DNA of 64,000 nt from Theristus sp. LFF4_11 (taxonomy: Eukaryota; Nematoda; Chromadorea; Monhysterida; Xyalidae). Under the pieces are notes generated by a model that was not told the origin of the DNA, searched no databases, and saw only the letters and a program-made list of their open reading frames with translations. Of the stretch, positions 1 to 64,000 are shown piece after piece. The position numbers were made by a program, and so were the translations under genes. The first letter of the stretch is position 1. Every line of letters starts with the position of its first letter. Location: positions 29,777 to 93,776 of the forward strand of contig JASANC010002908.1 of the NCBI GenBank assembly GCA_030248135.1, given 5' to 3'.

Positions 1-89
1 TGTGTGGGGGCGGAGTTCATCAGCAGACCGGGCACGCATCGCCCACAAATGTTTCGCCGACGATTGTCAAGTTTCTGTCTGCTTTGCAG

Positions 90-3000
90 GACGCGCATTC
101 ACTGTGGCTGCACAACCAAACACGATTAACGAACGAGCTTTGCATGCGCCACACAAAGCACGACACGATCGCCTACGTTCGTCGCACAGTGGACAGCTAT
201 GGCGGCTGGCCATTGCTCGCGTCCATGCAGCACTCGACTGACCTCCATCAAACGGAGTCATTCGCTGTGAATGCAAGCGAGCCGAGGCAATCGGGCGACC
301 CGCTCGAAGTGAGTGCTCGCCTGTATGCGGCCACCGGCGTCGCAACACTCGTTGAGCTCTCGATTGGATATGAACACAAGGAGAACAGGTTTCGCTCGAC
401 TGTTGCACATTTATAAAAATTGATTTTCATTGGCAATTTGATTGACAGTTTCGCTCCGTTTCAAAAAATACACACGACATTGAATTGAACTTGCGGAGCG
501 AACTGAGCATGCGAACTGGTGACTTGTATGCATCCTTACATCTGCACTCATGAGTCATGAGTGCGTTTTTTACGAATAGCCACGTTTGTTTGCAGGTTCG
601 TTGGTGCTATTTTTCCGAAACAGACACAACTTCTCTTGGACGAACACGTTGATCTGATCAAGAATGTTGCGCTGCGTTACTTCCACGGTTCATCAATCGA
701 TGTTGAAGAGTGCTTAACTAAACGTAAGAGTATGTTTTACGTTTTCCAGTATGGTTTCAAACGAACAGCGTTACATTGAGACCTGAGAACTTCAAACAGG
801 CAGTTTTTCAAATGTTTACGACTTACGCTGTTGATGTGCAACGTTTTCGTGAACAGTCCGACGCTAAAAGAGCAATTTGATTTTTTTGAAGCCAGCTTGA
901 TTTTGCAGACCAACGCACGTTGCAATTGGTAGCAGACATGCACGCATTGGACGCTGTCATTGGGGGCGGCGAACAGGCGAATCGCATTCAGAGACGACCA
1001 TGGCTGGAGTACGTCATGTTGTTGTTGTTGTTCAAGTTGCAGTATTTAGTTAAAACATAGCTGCGCGGGCACTAAATACTGCAACGTGAATGCGCCCTTA
1101 TGGTTTCAAACGTGTCAGCAAGTGGTTCATTGCTTTTCACAGAGCTGTTTCTCTGTGGCTTTGTGGTTTTGCGCGACAGGAAAGGTTTTCAAATGGCCGA
1201 CGCCCGTTGTTTTGTTGCCGTTCCCTTTTGCACAAATTGGTTTGCGTGCACGTAAAAGTGATCAGACACGTTTTTTTCCGCAGTTCAACGAACATCTACA
1301 AAGACAGTGAACGCTTCACACTGTCTGAGCTTGACCAGCGGTGGCCCAACTTACGGCTTTCTCACTATGTGGAAGTTCTGTTATCAGAAACGTTCAAAAA
1401 CGTCGATCAATCAATACCAACACCAACGGTATGGGCGCGCGATGGAGACCTCCCATTATGTGCATTTCAAGCAAGTGAATATTCTCAAAATGAAAAAGGT
1501 CATTTATAAAAAAACAGCTCATTTTCAGGCTGTTCGATTGGATATTCGCTCATTCCAATATTTTGACCGATTAAACAGTGTTTTTGCATTCGACAGTTCT
1601 GATAATAACAGCGACAACAACGCGACAAACAACAAGTTTAGCCGATCATCGGTGCAAGACTTGATCATGTGGCAGTTTTGGTTAGAGAAATTCAAAATCA
1701 TAAAACGCGCCGACTGGCAAACGGAGTTGTCAGGTTGAATTTCTTTTCACTCGTTGAACATTTGTGCTGGTTCTCTGTACTTTTTCCGTACGATGGTCAC
1801 TATAATGTGCCAGTGTGTTTGTGTGCGAAATATTTCGGAAGTAAGTCAACGTTTTGAATGGCAAGCATCACACCAATCTTCAGCTTTTTGAAGAAGCTTT
1901 TTGAAGGGTCTGCGTTTTTTTTGAAGAAGAAGATTTCTCATGTGCATATTTGGTCAAAAAAGTAGTCAACAAAATATTATCGCCGCACAGGGTGGCCCCA
2001 AGTCATTAGTCAGCTCCAATTCGAGTTTTCCCCTGGCGCCAAACAAATTCTAGGGGTGGGGTTTTGTTGAAAAATGGCAAAAATACCTTGACTGGCAGGC
2101 AAGAAATTTTAGTCGCTTACTTAGAAAACATGAACTTAGACCTCCACTATTTTTGAGCCCAAACGAGAAAACATTGCCCCTGTGCGGAAGCAAAGTTCGA
2201 AAAAAACGGATTTTTGCATGAAAAACAGCTATTTTTTGCCTCACATCGGGTTTATTCATCGATAACTTAAAAAAGGTAATACAACTATTGCTGCTTTCAA
2301 TTTCCCTTCACACAATCGCGAAGATTTTCATTTTCACTCTTCAATTGCCCATGCTAAGCGCGCGAAAGAAGCGCGAATGTTCGCGAAACAATAGGGCTCG
2401 ATTGTGCATTGTTTGAAACTGGCGCGGCTCACATTTCGAGAAGGATTAGCAGTAATTTTTGACAGTTTTTTGCTTCCGCACAGGGGCAATGTTTTTCGTT
2501 TGGGCTGAAAATTGGTGGAGGTCTAAGTTTGTCTTTCAAAAGTAAGCGACAAAAATTTTTGCTCAAACGGTCCAACCGTTGGCGATTTAGGGCAATTCAA
2601 AGTTGTACCCACTACTTTTGGACCACTCTGTACAAGATGCACAAAAAGTCACGAAAAAACAAAAGACAGATTGCGTATGGCATCTCTGACATTGTGGACC
2701 ATTCTGTTGTAAATGCTCTAAATTTACACACCGTCTTCATCGCTTTTCTGTGCACGTACGCGTGTACCGCTATACAAGGTGCAAGTCATACCATTGTTTT
2801 TTACTTGTTACGTGTCAAGAAACACAGACCATTATTGTCCGCCACGTGTGTGTTTGTGTGTGTGCGTTTTACTTCTCCCCCGTGCGCGTGTGCAGTGCAC
2901 ACACGCATGCAATAAAAAATTCTGTCTGGCCAGATTGAAACAAGCCAGATTAAGCCGAGCCCGATTTAGCCGAGCCCGATTGAGCCGAGCCAGATTGAGC

Positions 3001-6000
3001 CGAGCCAGATTGAGACGAGCCCGATTGAGACTGGCCTGATTGAGACCGGAGCCAGATTGAGTCTGGCCAATTTGAGACCGACCGGTTTCCCGCGCATGTT
3101 TGAAACATCAGGCAAACATCATGTGCACGCTAAAACGGGTGGTCATTCAAAAACTAAACAAATCTCCTACGTCTCTTAGTTTTTTGTGGCCAGTTTTTGT
3201 GCCAGTTTTGGTCAGAAACGGTTAGTGATTGACAGGGGAAAAGTCAAAGTGAAGTTGTTCAATGATGACTTCTGAGCTACACTCCGTACAACCATATGCC
3301 CTTTTTAATTCATTTTTGTGGCATTCTTTTATTATTAAAAGCGGACTACTATTCTTTACAGTTAAACACAAGGCAACCACGTGCCCAAGTATGATTGTGG
3401 AAAATATGCTGCCGCCCAACATTCAAAATGCGCTCTATTTTCCGATGTGGATGCGTGAACAGAATCAATCACTGGCTGACATGCGGGACATCACGTTCAA
3501 CATTCAATTGTCCTTTCGTGCAATGATAAGACGTCAGTAAAAACTTTCATTTTTTCATGAAACACAAAACTTTTCGAAAATGCTTGCATTTCTCACACAG
3601 TGTTGGAAATTTTTGACTTAAACCTTGAACAAAACTGGAAAACGATATGATATCCGCAGAAAAAAATTCACATGTACAAAATCAATAACAATGTAATTGA
3701 CTTAAAAAACATGATTTACGCGGGAACCAACTTGTCAAACAGTAACTAACTAGAAAGCGTGTACCTCGTTTTAGAGCTCGAATGGTTGACACCTACAACG
3801 CGACGCAAGGTACTGCAAAAGATAGACGCGATTCGCTTTGAGTTCGGTGGTCCAATGTGGGTACTGAATGAGACTGAGGTGGACCGCGTCTTTGGTCACG
3901 ACCGCCTACAGATCACGAATGAGACGCCGATGATTGAGGCCTCAGAACAGTTTCAAGTGTTGCTTCTTCAAGATGCTTACCAACTGTTGAACACAACACC
4001 CACCGAAGACAGCTTCTTTCGGTTAGCCACTGTTGAAAATAAGGCCCGTTTCCGTTAAGTCGAGACACAAATGGAAAAGACGATGAATAGGAGAAACGGG
4101 ACGTGACGTGACATGACGTGACGTGACGTGACGTGACGTGACGTGACGTGACGTGACAAGACATGACGTGACGTGACGTGACGTGACGTGACATGACGTG
4201 ACGTGACGTGACGTGACGTGACGTGACAGATGGGAATGGGACTTTTCTTTCTTTCTACAGTGTATTTCATTTCGTTTCCTGTTATGTTTATTTAAGCTGT
4301 CACTTTTCGCAGAATACAGAGCCTGCGAAACTTTGGTAATTTTTATCGCGGTCCACAAAAAATAGATTTCTCTGGTTGAAAGTCTCGGCCGCTGCCAGCA
4401 ACGCCGCTTACGCGCCTGACTTCAATCAGATCGTGTTGCCAGCCGCGAATGCTGTTACCGGGTACTACCATCCTGACTATCCGGAAGCGATGAAATACGC
4501 CAGCTGGGGTGCTCTCGTTGGACATGAGGTTTACTGTGCTTCTTGTTTTTTGCTTCTTTTTTGTCCACTTGGGGACTCAGTGGATGGTCTGAAGAACAAC
4601 ACCACATAAAGACGTTTGGGTTAGAGACATTTTTCACAGTTCTTTCAATTCCAAGACATTTGTTGTTGTTCCTTGCGTCATGTTATCCCATTGGTGTTCG
4701 CTTCCGCGGTCTTCACGATTGGCTTCCCTCCGAAAGAGTGGTCGATCCGGTGAGGTCAAATAAGGTTACAGGGGAGTTGAGCACAAACAAGCCTCAGCTA
4801 GAACGGCTATATTACCAACTTTCTTGACGATAAAACACAATTCAAGACGTTTAAATTCGAAGTGGAGCGAAACAGGAACGCGGTGAATGATCAACGACCG
4901 TCGGAGGTGTCGCACCATAATTTAGAGTCAACCAGGTTGCATGCATGTGGGTGATTTTTAACGACCACCTTCAGACTGGAAGGTCCGCACGGCGGACGCG
5001 GGTGCCTGCTCAGCCAATCCACGAACTCATTTCTCGCCAGTGCGTCCCTTGTTCTACAAACGTAATGTGCTTTTCGCAGATTGGACACGCGCTCAGTCCA
5101 AAGGCGATGGAAATTGTCGCAACACACGAAGGCCAGAACAAGCATTTAGTTTTCCATATGGGCGTCGGCCAGATTAGCAGCAACTCGTAAAATTTAGCAA
5201 AACTTCCACATCAATAATCGTGCATTGTTGATAACGCATCCACCTTGCCACCTCCGTGGCTCAGTTGAAAGTCTCTCTCTTTGAACGAAAAGGCCAGGGT
5301 TCGTGTATTATCTTTCTTATTAAACGTGACCCAATATGCGTTTGCACGCACAGATAGAGAAAATGTTTCATGGCTGCGCGGCAATTTGAAATCAGCAAAA
5401 CTTAACGTATTCTGATGGCAGATTTGTGCAAGAAAATAAGAAAAAACCAATCAGAATTTTTCTTACTAAACAAATTCATTTTTTTCTTATTCGAAGTACG
5501 TTCGGGCGCGAAACAGCTTTTCACCTGTGCGGCTTTTCCACACATCATTCAACATTACTCCGCCTCCTTCGCAAGAAAAGATAATACTAGTACAGTAACA
5601 CTTTGAACTTCAGCTTTGCATAAATCGTCCGTCACAAATGCACGCACTGACAACATTGTCTGTGCCAGTTTTTGCTGTTTTGATCTTCCCTTTTCAATTC
5701 GCTGAAATGTTTGGCCAAACTCGAGAACGAGTCGTTCGTTGTAGTTGTTTTGAGACACCCTGTAGTTGATCTCATGGCCCACACAACGACGGTCGTGTGT
5801 GAAACGCACTTGGAAAACTAATTCGCGTGTTTTGGTGTCGAAAGGCGCCCGTTATTGAACGAGCACGAGCAACGAATGTACGACATGAAATACAACTGCG
5901 TCCAGCAGCACCATGCCCGAATTTGCTATTCGAATTTGGAGCCGGGGCTCTGTATCACGCAGCCGAACCAGACAATCAATGAGGACGTTGCGGACTTATC

Positions 6001-7184
6001 AGGTAAACACGAACGCACGTGCACCCACACATGCACACGCCAAAGAACATTCGTATGCACACGCACGCACGCGCACACGCACACGCACACACGCATACGC
6101 ACAGGCACACACGCGCATACGCACACGCACACACGCACACGCACGTGCACACGCACACGCACACGCACACACGCATACGCACACGCACACACGCACACAC
6201 GCATACGCACACGCACACACGCACACGCACACACGCATACGCACAGGCACACACGCGCATACGCACACGCACACACGCATACGCACACGCACACACGCAT
6301 ACGCACACGCACACACGCATACGCACACGCACACACGCATACGCACACGCACACACGCGCATACGCACACGCACACGCACACGCACGTGCACACGCACAC
6401 GCACACGCACACACGCATACGCACACGCACACACGCATACGCACACGCACACACGGACACACGCACGTGCACACGCACACGCACACGCACACACGCATAC
6501 GCACACGCACACACGCATACGCACACGCACACGCGCATACGCACACGCACACACGCATACACACACGGACATGTGCATACGCCTCGTTTATTTCGATGTC
6601 CATCACTGACAGGCATGGCAGCGGCCTACCACGCGTTCAAGCGGCGTCCAATGTCGCCTCATCTGCCTAGTCCGCCCGGTTTAATGATGTCGCCCGAACA
6701 GTTGTTCTTTGTGCATTTTGCATCTGGAAGTTGTGAAGTCGCAATCCCACAATTGCAAGTTCGATGCGGCAGAAACGGATGACGTTTTCAATTTTTCGCA
6801 TTTTTTAGAAAACAATTTTCACTGACTGGTGGCTGTAGGGTTTTGTTTTTGAAGGTGTGATTGTTGCATAATTCGTATGAAAAAGGCCGTTATTAAGAAA
6901 GGGCAAAATTGCGTTTTTAATATAATACAAGCTATCTAGATACATATTTAAAAAATCTCATTGATTGATGCCAAATCACATGACGCCAAGCGCATTCGCA
7001 TTTGCAGTGGGGCCAGTTGAAAGGCCATCGAGCGCACAGTTTCGAGCGTGACCGCGTGGATGCGGTGCTGCAGAACTTTCCGCCGTTCGCCGAGGCGTTC
7101 CACTGCCCGTACGGATCGCCGATGGTGCCGACGACGCGGCCGTGTGCCGTTTGGAGACCGAAAAAATTCTTCTCTCGGCCGTGA
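90..7184 (+). CDS. M13 (neprilysin-like) metallopeptidase, 5' end off the window, probably inactive
   Basis: The start lies left of the window. Exons I can support: 90-388, 596-723, 909-1008, 1284-1428, 1529-1733, 3362-3532 and 3775-4053 (all in phase), then 4384-4528, about 4670-4755, 5845-6002, 6613-6758 and 7008-7184. M13 landmarks in order: a SYGGWPLL block, [53 protein letters not shown] (family ENxAD, third zinc ligand and Asp), [22 protein letters not shown] (substrate-binding His and Arg) and the ending [17 protein letters not shown]...CAVW. M13 enzymes are type II membrane or secreted zinc peptidases that cut small peptides. Two oddities: no frame-preserving splice joins 4053 to the 4384 exon, and after GHE the next exon reads [12 protein letters not shown] where THxFDxxG is expected, so the second zinc His is missing. 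This is a degenerate paralogue, a young pseudogene, or a region with assembly errors. Family call is firm; function is doubtful. Confidence 0.85.
1988..2631. mobile_element. Foldback MITE in an M13 intron
   Basis: The two halves are inverted copies. The left arm has GCCCCTGTGCGGAAGCAAAG near 2175 and the right arm its complement near 2470; a 'gacctccac' / 'gtggaggtc' stretch also pairs. The ends resemble each other (ACAGGGTGGCCCC at about 1988 and, reversed, ACAGAGTGGTCC at about 2620), a pattern seen in Tc1/mariner-type elements. No transposase is encoded, so I infer a non-autonomous element. Confidence 0.6.
2934..3068. repeat. 15-bp minisatellite
   Basis: Imperfect tandem copies of AGATTGAGCCGAGCC, about nine units, inside the M13 intron 1734-3361. 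The sequence drifts toward gagactggcc at its right end. Confidence 0.8.
4096..4228. repeat. (TGACG)n pentanucleotide array
   Basis: Nearly perfect TGACG/CGTGA pentamers, about 26 units with a few TGACA variants, in the M13 intron starting at 4054. Each unit contains the TGACG half-site bound by CREB/ATF bZIP factors; any regulatory use is speculation. Confidence 0.9.
6010..6577. repeat. ACACGC-type microsatellite, about 570 bp
   Basis: Alternating purine-pyrimidine hexamers (CACACG, CATACG, CACACA) fill almost the whole M13 intron 6003-6612. Repeated 20-60-bp higher-order blocks (for example ACACGCATACGCACACGCAC) show expansion by unequal exchange. Such DNA can adopt Z form. The long reading frames here are by-products. 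Confidence 0.92.
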
Positions 7185-8081
7185 TTTGTTCGCTTCCGTT
7201 TTTTTCAGCAAAACCTCTACACTACAATCAACCTCAAACCGTGTATCATAATTAGCCTCAAACCAAAATTCAAATGAAACTGCGAGTCTTTTATGTGACA
7301 GAACGTTTTTTGCAGTTTACGATTTCGGTTCCGCTTCCGGTGCAATCTGAGTTTTTTTTAAGTTTTTAATCTGAATCATTATTTACTAATCTTTTGCACC
7401 CATTTAGATTAGAAGCGCTGCTTTTTTGTGACCAAGAAAGCACAGGTTGCAACTGAGAATTTTTTTCAAAACTCTTTTGTGAACGTGTGCTCAATTATCA
7501 TTTCTCATATTGCCCGTAGAAATAAACGTTTGAAGACGTACGAAGAGACGTTCATGAATTACGCTCTAATTTTCGAACGTGCATGATTCTAACGTTTTAA
7601 TTCGATACAAAAAGCAACAAAAACTGAAGAATTCAGACACTTGAAAAACGAAACACCTACCGCTGTCAAATCTTTGGCACTGAACAATAAATACGTACAC
7701 AACACAATAAAAATTTACGAAAACGTTTAAACACAATGAAAATACAAAACGAAGTTCAAAAAATCTATGGACAAGAAAGATTAGCGGCACACTCAGTCAA
7801 TCTCTGACACAAAATCAATCATAAAAGGGATGCGGATAAAAAATCACAAAAAAACTCACAAACAAAAAATAGTCATTTGGCATTATCCTGAGAGGAAAAC
7901 TGTAATTACAGACACAATAAAAACATAACAAGCACCTGAGAACAAGAACCCTGAGAACATGCAAGAATACAATGTTTGGTCATTCAATTTGGTACGGAAA
8001 CTATGCTGATTCGATAATAAGTCGTTTTCACTGCAAACGACCGAGAAATCAATGACAGACAGCCTGGTTTCCTGTGGCCAT
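7185..8081. other. Convergent intergenic spacer
   Basis: AT-rich DNA between the stop codons of the M13 gene (+) and gene A (-). I see no coding signal or RNA gene. An AATAAA at about 7520 could serve the + strand gene, but it lies some 340 bp past the stop. Confidence 0.5.
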
Positions 8082-9694
8082 TCACTGTTTCGGACAGTCG
8101 ACCGGTTGGTGACAGTACCTGAGCGAGCCGTCAGACATTCGGCGCATGCCGTGTGGGCAGCGCTTCTCGCCGGCACTGTCGCGCACCGCGATGCACGGGC
8201 CCGCGATCGAGACCTCGGTCGACTCGCCTGTGGTGAGCGGGGTTATTTTCTGAATTTTTTGCTCTCACCTGCCAGCAACACATCGGCAAGTGTAATGAAA
8301 GTGGCGTTTTACGCCATTCGAAACAAAAGACAAGCAAACGACCGAAAGCCAGAAAACTGTCGTGTGTATTCCGTGACTTACGGCATCGTTTCGTCTGCTT
8401 CGGGCACTTTCGGATGTCCTTCTCTTTGCACTTCAAAAAGCGATACGTGCTACCACCGGGTGTCTCACACGATTTCCATTGTGTCCAACGGCCAAACGAA
8501 TCGAGTGGCGAGTCCTGTAACGAGTGTGGGACGGCTAAATGAATGCAGATCACGCAACGAAATAAGAAAGGCAATTTAATTATATACTGCAGTTCAACGA
8601 TCAATCATTACTATCTTCGGCCATCATCTTTTCTTTTGGTTCTCCGTCTTCATGCGTTTGCAGACGTTGAAAGGTAGTTAGTTTCGTGCTTGATGCGGCG
8701 ATTCAAAATTTCGACCCGATCGGATCTCGGAGACTGGGATCACTTCACCAATTTCGAATTAACGTGTCAAGCACGAAACCGATTTCCAATTCTATGCGCT
8801 CATTGAGTCGCAGAACCAAAAGAAAAGATAGTGTATGTGCTAAAATCGGCCTTGACGACGGAACATAAATCACGCAGCAGCTAGCTGGCAATTGCACGCG
8901 TTTATACTATACCACGCAAAAAACCAGCGCGGTTCAGTTTTGGCTTATTTCATTTTGATACTATCAGTTACAGTATCCTAAAGCAAGAGCCAAAAGCCCA
9001 TCTGACTGGATTCTCACAACCAGATTATACCTGAAGTCGCCGTTGTTTTGCGGCCTTGTCGCCAGTGTCAAAGTAGATCATATTGATTGTTGGATCCTCC
9101 TCGATGAACACTTCCGGTTGTGTGAACTGAGTCTCGCTATTCAACAGGCAGTTTGCGTCAGCGTCCTGAACAGAAGTTTTTTTGCAACTTTGAAGCTTTT
9201 ATTCTATCTTATAAATAAATTTTTAATTGATTAGGAACATGTTGTGTGTGTGTGAATTCCTTGAAACTACGCAAAGTAGCGTCAATCAGCTTGGTGCTGT
9301 GCTTCGAAGACTTGCGTTTCGCCGGACGTGTGAGTAAACAAACACACTGGCACAAGTGTCCGAGGCATAGTGTTCGACAACGCGAGACGTTCGTTTTCCA
9401 TCTGTGAAGTGCGCAAACATAACGTCCCCAAAATACCGACTCACATCCGGGTAGTACATGGCCGAGCGGCACTGGAATCCATGGCGTGCCTGCGAGTCAA
9501 GGCAGATCGCCTTGCACTGCTCGATCGAGCTCGCTGACTCGACCGCCTGCACGTGCCCCACCAGGATCTTGTTGAACACGACATTCCAGATCTTCTCCGT
9601 TTCGTACGCGAGTGTTTCTGGAGTATTTTCGGTGAACATTTCGAATTATCTGTCTGACTGAAAACTAACTGTTGTTTGGCGCACCACAACTACC

Positions 9695-9725
<31 letters not shown>

Positions 9726-12700
9726 CCACCACCACCACCACCACCACCACCACCACCACCACCACCACAGTGCTGGAATGTCGCAGAGTCCACAAACAAG
9801 CACACTGGCACACATTCAGTATTATAGTGGCGTGCTCAGTGGCGTTTGCTCGTGACCCCACAACATCAGACGAATAACAAAACTGAAGAGAGTGAACGGC
9901 CTTTTTAGAAATACACCCGGTCCACACAACACGTGGCGTCGCGTGTGGAATAGAAAAGCGTGTCGAGAGTGTGGACAGACAGCTTACAGAAGCTACGATG
10001 ACTCACCATCGAGACACAGCTGCTGATAAAAGTTGGTGCCGTATTGCTGCTGACCGTAGCGTGCAGCCAGATCCTCAGATTCACTGCTCAAATGACAGTG
10101 CCCATCAACAATTTCGAACGATTTGCATTTCTCGCCATTCAGATCCTACAATTCGTTTGCTCAGAATGCAACGTAATATTTTCGTTTCAAACTGGTGACT
10201 CAAATCTCTTAATGTGGCTGGGTGTCATGTGATTTTGACCGTGCACCTTTTTCACTGAGTGGTTTATTTTGCCATGTTGCAGTTGCACAGCACACAAACA
10301 CAGTGGCAGTATTACGCTCATACCTCGCACACATTGCGATTGGCTGCTTTTGAACTGATTTATTCAACCAGCCCGATACAACCAATCAGCATGCGATTCA
10401 AATGCCAGAATGGATAAGTTGCTCATGTTTCACAGTTTGACTGTGGGTGTCCGAAAGTGCCTGTTTTGATTGTTAATGTGCAACATTCGAATGAAATGCC
10501 ATATGAAACGAAGTGTGCGGTTGTGCGAGCTGCACTGTACCTGACTGTTGTCACACGCCTCTGCGCATTCGTGTTCGTTGTGCGTGTTTGCGATGGACAC
10601 TGAGGCAGCGCCCAGCGAATAGTCATACACTCGACAATAACGAGCCACCTGACCCTCGGGGCAAGCTGAAAGTTGCTCACAATGTTTCAAAACACCCTTC
10701 CGCCTTTGAGTGTCTAAAACTTCGAGCTCACTCGCTAAAACATTTTCGTTGCCGTTTCCGTTTCCGAAAGTTTTATCTAAAGTCTAAAATTAGTGTCTGA
10801 CATTTTCTAGAAAAAGGGTAACAGATCAGAAACGGAAATTCCTAAAAAGTGAAAACGGAAACAAAACGGAATTTTTAGCGTGCACAGGCGTTCCAGTTCC
10901 AGTTATATTCGGTTTCGCCACAATTGTTTTGCCCTGATCGTCAAGGAAGATTGTTGCAAACCATTTTTTCATCTGTTCTTTTCTTTACTGCTCGACGATG
11001 GCAAACATTGCACTGAGAATCGCGTTGAGACAAGACCCAATAAACTCCAATCTCACGGTACCTGGTGGTGCGGCGGGCGTTGTCGTCGTCGTCGTCGTCG
11101 TCGTCGTTGGCGTGGTTGTCGTTGTCGTTGTGGTGGTCGTGGTCGTGCTCGTGCTCGTGGTTGATGTGCTCGTCAGTTGGTCGCGGTTTAGCCTGGCATC
11201 AAGATAGAACATAAGTTGAAAAACATTACAGCAACAAATTCATTTGAATTCAATGAATTGAACAATTCAAATTCAAAGTACCCAATTACTGTAAGCAGTA
11301 AAAATGTGTGATTAACACGCAGTCAACCACCATTATTGCAAGTAAACTGGCTCTTTATTGCGCTCCCAACTCACTTGAAATAATCGCGTCCGTGCAGTGT
11401 CACCAATTTGTACGGTGCAACCAGTCCAGTGACCGCATAAATGTCGCAGATCTTCCATCGGTGATCGTAGGTCACCGCGCGGCACACCCACGGCGAGTTG
11501 TCGTCCTGGAATGGAATGCGTTCGTGTTGGTGGTTGTTGGTGCTCTGGCATTCACAGTCCTGCGTCAGACTTCGCCCGCTTCGCTTTGTTTGGGAGAAGT
11601 TGCATGTCAGTTTACATTGCAGTGCAACTGAGTGCAACGTGCAACGCCACTGTGTGCATGAAAGCGCTTCATAAAAGTAAAATTCATTCTTCACTGAATA
11701 ATTCTTTTGGTGTCGGAACTCAGCAGTTCTCCGTTGTCGTACTGTTACCTGATAATCAAGCACACAGGAGTCGAGACACTGTTCACAGGTGACCCCAGAC
11801 TGTCGGTCAAACATGACCGCATTCGACAGGCCAGTTTGCGGTTTCATGTCCCACAATGTGTCGTCTGCAAAATGTTTTTCCTGATCATTGATTCTGAATT
11901 GTTTACTGAGTTCACATTAAGGGGTCAATTGTAAAAACCATTAAGTATGAACAGCAAAATACAGAGTTCTCTGTCCAATTTTGTTTTCTCTCAAAATGAC
12001 CTCGTACCAAACGAGCACTGTCCTTCCGACTGGACCGGCGGCACAGTGACGGGCTTCGGGGGCTGCTGAGGCAACTGCGGGATCACCGGTGGTGTCAGCA
12101 CGAAGTTTGGCTGAATGCAACGGTCACTTTTTAATTGCGGATACTTTGCACCGGTTCGACGAAAAAGAACGCACTGGAAAAATCTGCTAAAAACGTATGT
12201 ACTTTCTGTTCGTACAGGACTGGTGGCGGCGGTGGTGGTGGTGCCTGGAATGAAGTGAACTTTTATTATTTTGCACTGTCTTTCATTGCTGCTTTTGACG
12301 ACAGCGATTGCGACTGTTCATTGTTGGTAAACACGGCAACATAATGTTATTTATCGAATCAACGCAAATTTCATAATTGCAAACATACCTGGGGCTGTAA
12401 CAGGCCGTAGGTGTTATGCGGAATTGGCACTGGAGCAGCCTTAAAAACAGGGGAAGACAGTGAAGTTTGCGATTCGTCGCAGAAACCAGGGTGTTGGTTT
12501 TCAAGGCAACATACAAGAGATTTTGCCACAAAAAAACTGTTTGCAGTCGAACTCTAAATCTTAGGGAGTCGTTGATTTTGATTCGTTGGTGATTACGGTG
12601 TGTGCATGATTTCTGTCCAAACCAATTTCCGCCACCACTGCACAGAAAGCATGCATACCGTAATCACACCAACCAAATCAGCAGATTCCCATAATTTAGA

Positions 12701-15700
12701 GTTCGACTGTATTTCGGCTGTCTTAACATGCGTTTGTGCTGGGTTCACGTTCAACGTTCCACATTCAAAGCTTGCGCTAGAACATTCAACAGAACAGCAT
12801 TCAAACAGACACAAAAAACGACAGAAACACCATTTGTGTCACATTTTTACACAACTTCCTAAAAAATTTAAAAAACCTACCTGGGGTTGCTGCCATGGCT
12901 TCCTGATTGGCGCTGGCGGTTGTGATACCTGAAATGAAATAATTTCTCCGGTGGCTAAAGTTTAAAAAAGTTTTTGTTCCATTATGATTGCAGTGTTTTC
13001 ATGATTGTTTTCAGAGGTTCTAGCGATTTTCTAATAAAAATAAAATTTCAATGGTGAGCTTCAAAACGATAAATAGAGCCCCTTGAAAACAACGAAGCCG
13101 TTCATTGAGAAAAGATCATAAAACTAGCACTTTTACTAGTAAAAACTAGTACTTTTCGCTGTACGAACGGTGTGGCCGTGGCCAAAGCGGGTAAATGAGG
13201 ATGGGGATAACAAAACTTCTTTTGTCACAATTAGTAAAACAATCAGCAAAGACAGCCACAGATGCATTGCGTCCATTTCCAACCTGAGGTCGACCGTAAT
13301 ACTGAATTGGCGCCGGTGGTTGCGGTTGGACAGCAGGAGCCTAAAAATGAAGCAAAGTCAAATAACGGTTAGAAAAGCATTTCATTGATTGTTGGGTAGT
13401 CATCTTGCTTGGTGTTCGACACAAACAAACAAATCGTTCACCTGAGGTGGCCCGTAGCCCTGCGGCAGTTGCGGCCGTTGAATTGGCGCTGGCGGCTGCG
13501 GGCGGACGGCTGGGGCCTGCAAAAAACGTTCTTTGCAAATTTATGGACTTCCTTTAACCAAAACAACTTTTTTATCATTCATCTCTGATGTGTAGATTGA
13601 GCAGTGTAAAAACTGTACCTGCAGCGTTTGAGGTGGCCCATAACCCTGCGGTTGGTTTGGTGGTTGAATTGGAGCTGGCGGCTGCGGGCGGACGGCTGGC
13701 GCCTGTTGAAGGTTTTTTTTCAAACGTGAGTTTTTTTGAAAAGAGACTTGTTTCATACGTTTTATTCTACAAAATCGTAAGATCTAAAAGGACCAAAAAA
13801 ACCAACGCGAACCTGCAGAGTTTGAGGTGCTCCGTAGCCTTGGGGCTGTTGTGGCAGTTGAATGGGTGCTGGCGGCTGGGGACGGACGGCTGGTGCCTGT
13901 GTGAATAAAATTGTTTTCCGAATTTGAAGTTTCCAAAAAATACTCAATTTACTTTTGCTCGTTTCGTTTTGTTTTGAAGGTTTTGTTCAACAAATTATCA
14001 GATCTAATTTAACCAGATCAAAAAACTGACCTGTAACGTTTGAGGTGGACCGTATCCATGCGGCTGCTTTGGTGGTTGAATTGGCGCTGGTGGCTGCGGA
14101 CGGACGGCTGGTGCCTGCGAAAAAGAGCACTGCCAAATGTTTACGTTTTTAAGATGGAATCCCAGTTGAAAGGTTCAAAAGACTGGAGATTTCAAAGCTT
14201 CAAACGTCCCAGTGCAGTTTCATTCTGCCATATTCAAAGACTGTTTGCTCTTTTTTCATGCTTTTTCTTTTTTACATGAAAATTTAACGTTGCCCTTGCC
14301 CAATCCCAACAATTCAAGCACACACGCGCGTGCGTGCCAGCATGTGTTTGTTACGGTGCAACAGTGTCCTAAAACGCATGTTGAGTTGAAGTGCGACAAG
14401 CAAGGACTTTGAAAATATTGTGCATTCGCAAAACGTTTGCCAAAAGTTTGTTTTCTGATTGCACAAAACAAAAACTCCAAAAGATTCCAATCGAACCTGC
14501 GGCAGTGGCTGACCGTATGTTGACTGAATTGGTGCTGGCGGTTGTGGCAGTGCAGCTGGTGCCTGAAAAGAGCGCTTTTTTAAAGAAGCACAAACAAACG
14601 AGGCTAATCAGCTGTTAGTGAGCTTGAAAACGTATTGATGGTTTTAGACCAAGGACACAACATTAAAGAACCTGTGGCTGCTGTCCGTAAGCTGGTTTTG
14701 GTGGCAGAGTGGTTGGGGCTGGTGCCTGAGTAAAGAGCAATGCAACATCACTTCAAGAATACCAATTCGAAAAAATGGACTTCGCTCAATAATAAACTCT
14801 GCTAGAAATCGATAACCATCTGAAATATCTGCAAAACCTGAGGAAGTTGTCCGTATTGTGGTTGTGTCACTGGCGCTGGCGGTTGAGTTGGCGGCTGAGT
14901 TGGCGGCGGGGGTGGCGGCGAGGGTGGCGAGGCCTGAAGGTGCAAGGTTGAACAAGTTTTGGTTGACAGGCATACAGTGTAGAATGTAGATTCACTATAG
15001 CGTCGCAAATGAAGTGAAGCAGTTTTTGAAAAGCATCATCAGGTCTCGTTTGAAACCTATGTATGCACTTTGTCAGCAGCTTTAAGAAAAAAGAGAGTGT
15101 CATCACCTTTGGTTGTCCGTAATGCGGCTGTTGTGGTGGGGCGGTTGGGGCGGCCTGAAACCAACCGTGGACTCAAGAAGTTCAGAAATGACCAAAGTAA
15201 ATTTGCTGTACTGAAAACACAGAGATATCTTGAAAAAAGATTGCTTATTGCTGCGTGAACCTGTGGCTGGCCGTATTGCGGCGGTTGTGGAGCGGGCGTG
15301 GGCGGTGGTGGCGGGGGCGCCTAAAATGTGATCAACATTTGGAAGTTCGGTGGAGGTTTACGAACCATTGCACAGTCCAACATATAATGATAGGCTGTAT
15401 AACATATATGTATTTTTTTGCGGATTATTCTCGCATTTAAATCTGAGATGGTGATTGGCTGCATCGAGCTGCTTGGACCAATCAGTGTGTCCAATTCAAA
15501 AGCAGCAAATCAGTCGATTGCCTGGTGGTTTGCAATAACGCGTGATAAACAGTCTACAGTGACTTCGGACTTCAGCCTGGCTATTCAGTTCAGCACTTTA
15601 CCTGCGGTTCGCCATAATGCGACTGCGGCGCCGGTGGCGGTGGCGGCGGAGTCTGAAGACAATTAGTTGAACATTTTTGCACTTTCTAACTATGCACTTT

Positions 15701-17896
15701 TGCACTACACAAAAGAGGTGCATTAGCAGTATAGGTGGTTCGGGTGCACTATTTTAATGCAAAAAACACACTTCAAAAGTTACCTGAGTAGCGCCGTACT
15801 GCGGTTTCGGGGGCTGCGTTGGTGGAGGGGCAGCTGGAGCCTGAAAAAAATGCGAATCGCAATTATAACTTACTCTATGATGAATCAGTTGATGAGTCTG
15901 AGTTTCTCGTTCTTCAACAATTGACTTCGCTGCATTTTTTTACTGAAGTACCTGAGGAGGCTGACCATACTGCGGCTGAGGCGCTGGTGGCGTCGGTGTA
16001 GGTGGCTGCGGAGGGGGTGGTGCAGTCTAAAAGGCGTACCCTTTGTTCGGTTTTTAACTCTAAACTCGTAAAAAACATAAAAAACACAATTCACTAAAAA
16101 CCTATCAACGGAAAGTCACACAAATACCATGCACAACGCAGTTTTTCTCAAGAATCAATAATCTTACTAAAAAATACCTGCGGGGCACCGTATTGTTGTT
16201 TTGGTGGAGGCGGCGGCGGCGGCGGAGGTGCCTGGAAAAAACTTTGTGACTTGAAAAAGTAGCCTGATTAATCTCAATGTTTCAATCACAGTCTGCACAG
16301 ATCGTCTTCACGTCAAACTCGTCATCAAACTAAAACTGCGTTTCTTAGCTGCGTGCAGGCAATGATTGATTTTTTTAAGAAGTACGATATCCACAGCGCA
16401 GACATTTGAATTTCGCGCGCTCGGAAAAATAGCGCGCAGTTCTGAAACGGAGCCAAAAACTCGGCGCTTTCCTATGTATCTCATAAGACCCCTTCTTCTG
16501 AAGATCGCGAATGATGCCGTTCAAAATCCACTGTGAACCACATAAAAATCCTATTCCATCTCATGGTTCACAGTTTTGTGACACTTAGAAACGCAAACGT
16601 GTTCTGTACTTGTGGTTGTTGATAATGGTGATTCACCGGTGCAGGCGGCGGTGGTGGGGGTGGCGCCTACATAAAAAGTTAACGTTTTAACAAAAATGAT
16701 GAAACCAAAAGTACAGTTGTGAATTGTTGGTTGCCTCGGGATACAAAGCTCTGACTGTGAAACATTCTTAAGTCTAACTCAATAACATATGCAACTAGCT
16801 GATTGGTTGGTGATCACGTGATGCATGCATTCTGTGCTTGAATTGCTTGAAGCGTCGGACTTTCGTTTGCACAGAATGCATCACGATCACCAACCAATCA
16901 ACTAGTTGGATGTGTTATTGAGTTAGACTGCAAATAAAGCCAAGTATTCAAATCCAATGTACTGTAGTGTCTTCAAGTCGAGGATCATACCTGTGGAGGG
17001 GCATAGTTGTGTTGAGGTGGTGGAGGCGGCGGCGGAGGTGCGTTCTGTTGGTATGTCGGCCTTGGAGGTCGAGTGGCCTGAAAAGAACTGAGCTTGATGC
17101 TTTGGTTGATTTTGTCCACAAAAATTGAGGAAACCTTCATTGCTAACACGACATCCCACGAACCTCTTCAACAAGAAAAAAAGTTGGAGAATTCCAAGAG
17201 CAAACTTCAGATCAACAAGAACAATCATTACATTCATACATTCATACAACCAAGAAACAACACTGAAATTGAGTGCATGTATGCGTGTGTGCTACATGCA
17301 TGTGTGCATACTGCATTGCACAAGTAGTAATACAATAGTTAAAAGGGGTTAGCACTACTACTAAAATGTCACGTTACTGAAGTTGTACGGTAACGTTGAA
17401 GACCGTCTCTAACCTGCGGTTGCAAATGTGGAAACATCATGGCTGGTGGCTTTGGGGTCGCCACAGACGGCTGGCCATAGTGCGGAGGCTGGGTGGGCTG
17501 ACTGGTGCTCCGAGGTGGCCACGGCTCCTTGATATGGCAAGTATAAACACTTTTTGTTGTTTGTTGTTGTTGGGATTTTTAGGCGATGTTTTTAGCCAGG
17601 GCTAACCCAGAGAAGCGTACAGAACGCCATTGAGTAGGGCGCCCATCGAGTTTATTCTGTCATTATTTTGTCATTAAGTGCCAAAACACCCCTCGGCGGG
17701 ACTCGATCCTCCGAGCGCACAGACTGCAGTCTAACGCACTACCACCAGGCCACGAGGGTGACAAAATATCAGCTGCGGCGCGAAATTGAAATCAATTGAA
17801 AGCGTTCCGAAGGGAACCGTATACTATAGGGGGTTTTTGGGGGGGGTTTTGGGGGGTGTGGGGGGGGGTTGGGGGGGTTGTGGGGTGGGTGGGGGT

Positions 17897-17931
<35 letters not shown>

Positions 17932-18117
17932 ATGTGCTTTGCAAGTAATGTGCCGCTCGCTCAGTGGCTTCCATTCCAAACTCAGCAAAACGAAATCTTT
18001 CTGTTGGAATCACTGTCAAACTCATGAGAATCTTTCACTTACTGGATTATTATAAGTGAACTGGTGCCCGGCAAGCACTGTGCTGGCCAGACACGTGGCC
18101 AATGCGAAGCGGTACAT
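8082..18117 (-). CDS. Gene A: secreted proline-rich protein with three PAN/apple domains and a TSP1-like C-terminus
   Basis: The model has 30 exons and 2,757 coding bases, closing exactly in frame (918 aa). ATG at 18117 begins signal peptide MYRFALATCLASTVLA. Residues about 26-485 are Pro-rich (APAVRPQPPAPIQ...QGYGPPQ), encoded by mini-exons. PAN1 (about 493-575) contains VMFDRQSGVTCEQC and WVCRAVTYDHRWKICDIYA; a Thr-rich mucin-like linker follows (about 577-618); PAN2 contains CKSFEIVDGHCHLSSES; PAN3 contains EQCKAIC...FQCRSAMYYPD and ANCLLNSET. The C-terminus has RWTQWKSC and GPCIAVRD...KRCPHG, a degenerate TSP1-like module. Exons after the mini-exon array: 12008-12110, 11749-11864, 11375-11505, 11062-11192, 10541-10713, 10007-10145, 9445-9617, 9031-9165, 8382-8514, 8082-8227. 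PAN domains bind proteins or glycans; an extracellular matrix, cuticle or adhesive role is inference. Gene B is the paralogue. Confidence 0.85.
8610..8834. mobile_element. Small inverted-repeat element in a gene A intron
   Basis: The left end contains CTTTTCTTTTGGTTCT and the right end AGAACCAAAAGAAAAG, with 'ttagtttcgtgcttga' and 'tcaagcacgaaac' as inner matching arms. It is a foldback MITE-like sequence without coding capacity. Confidence 0.55.
9697..9768. repeat. (CAC)n trinucleotide repeat
   Basis: About 24 CAC/CCA triplets within the gene A intron 9618-10006. It is not coding in the gene model. Confidence 0.9.
12544..12709. mobile_element. Palindromic MITE, family P copy 1
   Basis: Terminal inverted repeats start CAGTCGAACTCTAAAT and extend through a GTTGGTGATTACG-like stretch to a short central loop. 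It lies in a gene A intron. Other copies sit at 16771, 27244 and 55031. Confidence 0.75.
16771..16930. mobile_element. Palindromic MITE, family P copy 2
   Basis: Inverted arms AGTCTAACTCAATAACA... contain GATTGGTTGGTGATCACGTG, which is shared with the copies at 27244 and 12544. It lies in a gene A intron. Confidence 0.75.
17687..17760 (-). pseudogene. tRNA-like sequence (tRNA-Cys-like relic or SINE head)
   Basis: On the minus strand this 74-nt stretch has an A-box-like TGGCCTGGTGG, a GCA anticodon position (CTGCAGT loop) and a good B box (GGATCGAGTCC). The ends pair as an acceptor stem (ACCCTCG with CGAGGGG, one mismatch). The anticodon and T stems pair poorly, so it looks like a tRNA relic or a tRNA-derived SINE head rather than a working tRNA-Cys. 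It lies in the first intron of gene A. Confidence 0.45.
17828..17930 (+). repeat. Poly-G tract with quadruplex potential
   Basis: About 100 bases are almost only G with short T spacers, including runs of seven or more G and a final run of over 30. On the transcribed gene A strand it appears as a poly-C tract in intron 1. Run lengths are prone to assembly error. Confidence 0.85.
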
Positions 18118-20005
18118 TTTGCGGATTCGTTCAGTCAGTTGGCAGTCTGCAAAAACGTATATGGCAACGGATATTCGGAGGCGCAAAATGAGTGAGGAGT
18201 TTCTGTTTGAAGAATGAAAAATCGCACATTGACGTTGCAAAAATGAAATCTTTCAAAGCGTGCACAATTTCAAACACAAAATGTTAGACAAAACAGAACT
18301 GTAATGGTCATTTTATACGCATTACCGTTTCTGATACGATCTCAACATCGGATTCCATTCTATTGTCCATCTGTTGCTCCAGTTTCTCCTAACCTAGTTG
18401 CCCCGCAACTTTATAACCTGTACGACTTTGTTACAATGTTACTGTTACTTTGTGAAAGGGCTGATTGTTTGACCGAACATAAGATCCCCATGTGTCCATT
18501 GGGAACACTTCATTTTGTTGCACATGTCTGCAACGAACAGTTGTGAACAGCATCACCATACCGAGCCTTGTCCGGCAAGTGCACCCGCAGGCGAAGTCAA
18601 TCGCATATTTTCAAAAGGCACGTCCACTTTGTGAAGTTTTACACCGTTTGGTCTTTAATTTACTTTTACACGAAATTATTTCTTTGAGGTCAGTCCATGA
18701 AGGACATGATGTGTGGTGATGTTACATAACTTTAAACTTTATTGGACGTTTTTAGAAAAGCGGTAACGTTTGTAGACATAAATCTTGAACTGGTGTCATT
18801 GCTTGTTAAATTTGTCACAATTTTGTAACAATGTACCTGTCAAAAGTAAAATAAACGACCTACAGACTGGAAACTGTTGTTTGTATTTTTGGTTGCCACA
18901 TATTTTTGCATATTTCTACGGCATTTGTACAAAATTCTTTTTGTTCTAAAAACTGATTGACTGCATTTGGATTCATAAACATTCACTTGTTTTGAAAAAA
19001 AACTAAAACTTTTTTTAAGTGTTCCTTGGTTACGATTTCACGTGATTTTGTGTCAAATGTTTGTGATAAAAGTGGTGTGGAAATTGAGGGTTGAAAAAGA
19101 CTGTGGTTTTTGCAGCCCCAAGCATAGCCATTGAATTTCTTTTTTGTTTTTGATTTTTTATGTTACCATATCAAACTCAATTAATTTTGAATGCATTGTG
19201 AACTTTCACACTGCGAGTTTTTGTACAAAACATGGCAATCAGTCACTGAATTGCCAGCACGCCGATTGTAAACACATGTCCAGATAAAACGTTATCCACA
19301 CTGACAATTGACTTGTGTAAAGTCGACTGTTATTTCAGACCGAAAATTTTTGAAAACAATGTCTCCAAAAGTAAACACATTGTTGCGCATTCGTAACATC
19401 GCAACATTGATTTATTGTATGACTTTGTCTGTTTCGAAATTATAGATGGTTGTTAGATTGCACAGATCGACCGTGTTCCTGCGTTGCGAAAAACAAGGAT
19501 GATGATAATGAAATAAATTACTGACACAATGTTCTTATTGCAGTTTTATAAACTTAGAGGATTCGACCGCGTGTGTGTCGTAATTTTTTTGTTGTCTCTG
19601 AACTTCTTCATGACAAGATAAACAATCATAAAACTTGAATTGCAGGTCAAAAATCAAAAGCATACGCTTCATATATACACCTCAAGTAACAAAAAAATTT
19701 GTCGTGAAAATAGAAATCAAATTTTCATCGTACACCGAAGCCTGGCAAAAGTTTTACTCACTCTTATTGTTGTTGTAAATTACGGCTATGTTCTTAGAGA
19801 CAGACACGAATGCAAACCTGGGACACGCGAAGTATCGATCTTTACAATGTTGTATGTTCATGCATGGGTGTGCGTGTTGCTGATCATCATTTCTGTGTTC
19901 TGTGGTTACCAAAAAGAAACTGTACGTCGATTCAACAAAAAATAGAAACAACCGTTGTGCAAATAAAAAAAACAATGTCTTTCGTATTGCTGAACAATTA
20001 TAATT
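18118..20005. other. Upstream region of gene A, no gene seen
   Basis: AT-rich DNA. The longest reading frames are about 100 codons or less, match no family I know and lack coding character. The gene A promoter should lie at its left end. Confidence 0.45.
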
Positions 20006-20698
20006 ACGGGTATTTCATGTATGTCATCAATAAATGACATTTAGGTAAAGACATAACCGATTAATGGTGACTTTTGAGTTTTATTAGGGGACCACGCACA
20101 GACATGAAACACAAACAAGACGGAGGCGTTCCGTTGATGCTGATAAAAATACACCTCCTCGGAGATACCACAAAATCACAAGCAACAAAACAAAAAACAG
20201 CAGCCAAAAAACCAGCCAATAACAACGACGAGCTAGATGATTCGGTAGTCAACAAAACAAACACGTTAAGAAAGAATAAGAGATGATGCACCAAGTTGAC
20301 AAAGTCTTTGGATTGGTATCATTTTTCACAGACAAGAAAAAAACTAAAAAGTACAGAAAAGTTCCGAAAACAGTGTTCACATTTGTCGCATACATCATTA
20401 TTAGCCAACAAAGATGACTGCACTGTAAATGTTCATCATGTTACAGGCGTCAAAAAAACAGTTCAGAAAATTGAAGCTTTTAGCAGTAGTCTTATCAGTA
20501 CAGTAGCATTCTATGAAAACAGAAAATGAAGCAGCACTTTTATGAAAATAGACACACAAACAATTGAGCAACGGCGACTCACAGCACTTGCGCGTCTGCT
20601 TCGGACACTTTCTGATGTCTTTCGAACGACACTTCATGAACCGCTGCACAACGCCGGACCGACTGTTCCTGCAGCTGTCCCACATTGTCCAGCGCGAC
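20006..20698 (-). pseudogene. Truncated duplicate of the 3' end of gene B
   Basis: 20006-20393 is almost identical to 24749-25136, and 20396-20698 to 25842-26149. The second block contains the gene B TSP1-like exon (RWTMWDSC, RKCPKQTRKC) with its donor, but the exon is cut at 20698. The 705 bp that hold gene B's terminal exon are absent, so no complete product is possible. I read it as a duplicated gene fragment. Confidence 0.8.
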
Positions 20699-21392
20699 AG
20701 TGTTCGCTGACTCCGATTTTCGATAAGGCCCATTCAAGTTTCCCAGCAGGATACTGACAGAAAATCGGATGAAAAATTTATGAAAAAAATTCAATCATCC
20801 TTGGATTTCATAAATTTTGAAGAAACTGGAAGAGCGTGTCGTCGTGTTCATGGCATAAAGTTCCATGTCATTTTTCAAAATTTCGAAGGCCATCAGTTTT
20901 GAAGTTTCGTAGAACAAGAGGAAACTGGCAGGGATTCATTGGATTTGGCGTTTCCACACGCGCTTTTGAACAAAGAATCTGCTTGCAAGTTTTCTTTTTA
21001 TTCAGATGAATCTACTGTGCGCTGGAACCGGATTCTTTGTGCAACGCAAAAGTGATTTCAAAAATGACATGGTACTTTATGCCATGAACACGACGATGTG
21101 TTTGTTCGGTTGATAAATTTTCAAAACAGCGCGGTCGTTTTCACCAAAAAATGTGCGATCATGTTCGTTCACATCTTATCCAAACGCATTTTTGTGACGC
21201 AAATGCAAACTTTGAAAAAAACGGTTTTTCTAGTTCTAAATTGTCATCTGCACCGACTCACATTGCCACATGCCCTGTAACCCCCAAACTGTGAAACCGA
21301 ACACCCGCCGATGACAACCGAATAATAGCGGAAATTCTGCAAATAAAACCATCTTTATCATCAGATCTGCTGATAAAATACCAAAGAAACCG

Positions 21393-21400
21393 TATAAGTA
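21393..21400 (+). promoter_or_regulatory. TATA-like box
   Basis: TATAAGTA lies 73 bp upstream of the ATG of the small secreted gene, which leaves room for a start site and a short 5' UTR. The call rests on sequence and position only. Confidence 0.4.
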
Positions 21401-21473
21401 CAGCTGCAGAAACACCGAAACATTCAATCATTGTCCAGTTGAACACTAAAGTCTCAAGCAACCAAACTGCAAA

Positions 21474-22449
21474 ATGTCCAAGCTGTTCGTGTACACCGTT
21501 GCCTTGGCCTTCGCCTTTATCGCCTCAACTGTGATGGCCCAGCCAGGGGCGCGAGGGCCACAAACGGCGCCGCGTGTTGGGGGGTAAGGCAAAAATTCAG
21601 GCAGTTGTAGGCAGAAATTCAGGCAGTTTCAGTTCAGCCAGTTCACCCAGCTACTGTTACGCTGTGCCTCAATGCATTCTTGCAGTGTTGCTGGTTACTG
21701 CTAATGTGTGTCGAAGCATACGTGACGCACAGCTGCTGCTAGCGCTGGTGATGTTGCATGAACGCAGGTTGCTAAAGGCGCGTTCACCATTAAGCAAAAC
21801 GTATACGTCTTGCTTACGTCTTGCAAAAAGTGCATTCGGGAATTAGAAGACGTGTCGTGTCGCACAACGTCTCCAGTGCGTTCGGGGCAAAGCAGATGTG
21901 TCGTACGACACGACTCAAGTGCGTTCGGGGCAAAGCAGATGTGTCGTACGACACGACTCAAGTGCGTTCGGGAATAGACGTTCAGTATTTTAGTCGTACG
22001 ACTGTTTGCTGCAAGCAGCAAAAAGTCGTACGTCTTGCATGCGTGTTCATACAGGACCCGTCTGCTTTGCTTAGTCGCGAATGCAAAACTGTCGTAACGG
22101 ACGCACGTCACGGCACAGCACAATGCGATTAGTACGTACGACACGTCTGCTTATTGGTGAACGCGCCTTAAGGTTATCAGCCATGCGTCGCTGAATACTG
22201 GTGCCTAAATGCGCCGTTTGGTTTATTCTTGCGTCACGAACCGACGTCATTTATTTCAGACCACCACCGACCCCAAGGCCACCGTGCATGGAGAAATGCC
22301 GGAAACACGGCTGCCACGAAGGATACGGCCCGTCTGAATTCGTGCGACAAGCCAAAAACATCGCCGAACCAACGTGCGTCTGTGTCGGTTGTCCTGAAAA
22401 TCGATCGATACATTTTTGTGGCACAGGGCCTCACAATTTGTGTTATTAA
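21474..22449 (+). CDS. Small secreted cysteine-rich protein, orphan
   Basis: Two exons, 21474-21583 and 22260-22449, join in phase with a clean GTAAGG donor and TTTCAG acceptor to give 99 aa. The N-terminus (MSKLFVYTVALAFAFIAST...MA) is a clear signal peptide. A short Pro/Gly stretch follows, then a domain with eight cysteines: C-x3-C-x4-C-x20-C-x-C-x2-C-x8-C-x7-C, containing CMEKC and CVCVGC. CxxxC plus CxC recalls cysteine-stabilised alpha-beta folds, but the order does not fit any family I can name, so I give no function. An AATAAA at 22621 is a plausible polyadenylation signal. Possible roles include antimicrobial, protease-inhibitor-like or matrix peptide. Confidence 0.75.
21772..22173. 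mobile_element. MITE, family G copy 1, with internal tandem repeats
   Basis: It fills most of the intron of the small secreted gene. Ends are TAAAGGCGCGTTCACCATTA on the left and its inverted counterpart, TGGTGAACGCGCCTTA, on the right. Inside, a unit of about 55 bp (GTGCGTTCGGGGCAAAGCAG and then TGTCGTACGACACGACTCA) is repeated at 21869-21975. Related ends occur at 32334, 47331 and 59371. Confidence 0.7.
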
Positions 22450-22654
22450 ACTGATGAGTGGAAGAAAGTTTGCTTTAGCAGAAAACGGGAAAAAATACTG
22501 TAATGATGATCACAATCGCTGTTAACTTTCACAGTGTTTCACCAAACTTCCTGCTTATTCCGGATAAATTATAATCTGACTACATTTTTTTTCCGATTGC
22601 AGGGTGTGGTTGGCTATTGAAATAAAGATTCACACCAAAAATTGCAATATATTA

Positions 22655-23435
22655 TCTAAAAATACGGAGGCGCATATAAAAGGAGGAATATGGCTTTGTG
22701 TAAGCATTGAAAGACTTGGCTCGACAACGCTTTTCAAGTCTCTGATGTGGTACACACGGATACAAGTACATAAGAGTTATATTTTTGCGCTTTTGTTTAA
22801 AAGTTGTTTAAAAGCTTGCTGAAAAGCGTAAAAATTTTGAAGTTATTTTTCAATTGTCCTCTTCAGTTTAGTCTAAAATCACACCATGTGCGAAATTCTG
22901 TAAATTCTGTGCAAAAACAGAAACATCAGAGATTGCAAAAAAACATTGCTGCATGTAGCTTTATCGTTGTTGCTAACGTACGCACCGCTGTGCAGAGCAG
23001 CACCAGCGACAAAAAGGTGTTGTCTTCCGTTGATTTTCACCCTTTTTACCAAACTCTTGTGACAGGATAAACCGTCTGTCCGGTGAGTCATTGCCTTTGC
23101 AACAGAAGGAAACCTTGCGTTCCCCAATGCCTCTGCGATACACTTTGTGCAAACCAGTGTCAGCGATCTAAAGTCTGATCGTTAATTTAGTGGTTTTTGT
23201 GGTCGCTAAATGCTCGAAATAAAGCAAATGTGAAAGTTTCATTTGTCTACAATGTACGAGGGTTGCCATGTGCAACCGAAATAAAGAATAAACGGCGCAA
23301 AAATATGACTCTTATGTACTTGTATCCGTGTGTACCACATCAGAGACTTGAAAAGCGTTGTCGAGCCAAGTCTTTCAATGCTTACACAAAGCCATATTCC
23401 TCCTTTTATATGCGTCTCCCGCATTTTTAGATAAT
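22655..23435. mobile_element. Element with about 145-bp terminal inverted repeats
   Basis: 22665-22795 and 23300-23430 are inverted copies (one carries GGAGGAATATGGCTTTGTGT, the other its complement). No transposase is visible in the roughly 500-bp interior. Just right of it is CCGTGCCTACGGCACGG, a perfect hairpin of a kind found at ends of several non-autonomous elements. Confidence 0.65.
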
Positions 23436-23579
23436 ACTAGCAAATTGACCCGTGCCTACGGCACGGTTAGCTGATAAATACAACTATTATTTTTGAGTTG
23501 GTTTTCTCTTTTGACCTTGCCAACGACGCGGACTCAAAATGCATTGCATTTTGATTTTGAGCTGCTTTAACCGACTGTT

Positions 23580-24360
23580 GTTGATTTACCATAGAAGTGA
23601 TCGCTTACCCTAACCTAAGCCAGGCCTTTTAGAGTGTAAATGTCAAAAAGGCAACACTTCTGAACAATTGTTGCAAAACGCCAACTTTCGTCTTGATAAG
23701 TTGCTTTTTTCCCGGTTACTCTAACCTAAGCCAAGCCTTTTAAAGTTTAAATGACGAAAAATGCAAAACTTTTCTGAATATTCGCTGCAAAACGGCCACT
23801 TTTGTGTGGTATGTTTACTACTCTTACCTTTAACCCTCACCTTAGCCAAGCATTTTTGATAGAATGGAAATGACAAAACAGCAACATTTACTGAATACCC
23901 GTAGCAAAGCTCCCGCTTTTGTTTTGAATGTTTACTTTTTTTCCCCGCTTATCCTAACCTAAGCCAGTTCTTTTTGATCGAGTGCAACAAAAAGCAACAC
24001 GTTTCTGAGTACCCATTGTGTAAAACGGTCGCTTTTGTTTTGTTATGTAGCTTTTCTATCTTAAGTGACGCGTTTTCTATGATAAAAAACAAATGAAGGA
24101 AAAAGCAACGATTTTCTACATTTTACTGAATACCCATAGCAAAGCTCCCGCTTTTGTTTTGAATGTTCACTTCTTTTTCCCGCTTACCCTAACCTAAGCC
24201 AGTTCTTATTGATCGAGTGCAACAAAAAGCAACACGTTTCTGAGTACCCATTGTGTAAAACGGTCGCTTTTGTTTTGTTATGTAGCTTTTCTATCCTAAG
24301 TGACGCATTTTCTATGATAAAAAAACAAATGAAGGAAAAAGCAACGATTTTCTAAATACT
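23580..24360. repeat. Diverged tandem repeat block
   Basis: Units containing CCTAACCTAAGCCAG recur at about 23610, 23720, 23840, 23955 and 24190. The last two are long near-identical copies: 23947-24115 against 24184-24355, both with AGTGCAACAAAAAGCAACAC. No coding potential. Confidence 0.75.
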
Positions 24361-24718
24361 CGTTGTAAACACCGGCTTTATAAAAAGTCTACCTTGTGAA
24401 AAGAGCGATTAACTTGCAAGCGATTGTTTTAAAAACTCGTTTTTTGTGAAAAAACTCCATCGTTTACAATGGAGTCCTTGCAATTCTTACGATTGTTTCG
24501 CTTGTTGGTTGTCGCTCTTGAGCAAAAGGCATCATGATGACTAAAGTCATGTGGAATGACGATTTAAACTTTGCATTGTCATTAGAAAATGGAGTATGAG
24601 TATTCAGCTGATGATGACTTAAATAGCAAAATTGGCTCAAACTTGTAAATTTTAATAGCCAATCAACGTAGCGGAACGGACACCATTACACAGTTACTAT
24701 CATAGTATTATCATAGTA

Positions 24719-24742
24719 TTATAGATAGATAGATAGATAGAT
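24719..24742. repeat. (TAGA)n microsatellite
   Basis: About six TAGA units directly left of the second copy of the segmental duplication. Confidence 0.85.
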
Positions 24743-25622
24743 GTATGTACGGGTATTTCATGTATGTCATCAATAAATGACATTTAGGTCAAGACATAAC
24801 CGATTAATGGTGACTTTTGAGTTTTATTAGGGGACCACGCACAGACATGAAACATAAACAAGACGGAGGCGTTCCGTTGATGCTGATAAAAATACACCTC
24901 CTCGGAGATACCACAAAATCACAAGCAACAAAACAAAAAAACAGCAGCCAAAAAACCAGCCAATAACGACGACGAGCTAGATGATTCGGTAGTCAACAAA
25001 ACAAACACGTTAAGAAAGAATAAGAGATGATGCACCAAGTTGACAAAGTCTTTGGATTGGTATCATTTTTCACAGACAAGAAAAAAGTAAAAAGTACAGA
25101 AAAGTTCCGAAAACAGCGTTCACATTTGTCGCATACCTCACCATGACCAACAACATATCGGTAAAAACTAAAGCTGTCTGTGTTATGATGTTGGCAGGTA
25201 TCAACAGATGATGTACACTGCAGTGCAGCTGCTAGCAGCCTGCGAAAAGCTACCGCCTCCCAAATAGAGGTATATGCAAAATGGAAAGTTGCATGAACAA
25301 GCACCGACGACCGCGTATTGCATAACATTACTCAGCAAAAATGCCGCAAAAAAGCACAAATCAGCGTAGAAGAAACAAAAAAGATTTCATAAATATTATC
25401 ACAAGTATCACTTTAATATTGGCACTGTTGATGTTATCGACTTTCTAAATATCACAAGTGACGTTGTGATTGCGATTTCCACAGGTAAGATGTTCAATAG
25501 GCGAATCATATGCAAAGAGGCGACACTAACCGAACACGGCTTAGTATAGTTAGAAAATTATTTAAAGTTGGTCCAAATTAGTCTACCCAGGATAAGATGA
25601 TTGGCGACTTCGATTTTCTCAA

Positions 25623-28600
25623 TTAGGGGCAGTCGATTGGCGTGTTGCAGTATTTTGCTGGTCCACCCGGGGTGGTCCGCGAGCCGTGCGGACACCTTTT
25701 TACGCCATTACCATCGCGAATGGCTATACAGGGACCCGGTTGATTTGATACGTAGGTGTCACCGAGTGATTGCAACACCCTGACGCGATTCACACGATCG
25801 ACCATCAACTCTGATGCTGCAAACGAATGAACAATGTGAAGCATTATTAGCCAACAAAGATGACTGCACTGTAAATGTTTATCTTGTTACAGGCGTCAAA
25901 AAATAGTTCAGAAAATTGAAGCTTTTAGCAGTAGTCTTATCAGTAGTAGTACAGTAGCATTCTATGAAAACAGAAAATGAAGCAGCACTTTTATGAAAAT
26001 AGACACACAAACAATTGAGCAACGGCGACTCACAGCACTTGCGCGTCTGCTTCGGACACTTTCTGATGTCTTTCGAACGACACTTCATGAACCGCTGCAC
26101 AACGCCGGACCGACTGTTCCTGCAGCTGTCCCACATTGTCCAGCGCGACGACTTGCGAGCTGGACCCAGTGGGCTGTCCTGTAAGGAATGTTCAGTACGG
26201 TGCAGCGATGAAATCAAGGGTTGCTACACGCGTGCAGGATGCACGACGCAAGGTAAGTTTAAAAAAAACAGTTTATTAAAACAGTGAAAACGAAAAATCG
26301 CGCACATTAAAACGACGACGTCGGGAGCGTCGACGAGCGCGCCCGTTAACGCCGAAATCAAAGTAAAACATTCGGATGGCCGGATCATTCTCAACGATGA
26401 ACGAAGCTGCTTGCGTCTGTCTCGTTTCAGAGTTGAGCAGGCAGTTTGCGTCCAAATCCTGAAATTTCGATCAATTCAAATGAAATTCTGAAAAACGTCA
26501 CGTCACTTCTGAAAAAAAAAACATTTTCAGGGAAACGAAAAATAACCTACCTCAGGATAGAACATTCCTGAGCGACAGTCAAACGTGTCCTGCTGCAGAC
26601 ATTGCAGTTTGCAGTCGGCAAGACTGTCAGCGGACACCACCTGGTGCACGAAGCCGACCAGGATCATGTTCAGACGCACGTGCCACACCGGATTCAAGCC
26701 GCGCGCTTCTTCTGCAAAATTTGATGATCGTCCCACTAGTGAAAGATGGCACCAAACAGAAGCACACATTAAAAAAGCATTATTAACTTTCAACAACGCT
26801 TTGTTGCGCTACACTCAATTTACTGAGGCGTCGTCAAAATGTTTTTGTCGTGTAAACCATCGCGCAGCGTCACATCATAAAAGCGCAAAAATGTCAGTTA
26901 AAAACAGCATAACTGACGAACCGCCCATACAAATTTGAACGCCAGCTTGGTTGTGTTCATCTCCGGGCAACAGTTCTCCGGAGCCCGTGCCAGGAGCGAC
27001 CTCCATCAAATCCCTGTCAATGCCGTCTGCAGTGTTCAAATCGCAGCCCACACCGTCCCACGAGTAGGCGGTACATCGTTGTCCACCGAGTCCCTGGAGA
27101 ACATTTATTGCTGCCGTTTGATTTCGCTGACGATAACACGGTAAAAAGCAAGTGATTCTTGATTTTATAAATCTTAGAGGCACGAGGACGTACTCCACTA
27201 CGAATGACAATTTAAAAACTGCGTAACTTTAAGATTCAAAGTACAGTCGAACTCTAAATTATAGGGAATCAGCTGACTGGTTGGTGATCACGTGATGCAT
27301 ACTTTCTGAGCAGAAATCGCAGTGGGGGCGGAGTTTGGTTTGCACAGAAAGTATGCATCATGTGACCACCAGCCAATCAGCTGTATAATACATGTAATTC
27401 ACAATTTGATTAGTTCGACTGCATTTTGCCTGCATACCTCGCCAGCAAGACAGGCTTCCGCACAGCCCCGTTCATCAGAAACACCAGCGACATGCGAACC
27501 ACCATCGACGAAAAAGCCTTGCAACGAACAGAAAATGGGAACCGGCCGTGCTGGATCGTCGCACACTAAAATGAGAATACAAAAAAATGCTGTTGCTTCA
27601 ACATCATTGCACTTGGTGTTCATGCGGCAAGGTTCTCCAAGTTAAATAAATGTTAAGAATCAACCTGACACTAAAGTTTCAGTAGCACTATGAACATAAA
27701 AACACACAGACTGAACAAAAACAGACATGTGTACATACATTTTGCCGGTGCTGGTGTTACATCAGGTTTTTCCGTTGTCGCGGGCTCTGGTGGTTGTTTC
27801 GGCTTCAACGGGCCTTTCAAGCTACAATTTAAAAAAAAACTCTAACAATGTTTGATGCATTCTATTTGCTTTTTTAGATTCATTTACGAGAAATGACGCT
27901 TCACTTTTTCATTTACGATCAGACCGAATCGCTAAAACGTCGAACCGATTTCATTACACAAACAAACCGGTAATAATCGCGGCCGGGCATTGCACAAAGC
28001 TGATGAGGTGCCTTGGTTCCATCGACCGCATACAAGTCGCAGATCTTCCAGCGATTATCGTATGTGAACGCACGACAGACCCACGGTGAGTCCGCGTTTT
28101 GGTAAGCAGCACAGTTGTCCGCACACTCCTCGCACGTGATGCCGGTCTGCCGATCGAACATCACCGCTTTGCAGATGGCACATTGCGCTTTCTGGTCCCA
28201 TATTTCAGAGTCTAAAAAGACCACTACTGATGAAACAATTGTGAATTCTTCATTATGTATATCAATAGGTAGCACAAACTACAGCATGAAAAACCTGTAA
28301 ATTCGGGTCAATCAACTTTTCAAGCAAAGATTCAAATGAAAGAACGGAAAAATGAAACGCACCCAGTCTGCAAAACCCTTCACTGGTCGCTCCAGGCAGG
28401 CACGGCGGCGGCGTTGGCGGTTTAATCGCCGGCGGTTTAGGCAGTAAAACAGGCGGTTTCGGTATTGCTGGAGGCTGTGGACCGTAGCCGGATTGCGGTG
28501 GCGGTGGAGGTGGCCGTGGCGGGTACGCCGGTTGACGTGGTGGAGGATAAGCTGGTTGAGGCCGAGGAATCGGTGCCGGTGGTTGTGGTCGTGGACCGAA

Positions 28601-29890
28601 ATTTGTCTGAGGTGGAAGAGGTGCTGGAGGCTGAGGGGGGTACTGTTGCGCCGGTGGTTGAGGCGGAGGCAGCGGTGCTGGCGGTTGTGGCGGTGGGCCG
28701 TAATGTGACTGAGGTGGTGGAAGGGGCGCTGGAGGCTGCGGTGGTGGGCCGTATGCTGGCTGAGGAGGTAGCGGAGCAGGAGGCTGTGGAAGTGGTGCAG
28801 GTGGTGCAGCTTGCTGAGGATAAACTGGTGGAGGTGGCGGCAGAGGTGCCGGTGGCTGTGGTGGTGGGTACTGTTGTGGTGGAAGAGGTGCTGGCGGCTG
28901 TGGTGGCGGTGGGTATTGTGGTGGTGGAAGAGGAGCCGGGGGCTGGGGTGGAGGTGGGTATTGTGGTGGTGGAAGAGGAGCTGGAGGCTGCGGTGGTGGG
29001 CCGTATGCTGGTTGAGGAGGCAACGGAGCAGGGGGCTGCGGAAGTGGTGCAGGTGGTGCAGCTTGCTGAGAATAAACTGGCTCAGGTGGCGGTGGGTACT
29101 GTGGTGGTGGAGGCGGGAGAGGCGCTGGAGGCTGAGGCGGTGGACCATACGCTTGAGGCGGAGGCGGAGGCGGAAGAGGAGCAGGTGGTTGAGGAATAGG
29201 TGCTGGTGATTGAGGAGGTGCACCATACGCCTGTTGAGGTGGTGGCGGTAGCGGTGCTGGAGGCTGCGGTGGTGGACCATAAGCCTGTTGAGGTGGTGGC
29301 GGTAGCGGTGCTGGAGGCTGCGGTGGTGGACCATAAGCCTGTTGAGGTGGTGGCGGTAGCGGTGCTGGAGGCTGCGGTGGTGGACCATAAGCCTGTTGAG
29401 GTGGTGGCGGTAGCGGTGCTGGAGGCTGCGGTGGTGGACCATACGCCTGTTGAGGTGGTGGCGGTAGCGGTGCTGGAGGCTGCGGTGGTGGACCATATGC
29501 TTGCTGCTGCGGCGGATGAGGGGCTGGAGGCTGAGGAAGAGGTGCTGGAGGCTGTGGTGGAGGACCATATGCTTGTGGCGGTGGTGGATGAGCTTCAGGA
29601 ATTGGTGCTGGCGGCGCGGGAGGTGCCGGCGGAAAATGGAATGATTGCTGCGCAATAGGAGCAGGAGGTTGAGGTAATGGATGATGATGTATCGGCGCTG
29701 GGGGCTAAAATTGAACCTTTGTTAATTTTTGTAAATTGAAATAAATTTAAAATGCTTTAATTACTGCCAACTAATAAACTGATATACAGATTTGCTGAAC
29801 AAAACTGAGCAAAACACTTACATGTGGTGGCCATTGGTTTGAGGCAATGGCCGTATAAATTAAAGCGCCGAATACGATCAAAAAATTCAT
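25623..29890 (-). CDS. Gene B: secreted proline-rich/PAN/TSP1-like protein, paralogue of gene A
   Basis: Ten exons (29822-29890, 28363-29704, 27968-28211, 27739-27821, 27438-27565, 26922-27093, 26551-26711, 26306-26458, 26034-26178, 25623-25816) give 2,691 bases, exactly 897 codons. The donor at 26306 is weak. ATG at 29890 starts the signal peptide MNFLIVFGALIYTAIAS. A single 1,342-bp exon encodes a Pro-rich domain (about 24-455) with tandem AYGPPPQPPAPLPPPPQQ units. PAN1 (about 466-551) has VMFDRQTGITCEEC and WVCRAFTYDNRWKICDLYA; PAN2 (about 580-680) has RGCAEAC; PAN3 (about 681-784) has DCKLQC, FDCRSGMFYPE and ANCLLNSET. The end has RWTMWDSC, GPCIAIRDGNGVKRCPHG and CNTPIDCP. A TTTCAG acceptor 27 bp before the ATG suggests a 5' UTR intron or trans-splicing. 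Family call is firm; an extracellular matrix or cuticle role is inference. Confidence 0.87.
27244..27421. mobile_element. Palindromic MITE, family P copy 3
   Basis: Ends CAGTCGAACTCTAAATTATA and its inverted partner, with CTGGTTGGTGATCACGTGATG arms. It lies in the gene B intron between PAN2 exons. Confidence 0.75.
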
Positions 29891-29917
29891 GTTTGTAACT
29901 GGTTTACCAAGGTAACC

Positions 29918-32333
29918 CTGAAATAAGATTACTTATTGCAACAATAAAACTTGACAAATAAGCATTTTTAAAGCGAAATTGTGGCAGGTGTTTTGAAACA
30001 AAACGTCTTTTGTTAACGTCGTTTATTATTGAGTTGCTCTCTAACTGACATGACGACCTTGGCGTATTTTAATATGTTCGCGCTGGATAACATTTAAATA
30101 ACCCAGTTGTCATTGTTCAGACCCGATGCAGTAATACTTTAAAAGTCACTGTCCACACGACCGATAACATGGCCGTTTCGCTGTGCGATTCCGCCGGCCC
30201 AATTTTTTCGCTTACGACTGAAAAGTGCGATTGCGCAAACAACACGGAACATGGCGACACACGCGATGTGTGCGTAAATGCAGCGAGTATTCCATTGCTG
30301 ACGAGTGTACCTCGTCCACCATGTTTTTGTTTGACGTTTTCTGTAAAAAGTTAACCGCCCATGTCTTTCGCCATGTTTCAGTAGAACTGGTGCACATCAA
30401 ACGGATAACTATATTCATTCGTTCATCAGTTACATATGCAGTTATTTTAGCGTCCGATTTCTTGAACACTGTACACCTGTTTTACTCTTGCAGTGTGAGA
30501 CAACAACACCAGACAAAAAAACGCCCGTGTGATAGTTACGTACGACGCATGTCGCAGCCATATGAATAACACATTTCCGTGTTACCACTGCATACTGCAC
30601 AGCGTAACATAAAACTAATTTTTATCCCCGGTATTAATTTTGCTTTGTTTCTGCCGAACCAGTTCTATACTTACATATGAGCAGCCACGCTGATGCGCTC
30701 AAGCGTATGTGCGATATCATTGCCAAGACAATATCCGGCAACGAATAGCATCAAAAGAAACACCCTGTCAATAACATCTGAACAATACATGTGTGTAAAA
30801 CTAAACACACCGATATTTCCGGTTGTTACTATTTGATGGCGACATGTTGACACAGTTTCTGCTGTGAACAATGTGCCTCTCTGCGTATAGTGGAACGTTT
30901 TTTACGACCCGATGATCTCAGGTCAACTGTCAGGTGCAAGGGCAAGCGTGATTATACAGGTTTAAAAATTTCGACTAATCCGGTATCAAATGTATATTCA
31001 TGAGAACCGAGATCTATATACACGCATAACAATAGTGAGCCCTGATCACAACAATAACTGATCGACTTTCATGAATGAAATACTTTTGTGATTGTCATTA
31101 ATGTAACGTGTGTACAGCTGGGCACAGCGGACAACGGAAACCAGAAAACAAACAACAAATGTTTTTAAAAAAACTTTTCGTCCGCAGTTTATCGCTCATC
31201 TGATATGTTTTTTGCAGATTTTTAAAGCGACTATTCGCCGCCAAATGGTCAGCTGAACGACTACTAGTGATAGCAGTGTATAAATTTCAAGAGGATGGTT
31301 TTCGTTGTTGCAATGCGCATTACGTCACGTTATGTCGGTGTGGACTCCTTCAGTACACAATGTACATATACGTGGAGAAATATGCAATTCCGATACTGAT
31401 ATACGTCGTCGAAACGAGACTAACGGCAAAAATGCCAGCGCATCCTTTCTTCAAAAACAACATTCTGTTTTTGTTGTTGTAGATCGCGGGCGCATGCACA
31501 TGTGCAATAATTTCGAGCGTTTAAAGATGTACACATGTACCCGGTCAAGTGAGTATGTATGTGTGTGTTTTTAAACGGTTCATGAAATGAGAACACAGCC
31601 AACACATCTCAGTGAAAATCGCCAACACACATCGCGATTACATGGCTGACAGCAACGAAATCCGATGAACTCAATCAATGTATTCTCCATCGAGAGCGCC
31701 GATGCCGCTGGGCTGCTCCCAATGCAAACGAAAACATAGTTTCGTGAAAAAACGGTTTTAATTAATTGCAGACAAACTTGACTTAATACAGTCGACGTAT
31801 GTGATTTCAATCATTCGATTGATACAATGTAATTGATGTTTTTATGGCCATTTCATCAAATTCCCGATAATTTTCCAATAGAACTTACTGGGTCGGAAAA
31901 TCACTTCGACTCGTTTACTAAACCCATTGTGGTATATGTGATATTTACGAATTTGTTGGCGAATATGGAGTCTTGAAGAATGTGTTGCCAATTTTCGACG
32001 CTTTTTCATGCCCTGTTAATGCAAATGACTTGCGCAGCGCATTAGCGACTTCAGCATTTGTTTGTTATTTTCGAAATTCGATAAGTAATGCAATTTGCCA
32101 ACAATGTACGTTACGTCCGTGTTTGGAAAAACTGTCGGCAAACTTTCTATTTCCTTTAATTTTTAAGAAAAATGACAAATCAGCAGACTCTAAACACGCT
32201 AAAAAAATTCACCATTTACTGGCCAGATATCTTTTATTTTGTTGCCGACTCAATGCGCGCATACAGTCCGTCTGGAAAATATATGCAACATCATGCAATG
32301 ACCAACCAATCAGCGCTGAGAATCTCTCATGAC
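29918..32333. other. Upstream region of gene B, no gene seen
   Basis: About 2.4 kb with no recognisable coding exon on either strand. Reading frames reach at most about 119 codons and match nothing I know. It should contain the gene B promoter and any 5' non-coding exon. Confidence 0.45.
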
Positions 32334-32612
32334 TAAAGGCGCGTTTAGCAATTAGTTTTTCGTGCATACGCACGGAACGCACGTCGTTCTAAATGCGGAG
32401 AGCAAACAGTCGTTTCGTTTAAGTCACACGACAAAACTGAAAACTGCGCACCGCATTTAGAACGACTGAAGTGCTGTGCGTATACACGAAGAACTAATTC
32501 GCGTGGGCAAAGTCTTGTGGGATGTCCGCACGTGCGGACGGACAAGCTTGCGCACGGGATTTAGAAATCGTGCAGTGTCCGTCACAAGACTGTTGTGCTA
32601 AACGCGCTGTAA
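32334..32612. mobile_element. MITE, family G copy 2
   Basis: Left end CTAAAGGCGCGTTTAGCA, right end TGCTAAACGCGCTGTAA, with inner arms GTGCATACGCACGG and GTGCGTATACACG pairing. About 280 bp, non-coding. Confidence 0.65.
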
Positions 32613-33657
32613 CCAATCAGCGCCGAGAATTGCTATGACCAACCAATCACTACCGTCTGCTCTGGCCATTGTGGTTTCGATTGGGCTGTGCAGCCCAGGC
32701 CTTGTAGCACTGACCAGCCTAGGGGTACGTGGTGTGCGCTTACCAGGCGAAACCGCAAGAAACAGTGATTGCACGTTGTAAATTCACGAACCAAACACAA
32801 TTGAAAAAAAGCACATACCGTGGATAACGCCATTATAACTACACTGCCAATCACGCGAGACCGCAACACAGCTGCAAAACCGATCTTCAAAAAAAAACAA
32901 TCTGCTTCTCAAAAAATGCAAAAAAACTATCTATTGCACAAAGCAAACAGAAGAACGCAAAAGCAAAGCATACCAAAATAGCAACACGGACGCTTGCCAG
33001 CAAAACCCAAGTTGGAAACACAGAAAAACACCGCTGTTTTCCTTTTCATTCATTTTATTTCCACAAAATTGTTTCAACAATCCATAATTGATGTCAACAA
33101 AAGATTTCAATTCAGAGCTGAACTCAAATAATTTTTCACAGGGCTCCGTAATTCTCGACACGATCTTGTAAACAACTGAACAAAGTTATGTAGTCCACAA
33201 ATCATAAAATGAAACAACCAATGAATTATCACAAACCCAACAAAAATAGCAAAACAATAGAATTGACAGTGCAATACAAACTGATAAAACAACCAGGTAT
33301 TTCGAGCATTTTTATGTCCATGACATAAAGTACGTAAAGTACCGTTTCCCGTTGCCGTCATACGAATGAAAACGGTCTTAACGATTTGTGAAAAATTAAA
33401 AAAATGGCAGAAATTTGCGATTTGATAAATTTTCATGCGTTTTTGGCAAGTTATCGATGTGTAACTTTTCTTCTACCTAGAACGAGGAACCCGATTCTTT
33501 ATGCAACTCAAAAATTATAACGAAAATGACGTAGTACTTTATGCCAGTCAACCTTTGTGCCAGTGTGTTTGTCAGTGCGATATCTCAGCGTGGCACGTGT
33601 TTCACGTGACGGTGTTTCTTCGACGAACACTATATCACAATAAAAACAAATATGTGA
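32613..33657. other. Intergenic region, no supported gene
   Basis: A minus-strand stretch at about 32810-32875 reads like a short hydrophobic exon ahead of a GTATGT donor, but no partner exon can be found. I see no other signal. Confidence 0.35.
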
Positions 33658-34216
33658 TTAAGACTTTGTCTGCGAACTGCTTGTGGGCCGACTGATGCCC
33701 AGATCCGTCGTCGCCCTCGCTGTGATCATCTCCTCCAAGTTTTTGTTGATTGTTTTCGTGATGGATTTTTGTTGTTTCAGCTGCAAAATGTCAAAAAAAA
33801 CTGTTCAAAAAATGTTCGTGAAAACCAAACTGAATCAGACTACAGACAAAAATCAGGGACACGCCTCAACAACAGCATTCGGTCGTTTCGCTCCCGCTAT
33901 CACCCGCTTGCCCTTTTTTGCGCCATGCTTAGCTTTTTTTGCGCTTGGACCCTTTTTCGTGCTTGGGGGCGCAGACACCTGCAATCAAAAAAAAACATTT
34001 TTGACAGGACGCACCGCACAACAACACTGTCGCTCACATTCAGTTAGCTCTGTTGCACATGCACATTTCACAGTTTACATCCATGCTCGATTTGATGCAC
34101 CAAGCCGTCTCATTACAGACACCAAATTAAATTCCACTGAGCACCGTTAAAAAAACAAATTTACAGAGTAAAAACCAGTTTTTACTAACCTTCTGTTTCA
34201 TTTTGTGTTGCACCAT
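33658..34216 (-). CDS. UPF0390 family small basic protein (C19orf53/LYDG10-like)
   Basis: Three exons, 34190-34216, 33874-33978 and 33658-33780, give 84 aa in frame. The protein starts MVQHKMKQK, has a Lys/Ala-rich centre (GPSAKKAKHGAKKGKRVIAG) and a C-terminal helix LKQQKSITKTINKNLEEMIT followed by ARA. The KKGKRVIA block and the Asn/Leu/Glu helix ending in ARA or MKA are the pattern of UPF0390, a conserved eukaryotic family of unknown function. The donor of exon 2 (GTTGTT) is weak and its exact place is inferred from phase. Its ATG lies only 49 bp downstream of the stop of the TMEM167B-like gene on the same strand. Confidence 0.7.
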
Positions 34217-34265
34217 TTTTCGCCTCGCGATGAGGTTTTTTGGCGAATAATTTACTTGTGCTTTA

Positions 34266-35148
34266 TCACCGTCCAATCAAACAGTAAACAGCAGCCAGTA
34301 GACAACCGACCGAAACTGCCCAGTGCAAACGAACACCAATCACAGATGCCTGATTGATAGCAAAACAACAATTAATCCGTTTTCACCAAAAATGGATTCT
34401 GAACAACAGGGACAATTCAAAAAGGTTGACAATAAGGTCTGATTGCTTTATTGATTCAGCTTGTTGATTGTTTTTCCGTAATTAAGTTTGTGTTCAAGTT
34501 TTGTATGCAAGTGGTTCAGGAGGGGCACATCACTGATGAGGCCACCCCTCTTCTGCATATGATGTTGCCAAGGCCGAAATGCAGAGAACCATTCTACAAT
34601 TTGGTTGATTTATATTTGTAGTTTCTGATTTTTAGTCTGAAGAAGCACGCCTCTAATCGATTTAGGAAAAACAAAGGCACCAATCTCTGCTCTGGTGGTT
34701 CAGGGGAATTCACGGTTTTTGCCATTAGCCTAACATGTGAGCAACTTCTTAAAATCAAATGGGTTTTGACTGGAGTCAATGGAATGTTGGATATTGACGG
34801 ACTGACATAAAAGTATCTGAACTCCGTTTTCAAGGCAATTTGAAGAACGCAACGATCACAACGAAATTTGAAGTCGAAACGATCAAATCAACTGATGCAC
34901 CAAGTACAGTTTTCATGGGGAAATTTTTTCAATCAATTTAAAAACCCGTCCAGATTTAAAAGATTTTTTAAATTAAAAAAGAAAATTTAAAAAATCGAAT
35001 CCCGAGAAGCGAAGAACCTTGTAGAGAACGCCGAATACGCCCTTTTTTTCAGTCAGTAGCCACTGTTTGACGCGTGGTACCCGACGCAAATAGGCGCACG
35101 TGCAGATGGCGAGAAGCGCGACGACGATCAAACCATCGAAGCCGTACG
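34266..35148 (-). CDS. TMEM167B: TMEM167B/KISH-B-like small membrane protein, first exon not found
   Basis: Two exons are clear: 35018-35148 and 34266-34349, joined in phase. The protein reads [20 protein letters not shown], then [19 protein letters not shown], then [20 protein letters not shown] and stops. This is the KISH pattern: two membrane helices around a short basic loop, with the ICTCAY signature and the VPR..WLL.EKKGV block that separates KISH-B from KISH-A. Family proteins are about 74 aa and sit in Golgi or secretory membranes. The first few codons must lie upstream. The adjoining DNA at 35200-35925 is repeat-rich and then enters the foldback element, so the first exon may have been displaced. 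Confidence 0.85.
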
Positions 35149-35349
35149 CTGAGTGAGAGAGAAATGAAGACTGCGCATCACTTTCTTGGATTGCATCATA
35201 GTTGTTCGACAGTTGGGGTGTTTGGGGTCACCAAAACTAAATCTGGAAAGTTCCGCCATACGGGACGGGAGTCATTCGGGAGGCGCTTTCATATCAAATG
35301 TGGTTCTTCGAACTCCCTGATTAATTTAACACAACTTTGATTTTTGAAA

Positions 35350-35925
35350 AATTTAAAAAAACAAAAAAAAAAAACAAAAATGACGATTTTTGTTTTTTTT
35401 AGCAACCCTACACCCCCCCCCCTCGACCCGACCCTCCTAGAACCATAGTTGTTCCAGAGCCGAGGGGTTGGGGGGGGGCCGATATAGATAGCTGGAGCAA
35501 ATTTTCTAGATAGATAGATAGCTGGAAAATTTTGGGGGGGGGCCGCGGGGGGGGGGGCATGTGACTTTGGGGGGGCCGGTCAAAATTTTGAAATTTGATA
35601 GATAGATAGCTAAAACGCTAAAAAGCTATAAAAACAGCAAAATAATGCTAAAATACACTAAAAAATCAAGTATAAAGCGTATTTTACCTAAAATTAGCGA
35701 AATTTTCAAGAATTACGAGCAAAAATGGTCAATTTTGGTCAAAAATTGACTCATTTTATGTCTTCGAAGACAAAAATTTTCAGATAGATAGCTGGCTGAA
35801 AAATTTTTTTAGATAGATAATAGCTGAGCCGAAAAAACCTGTTTGATAGAGATAGATTCGAAAATTTTTTGGGGGGGGCCCCCCCCCCCCCCCCAGGCCC
35901 CCCTAGAACAACTATGCCTAGAACA
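35350..35925. repeat. Low-complexity G/C-run and GATA-rich spacer
   Basis: Long runs of C and G (for example at 35406 and 35875) alternate with GATAGATAGCT motifs and A/T tracts. No coding signal. It borders the left end of the foldback element. Confidence 0.6.
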
Positions 35926-37569
35926 AGTTAACACCGTTTGCAAATAAGAGTGGGGGGTCTAGCGCTACATGGGAAAGTTTTTAAACCAAGGGTGCAGGGA
36001 CATTCTACTAATCAAGGCGCTTCAGGTTTACCCCCTGAGTACCCCCTGATTAAGCCTATAAAGGTCGTTTTTAGGGTGCGAAAGTTAAAAAACCCTCGAT
36101 TTTTTGCGATTTTTCGCAAAGTGTACCTTTTTAGCCCTACCGTATCTCGTAGTTGCACAGTTTCTGGAACCTCACACAGTATTCACGAGAAAGATCTTGC
36201 GGAGTTCTTTAAGGCCCTGTATTAATGAGCCCTTGCAAGGGGGTCCCTGAGGCGCTACGACGCTAGTTAAAATTACTTTTTTTGAAAAATTACGTCATTT
36301 TTTTAAAACATTTTTTGAGCTCATAAACACAAATTTTTGATTTTCATTTTTGGTTCTACAGGGGGGTTTTCTGGGTCGCTGAATTCGAATCTGACCTTAG
36401 ATTATTGCCGCGGGCAATTTTTGGCTTAAAAATTGGGCAAAAACACATTTTTTGCGTTTTTCAGTGTTTTTTGTTTTAATGTGTTAATTTTATGCGTGGA
36501 TTTCATTTAAAAAACTGTTTTCTTAAAGCTTTACAACCGTTGTACTTGAATCAGTTTTTATATTTTGCAACTGACCGCTTGCTCACCCAAAAAATGGGTA
36601 AAATGTTGATTTTTTTGCTTTTTTCATATGTTTTCGTTTCACAGTGAAAAAAATCAGTTCAGAAACAACTTTTAATTTTAATTTTTAATTCTCCAGAAGG
36701 TTTTCAAAAGCTCTCAATTAGAATCTGATTTTAGATTTTTGCCCCGGGCATTTTTTTGCCCCAAAAATTGGGCAAAAACACTTTTTTTCGCGTTTTCCAG
36801 TGGTTTTTTGTTTTAATTTGTAATTGTAAGTGTGAATTTTTATTTAAAAAACTGTTTTCTAATAGCTTTACAACTGCTGTACTTGAATATGTTATTATAT
36901 TTTGTAACGGACCACTTTCTCACACAAAAATGGGTAAAACATGGATTTTTTTGCCGTTTTCAGACGTTTTCGTGTCATGTTTGAAAGCAATTTTTAAACC
37001 CCTTCCTAGAAGTTCCCAAATGCGCCGAATCTATATCTGTAGGCAAATTTTACAACTGACCCATTATTAACCTTTATAAATGGGTAAAAATCTACAGTGA
37101 AGTCTTTCTGTAGACGTTTTTCTTTTTTTTGTTTTGAACCAGACTTGTAAATTGATGTTAATTTGTCCTCAAAAATTTTTTACGCCGCTGAAGTTGAATT
37201 TGTTTTTGAATTTTTAAAACTGGTGCTTTTTTACCCCAATTTTACCCAATTGAGTTAAACTGTCACTTTCAGCTTTTTGTTTGAAACATACATTATGAAT
37301 GGTTTTGCGTTTCTTTGATGCTTGAGATTGACGAATTCAAGTCTGCTGTCATGCACCAAGAATAGTGTTTTAACCCAAAAGGGTAATTACTTATGCACTT
37401 GCGTTATTTCAGGTCTTTTTGCCCTTTGTGAGAAACTTGTAAAGGTTAAAAAGTTCTGTATTCCAGTTAGTTAGTGTATTTAATTTTCATTAGTCTTTTA
37501 TTTTCTGAAGCTCTCAAGTTTTTTCTGAAGACTGACAGACTGACATGTACCCATACCGGCAAATGTACT

Positions 37570-37795
37570 TTTGCGGCCCAAGAGATTGCGGCCTGGACGA
37601 TTGCGGCCGAAGCGTAGCGGCCTGAAGGATTGCGGCCTGGACGATTGCGGCCGAAGCATAGCGGCCTGGACGATAGCGGCCTGGACGATAGCGGCCTGGG
37701 ACGATTGCGGCCTGGGACGATTGCGGCCTGGGACGATTGCGGCCTGGGAAATTGCGGCCTGGGATGATTGCGGCCTGGGACGATTGCGGCCCACA
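37570..37795. repeat. GC-rich tandem repeat in the left foldback arm
   Basis: About 14 units of 15-16 bp built on GATTGCGGCCTGGGAC. A shorter inverted set lies at 40490-40630. Confidence 0.85.
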
Positions 37796-39439
37796 AAGTT
37801 TTCATGCTTTGTCACCTTTCCAGGTCAATTTCTATCTATCTAGAAAATTTCTGCAGCTATCTATCTAGAAAATTTGCTCCAGCCATCTATATTGCCCCCC
37901 CCCCAACACCCCTGCTCTGGAACAACAATGGTTTAAACCATCGTCGTCGTCGTGTCTGCTGCGTTTGCGTCGAATCGATCGTTGATATTTGCGCCAATAT
38001 TTGCGCCGCTGTTAGCAATAAAATAAATTGAATTGAATGGAAATTGAATTGAAACTGAATTGAATTGAAATGAATTGTTGTTGTTTGTTGTCCGAATCCC
38101 TATGTGTGAAAATCCAAGATTCTGGAGGTTTGATTTGAAACAAATGCTGGGGGTGGGGTTAAGGTTGTTAAACAAAAATCGAATTTTTTTTATGTGATTA
38201 AAACAATGCCGATTAAAAAAATCGAAAATTTTTCCTCTAATATACTCTGAAAACCTTAATTTTGGCACAATTTTTTCGAAAGTTCAATAAAAAATTTCTT
38301 TGATATTACCTCGTAAAACCGTCAGCAGTCGTTTTTGAACCGTTTTACCGACTGTATTTAGGCTTCGACAACTTTGGCGATGAAGTTTTTGAGCGTTCCA
38401 CAGCTTGGCTTACCATTTCTGATGCAGATAAGGTGACAATTCGCCTTGCAATCTGATTTGTGAGCGTCCGAGCTGCTCCGTTTGCAAGCGCCACGTTGTC
38501 TGGTTGCTGTTTCGTGTCCTGTCGTCGCGCGATCATCAGAATTGATTGAATTTCAACCGGTATGTGTGTTTACATTTGAGCTGGGGTCAATTAGTGACGT
38601 TTTGGGTCAAAACACAAGAAGAGGCATGGTAACGGTTTGGAAAAGGGGTAAATGATGTCACCCAAACAAAATCTGGAAAGTTTTTTGGGAGTCATTCGGG
38701 AGGCGCTTGCACATCAAATGTGGTTCTTCTAATTCCCTGGTTTATTTAGCACAACCTTAATTTCTAAATTTTTTCAATTAAAAAATGACGATTTTTGTTT
38801 TTTTCAACAACCCAAGGTGGGGTCTCTGCCTGAGGACTCGACTCGAGACAAAAGAAGATTTTCAGATATCTAGATATTTTCATGAGAAAGTACAGTTTTA
38901 ATTTTTAATGCGAATTTTTTGTTGGTTTAATTTTGAATAATTAATTGGCATGACCTATTTTTTTTAAACGTGTCCCACTGAAATGACGTCATGTGCCGCC
39001 AAACATGCGCTTGCTGTTCACTGCAAACCAGATTTTCCGTTTAGCCGATTTCTTCTCGTAAACAAATGGTAAATATCAAATCAGTCACACCAAACTAACA
39101 TTTTAGTGCCTGTGTTTTTTTTTTGCAAACGGGCGTTTTAAAGCAAATGACGTCATTTTAGTTCGGATACGTTTGAATAAATCCACAATAGCTTAAAACT
39201 TTAATAACAAATTTAACAAAAAAGGCTCAGATGAAATATAGCTCTGCCCGGCGACAAGGAAAGTTGAGCATGGAAGATTTCGATTTGGGGTTCTAAGAAA
39301 AACATAATTACTAATCAATAAACAAAAAACAACTTTAAAAAAAAGAATGGAAAACTCGTGTGCGAGAATAACATAACCAGTTGCGTGTGACAAAGACAAT
39401 GACAACGCTTTAAAATTTCGTGGGCCGCAATCGTCCCGG

Positions 39440-40497
39440 GCCGCAATCGTCCCGGGCTAGGGTTAGGGGCTTTGAAAAAAAATTTTTTTTTCGTTTTAAA
39501 AAAAAAATTTGGATTTTTTTTTCAAACTTAAAAAAAAATTTGAAAAATTTTTCTTCTACTTTGCTCTGAAAATTCGATTTATGGCATAATTTTTTGAAAG
39601 TTCAAACCAAATTTTCTTCCCAACTTCTTTGTGTGCTTAGGTACATGTCATTATTTGGTCATTTTGACCGACGTACTCCATGTTTTTCGATTTGGATGAC
39701 TTCTAGAGTCAATTTTTAGCGTTGAAATGACTTAACTGAATTGAAATATCGTTTCAGAAATCGTTTTCTTGCAACTTAGAACATGTTTTTTCAGTCGGTA
39801 GGCCATGAGATGAACATGATATTTTGTTGATTGGCGTATGTTATAGGTCTACAATGGAGTTGTGCGATATATTGTTAAACAATTGGAGCGGAGATGTTGG
39901 TTAATACCACATCACACGACCGTTTTTCAGATACCCGATAACATGGCCACATGTTAAAACTTGCGTGCTGAGCTAAACTAACGTGTTAAACTTGCGTCTG
40001 TCAGTTGCCCGCAACGTGATCGCGAAATCATGGTACGTGTTTTCGATACGATGATTTGAAGAGTGGGCTCTCGCCATGTGGCAGATAGCATAGCTGGTTG
40101 AACCTGAAAGTAAGTGTCTTGGGGGGGGGGGCGACCGGGTCGACAGGGGTTGCCGACTTAGCTACAGCAAACAGGAATTTTTGAACACAGTCAAATTTTG
40201 GTAATTTTCTAAAGAGGAACAACTAAGAACGGTTCAATATTCAAGTACACGTCGAAAATTGTCCTGTTTTACTGTTGAAAATGCAACTTTCCCTCTATGA
40301 AATGGACATAATTTCAATAAAACACGATTTTCGCTCTTATAGTTTTCCGGATCGTTCTGAAAATAGTCTAGATGAACTCAGCTCGACGAGACGCTTCGAA
40401 CAAACCTAACTTGTAAAAAAAAATTTTTTTTTTTAAAAATTTTTTTTTAATTAAAAAAAAAAATCCGGATTTTTTTCCCCTAACCCTATCCCGGGCC
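39440..40497. mobile_element. Nested element with AGGGTTAGGG ends inside the foldback element
   Basis: The left end reads CCCGGGCTAGGGTTAGGGGC and the right end CCCCTAACCCTATCCCGGG, each followed inward by long A/T tracts. Its right portion (40230-40480) matches, inverted, the sequence at 61000-61260. The interior is non-coding. Confidence 0.55.
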
Positions 40498-42391
40498 GCA
40501 ATCGTCCCAGGCCGCAATCATCCCAGGCCGCAATCCTTCAGGCCGCAATCGTCCAGGCCGCAATCCTTCAGGCCGCAATCCTTCAGGCCGCAATGCTTCG
40601 GCCGCAATGCTTCGGCCGCTATCTAATGGGCCGCAATCGAACGCACGCCACCCATACCGAATATACATACATTTACCCCTTTGTTTTGCCCCACCCTTTC
40701 AGGTTAAAACACTATTCTCGTGCATGACAGCAGACTTGAATTAATCAATCTCAAGCATCAAAGAAACGCAAAACCATTCATAATGTACGTTTCAAACAAA
40801 AAGCTGAAAGTGACAGTTTTTACCAATTGGGTAAAATTTGGGTAAAAAAGCATCAGTTTTAAAAAACCAAAAACAAAGTCAACTTCAGCGGCGTAAAAAA
40901 TTCTCGAGGACAAATTAACATCAATTTACAAGTCTGGTTCAAACACAAAAAAGAAAAACGTCTACAGAAAGACTACACTCTAGATTTTTACCCATTTATA
41001 AAGGTTAATAATGGGTCAGTTGTAAAATTTGCCTACAGATATAGATTCGGCGCATTTGGGAACTTCTAGGAAGGGGTTTTAAAAATTGTTTTTAAACTTA
41101 TTTATTACTATGAAACGAAAACGTCTGAAAACGGCAAAAATTCATGTTTTACCCATTTTTGGGTGACAAGGTGGTCCGTTACAAAATATAATAACATATT
41201 TAAATACAGCAGTTGTAAGGCTATTAGAAAACAGTTTTTAAAAAAAAAATCCACACTTACAATTACAAATTAAAACAAAAAACCACTGGAAAACGCGAAA
41301 AAAGTGTTTTTGCCCAATTTTTGGGCAAAAAAATGCTCGGGGCAAAAATCTAAGATCAGATTCGAATTCAGCGACCTCGAAAACCCCCCTGTAGAACCAA
41401 AAATGAAAATCAAAAACTTGTGTTTATGAGCTCAAAAAAATGTTTTAAAAAAATGACGTAATTTTTCGAAAAAAGTAATTTTAACTAGCGTCGTAGCGCC
41501 TCAGGGACCCCCCTTGCAAGGGCTCATTAATAAAGGGCCTTAAAGAACTCCGCAAGATCTTTCTCGTGAATACTGTGTGAGGTTCTAGAAACTGTGCAAC
41601 AACGAGATAAGGTAGGGCTAAAAAGGTACACTTTGCGAAAAATCGCAAAAAATCGAGGGTTTTTTAACTTCCGCACCCTAAAAACGACCTTTATAGGCAT
41701 AATCAGGGGGTACTCAGGGGGTAAAACTGAAGCGCCTTGATTAGTAGAATGTCCCTGCACCCTTGGTTTAAAAACTTTTCCATGTATCAGGGAATGTTTC
41801 TGGGGGCCCCCCACCAGTACCGAAGGCGAAAGCAAATTTTCGAGGGGGGGGGTGTCGTCACGTGGGGGGGGGGGGGTGCCGAAAATTTTTCAGTGGGGGG
41901 GTGTCAGTCATGGTACAGTGACACCCCCCCCCAGGCGTGGGCCATGGGGGGGGGTGCACTATTGTAGAAAAATTTCTGGGGGGGGTGCACACCCCCCACC
42001 CCACCCATGAGATTTTTTCGCTTAAATTTTGAAGGAAAAACGCTCAATTTTGCTGCAAAATCTTTGAAATTACAATGAAGAATGTCAAGTTACCATATAT
42101 TTAGCTTATATTATGGACTTTAAGGACAAAAAGTCATGATTTTTGAGCAAAAATTCATGATTTTTGGGTGGTCCGAGAAAATTTTTGGGGGGTGTCACTG
42201 TTACTTAGGTCCATGTAGGGGGGGTGGGTGGGGTGTCCAGCAAATTTCGAGGGGGGGGTGTGGATGGTCCAGTGTCAGGTTTTGGGGGGTGGGTGTCGCG
42301 TGACCCCCCCCCCACGCGGAGGTCTCGGGTGCTCTGGGGGGGTGTACCCCCCCCCCACACCCCCCCTCCTCTTCGGTACTGCCCCCCACTC

Positions 42392-44290
42392 TTATTTGCA
42401 AACGGTGTTAACAACTACAACAACTATGATGGAAGAGATCAGATCCAAATAAAGATATTTAAAAAATCTGAAAACATGTTTCCAATTCCAACCGTTCATG
42501 CGAGTGAGCTTGACACTCTTGACTGAGCTGTTGCTGGCTTGCCAGGCTTGGTCGTCGACACCGCCCGCACCGTTTTTCTTTTTTTGGATCAGTGAGAGGT
42601 CGCGCGGGTCCCATAATCTGAAGTTTAAAAAAAATTCGCGGTAAAACGATCTGATATTATCTAAATTCTGTTTCTCAAACATCAACTTTATACAAGTGAT
42701 GCAACTTTTTAAAAAAATTTTAGTATTGTTATTCGGGAAGAAACAAAAGGGACACTTTATTGTTGCGTTTTCTCAGTAAATCATGTCAACTGCGCACTTG
42801 AAAAGTTTCACAACGTCTACACAAAATGAATCTCACTTGAGTTCCTTATCTTCGCTGGTTTGAGCAAGAAATGCGTCTGATCTTGCGGCAGCAATATGTG
42901 TCACCTAAAAAAGTTTGGGCCTGTATGGATAAAAGTAGAAACAACATTTTTTGCAGCATTCCCAAAACAGGGCAAGTCGAAAAATACTCACCAAGTTCCT
43001 CTGTTGCGTTCTGCTCATCAACAGCTTGCCGGTCTCGTAGTCCCACAGTTTCACGGTGTTGTCACGTGACCCACTGACAAATTGATTTTCTGGAAAATTG
43101 AGCTTAGCAGAATATATAGAAAGTCCCATATCAATTTACCCAATTCACCTCAACGATTTTTGCAACACTTTTTTAAGACGTTGTGCATTTCCTTTTCTCA
43201 TATTGTTTAAAACGAGCTCTTGTGATAACAGAGAAACTGAGTAATTTATTCTGACTGTTTCGGTTAATTTATGACTTGCTGTTCTGAGTTCTAAGTGTCT
43301 GTAAAAAACCACAAAATAAAAAACTAAAAACCAACCTAAAAACCTGCCTAAACCCCTAAAAACTCACTCGCAAGAACCTGCAGACCGCTAACCACGAACT
43401 GATGCGCTTGTAGCACCCGTTGCGCCTGCGTGGTCGTCTTGAAGTCCCACATGCCTATTGTGCAGTCCCTCGAGCCGCTCAGCAGCACATTTCTGCCGCC
43501 CGCACTGCGGTACGCCACTTTTGTGACTTCTTTTTCGTGACCCGTCCACCGACGGAGACACTCGCCGGTGTCGATGTTGGTCAGAGCGACCATCTGCGAA
43601 ATAGGCAGGCAAAACAGACCATGCCAAATTACCGGTGTTGTTACAATATCAGTTCTTCCTGAGTGAACTCACTGCAAATAAGAGTGTCAACGTTTACTAT
43701 CAGAGTTACTAATTCAAGTGTTAATGATATCTGATATAATGTAACGATTTGGAGCAAACTCGTGTGTAATCCCGAGTTTAAACATATTCACTCTGAGTGA
43801 ACTCTGGTGTTAACCAGAGTGTGAACATTTACTATGAGTTAATTTTGTGTTTTCTGAGATAATTTTCGCTTGCGTGATATAATTCAATGAGTTACTTGAG
43901 TGTAAACCATATAGTTTAATGATTCACCCAACATTCATTCTGAGTGTACTCAAGTGTAAACCAGAGTGTAAACATTTATTCTGACTCAACTAAGTGCAAC
44001 GATGGTATAAAGGTTTTTGTAAGCCGGTAGTATAAATGTGTCGCAAGCTCAAGTATACTGAGCTCGAGTGTAAACTGGAACTGAGTGAACTCGAGCGTCA
44101 GTTGCATTATCTCGAGTAGTTTACTGACCGAGTCGCGGCCACCACTTGCGACGACGCCTGGTCTGACCGCGGCCAAACAAGTGACCGCCTCCCGATGAAC
44201 AGGCCGCTGGATGACGCACTGACGCTCCGTGTACGAATAGCCGTCTGCTGGTATGGCGCTCGCTGCTCTGAGTGACACATTTCGCAACAT
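42392..44290 (-). CDS. WDR31: WDR31-like WD40 protein, 3' half lost at the foldback element
   Basis: Five exons, 44129-44290, 43368-43593, 42992-43089, 42837-42904 and 42392-42617, read in frame (259 codons before a stop). The order REAVTCLAAVRPGVVASGGR, GHEKEVTKVAYRS, SGSRDCTIGMWDF, FVSGSRDNTVKLWDYETG, NLVTHIAAARSDAFLAQTSE and LKLWDPRDL follows WDR31 closely, including its QTSEDK..LWD signature. WDR31 is a cilium-linked WD-repeat protein in other animals (from memory). The last exon loses similarity after LWDPRDL, and the frame ends at a TAA that lies about 20 bp inside the foldback terminus. The last WD repeats are missing from this side and not seen at 34000-35925. The upstream start may include a further exon. 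I treat it as a truncated gene that may still be expressed. Confidence 0.75.
43628..44120. repeat. Imperfect tandem repeats in WDR31 intron 1
   Basis: A unit of roughly 45 bp with CCAGAGTGTAAACATTTA and GAGTGAACTC recurs about eight times at 43660-44110 with drift. Confidence 0.65.
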
Positions 44291-45785
44291 GGATTATTTG
44301 ATCGTGAAAGTTTCCCGTCTTTTCGGGGATATACAGGACATGTACACCGCTACCGCTGGTCACCGAAACCGAAGCAGGGTCCGATGATCACAAATATCCG
44401 AGCGAAACCTGCTCTTCTGGCCTCGCTCAGGTTTTTGTTGGGAGTGTGGTCAAGTCGAGGACAAGTCAACTTTTAGTTTTCTGTGAAACGGTAGAACTGA
44501 TTTTTTCAGCGAGTCATTAAAAACAATGCACTCGGTGGAGTGTATTTCCTAAAACTTTATTAGATTCTGTGATCCGAAACAAATCATCAAACCGTTTTCT
44601 CATGGCTGCGGCATCCAACGAATTCGGTGTGCACACCAGTTCGTACTCGTTTCCAACGTTCGTGAAATAGTTACCCATGAACAAGTTATTTTCTCTTTAT
44701 CTTTCAGTTTCAGTTCCAGATAAAATTTCAACCAAAAAAAACTTGTTATAATGCAAGTTTTCTTTCAGTTTTCTGAATCACAGCACGAGAACACTCGTGA
44801 TTAGTTATATTTGAGCCATTGTATATTGATTGGTCGGTGAACGTGAGGCACCCAATAAACGTATGGATTTGTTACGCAGCGTTTTTTAACGGATGCGTGC
44901 AAACACGCGAAGCAGAAATCGATGCGCATGAAGTCTGGTCTTGTTGCCAATAGCAACCTTTTTCGCCCAATGCAGAAATTCTTCACATGAATGCTTATAA
45001 AATCGCCCTGCATTCGAATAAGCAATCACGCATAAAAATCGTAACACTTCCAAAACATCACGCTGCATTTATTATATAGACAAATTCTCTCACTAAAATG
45101 CTCGTCGGAACTCTTTCAAACAAAAAAGCTGTTTCTGTGACGTTGGACATCGTGGCAAACACACTGGCACTGCTCAGCTGTCACGCACAAACACGCGCCA
45201 CCATGCAACGTCAATAAGTACACAGCATGTAGATCAAGACTTCAGCTGATTGGTCGCATTTGAATGGAGCATGGCGATTGGACAAATTAGCATAACACAG
45301 CTAATTAACGTGTCCGAGTTGATTTTCTGTTGTACATAACATCGTGCATGGTCCTTTGTACATTTATTGTGTTTGAACAATTTTCCGGAATGATATCTGG
45401 TAAAAACCGGCAAACAAGTAAGGTGTGATTTTATGCAAAAATAACAAACAACATATTCACTCTCACTTCATGGAAGTGCAACAAACCTCGGGAATTCTAA
45501 AACAGACAAGACAAGATCTTGCATGAAAGAAACAGGGATAGACAAGTTTAAAACAAAATAGGAAAACTCATCACACTATAACGAATGCAAACTACCAACT
45601 GTGCACAAAATTAAAAATTCCAGTTAATAAATAATAGTTTTGGAATATTAAAATAGCAAATTCAGTTGGAAGGAAAGGTACAAAAAGATACAAAAACACC
45701 AGTGAAAGTCAAGTGGCTTTTTGAAAATCACTAGCCCAACTAAACTACTGACTGGTCAGGTGCATCAACATGTACCCACACATAG
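44291..45785. other. Intergenic region upstream of WDR31
   Basis: I see no coding exon or RNA gene. It presumably holds the WDR31 promoter. Confidence 0.4.
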
Positions 45786-46526
45786 AGATGTAAGGGTCAA
45801 AAAAATTTTTTTTTTAAATTAAAAAAAAAGTAAAAAAATGAGCATTTTTTTAAATTTTTTTATTAAAAATTTTTGAAATTTTTTCTTTAATGTGCCCTGA
45901 AAATGCCGTTTTTGGCATAATTTTTCGAAAGTTCAACAAAAATTTTCTTTGACTTTACCTTGTCACTTAGTCTTCAACGCTGCAGGTGGTATTCTGGATT
46001 GATTTATCGACTGTTTTCAGCCTTGGTGAGTGATGATCGACTCGCGCATTGAAGTACTTGAGCGTCGCAACTCGCAAAGGCTAGTTCAACAAATTCCGAT
46101 GTCGCTAAGGTGAGATAGAAGCAGAGAACTCACATTTACGCATCGTTTTTCAGGATCTCGAAAGGTCGAAATTGCACTGTCTGCCACTGCAAGCGGAACT
46201 TCGTTGGTTGCTCGTTGCTGTTTCGCCTCGTGTCGTCAGCATGATCACACCGGTTTGTTGTTGAACTTGTTTCCGTGTTATTTGAGGTGAATTGAGAGGC
46301 AAAACACGAGACGTGATGTCGTCGGTGGGAAAATGGGGTCGCCGAAACCAAGTCTGAAATTTTCACCCTCCTCCCATATGAGTGGGGGTCATATGGTAAG
46401 TCGGTAGCTCCTCAGATGGTGATATTCGGACTCCCTGAAAAATTCTGAACAACTTTCATTTAAAAAAAAATTAAAAAAAAATTTTTTTAAAAGAAAAAAA
46501 ATAGAAATTTTTTTCTTGACATCTCT
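45786..46526. mobile_element. Non-autonomous repeat with A/T-tract ends
   Basis: It is flanked by AGATGT (45787 and, inverted, 46522) and bounded by long A/T tracts. Its centre (GGCATAATTTTTCGAAAGTTCA ... GTTGCTGTTTCGCCTCGTGT) is a diverged copy of 38250-38560 within the foldback element; part is also found at 35230-35340. It is therefore a dispersed repeat family. Confidence 0.6.
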
Positions 46527-46983
46527 ACCCACACAGCGTTGTTGGAATCTGTTTCCTGTGTACGATCTTTCATTTTGGACCCAAGACTCAATGCCAGCAT
46601 AGATATGTAGGTAAACAGTTTCATGCATGACGTGGGAATTCAAAATTGGCAAAGTGATCCCAGTCCCCTAAACAGAACCGAGTTACCGAATTGCCGCATG
46701 AAGATTGAAACTAGCTTCCTTTCTGTCTAGATACATCTGCCCAAGCATTGAGTCGCAGCATCTAAATAATTGATAAGACACTCCACTGTCGACAGTTGAA
46801 TACATAAATCACTCAATCAGAATCCGACTCCGCAAGATCAATCACCTGCGGTGGGTGGCTGCTACGGACCCGTGGAGCTGAAATTGATTTCACAGTTTGA
46901 AAAACATTTGGTTTGTTTTACCACGAACACAGATTTAGTCGATTATGAAAGACAAACGTACACTGCACTGATTTTCTCGTGAT
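46527..46983. other. Spacer downstream of RAD54L2, nothing recognised
   Basis: No coding signal. The spacer ends at the RAD54L2 polyadenylation signal. Confidence 0.4.
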
Positions 46984-46989
46984 TTTATT
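46984..46989 (-). terminator. Polyadenylation signal of the RAD54L2 gene
   Basis: AATAAA on the minus strand, about 80 bp after the RAD54L2 stop codon. Confidence 0.6.
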
Positions 46990-47067
46990 AAAATTCACCT
47001 ATTTTTGTGCGAAAAATACAGCCTCAGCAGATCAAAAGCACGGTGTTCGTACAAGAGCTTTGCAGAC

Positions 47068-50000
47068 TCAGGCAGTGGCGTGCATCGCTGTCACCCAACA
47101 AGCCACAAACGCAACAGGCGTACGTTTGGCGGGCGGCTGCGGCAGCGGCAGCATCCGAGGCATCGCCCGGTTGACGCGGTCGTCGTAGGGCGAGCCGTCT
47201 GCCAGCAGAATGTGTCTGTCGGGCAGCCGCAGGAACAGCTGGCCACGGGGCGAGCGCACCAGATGCGCGGCGACACCGAGCGGCACACGGCGCTGCGTGC
47301 CCGGCTGCGTCACCGACGGCAGCACGCAGTCTAAACGGCGCATTGAGCAACTAGTTGTTTGTGCGTACGCACTGACACGACACTTAAAAATGGCCACGAG
47401 ATTTAGAAATCATGTCGTGTGTGCGATCTTCATGCATTATAGACGCAATTAGTTTGCGTGCGGGATTTAGATCGACGTCTGTGCGTACGGACGAAACACT
47501 AAATGGTGTTTTCGCCTTTAGCAAAACCAGCGTCGCTCGCAGTGCCGAATGTCAGCTCAAGATCTCATACTGGTGACGAATATGAGCCATTTTTAAAAAT
47601 GTGCACTGTTTTTGGCCCACCCTGTCCTGTACACTTGCTTGTCTGCCACCGTGCGGGGTAAAGCAGAACAGGGAACCGTCACTTTGCGAAGTTTCCATTT
47701 TCCAATTGTACCATACGCACCAGTTCAGCAATTTTTTAGCCTTTCCTCTCCACCATCGAGCGGAAGTTCTAAGTGCATTCAAACATCATGGTGCAACTGT
47801 AGTGAATCACGTTGTGTTGACCAAACAATACATTCCACTCACCATACTCAGTCACCAGCAATATTGGTCTCGGCTGCGACTGTTGTTGTGGCAGCGGTGG
47901 TAGCTGCGGTACACGAGCAACGTGACTCGGATCTTGCATCTGGAATCGCTCGCGCTTTTGTTCGCTATGTTGGCGGAATGCTAACGTGCTTGGGTGTGGA
48001 GCGGCGGCGAGGGCGGAGCCGAAGCGATACCACTGATGCTGATTGGCGGGCGGCTCGTGCGCCCAAGATTTCGCCAGGCTTGGGCTAGAGTCGCTTGATT
48101 GCAGATGCTCGTTGAAACTGAGACTGAGGCCGCCGCGGTTCGCTACAAGAAGTTTGTGGTTAATTTGAAGAGTCTGATGTTTGATTTGAAGGAAGAGTGT
48201 TGTTTTATATCAGTTTCGATTTGAAAAAAGAATGCATTTTAACTATTACCGAACCTGCATAATTGAGTGGATCCAATCCGTGATTCCACCTTCTTGTGGT
48301 TGTTGTATCACCTATCAGAAATCCGTGCAATTCTTTGTCGAACAAAAGCTTCGCTTCACGCTTCTCTGCGTCTGTTAATTTTTCGTCCACATCCGAAATC
48401 AACGATTCGTGAAGGAAGGGACTCTGAAAGAAATATTCTCTACTTTTAGTGCCCACTGCCTACTGTGACGACCTCTTAACATCATAGGTAAACAGTAAGC
48501 ACACGAAAACACATTTTGGACTGGGTTGACCTGTGGCTGTCTAATGTCCGTCACACTGTCACGCCTGAAGGGGGGGGGCTGTCTGTCCAGCATCCTGTTT
48601 TGGAACCAGGTTTTTAGCAAAAAAACTAAGGTGTATAGTATACTTCCACCTAGCTGCAAAATTCTAGATGTATGATGAGCAACATTTTAGGTGCAGGCTT
48701 AAATTACTAAGATTTCTGTTAGTGTATGCTGTTCCAGTTCTGTGCGAATGAAATGTATCGATCGAAAAAATTATCAGATCGGCAGTCTTTTCTTACTTTT
48801 TGCATGAATACCGTATTACCTCTATTAAACCCCCCCCCCAAAATTAAACCCCCCCAAAAATAAACCCCCACCCCCTCGACAAGTTTCCAAATAATCCCCC
48901 CCCCAAAAATAAACCCCCATGGGGGTTTATTAGAAACCTGTTTGAAACACATACCTAGCGAATTCAGTGGCTGAATGCAGTGACATTGGTGAAATTGTGC
49001 TACCAAAGGCCCCAAAGGGATGAGTTAGTGGTAATTTCATTACAAAAGGCTGTTACAAAAGGAAATCTCTGTGAAAAGTAGAAGTTTCTGCGACTTCCTT
49101 CCTGCCATGGAAAGTATTTTTGCCATTTTGCTCACCCCTAAAAATGGTTTCCAAATAAACCCCCCCCAAAAATAATCCCCCCCCCCAAAAATAAACCCCC
49201 ACCCCAGAAGTCGCTGAAGAAATAAACCCCCATGGGGGTTTATTAGAGGTAATACGGTACACGTTTTCTTTTAGTGGAATCGAAATAAAGGCCAAAAAAC
49301 CGTAACCTACGCCTAAGCCATACACCTAGCTGCAAAATGTTACGTGTATTATACATTTCATATACACCTAAAAATCCCAGTTTAAAACTTAATCATTGGA
49401 ATCTGACACTTAGAAAACGTGACGAAGAAAACAGAACAAAAAGGGCGAGGAGGAGCCAATTCGGTGTGTTTCCACAACCAGCGAAAACGGAATACAGCAT
49501 TTTTGTGTTTTTTAAAACCAGACCTGCACGAACGAGCTCGCACATTCGCTAAACATCTTCTTCAACACATCGTCGTCATTCGCAGCGGTGCCCAGCTCTG
49601 GAATGTCCGCTTCGTTTTGGTCGTCCGCATCTTCCTGGAAGCAACAACACCTCTAGCAAAACTGCTCAAACCGAAAACTACACAAGCAGAACGTCATGTA
49701 AAAAGTAACGTAAAAACGTCACAAATTAAACCCCCACCCCCTCGACAAGTTTCCAAATAATCCCCCCCCAAATAATCCCCCATGGGGGATTATTGGAAAC
49801 CTGTTTGAAACACATACCCAGCGAATTCAGTGGCTGGTTGCAGTGAAAATGATGAAATTGTGCTACCAAAGGCCCCAAATGGATGAGTTAATGGTAATTT
49901 CATTACAAAAGGCTGTTGTAAAAGGAAATTTCTATGTAGAGTAGAAGTTTATGCGACTTCCTTCCTGCCATGGAAGGTATTTTCCAAAAAAACCCCACAC

Positions 50001-52547
50001 CCAGAAGTCGCTGAAGAAATAAACCCCCATGGGGGTTTGTTAGAGGTAATACGGTAATGCAAAAATACACACGTCACATAAAAAGGCACACGAACACTGT
50101 ATCGCAACAAGTTGCTGACGTCGGCGCGCGTCACGGCCGTGCTCGAGTTCTTGTCGTCAATGACACGGCCTGCACGTGCAAAACACACATAATATCATAA
50201 TTATAGCCGCTCCGCACAATAATAATCTCGTTTTAAAGCGTAAATCAAATCAATCAGCAAAAGTGCGATCGCCAGCGAGGCTCCAATGCAACTCACGGAA
50301 CATGCCCTGCTTGAACGTCTGTCGGTCGAACACGCCGCGTTCCATGCAATTGTCCATCACCAGGCGATAGATGAACGTCCGCTGCGTCTGCCCTGAATGG
50401 TCGATTTTATGAGCATTTTCCTGCAGTAATCAAAAACGTTGGTCTGGCTCGAAAACCCTGCTAATTTTTGGGGGAAGCTTATAAAATGTAGCCGTTCAAT
50501 AGTGACACACCACTGAGCGACGGAATCATTTCATGAAGCAACAAATTTTAAGTTTCCTCACGTCATGTGGAAGAGCAGACATTGATGAATCTGTTTCACG
50601 AAAAAAAGAACTGTGATGTTTTTTGATTTGATTCAGGGGCTCAATGGTACAGCACTATTGGACTATTAAGCTTTTAGAAAACTGGCCCTGGTCTTTTTTC
50701 ACGGTAATAATAAACTAACAACCTGCGCAACGAGTGGTGTGATAGCAGCGCATACTGCAGCGCAACATTATACATTATAACATTATAATAGCCGAACTCG
50801 TTAACCACAAAAACCGAACCATAACGATAAATTCGACAGACAGCCTGCTGATCATGGCACGGATTCCAGGAGGCATCAAAAATGATGACGCGAGTTGCGG
50901 CCGTCAAATTGATGCCCAAGCTACCGGCGCTGAAAATCAGAAAGAAGCAAACGTTTAACCGCATAAAAATCAAGTGAAGTTGAGCGACCAAGCAAAGAAT
51001 GGCGAAAATTGACCGTGTTGATATCAGAAACAGATACACGTTTGGATCGCTGTTGAACATCGTTATCAGTCGGTCACGCTCTTTCATGGTTGTTGAGCCT
51101 TCCATTCCTACAATAAAACTGAAGACCTCCTTGAGCCCAAGAATCTTTTGCTTTTTAAGACCTGCGTCTTTTATGTTATTTATCTTTCATCTTTTATGTC
51201 TGCGATGTTCGTATGACACACACAATACAAATTAGTTTTTCATTCGATCTCAATTCTAACTTTGTTTGAAAACAAATACAATATACAAATACAATATACA
51301 ATACAAATCGGAAACCAAGCGCAATGCTACTAACGCAAGTAAGTTTCATTTTTCGCCCACTTCAACGTGTGACCAAGAACCGCGAGTGGCTCGCGAGATA
51401 GGAAGGATTCGAATAAGCTGAGGGTCATCAGACTCTGGCTGAAAAGGACAAAAAACAGCATGACATTTGGAGGTTAGTGAAAGCTGAGTGATACCTATTC
51501 AATGAACGTGATATGCACGCCAATTGGCTGTTAAGTTTTATACAACTGGCCTCAGAAAACACACCATGCAACATTATAACCAACCTGTAAACGAGCACTT
51601 TATTCGCGTCGGCAACCGCATTACGCAGTATGGACATGGCCACCGTGAATTTGCTGCTGTTCGATTCACGGCCTGGTTGGTAGTCGCAGTCGGTGAAGAT
51701 GTTTGACGCCTAAAGTGGGTGAACATTGTTACCACGTGAACTGCATCGTTCAAAGTGAGCGGTAATGTCAATGCTACAGGTCGGGGCATACGGAGTGGAA
51801 TACGCATTGTAGCACGTTTGGTGTCTCGACAGGATCTTACTGCCCGATCGACAGGGAACATCTTTAGCACACGTTCCGATTCTTCTCTTCCCTTACTCTT
51901 TCTCTCTCAACCCTTCCTAAAAATCGTGCTGACGATCACAATGCTTGCTGCAACTGCAACACCGTGTGTCAAGAACGAATACGGTAGAAACCACTTCATC
52001 GGATCCACAGAGGTCCGAAATTCATTGGTACAACCCGTTGCAAACAAACACACCCAGTCACACGAAAAGTAATCTTCCAATGTTCCATTGGCGCTGCGCA
52101 GGTTTGCTGACGAAGCCGATCTTGATGCGAAATTAGTGGCATTCAATGGTTGGTGACTGGAGGGCGGTGGCATTGACGTCATCTTTGACATTGACAACAG
52201 CGGGCTGGATTGTGACAGTGCTGCTGATGATGATATCAGTGATATCCGTTGTTGTTGTTGGGGATTATGCGCTTGCTGCATTGTTGGTTGTCGTTGTTCA
52301 CATTGTTCTTGTTTGCGTTCCCACGACTGCTGATGATGGATATTTGGTTGTGGTTCGTTTTGTTTCAGTGCCTGTTGTTGCTGTTCGGCTTGCATCATTG
52401 GTTCCCACGGTTGCTGTTTTGTTCGCTCCCATGGTTGTTGCTGCTCCGGTTGTTGGTAGTGCTGTTGCTGTTTTTGATGTTCTGCCAGCTCCCAACGCTG
52501 TTGCTGTATCTGCTCCCACGAAGCTCCCTGTTGGTTATGTTCCCACA

Positions 52548-52597
<50 letters not shown>

Positions 52598-55500
52598 GAG
52601 TGTTGTGTTTGTTCCCAAGGTTGCTGCTGGAATTGCTGCGTTTGTTCCCACGGTTCTTGCTGGGATTGTTGTGTTTGTTCCCACGGTTGTTGTTGCAATT
52701 TTTGCGTTTGTTCCCACGGTGGTTGTTGGGATTGTTGTGTGTGTTCCCACGGTTGTTGTTGCAATTGTTGTGTTTTATCCCACGATTGTTGCTGGGATTC
52801 TTGTGTTCGTTCCCACGGTTGCTGACGAAATTGTTGCGTTTGTTCCCACGATTGCTGTTGCGATTGTTTCCACGATTGTTCTAGGGAATGGTGCCTTTGC
52901 TCCAATGGTGGTCGTAGGGACTGTTGTACTCCCGACTGTGGCTTGGTCCGTTCCCACGGTTGATGGGAATTTTCCAACGGTCGTTTTTGCAACACAGGCT
53001 GCTGACTCAAATCGAAATTCGAAAAATCTACTTGTCTCTCTCCACGGCTCACGTCACTCGTAAATTTCAGATTGTCAAAGCCGTCGCTGCTATTATTGTT
53101 TCCATCCATTTCCAAACCGTCTCGACGCATGATTTCACTCGCGCGAGACGGTTGTGTGCGTTTGATTGTCTGCAGCTTGCTGCTGTTGTCGCTGCTGTTT
53201 GTGGTGTCTGGCTCAAAATCCAGATCGTCTGATACGAGCGATTTGCGTTCGGTCAATGTCTGCCAGAGGATGTCCGGATGATTACAGATCTGTGTGTAGA
53301 ATTTTTTTTTTGTAAATCGTTGTTGCTTTTAAAAAGTTAGTCTGACAATTAGCTGACTGGAAGGAAACTTCAGTAGCGGCTGATGTAAAAAAGGGACTGA
53401 CTAAACATGAACAAGAGCAGAAATCAATTTCAGGTTTCTGAGCTGTCGTCGCGCATGCAGGCCGGTTGCCCAAAGTCAGCGCGCTCCATTCAAAGGCAAC
53501 CAGTCCACTTCATTCCAGCACCCATTTCGGACGTGAACTAACGCAGCACAGTCACCGGTTGTCTCAAATGTCATGACGCCAAAACACACAAAACAAACTT
53601 TGATGCTCGCGGCAAAGACACGCAGCAGATTAGCACCAGAGGCTTCTTCGCTCAAGTAGACATTGCACGCTTGCATTAAGGCACGATACAGACGAGTCTG
53701 AATGGGCGTCTTGCGTAGTAGCAGCACGTATTCGCGGTTGAGCGGCAGAATAGCACGAAGCAGATTGGCACTGCGTCTGCAGAAAAAAATGATTGGGACT
53801 GATTGAATGATTGACACCGAACCTACCTGAAATTAAAATGAGCGCTAATTCAAACCCACCCAATTTAGCCAAATCTACATCTACAGTCCGAGTGCAAAAC
53901 GACTGAGGTTGTTTTTTTCTTGTAATAATATCCATGGTTTATAATTTTTGCTTGAAATCGCGATTCGCCAGTAAACAAAGCAACATAAACGCTTTGCCAT
54001 GCGCGCCACAATGTGTCTGTGTGTTTGTCGAGTACTGCGCACAATGAAATGCCGTGTATAGAACTTCAATTTTGATGCAAACAAGGCCCGCGCTGTAACG
54101 GACCGCATGACGAATCCCCTGAGTTTCTCGACGAGCACGTGCGTGCGCAGTCTCGCCAGTCGCACGTCGTCTGGTGTGCTGTCGACGCACAGCGCGTTCT
54201 TGATTGGCTGCTCAAACATCGCTCGAAACTGCTTTCGACTGCCGAGGTAGCCGGGACGAACAAAATCGACCATGCAGTAGTATTCCTGAGTTGGTTATTT
54301 GCACTTGAATACTCACTCGATTAGTTATTAGTTATTGCTGGAAATTTATCAGATTCTTTTTGGTTGGACTTGTTGATACATCCCTCAGTCGATCCGTTGG
54401 TTGTTGAAGAAATGTAACCAGTCCACTGCAGACTATTCTGAACATATGTACTTGAAAACAAATGAAGCTGCAAATCGGCATTTCGATTTTTCGGCATTTT
54501 GAAACAGATTAATTGTTGCGCTTTTTAAAATAAATTAATGAAATCAGTGCACATTTATATGACCAGAGAAAGACCATTTACCACAAACAATCAACAAAAA
54601 CAACTGACCTCAAGGTTATTCTGCAGTGGATAACCAGTTAGCACGACACGGCGGCTGAAAAAAAGCAAAAATTTAACTCCAAAGCAATTGCTGAACACAA
54701 ATTGAAAAAATTAACAAGATTCCTTGCTACAATCTGTACACTCATGCTCTTGCCGGTGCATGTACAAACACACTGGCACAGGCACGCTCAATGCGCCATG
54801 TTGTGGCGTGTATAAAGCGCAGTGCAGGCTCTTCGGACCGCATTCTTATCTGAACATCACTCGATCTGTGTAGCGCACCGTGTTTTCATTGACTTCAGCG
54901 CCTGCGTGATGTGCGCCTTCTCTTCCTTGATACGATGACCCTCGTCACAGACGACAACGTCGGGGCCCGGATCAACAAGGGCGTTGCGGAGACCTTCCGA
55001 ATAATTTTTATAATTGAAGCGGTTACATTCAATCTGGATAATAGATACAACTAGCTGACTGGTTAGTTGCACACACCATGCAGTTGATGCATGCAGGAAA
55101 TTCCGCCTCCACAGTGATGCCTGCACAGAATGCATGCATCAACTGCACGCATGTGCAACCAACCAATCAGCTAGTTGTATATATTATCCAGATGGACTGT
55201 ATAAAAAGTCAGACGATTGCCATGTTTACGCGATTATTTCAAGTTTACTACACTGCTCTTCTGACCTAACAAAAGAAACACTCAGGTTTTGAAGCCAATT
55301 CCAACTAAACACTTTTGCTTTTTCCAAAAACTTCCATCAACTGCTGCTCTGTGGTTTTTTTTATCCAATCTAGGTTTCACAATCTAACTGCCCACTGCCC
55401 ATCTTTGGTTGCGACCAATCAGCAAACAGCGATGCTTTGATAAAATTGTTGAAACAATATCAATAACGCACCATCCAGTTTATTCTGCAGCACAGTCTCC

Positions 55501-58500
55501 GCCTCCAGATCCACCAATTCCGCCTCGGTCCTGCTGTCTTCCGTATCTTTCAGTTGCGTCTCTCGACTGTTGTCATTGTCTTGGACGATCACGTTTGTCG
55601 CTAGTTTTGAATTGTTGGCGCCATTTTTCAATTTGCTTCTTGTATTTTCAGCGCGCTTCTTCAACTTCTCCAGCGTCAAACGCAGCAAATGCCGATACAT
55701 TTCGTAGCCAATCAGTAGAACACCGCCTTTTGATCGCCATTCCACTGTAACAATGCTGACAGTGACGGTGTTTAGCTGTGTGGCAGCAGTGAAACAGCTG
55801 GGTCAAACAAAAAGTATAATCATGTGTTCGAACACAACAGCAGCTGCCTTGCACTGCCGTTGTTTTTTTGATATTGGTGAATTTGGGGCTGGTCAGCATA
55901 TGTACATGTTCTGATGCACATTTTGAAATTCTCCGAATCGGGCAATGCAGGAATCGAGACTAAACTTGCAAGTTGCTGTGCAAGCATGTTATCCGTACAA
56001 AACACATCAACTTTGAACTATAAAAAAGCTAATTCCCAGAAAAACAACAAAAAAACTGCCGCCCACCAATCAGTTCTATCCTTTGTTCGAGTTTCTTCAT
56101 CGATTCGCTCATTTGGAACACGTGAAACGAGCGAGCGCACTGCAGCGCTTCAACTGGAACCGGAGACGCAGTACACGTCTCAGTGCTACTGCACGCCGAT
56201 TGGTTGGTATCGTGATCGAGATTCGTAACTGCAGTTGAGGTTGTGTCGTGATTATCAGCTGTTGATTGGGATGCGGTGCCGGCCGGAGTTGTGTTTGCCG
56301 CTGGTGCTGCTGTCGTTGCGTTTGCATCCGTTGTTGCGGTTTGAATCGATGTCGCAGTGGAACTGCACGGCGCGTTGTTTGACTCGAAGTCACTCGTCTG
56401 AAATGGAATAAACCCAAAGCCATCGTACGTAACCTTGAGTTTGCTACAGTATGTTTCTTTAAACCTGTCATCTCTGTATGCAGAATACAGCGCGTATGTC
56501 CTAGTGTAACTTTGAATTGCAGTGTTTGGTTGGTTGAAACGGGTGCCCCATTATTGTGGCTAAAAAGATGTTTCCTTGCAACTCCGATCCTGTTCCACAT
56601 TCTGTGTCGCGTGCTCTGTATTTCTGTAATTCCCAAAACGTGACAGGTTTAAACAAACGTACTGTACGTTAATGACATAATGACGTATTGTGGCGACTTA
56701 ACGCTCAAAACACGAATATAATTTTACAAACATTAAAAATTGTGCAAACAACAAACAAAGGCACCGGTAACGGCAGCCACTGATCGAATTCATGCATCCA
56801 ATTTTGAAGCACATTCTTTGGCAGCACACAGAGCACGTGACGAGCGGGCGTGTACCGAAACAGAATGTCGAAAAACGTGATCACCTGCAAACGTCGGCAA
56901 AAACTTAACCGAATTGTATGCGTTTGCAAAAACTTTTTTTGCGAATCTAAAGGCTCAAAACAAAGAAAACATTCATCAACAAAGTCCTAGCATATTCTGC
57001 TGCACAAAACGCGACGTTTCACTTTCTCATAAGTTCACTTCAATTTCTCATACACATGAATATTCTATGAAGCGAAATTCACTTTTCACAAAAAAAGTCT
57101 TTTTCGATCGATCACGTGCATGTTGCGTTCGCACCTGCAGTGTTTTGCCGAGTCCCATGCTGTGCGCGAGCACACAGCCAAATCCGGGCGATTGACCACC
57201 CCGAAATGTTGACGGCGATTCGATCACGTTGTCGTATAGAAATCGCACACCAGCAATCTGAATAGGAAAATAAAACAGGAATCTTTCAGAACAAGAAAAC
57301 CCCGCGTGTACTCGCTGGGACTAACGAGCTGTTTGCTTGACACAACAAAATAAAGTTGGCCTTTTCCCACAACGGGCAGAGAAACATGATTTTGATGACG
57401 GAATGGGTTTTTCACAAATAAACAACAGCACAGCAGCACAATCGCACAAACAGACAGCCGAAAACGCCAATGCATCCAGCCGAACCTGATGCGGTTTCAG
57501 CAGTTCGGACAGCTGCCGCGGGATGAGCACATCCGGCTCGTCTTCAGCGTGACCAGCGTTCAGCAGCACGCAGCCGTGTCTCGTCGGATAGTTCGTCCAG
57601 TCGTCTGTGTAGTCCGTCTCTAAAAGACGGTTTTGGTGCAAAAATAAACTTTTTTGTGGTTCCCTTTTACGGTAGTTCAGTGCGATTGCGCCGATTGCAG
57701 CGTTTCAATTACGAAAGCCCAAGTGAAATGAACAATTGTGAAAGTGGAGCATCTAAAAAACTAAAAACGAGCTTCAACTAGATTAAAACACGACGTGTGT
57801 GTCAGAGACTGTGCAGTGATTGCAACTGAGCATTGCAGCACACACACGCACACCTTTGCGAGACTGCGACGGTTTCGAGTGTGCGTGCTGCTGCGCACTG
57901 CGTCTGCTGGTCGACGGACGCACAGCGTGCCCACCAGGTGCAGCTGTCCCGCCGCATTCCTGCCGGTCGTCGTTGTCCGCCTCCTCGTCGCTGCTCAGTT
58001 CGACCACCTCGATTTTCCGCTGTTTCGTCACGCGCCGCAGTCGCTCCTGTTCGCGTTGCTGTGCGGCGCGGGCGTCCGCCGACAGAACGCTCTCGTCGTA
58101 GTCGCTGCAAAGTTGGCTGTGTGCTTGCTCTGAGAAATGGGTACTGCCGAAGGCGGCATTTCACCTAAAAATTCGAAACGCGATGCGAATTGCGAAGTGA
58201 ACGCCGAATTGGATCAATGGTGCAACAATAACCGAAATTCGCACTCACACAACATAGAAAAAGCGTCAGATTAACGCACCGAATTTTGCGCCGTTTTGAC
58301 GCCGCGTTTTTGCTCACGACGACCGTGGCAGTGGCAACTGATGAAAGCCCATTTTCTACGGGTGATCCGACTTTGGTCTCTTCTGCTCTGGGATTATCCG
58401 TCACTTTTTCGGACGGAACTTTTTGGTCGTTATTTGGGGTTACCACGGTCGATGTCGACATGGCTGTCGAGGAAATGGACACGGCTGTTATTGGGCATCG

Positions 58501-58560
58501 TTCATTGTCGTCGTCGTGTCCAGTTCCAGTGGCTGATGCTGTCGAAACCAACTCAGCCAT
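47068..58560 (-). CDS. RAD54L2: RAD54L2/ARIP4-like SNF2 chromatin remodeller
   Basis: The 22 exons sum to 4,710 bases (1,569 aa plus stop), in frame: 58280-58560, 57854-58104, 57486-57619, 57135-57257, 56765-56884, 56067-56397, 55472-55744, 54879-54993, 54609-54654, 54104-54285, 53599-53776, 52054-53289, 51585-51709, 51335-51438, 51014-51107, 50820-50929, 50297-50392, 50098-50169, 49524-49630, 48255-48423, 47843-48142, 47068-47330. Helicase motifs: [16 protein letters not shown] (I), [12 protein letters not shown] (II), [13 protein letters not shown] (III), [24 protein letters not shown] (V) and [16 protein letters not shown] (VI). [22 protein letters not shown] and the [17 protein letters not shown] tail point to ARIP4, the androgen-receptor-interacting, sumoylated relative of ATRX, rather than ATRX itself. 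The protein acts in the nucleus on chromatin. Oddity: a 412-codon Gln/Trp-rich exon between the lobes. The splice at exons 8 and 19 is the least certain. Confidence 0.9.
47331..47523. mobile_element. MITE, family G copy 3, abutting the last RAD54L2 exon
   Basis: Left end CTAAACGGCGCATTGAGCAA, right end (inverted) CTAAAGGCGAAAACACCA, with inner GTGCGTACGCACTGACACG arms. Its left terminus is directly next to the exon, so the terminal CTAAA on the plus strand is the TTTAG acceptor of the final exon. Confidence 0.65.
48808..49259. mobile_element. MITE with TACCGTATTACCTCTAAT ends, copy 1
   Basis: Left end TACCGTATTACCTCTATTAA, right end TTATTAGAGGTAATACGGTA, with inner repeated AATAAACCCCCATGGGGGTTT blocks. 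It lies in a RAD54L2 intron and has no coding capacity. Confidence 0.75.
49730..50056. mobile_element. Same family, 5'-truncated copy 2
   Basis: It shares CCCCCTCGACAAGTTTCCAA and the right end GTTAGAGGTAATACGGTA with copy 1 but lacks the left terminus. It lies in the next RAD54L2 intron. Confidence 0.7.
52054..53289 (-). other. RAD54L2: Gln/Trp-rich repeat exon in RAD54L2, between the helicase lobes
   Basis: This single exon starts with [10 protein letters not shown] and ends YFSCDW. Between lies a Ser/Asn-rich stretch, then an array of 11-residue units [11 protein letters not shown] with about eight consecutive regular copies ([33 protein letters not shown] and so on), looser flanking copies, and a pure Gln run encoded by CAA triplets (about 52552-52597). 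In ARIP4 this position is a short linker. The repeats probably grew by 33-bp unequal exchange. Confidence 0.85.
55031..55200. mobile_element. Palindromic MITE, family P copy 4 (diverged)
   Basis: Inverted arms AATCTGGATAATAGATACAA ... and CTAGTTGTATATATTATCCA; inner arms GACTGGTTAGTTGCACA. It lies in the RAD54L2 intron before the DEGH exon. Confidence 0.7.
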
Positions 58561-59370
58561 TTGCACGTTTTTTTTCTGAATGGGAAAACTTCACCAAACG
58601 GTTTTATCATGAATTGAACTTTTGTGAAAAGTTGTTCAATAAAAGTTGAAGTTGAAGTGAATTGAACCATGAATTAAATCTTGATCTGGATTTTTTTTTT
58701 TGAAAAAAGTCGAAAAAGCAGGAAATACTCAACAGAACGAAATGAGATATATTGGTTGAGGAACAAGCACTCCACTCACTACACTCACAAATCAACGCAA
58801 ACGCAAAAGAAAAAAAAACAAAATCACAAACCAAACCGAATTCTAAACCTGAATCAAGTCGTAGGTGAGTCGGGCCTGACGTGAACTGATGTGCTGTATG
58901 CGCATACGTCAGGTATAAACGGCCCTGAGCCTGTTACATGAAAGTACATGGCACACACAGTTTTGAAGAAGCATTTTCACGGTAATTTTTCACATAATGG
59001 GGATTTTTGCATTCATCAATGTAATGCATGCCGATGATGCCAAAAACTGCTGAATATATTGACCTCTTCGATAATACAGGGTACCAAACCAACGAACAAT
59101 TTTCATTTGTCATCTGATATGCAACAGTGAAAGGGCCAGTATTCTGCAAGCTCACACCGCCACATTTGGCACAAGCGTACAAGCTGGAACAAAATGAACC
59201 ACCGAGCTTGGAAAATGGTACCAATACGAAAACGAGACACACACACACACCAAAACGAAATCACATTCACGATAAAACAAATGCATCTTCAACGACGACT
59301 GAAAAACAAATTTGATAGACGAACATTGCTACATTGTATGCGTCACTAAATACTGCTTTATGAATGCTGC
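58561..59370. other. Spacer between the PUS7-MGMT gene and RAD54L2
   Basis: It should contain the RAD54L2 promoter. A minus-strand frame of about 104 codons (58934-59248) has no recognisable domain and I do not call it a gene. Confidence 0.4.
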
Positions 59371-59677
59371 TTAAAGTTTCGTTCATACTGACGAATGCTG
59401 ACGCACGTCAACGGCACGTCTCCATGGACGGTCGGGTACCGAACGCTATCATTTTCTTGCGAGAGCTGTGGAACTCGAAGCTCTCGCAACCTTTTTCGCA
59501 CGTGTGTGTACAGTTCCGCCCTTCCATACTTTTTAGTGTGATGCAAAAAGCTGCGCATTAATTATAGATGTTACTGTACATACATACGTCTGTGTGTACG
59601 GAAGACGCTCGAATACAAGCGCTGGCATGACGTGCCGTGCCGTAAACGCATGTCAGTATGAATGAACGGGCCTTTAA
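59371..59677. mobile_element. MITE, family G-like copy 4
   Basis: Ends TTAAAGTTTCGTTCATACTG and, inverted, TTAAAGGCCCGTTCATTCAT; inner arms ACGTCAACGGCACGTC and GACGTGCCGTGCCG. TTAA at both ends could be the target duplication. Confidence 0.7.
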
Positions 59678-59678
59678 T
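59673..59678 (-). terminator. Polyadenylation-like signal for terminal exon B
   Basis: ATTAAA on the minus strand, 44 bp past the stop of exon B. It is part of the end of a MITE, so its use is uncertain. Confidence 0.4.
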
Positions 59679-59721
59679 TACGGTCTAATCTAGGATTGAG
59701 CGATCTAGCAATGTGGGCAAG

Positions 59722-59973
59722 CTATCTATCAGATGTTGATGGTGTTTCCGGGTACATTTTCAGTTCATGGTCCAACAGCCACGTTTTCACCGTCTTCCGT
59801 GTGGTCCCGCTAAATCCGCCCGTTGTCCCGTCAGATCTGATCACACGATGGCAAGGCACCAAAATCATGACCGGGTTTCGTTTCACGGCCTGTCCGATCG
59901 CTTGTGCCGCTTTTTCGTTCAAGTCTGCTATAGCGGCCAATTCTGAATAGCAGACCGTTTTACCGAGCGGCAC
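59722..59973 (-). other. Alternative terminal exon B: MGMT catalytic domain, canonical loop
   Basis: 83 codons plus TAG, phase-0 acceptor (TTTGCAG). It has VPLGKTVCYSELAAIADLNE, NPVMILVPCHRVIRSDGTTG and GFSGTTRKTVKTWLLDHE, which keeps the usual MGMT loop. Because both A and B start in phase 0 and end in a stop, they are mutually exclusive last exons. Confidence 0.85.
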
Positions 59974-62900
59974 CTGCAAAGCGAAAGAAAATTTGTGAAA
60001 ATTGTTGAAAATCATAAACGCGAAACAAAGACGACAGAATATCACGCCAAAACACGGCTTCTAATTTGAAATGCTTTATTCGTCATAATTGGTACTAGCA
60101 AAGAAAACAGAAAAAACATGACACCAAAAACAAAGCAACAACAAAACTCAACCGTGTCCATGAGCTGCGGAAAATGATAGCTTCTAAAAACGCAAATGCT
60201 ATGATCTATTCAAAATCTAAGACAAAAACACAAAAAACAAGCACACTACATATGGACTAGTTATTGTCCGAATTTTATCAAAACTTCCGCATATCAACTT
60301 CTACTGCACGCTGGGTTTGAATTAGTTTTATCATAACCGTCTGTAATGTTCTTTTACTTTGCAAAACAACAGGACCTGGTTGAACAACTCATAGCACAGG
60401 AGGAAGCGAAAACATCAGCTCACTCACACACATCACACGCGCGTTATACGCACTGCCAGTGAGTGCGTTGCATTGTGAATTACCAAATAGAGGTGGAACG
60501 TGAGTTTCAAAAGTCACGGCTTGATAAAGTAACAAAAATTTATTTAAAACAAGGTAAAGATCTTCTTGAAACACGGACTTATTTTAAATAATATCACGAG
60601 TCGATGCCACCGGAGCAAATTGTTTGTTCATGCTCCAAAAGCCACGTTTTCACCGTTTTCAGTGTCTTGCCACCGTCGCCAACCCGTAATTCGCCCGTTG
60701 TCACGTCTGATTTTGTCACACGATGACAGGGCACCAAAATCATGACCGGGTTTCGTTTCACGGCCTGTCCGATCGCTTGTGCCGCTTTTTCGTTTAGTTC
60801 TGCTAGCGCCGCTAATTCAGAGTGGGAGACCGTTTTGCCCAGCGGCACCTGCGTAACATCAGAGTTTTGTTCGTGACCTTCGACTGACACGGTCAGCGCG
60901 GGAGACAAACGCGGGGTTTGACATACGAACGTCGCCCCTAGCCGCGGCCTTCCACACTCATTGTAAAACTTATGGTTACTAGGGTTAGGGTAAAAAACGA
61001 ATATTCAGATTTTTTAAATTAAATTTTTTAAGTTTGGTTTGTTGGAAGCGTCTCGTTGATCTTTTTCGATTTTCAGAACGATCCTGCGAACTATAACAAA
61101 TTGCAAATCCGGCAAATCGTGTTTTATTTGAACTTTTGCCCGTTTCATTGAGATTTGCATTTTCAACAGTAAAACAGGTCAATTTTTGACCTCTAATTGT
61201 TGAATAATGAGTCGTTCTTATTGTTTCTTTGTAGAAAATAACCAAAGCTAACTGAGTTCAATATTCAGCTAACAGGATTTAAAATAACGAAAACATTTTC
61301 CAACCCTAATCTGGGCTCCACGATGACGCTGAACTAGATAGGCTGTGAAAGTTGCCGATGCCGTTCTTAGTTGCTGTTTCGGGTTCTACCTCTTCGAGGA
61401 CAGATTCCGTACCGCAACGAAAGTTTAAAAATACAGGGTCATAAAAACGTCAATTTTGAAAACGCTTCGATCTCGCGACTGCATTAATTAATGTCTGAAG
61501 AATAAATCTGCACCGCTTAGTCATTTGGTTCCCACTTGTTGTGTAAAAATTGCAGCCAAAATATTAATTCTGTTAGGCACAATGGTACTTTTATCCAAAA
61601 TACTACATTTTCGCTGCTTTTTACATTTTTTTTGCATCCGGATGCACGTGATCATCATCATTCAAGTTTTCTTCTGGCAGTATCACATAGTCTTCTGTTT
61701 TACTGTCATCTGCTCCATAACTGTCTTGTTCAATGTGTCCACCGTCACGCAGATCAACAGTGACTGGCCGCTGCGTCGCAAAGTTCTGCAAGGCGTCAGA
61801 CATCGCTTGCAAGTGGTCATTGAAAACAACGGTGGTGGAGACATTGAACAGTTAAGCAATTTCAACACGTGACATAGAAGTACGGCATTATCAAGTAACA
61901 GTAGTAAAAAACAAAAAAAAATGCGAACCTTGGCTAACAACGCGCGCAAGCATTTTCCATTGAACTGGTTCGGCCTGCCGAGCACCGAGACGTCGTCGCA
62001 AATCAACTTCTCCGTCTCAGCCGGCAGCAGCAGCGACGGAACGTCAGGCGACTTCTGCGGAAAAAAGTACGTCTGCAGCCAGGTTGTCAGCTGCCCTCTG
62101 ATCTTGCCGGCGCGTTGCGCATCGGCCAAGTGCGCCTCGGTCACTCGGACGCATTGCTGGTCGGGCTCGAATGTCTGATCGTTGATGGCCGGGTCGAGCA
62201 TCAGCGAATGCACGCCGCGACTACAGACGAACACGTGAATCGAGCCAAGCGGCGTCGTGTAGATCGTCTTCACCAGATCGCCGTTGCAGCGCTCCGGAAT
62301 CGCCGACTCCGCATCGGGACTCTCGTCGATTTTCTGGCGTTTCTCGGCCGGCGGTTCTGTTTGCGGCGTTTCGGGCTTTTTCGGTGTCTGCCAACTGAAC
62401 AGCTGCGGCTTCGACGACGGCGGCGGCGGCGGCGGCGGCGGCGTCGTTTCCGGCGGTGCATCAGACGATTTCGTCTCCGCTTTCCAGTGTTGTCGGCCGT
62501 CTACACTCAACGCGGTCTGGTGCGCTTTGCTGAGGTCCTGGCGCGTCAGTTCACGAAGCGCCATCGTCGCGTAGACGCCAGCCGGTAGCCGGAACCGCAT
62601 GATCAGCGCTCGCTGCGTCCGCTGCTCCTCCTGCCGCTCGGTTGTCGCCGTTCTTGACTCTGACTCGGACGTGTCGCTTTGTTCAGATGGTGGATTTTCG
62701 GTGGGATTGTCGTTCTTCTGCCCATCGATCTGTTTCGCAGGCTCATTTTTCTGGTCGCCTTCTTTCGTTCCGTTATTCGTCTGATTCATGCTGTGCTCTT
62801 CAGCCTGCTTTTCCGCCAAACCACCGTCGTCGCTGTCAAGTTGCTCCGGAGTCGGTCGAATGCGTGACTCGAAATCGGAGACTGTCGAATTCGAGCGGGG

Positions 62901-64000
62901 CAATTGCGCTGTTGTTTCGTCTGTGATTATTGTGGCCGCTTGTTGTTTTCGGTTTTCCTCCAGCAAATCCGCGTCCGAGTAGAGCAGCGACGACTCCGAC
63001 TGGTATTGCACAATTTTGTGCTCAACGTGACTCGGCACAACCACGATGTGGCGGTAATCGCCGGTGAGTGCGAACTGCCTGCACAGAATTCTTTGTTGCA
63101 TTGTGATGGAAATCATTATACAACAACAATCGAGGGGGACAAGGCGACATAAGGCAAGGCCGATCAGAACGCACGGGCCTATGATCGCCCCACGCATGGG
63201 CCAGTCGCCGCGGAATCTAACCAGGAAACCAGTGTGCTAAATGGTGGGACTTGTCCGGAAACCACTAACCAAGACAACTGTGAACTTCAAATTTAGTTGA
63301 GTTATTCCAAAAAAACTTAAAACATGGTGTCATTTTTTGGTTGTGCTCACTTCTTTTGTTGCTCGAAGACTTCCATGGTGAGACCATCCTGTGCTAGTCG
63401 CTCCCGGTACCAGTCGCCAACTGAAATGCGTTATCCGGTAATACAAAATGCACATTAATGCATACATAGAAAACACGCTCAGATTTCCAAAAACAAGCAA
63501 TCAGCGCCATGTCCAACGAAGAGACGCTGGCACCAAACGCTCGTAAACCGTACAAACGAGTGAAGCACACGCATGTACAGTGCATCATTGGCACACATCT
63601 GTACAACATAAATCAGCGCGTCACTGCATTTGTATTGCGTAGTTTTTCAGTTACATGTGTACAAGTGAGTGCATCATACACATACATTGCACACATGCCC
63701 ATGCTGCACTCGCTTGTACGCTGTGACAAAAGACCGACTTTCATTGTTCGGCAACACTGAGTCAGCACCGGGCACCGGCATCAGAACATCGGAAATCGAG
63801 ATGATGTCAGCGTGCTCCACAAACGTCACATCGCTCTTGTCCTGCTCACTCTTGAAAATGAGATCGCCTGTCAACGCTTTCGTTCCAAACTGTTTCAGAC
63901 GACGACTGACTAGTTCGTTCCAGATGCAACTTTGGTAGGCGTGCAAATACAGATTGCGACTGTTGCGTGGCAGCTGAAGAGAACTGCAGTCAATCTCGCT
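59722..64000 (-). CDS. PUS7-MGMT fusion gene (5' end off the window)
   Basis: Exons 63739-64000 (partial), 63351-63420 and 61929-63078, then one of two terminal exons (60594-60848 or 59722-59973). Every join is in phase. The PUS7 part (TruD-family pseudouridine synthase, acting on tRNA and mRNA) shows LHAYQSCIWNELVSRRLKQF, TGDLIFK, DVLMPVPGAD, QFALTGDYRHIVVVP and RFRLPAGVYATMALREL, the normal PUS7 C-terminus apart from a roughly 110-residue acidic insertion before RFRLP. Without a stop, the same exon continues through a PPPPPPPP/EKRQK linker into the MGMT N-domain (TTPLGSIHVFVCSRGVHSLM, QLTTWLQTYFFP, FNGKCLRALLAK). The terminal exon supplies VPLGKTV..SELAA and NPVMILVPCHRV, with the alkyl-acceptor Cys. 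MGMT removes O6-alkyl groups from guanine. The PUS7 catalytic Asp lies outside the window. The fusion is directly visible; its biological use is inference. Confidence 0.9.
60539..60544 (-). terminator. Polyadenylation signal of terminal exon A
   Basis: AATAAA on the minus strand 50 bp after the exon A stop, at a suitable distance for a 3' end. Confidence 0.55.
60594..60848 (-). other. Alternative terminal exon A: MGMT catalytic domain, variant loop
   Basis: 84 codons plus TGA, phase-0 acceptor (ACGCAG). It has VPLGKTVSHSELAALAELNE and NPVMILVPCHRV. After the active site, the usual GGxSGG loop is replaced by TTGELRVGDGGKTLKT, a few residues longer. An AATAAA lies 50 bp past the stop. About 45 codons around the active site are nearly identical to exon B at DNA level. 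Confidence 0.85.
60975..61320. mobile_element. Non-autonomous element with AGGGTTAGGG ends
   Basis: Ends ACTAGGGTTAGGG and CCAACCCTAATCTGG. The inside (GAAGCGTCTCGTTGATC ... TTTTACTGTTGAAAATGCA in the opposite sense) matches 40230-40480. It lies in the intron between exon A and the fusion exon. Confidence 0.55.

Follow-up and report, generated by a model that had tools for sequence, protein, structure and literature searches.

A PUS7–MGMT fusion gene at the DNA level in the nematode Theristus sp. LFF4_11

Can one gene join an RNA-modifying enzyme to a protein of alkylation-damage chemistry? The question is raised by a locus of the nematode Theristus sp. LFF4_11, where sequence of the pseudouridine synthase PUS7 is followed on the same strand by sequence of an MGMT-type alkyltransferase. 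The locus lies at one end of the window (the whole stretch of 64,000 nucleotides that was analysed). A PUS7–MGMT fusion gene is well supported at the DNA level. The best explanation, to which we give a probability of about 0.6, is one gene with both enzymes in a single frame, likely producing one protein of ~960 residues; PUS7 would in that case be the carrier of a one-shot alkyl acceptor.

Gene structure of the locus

The original prediction described a 1,150-bp exon free of stop codons that carries the C-terminus of PUS7 and the N-terminal half of MGMT. This exon, here exon A (exon 12 of the gene model), is present as described, with zero in-frame stops, and contains the quoted motifs (ALTGDYRHIVVVP, YATMALREL and TTPLGSIHVFVCSRGVHSL); its acceptor is TGTGCAG and its donor GTTCGC. 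The following exon, which had been said to add the MGMT catalytic domain with PCHRV, was also found (exon B). A second catalytic exon (exon C) had been missed, as had the coincidence of the window's end with the end of its contig, C1875, which cuts PUS7. The features, all on the reverse strand, are:

63739..63973 (-): PUS7 exon 10, the last PUS7 exon in the window before the contig end
63351..63420 (-): PUS7 exon 11, homologous to L008:1739-1808
61929-63078 (-): exon A, PUS7 C-terminus, Pro-rich linker without an in-frame ATG, and MGMT N-terminal half
60594..60848 (-): exon B, first catalytic last exon, with PCHRV and a stop (DNA_binding_1, E 7.9e-17)
60539..60544 (-): polyA-like AATAAA behind exon B, a single hexamer that could occur by chance
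59722..59973 (-): exon C, second catalytic last exon, with PCHRV, a GFSG loop and a stop (DNA_binding_1, E 6.9e-21)
59673..59678 (-): polyA-like ATTAAA behind exon C, again a single hexamer that could occur by chance

A second copy of the gene lies on contig C557 (locus L008), whose first 2,377 bases overlap the window with 96.6% identity. Exon 10 rests on a TruD match at C1875:93570-93755 and is homologous to exon 10 of C557 (L008:2131-2365), and PUS7 exons 1–9 were found on C557 only. The gene model was fitted by hand to homology and phase, with exons taken from C557. Its twelve exons use GT-AG sites throughout and are free of stops over 2,628 nt; the predicted protein has 959 residues with exon C and 960 with exon B. 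The connection of exon A to exons B and C is present on one contig only.

Two further open stretches lie on the same strand. Behind exon A, 61621-61785 (-) is open for 54 codons, ends with TAA, and is preceded by a phase-0 acceptor-like sequence (CCTTGCAG); it might serve as an alternative last exon without a catalytic part, and no Pfam family matches it above cut-off. Divergence between the copies is 0.95% over 61603-61813 vs 0.88% in the preceding intron, which is weak as evidence. Downstream of exon C, the open stretch 57048-57320 (-) has an SNF2-related match below cut-off (E 4.5e-4) and is probably a helicase-like gene.

Domains and the duplicated catalytic exon

The PUS7 half has the features expected of the enzyme. 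The assembled protein aligns with human PUS7 (5kkp) at E 4.3e-94 and matches Pfam TruD at E 2.9e-71 (241 bits; curated cut-off 27). It contains GTKDKR (residue 223), in whose loop the Asp is presumably the catalytic one, as well as NYYGEQRFG (residue 303), HAYQS and YATMALRE. Among 235 relatives (the best 120 of 264 and the best 120 of 1,228 matches, overlaps merged), the GTKDKR pattern occurs in 231 and NYYG.QRFG in all 235. An active pseudouridine synthase is accordingly what this half is predicted to be from its sequence. The unusual part is what follows. The YATMALRE motif is present in 214 of the 235 listed relatives, where the tail beyond it has a median of 20 residues and a maximum of 163; here the tail is 287 residues long. 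An MGMT-type PCHR occurs in only one of these 235, the model P0002 of Trichinella pseudospiralis.

This tail is related to MGMT. Human MGMT (1yfh) aligns over its residues 7-172 (E 5.9e-18), and the assembled protein matches Pfam DNA_binding_1 (PF01035) at E 4.4e-21. Taken singly, exon C scores 74.3 bits and exon B 61.3 bits (cut-off 27). These two exons are the only PF01035 matches in a six-frame search of the whole genome, a type of profile search that can miss intron-split domains. The Pfam MGMT N-domain (PF02870) has no match in the fusion, and the N-terminal half was aligned by phmmer instead. Of C5, C24, H29 and H85, which we take to be the zinc ligand positions of human MGMT, C24 and H29 are kept and H85 is not; C5 lies beyond the alignment. 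An AlphaFold model of exon A was useless (pLDDT 34).

Exons B and C each have an in-phase acceptor, a stop of their own and a polyA-like hexamer ~50 nt behind the stop; they thus look like alternative last exons, which is the likely arrangement. Splicing of B to C, giving a double catalytic domain, was considered and set aside, since the donor-like TC/GTGATA where exon B ends is in phase 2 and exon C in phase 0 (judged by eye). The two exons share an identical tract of 65 nt (B 60730-60794, C 59855-59919, both (-); codons 19-39), and are about 22% different outside it over the first 156 nt. Because the identity of the tract includes third positions, it suggests gene conversion, which we consider likely.

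Both catalytic exons retain C145, H146, R147, N137 and E172 in human numbering, that is, the Cys-His-Glu triad, the Asn hinge and PCHR. In both, R128 is replaced by Gln. Exon B has further changes (Y114 to His, Y158 to Asp and S159 to Gly), of which the loop residue states hinge on a four-residue alignment gap; exon C keeps Tyr114. Among prokaryotic relatives (the best 80 of 566), position 128 is Arg in 79 of 80, position 114 is Tyr in 80 of 80, and position 158 is Tyr or Phe in 79 of 80. Arg128 is found in human MGMT and in P0002 as well. The 80 loci were excised by a pattern containing N137 and PCHR, so that counts for N137 and for P144 to R147 are not free, and one of the scan patterns (DLNEKAAQ) has Gln at the arginine-finger position. 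The single relative among the best 80 of 566 with Gln at this position is L056 (Geodermatophilus ruber). A passage of PMC10779285 describes R128 as intercalating and flipping the base, with Y114 assisting. Judged from the residues, the absence of the arginine finger in both catalytic exons speaks against ordinary repair of duplex DNA. Repair of RNA by the MGMT half was considered and set aside: human MGMT is reportedly hindered on RNA by a clash of the 2'-hydroxyl at Gly131, according to a passage of PMC10814553, and Gly131 is kept here, so the clash would remain.

Reading frame, rival explanations and origin

The junction inside exon A bears on whether the two halves are made as one protein. 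The genome contains exon A twice, once on C1875 and once on C557 (L008:325-1465); these copies are 97% identical, no third was found, and the pair fits two alleles. The C557 copy also stays in frame. The sole indel between the copies of exon A, of 9 nt, lies within a triplet repeat, where the frame would be kept regardless, so it is weak evidence; a 2-nt indel is found just past the exon A donor. Across all 381 codons, 14 nonsynonymous and 8 synonymous changed codons separate the copies. A loose insertion in PUS7 holds 12 nonsynonymous and 3 synonymous ones in 115 codons, and the linker and MGMT N-half hold 0 nonsynonymous and 3 synonymous ones in 183. When the whole of exon A was resampled under a Markov-1 model, 0 of 2,000 sequences stayed open. 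The GC-rich linker (89 codons) is open by chance in 29% of 5,000 resamplings, so its openness alone is weak evidence. In its own frame the linker scores as coding, with 0.30 bits per codon; read in its other two frames, exon A gives -0.10 and -0.01. The catalytic exon B scores 0.23 bits per codon and exon C a low 0.06. In this scoring the bounds of exon 11 were placed one base too high.

An artefact, in which a wrong contig or annotation joins two genes, might be suspected since C1875 and C557 both break inside the gene. It is very improbable, as the junction is spanned, inside a single exon and away from the breaks, by two contigs that differ by 2.0% substitutions. The gene could instead share an exon between separate PUS7 and MGMT proteins, kept apart by an internal promoter, a spliced-leader acceptor, a hidden intron or translation from a non-AUG codon, located in the linker or ahead of it. 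A passage of PMC7986045 states that operons and spliced leaders occur in both Trichinella and Trichuris, and their PUS7 models (P0121-P0126 and P0127, respectively) end normally. Rfam SL1 and SL2 gave no match here, with controls equally silent, which makes this result uninformative. In-frame CTG and GTG codons directly precede the MGMT start, and intron 11 holds in-frame ATGs in open sequence ahead of exon A. Against this stand the coding score of the linker and its lack of both a PUS7 stop and an in-frame ATG for MGMT. From the PUS7 end to the first MGMT strand no in-frame ATG was found, the two ATGs of the linker being out of frame, so that an AUG start of a complete free MGMT is impossible there; a start at residue 786, where the next in-frame ATG lies, would remove the first MGMT strand. 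Separate proteins are unlikely on this balance.

A third reading accepts the fusion protein and takes its MGMT half to be translated as a decaying, inactive tail of PUS7. The loss of Arg128 in both catalytic exons and of Tyr114 and the loop in exon B would fit such a passenger, as would the low codon score of exon C. The 119 MGMT codons of exon A, however, show 0 amino-acid changes between the copies, both catalytic exons retain the triad and hinge, and exons B and C differ with dN 0.145 and dS 0.59. We regard this reading as rather improbable. The preferred reading thus remains a single gene coding for a fusion. The original claim that PUS7 and MGMT form one polypeptide is well supported at the level of DNA, given two in-frame copies, a GT-AG model, a linker without an in-frame ATG and the failure of the genome search to find any other MGMT catalytic domain; translation as one protein is likely, to go by the sequence.

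Relatives indicate how such a gene could have arisen. The best listed matches of the protein are a Plectus PUS7 (40%) and P0002, a 652-aa model named 'Pseudouridylate synthase 7-like protein' with 33% identity over 56% of the query; the cluster of P0002 has 15 members. Relatives of this kind would by themselves make the source probably a nematode, and a search of the assembly for COX1 gave no match. P0002 departs from its kin just ahead of the last PUS7 segment and then continues into MGMT. Because its sequence leaves out the end of PUS7, a merging of neighbours during annotation may explain it. In Trichinella P0124-P0126, MFAP1 runs into PUS7. Read from these protein models rather than from Trichinella DNA, the neighbours there are probably MFAP1-PUS7-MGMT, which gene callers merged at different points. 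In Theristus sp. LFF4_11, the gene immediately preceding PUS7 upstream, and on its strand, is MFAP1 (C557, L008:7518-9606 (-)), and no further MFAP1 was found in the genome. Contamination was considered and set aside; MFAP1 stands beside PUS7 on C557 in the order of the Trichinella models. The three genes may represent an ancient operon-like cluster. Together with the order implied by Trichinella, the upstream MFAP1 suggests that the fusion probably formed by merging of adjacent genes; the likeliest history is that the PUS7–MGMT boundary was lost in the lineage of Theristus sp. LFF4_11, which made a true fusion. A search for long proteins with an MGMT part gave none among 1,105 candidates, a weak result because it missed P0002 too.

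The original prediction also knew of no described fusion of this kind. In searches of the open-licence PMC literature, no fusion of PUS7, or of any other pseudouridine synthase, with MGMT or AGT was found. The pairing of TruD with DNA_binding_1 is nevertheless in the databases already, as P0002, and is unremarked within the open-licence PMC literature searched.

Proposed working and comparison with known systems

The original prediction suggested that the fusion could put DNA-alkylation repair under an RNA-modifying enzyme, or could simply provide MGMT with a carrier and a nuclear signal (EKRQK). If one protein is made, PUS7 would carry a tethered one-shot alkyl acceptor. The isoform with exon C, in which the Cys-His-Glu chemistry is kept, is predicted to accept alkyl groups. 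In the isoform with exon B the triad is kept but the flipping Tyr and the usual loop are gone, and weak activity or none is predicted. With no arginine finger in either exon, slow transfer from duplex DNA is predicted, and the MGMT domain would act as a damage sensor or low-capacity acceptor rather than in bulk repair. According to a passage of PMC10779285, human, mouse, yeast and archaea all ubiquitinate AGT once it is alkylated and degrade it, and AGT-bound BRCA2 was reported to be degraded along with AGT (cited in a passage of PMC6499797). By analogy with these other organisms, PUS7 would probably be lost as well once the fusion is alkylated. A bolder form of this idea, which we offer as speculative and improbable, is a suicide damage switch on PUS7. 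Lacking the arginine that flips bases out of DNA, the MGMT half would take the alkyl group as a signal, not for bulk DNA repair. A single alkylation would destroy the entire fusion; tRNA and mRNA would be pseudouridylated less as a direct result of damage, and how much PUS7 can be lost would be set by which last exon is used, the reactive C or the blind B.

A single protein would link an RNA-modifying enzyme with the response to DNA alkylation damage. RNA modification and alkylation-damage chemistry would then be united in one naturally occurring protein, plausibly derived from an old gene cluster, and a connection of pseudouridine levels with DNA alkylation becomes testable. It would also be a natural example of an alkyltransferase that has kept its nucleophile and lost its arginine finger.

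With human PUS7 (5kkp) the fusion has in common the whole TruD-type enzyme, GTKDKR, NYYG.QRFG and the YATMA.RE end; the human protein stops shortly past this motif, whereas the fusion adds 287 residues. With human MGMT (1yfh) it shares the alignable residues 7-172, PCHRV, E172 and N137, and differs from it in being joined to PUS7, in its two alternative last exons, in Gln for Arg128 and in the lack of H85. P0002 resembles it in having TruD and then DNA_binding_1 in one predicted protein; unlike the fusion, it lacks YATMALREL at the end of PUS7 and the greater part of the MGMT N-half, and it keeps Arg128. In ATL proteins, as described in a passage of PMC10779285, the active-site Cys is replaced and the Arg finger and Tyr are kept; in the fusion the Cys is kept and the Arg lost in both exons. 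AGT fusions are known from passages of PMC10779285 and PMC6499797, namely AGT-EndoV of Ferroplasma and AGT-2 of C. elegans, the latter also from a nematode. Like the fusion, these join an alkyltransferase domain to another part, which in them is an endonuclease or a histone-H1-like tail on the AGT C-terminal part. In contrast, the fusion of Theristus sp. LFF4_11 has an RNA-modifying enzyme as partner, and the N-terminal half of AGT is present.
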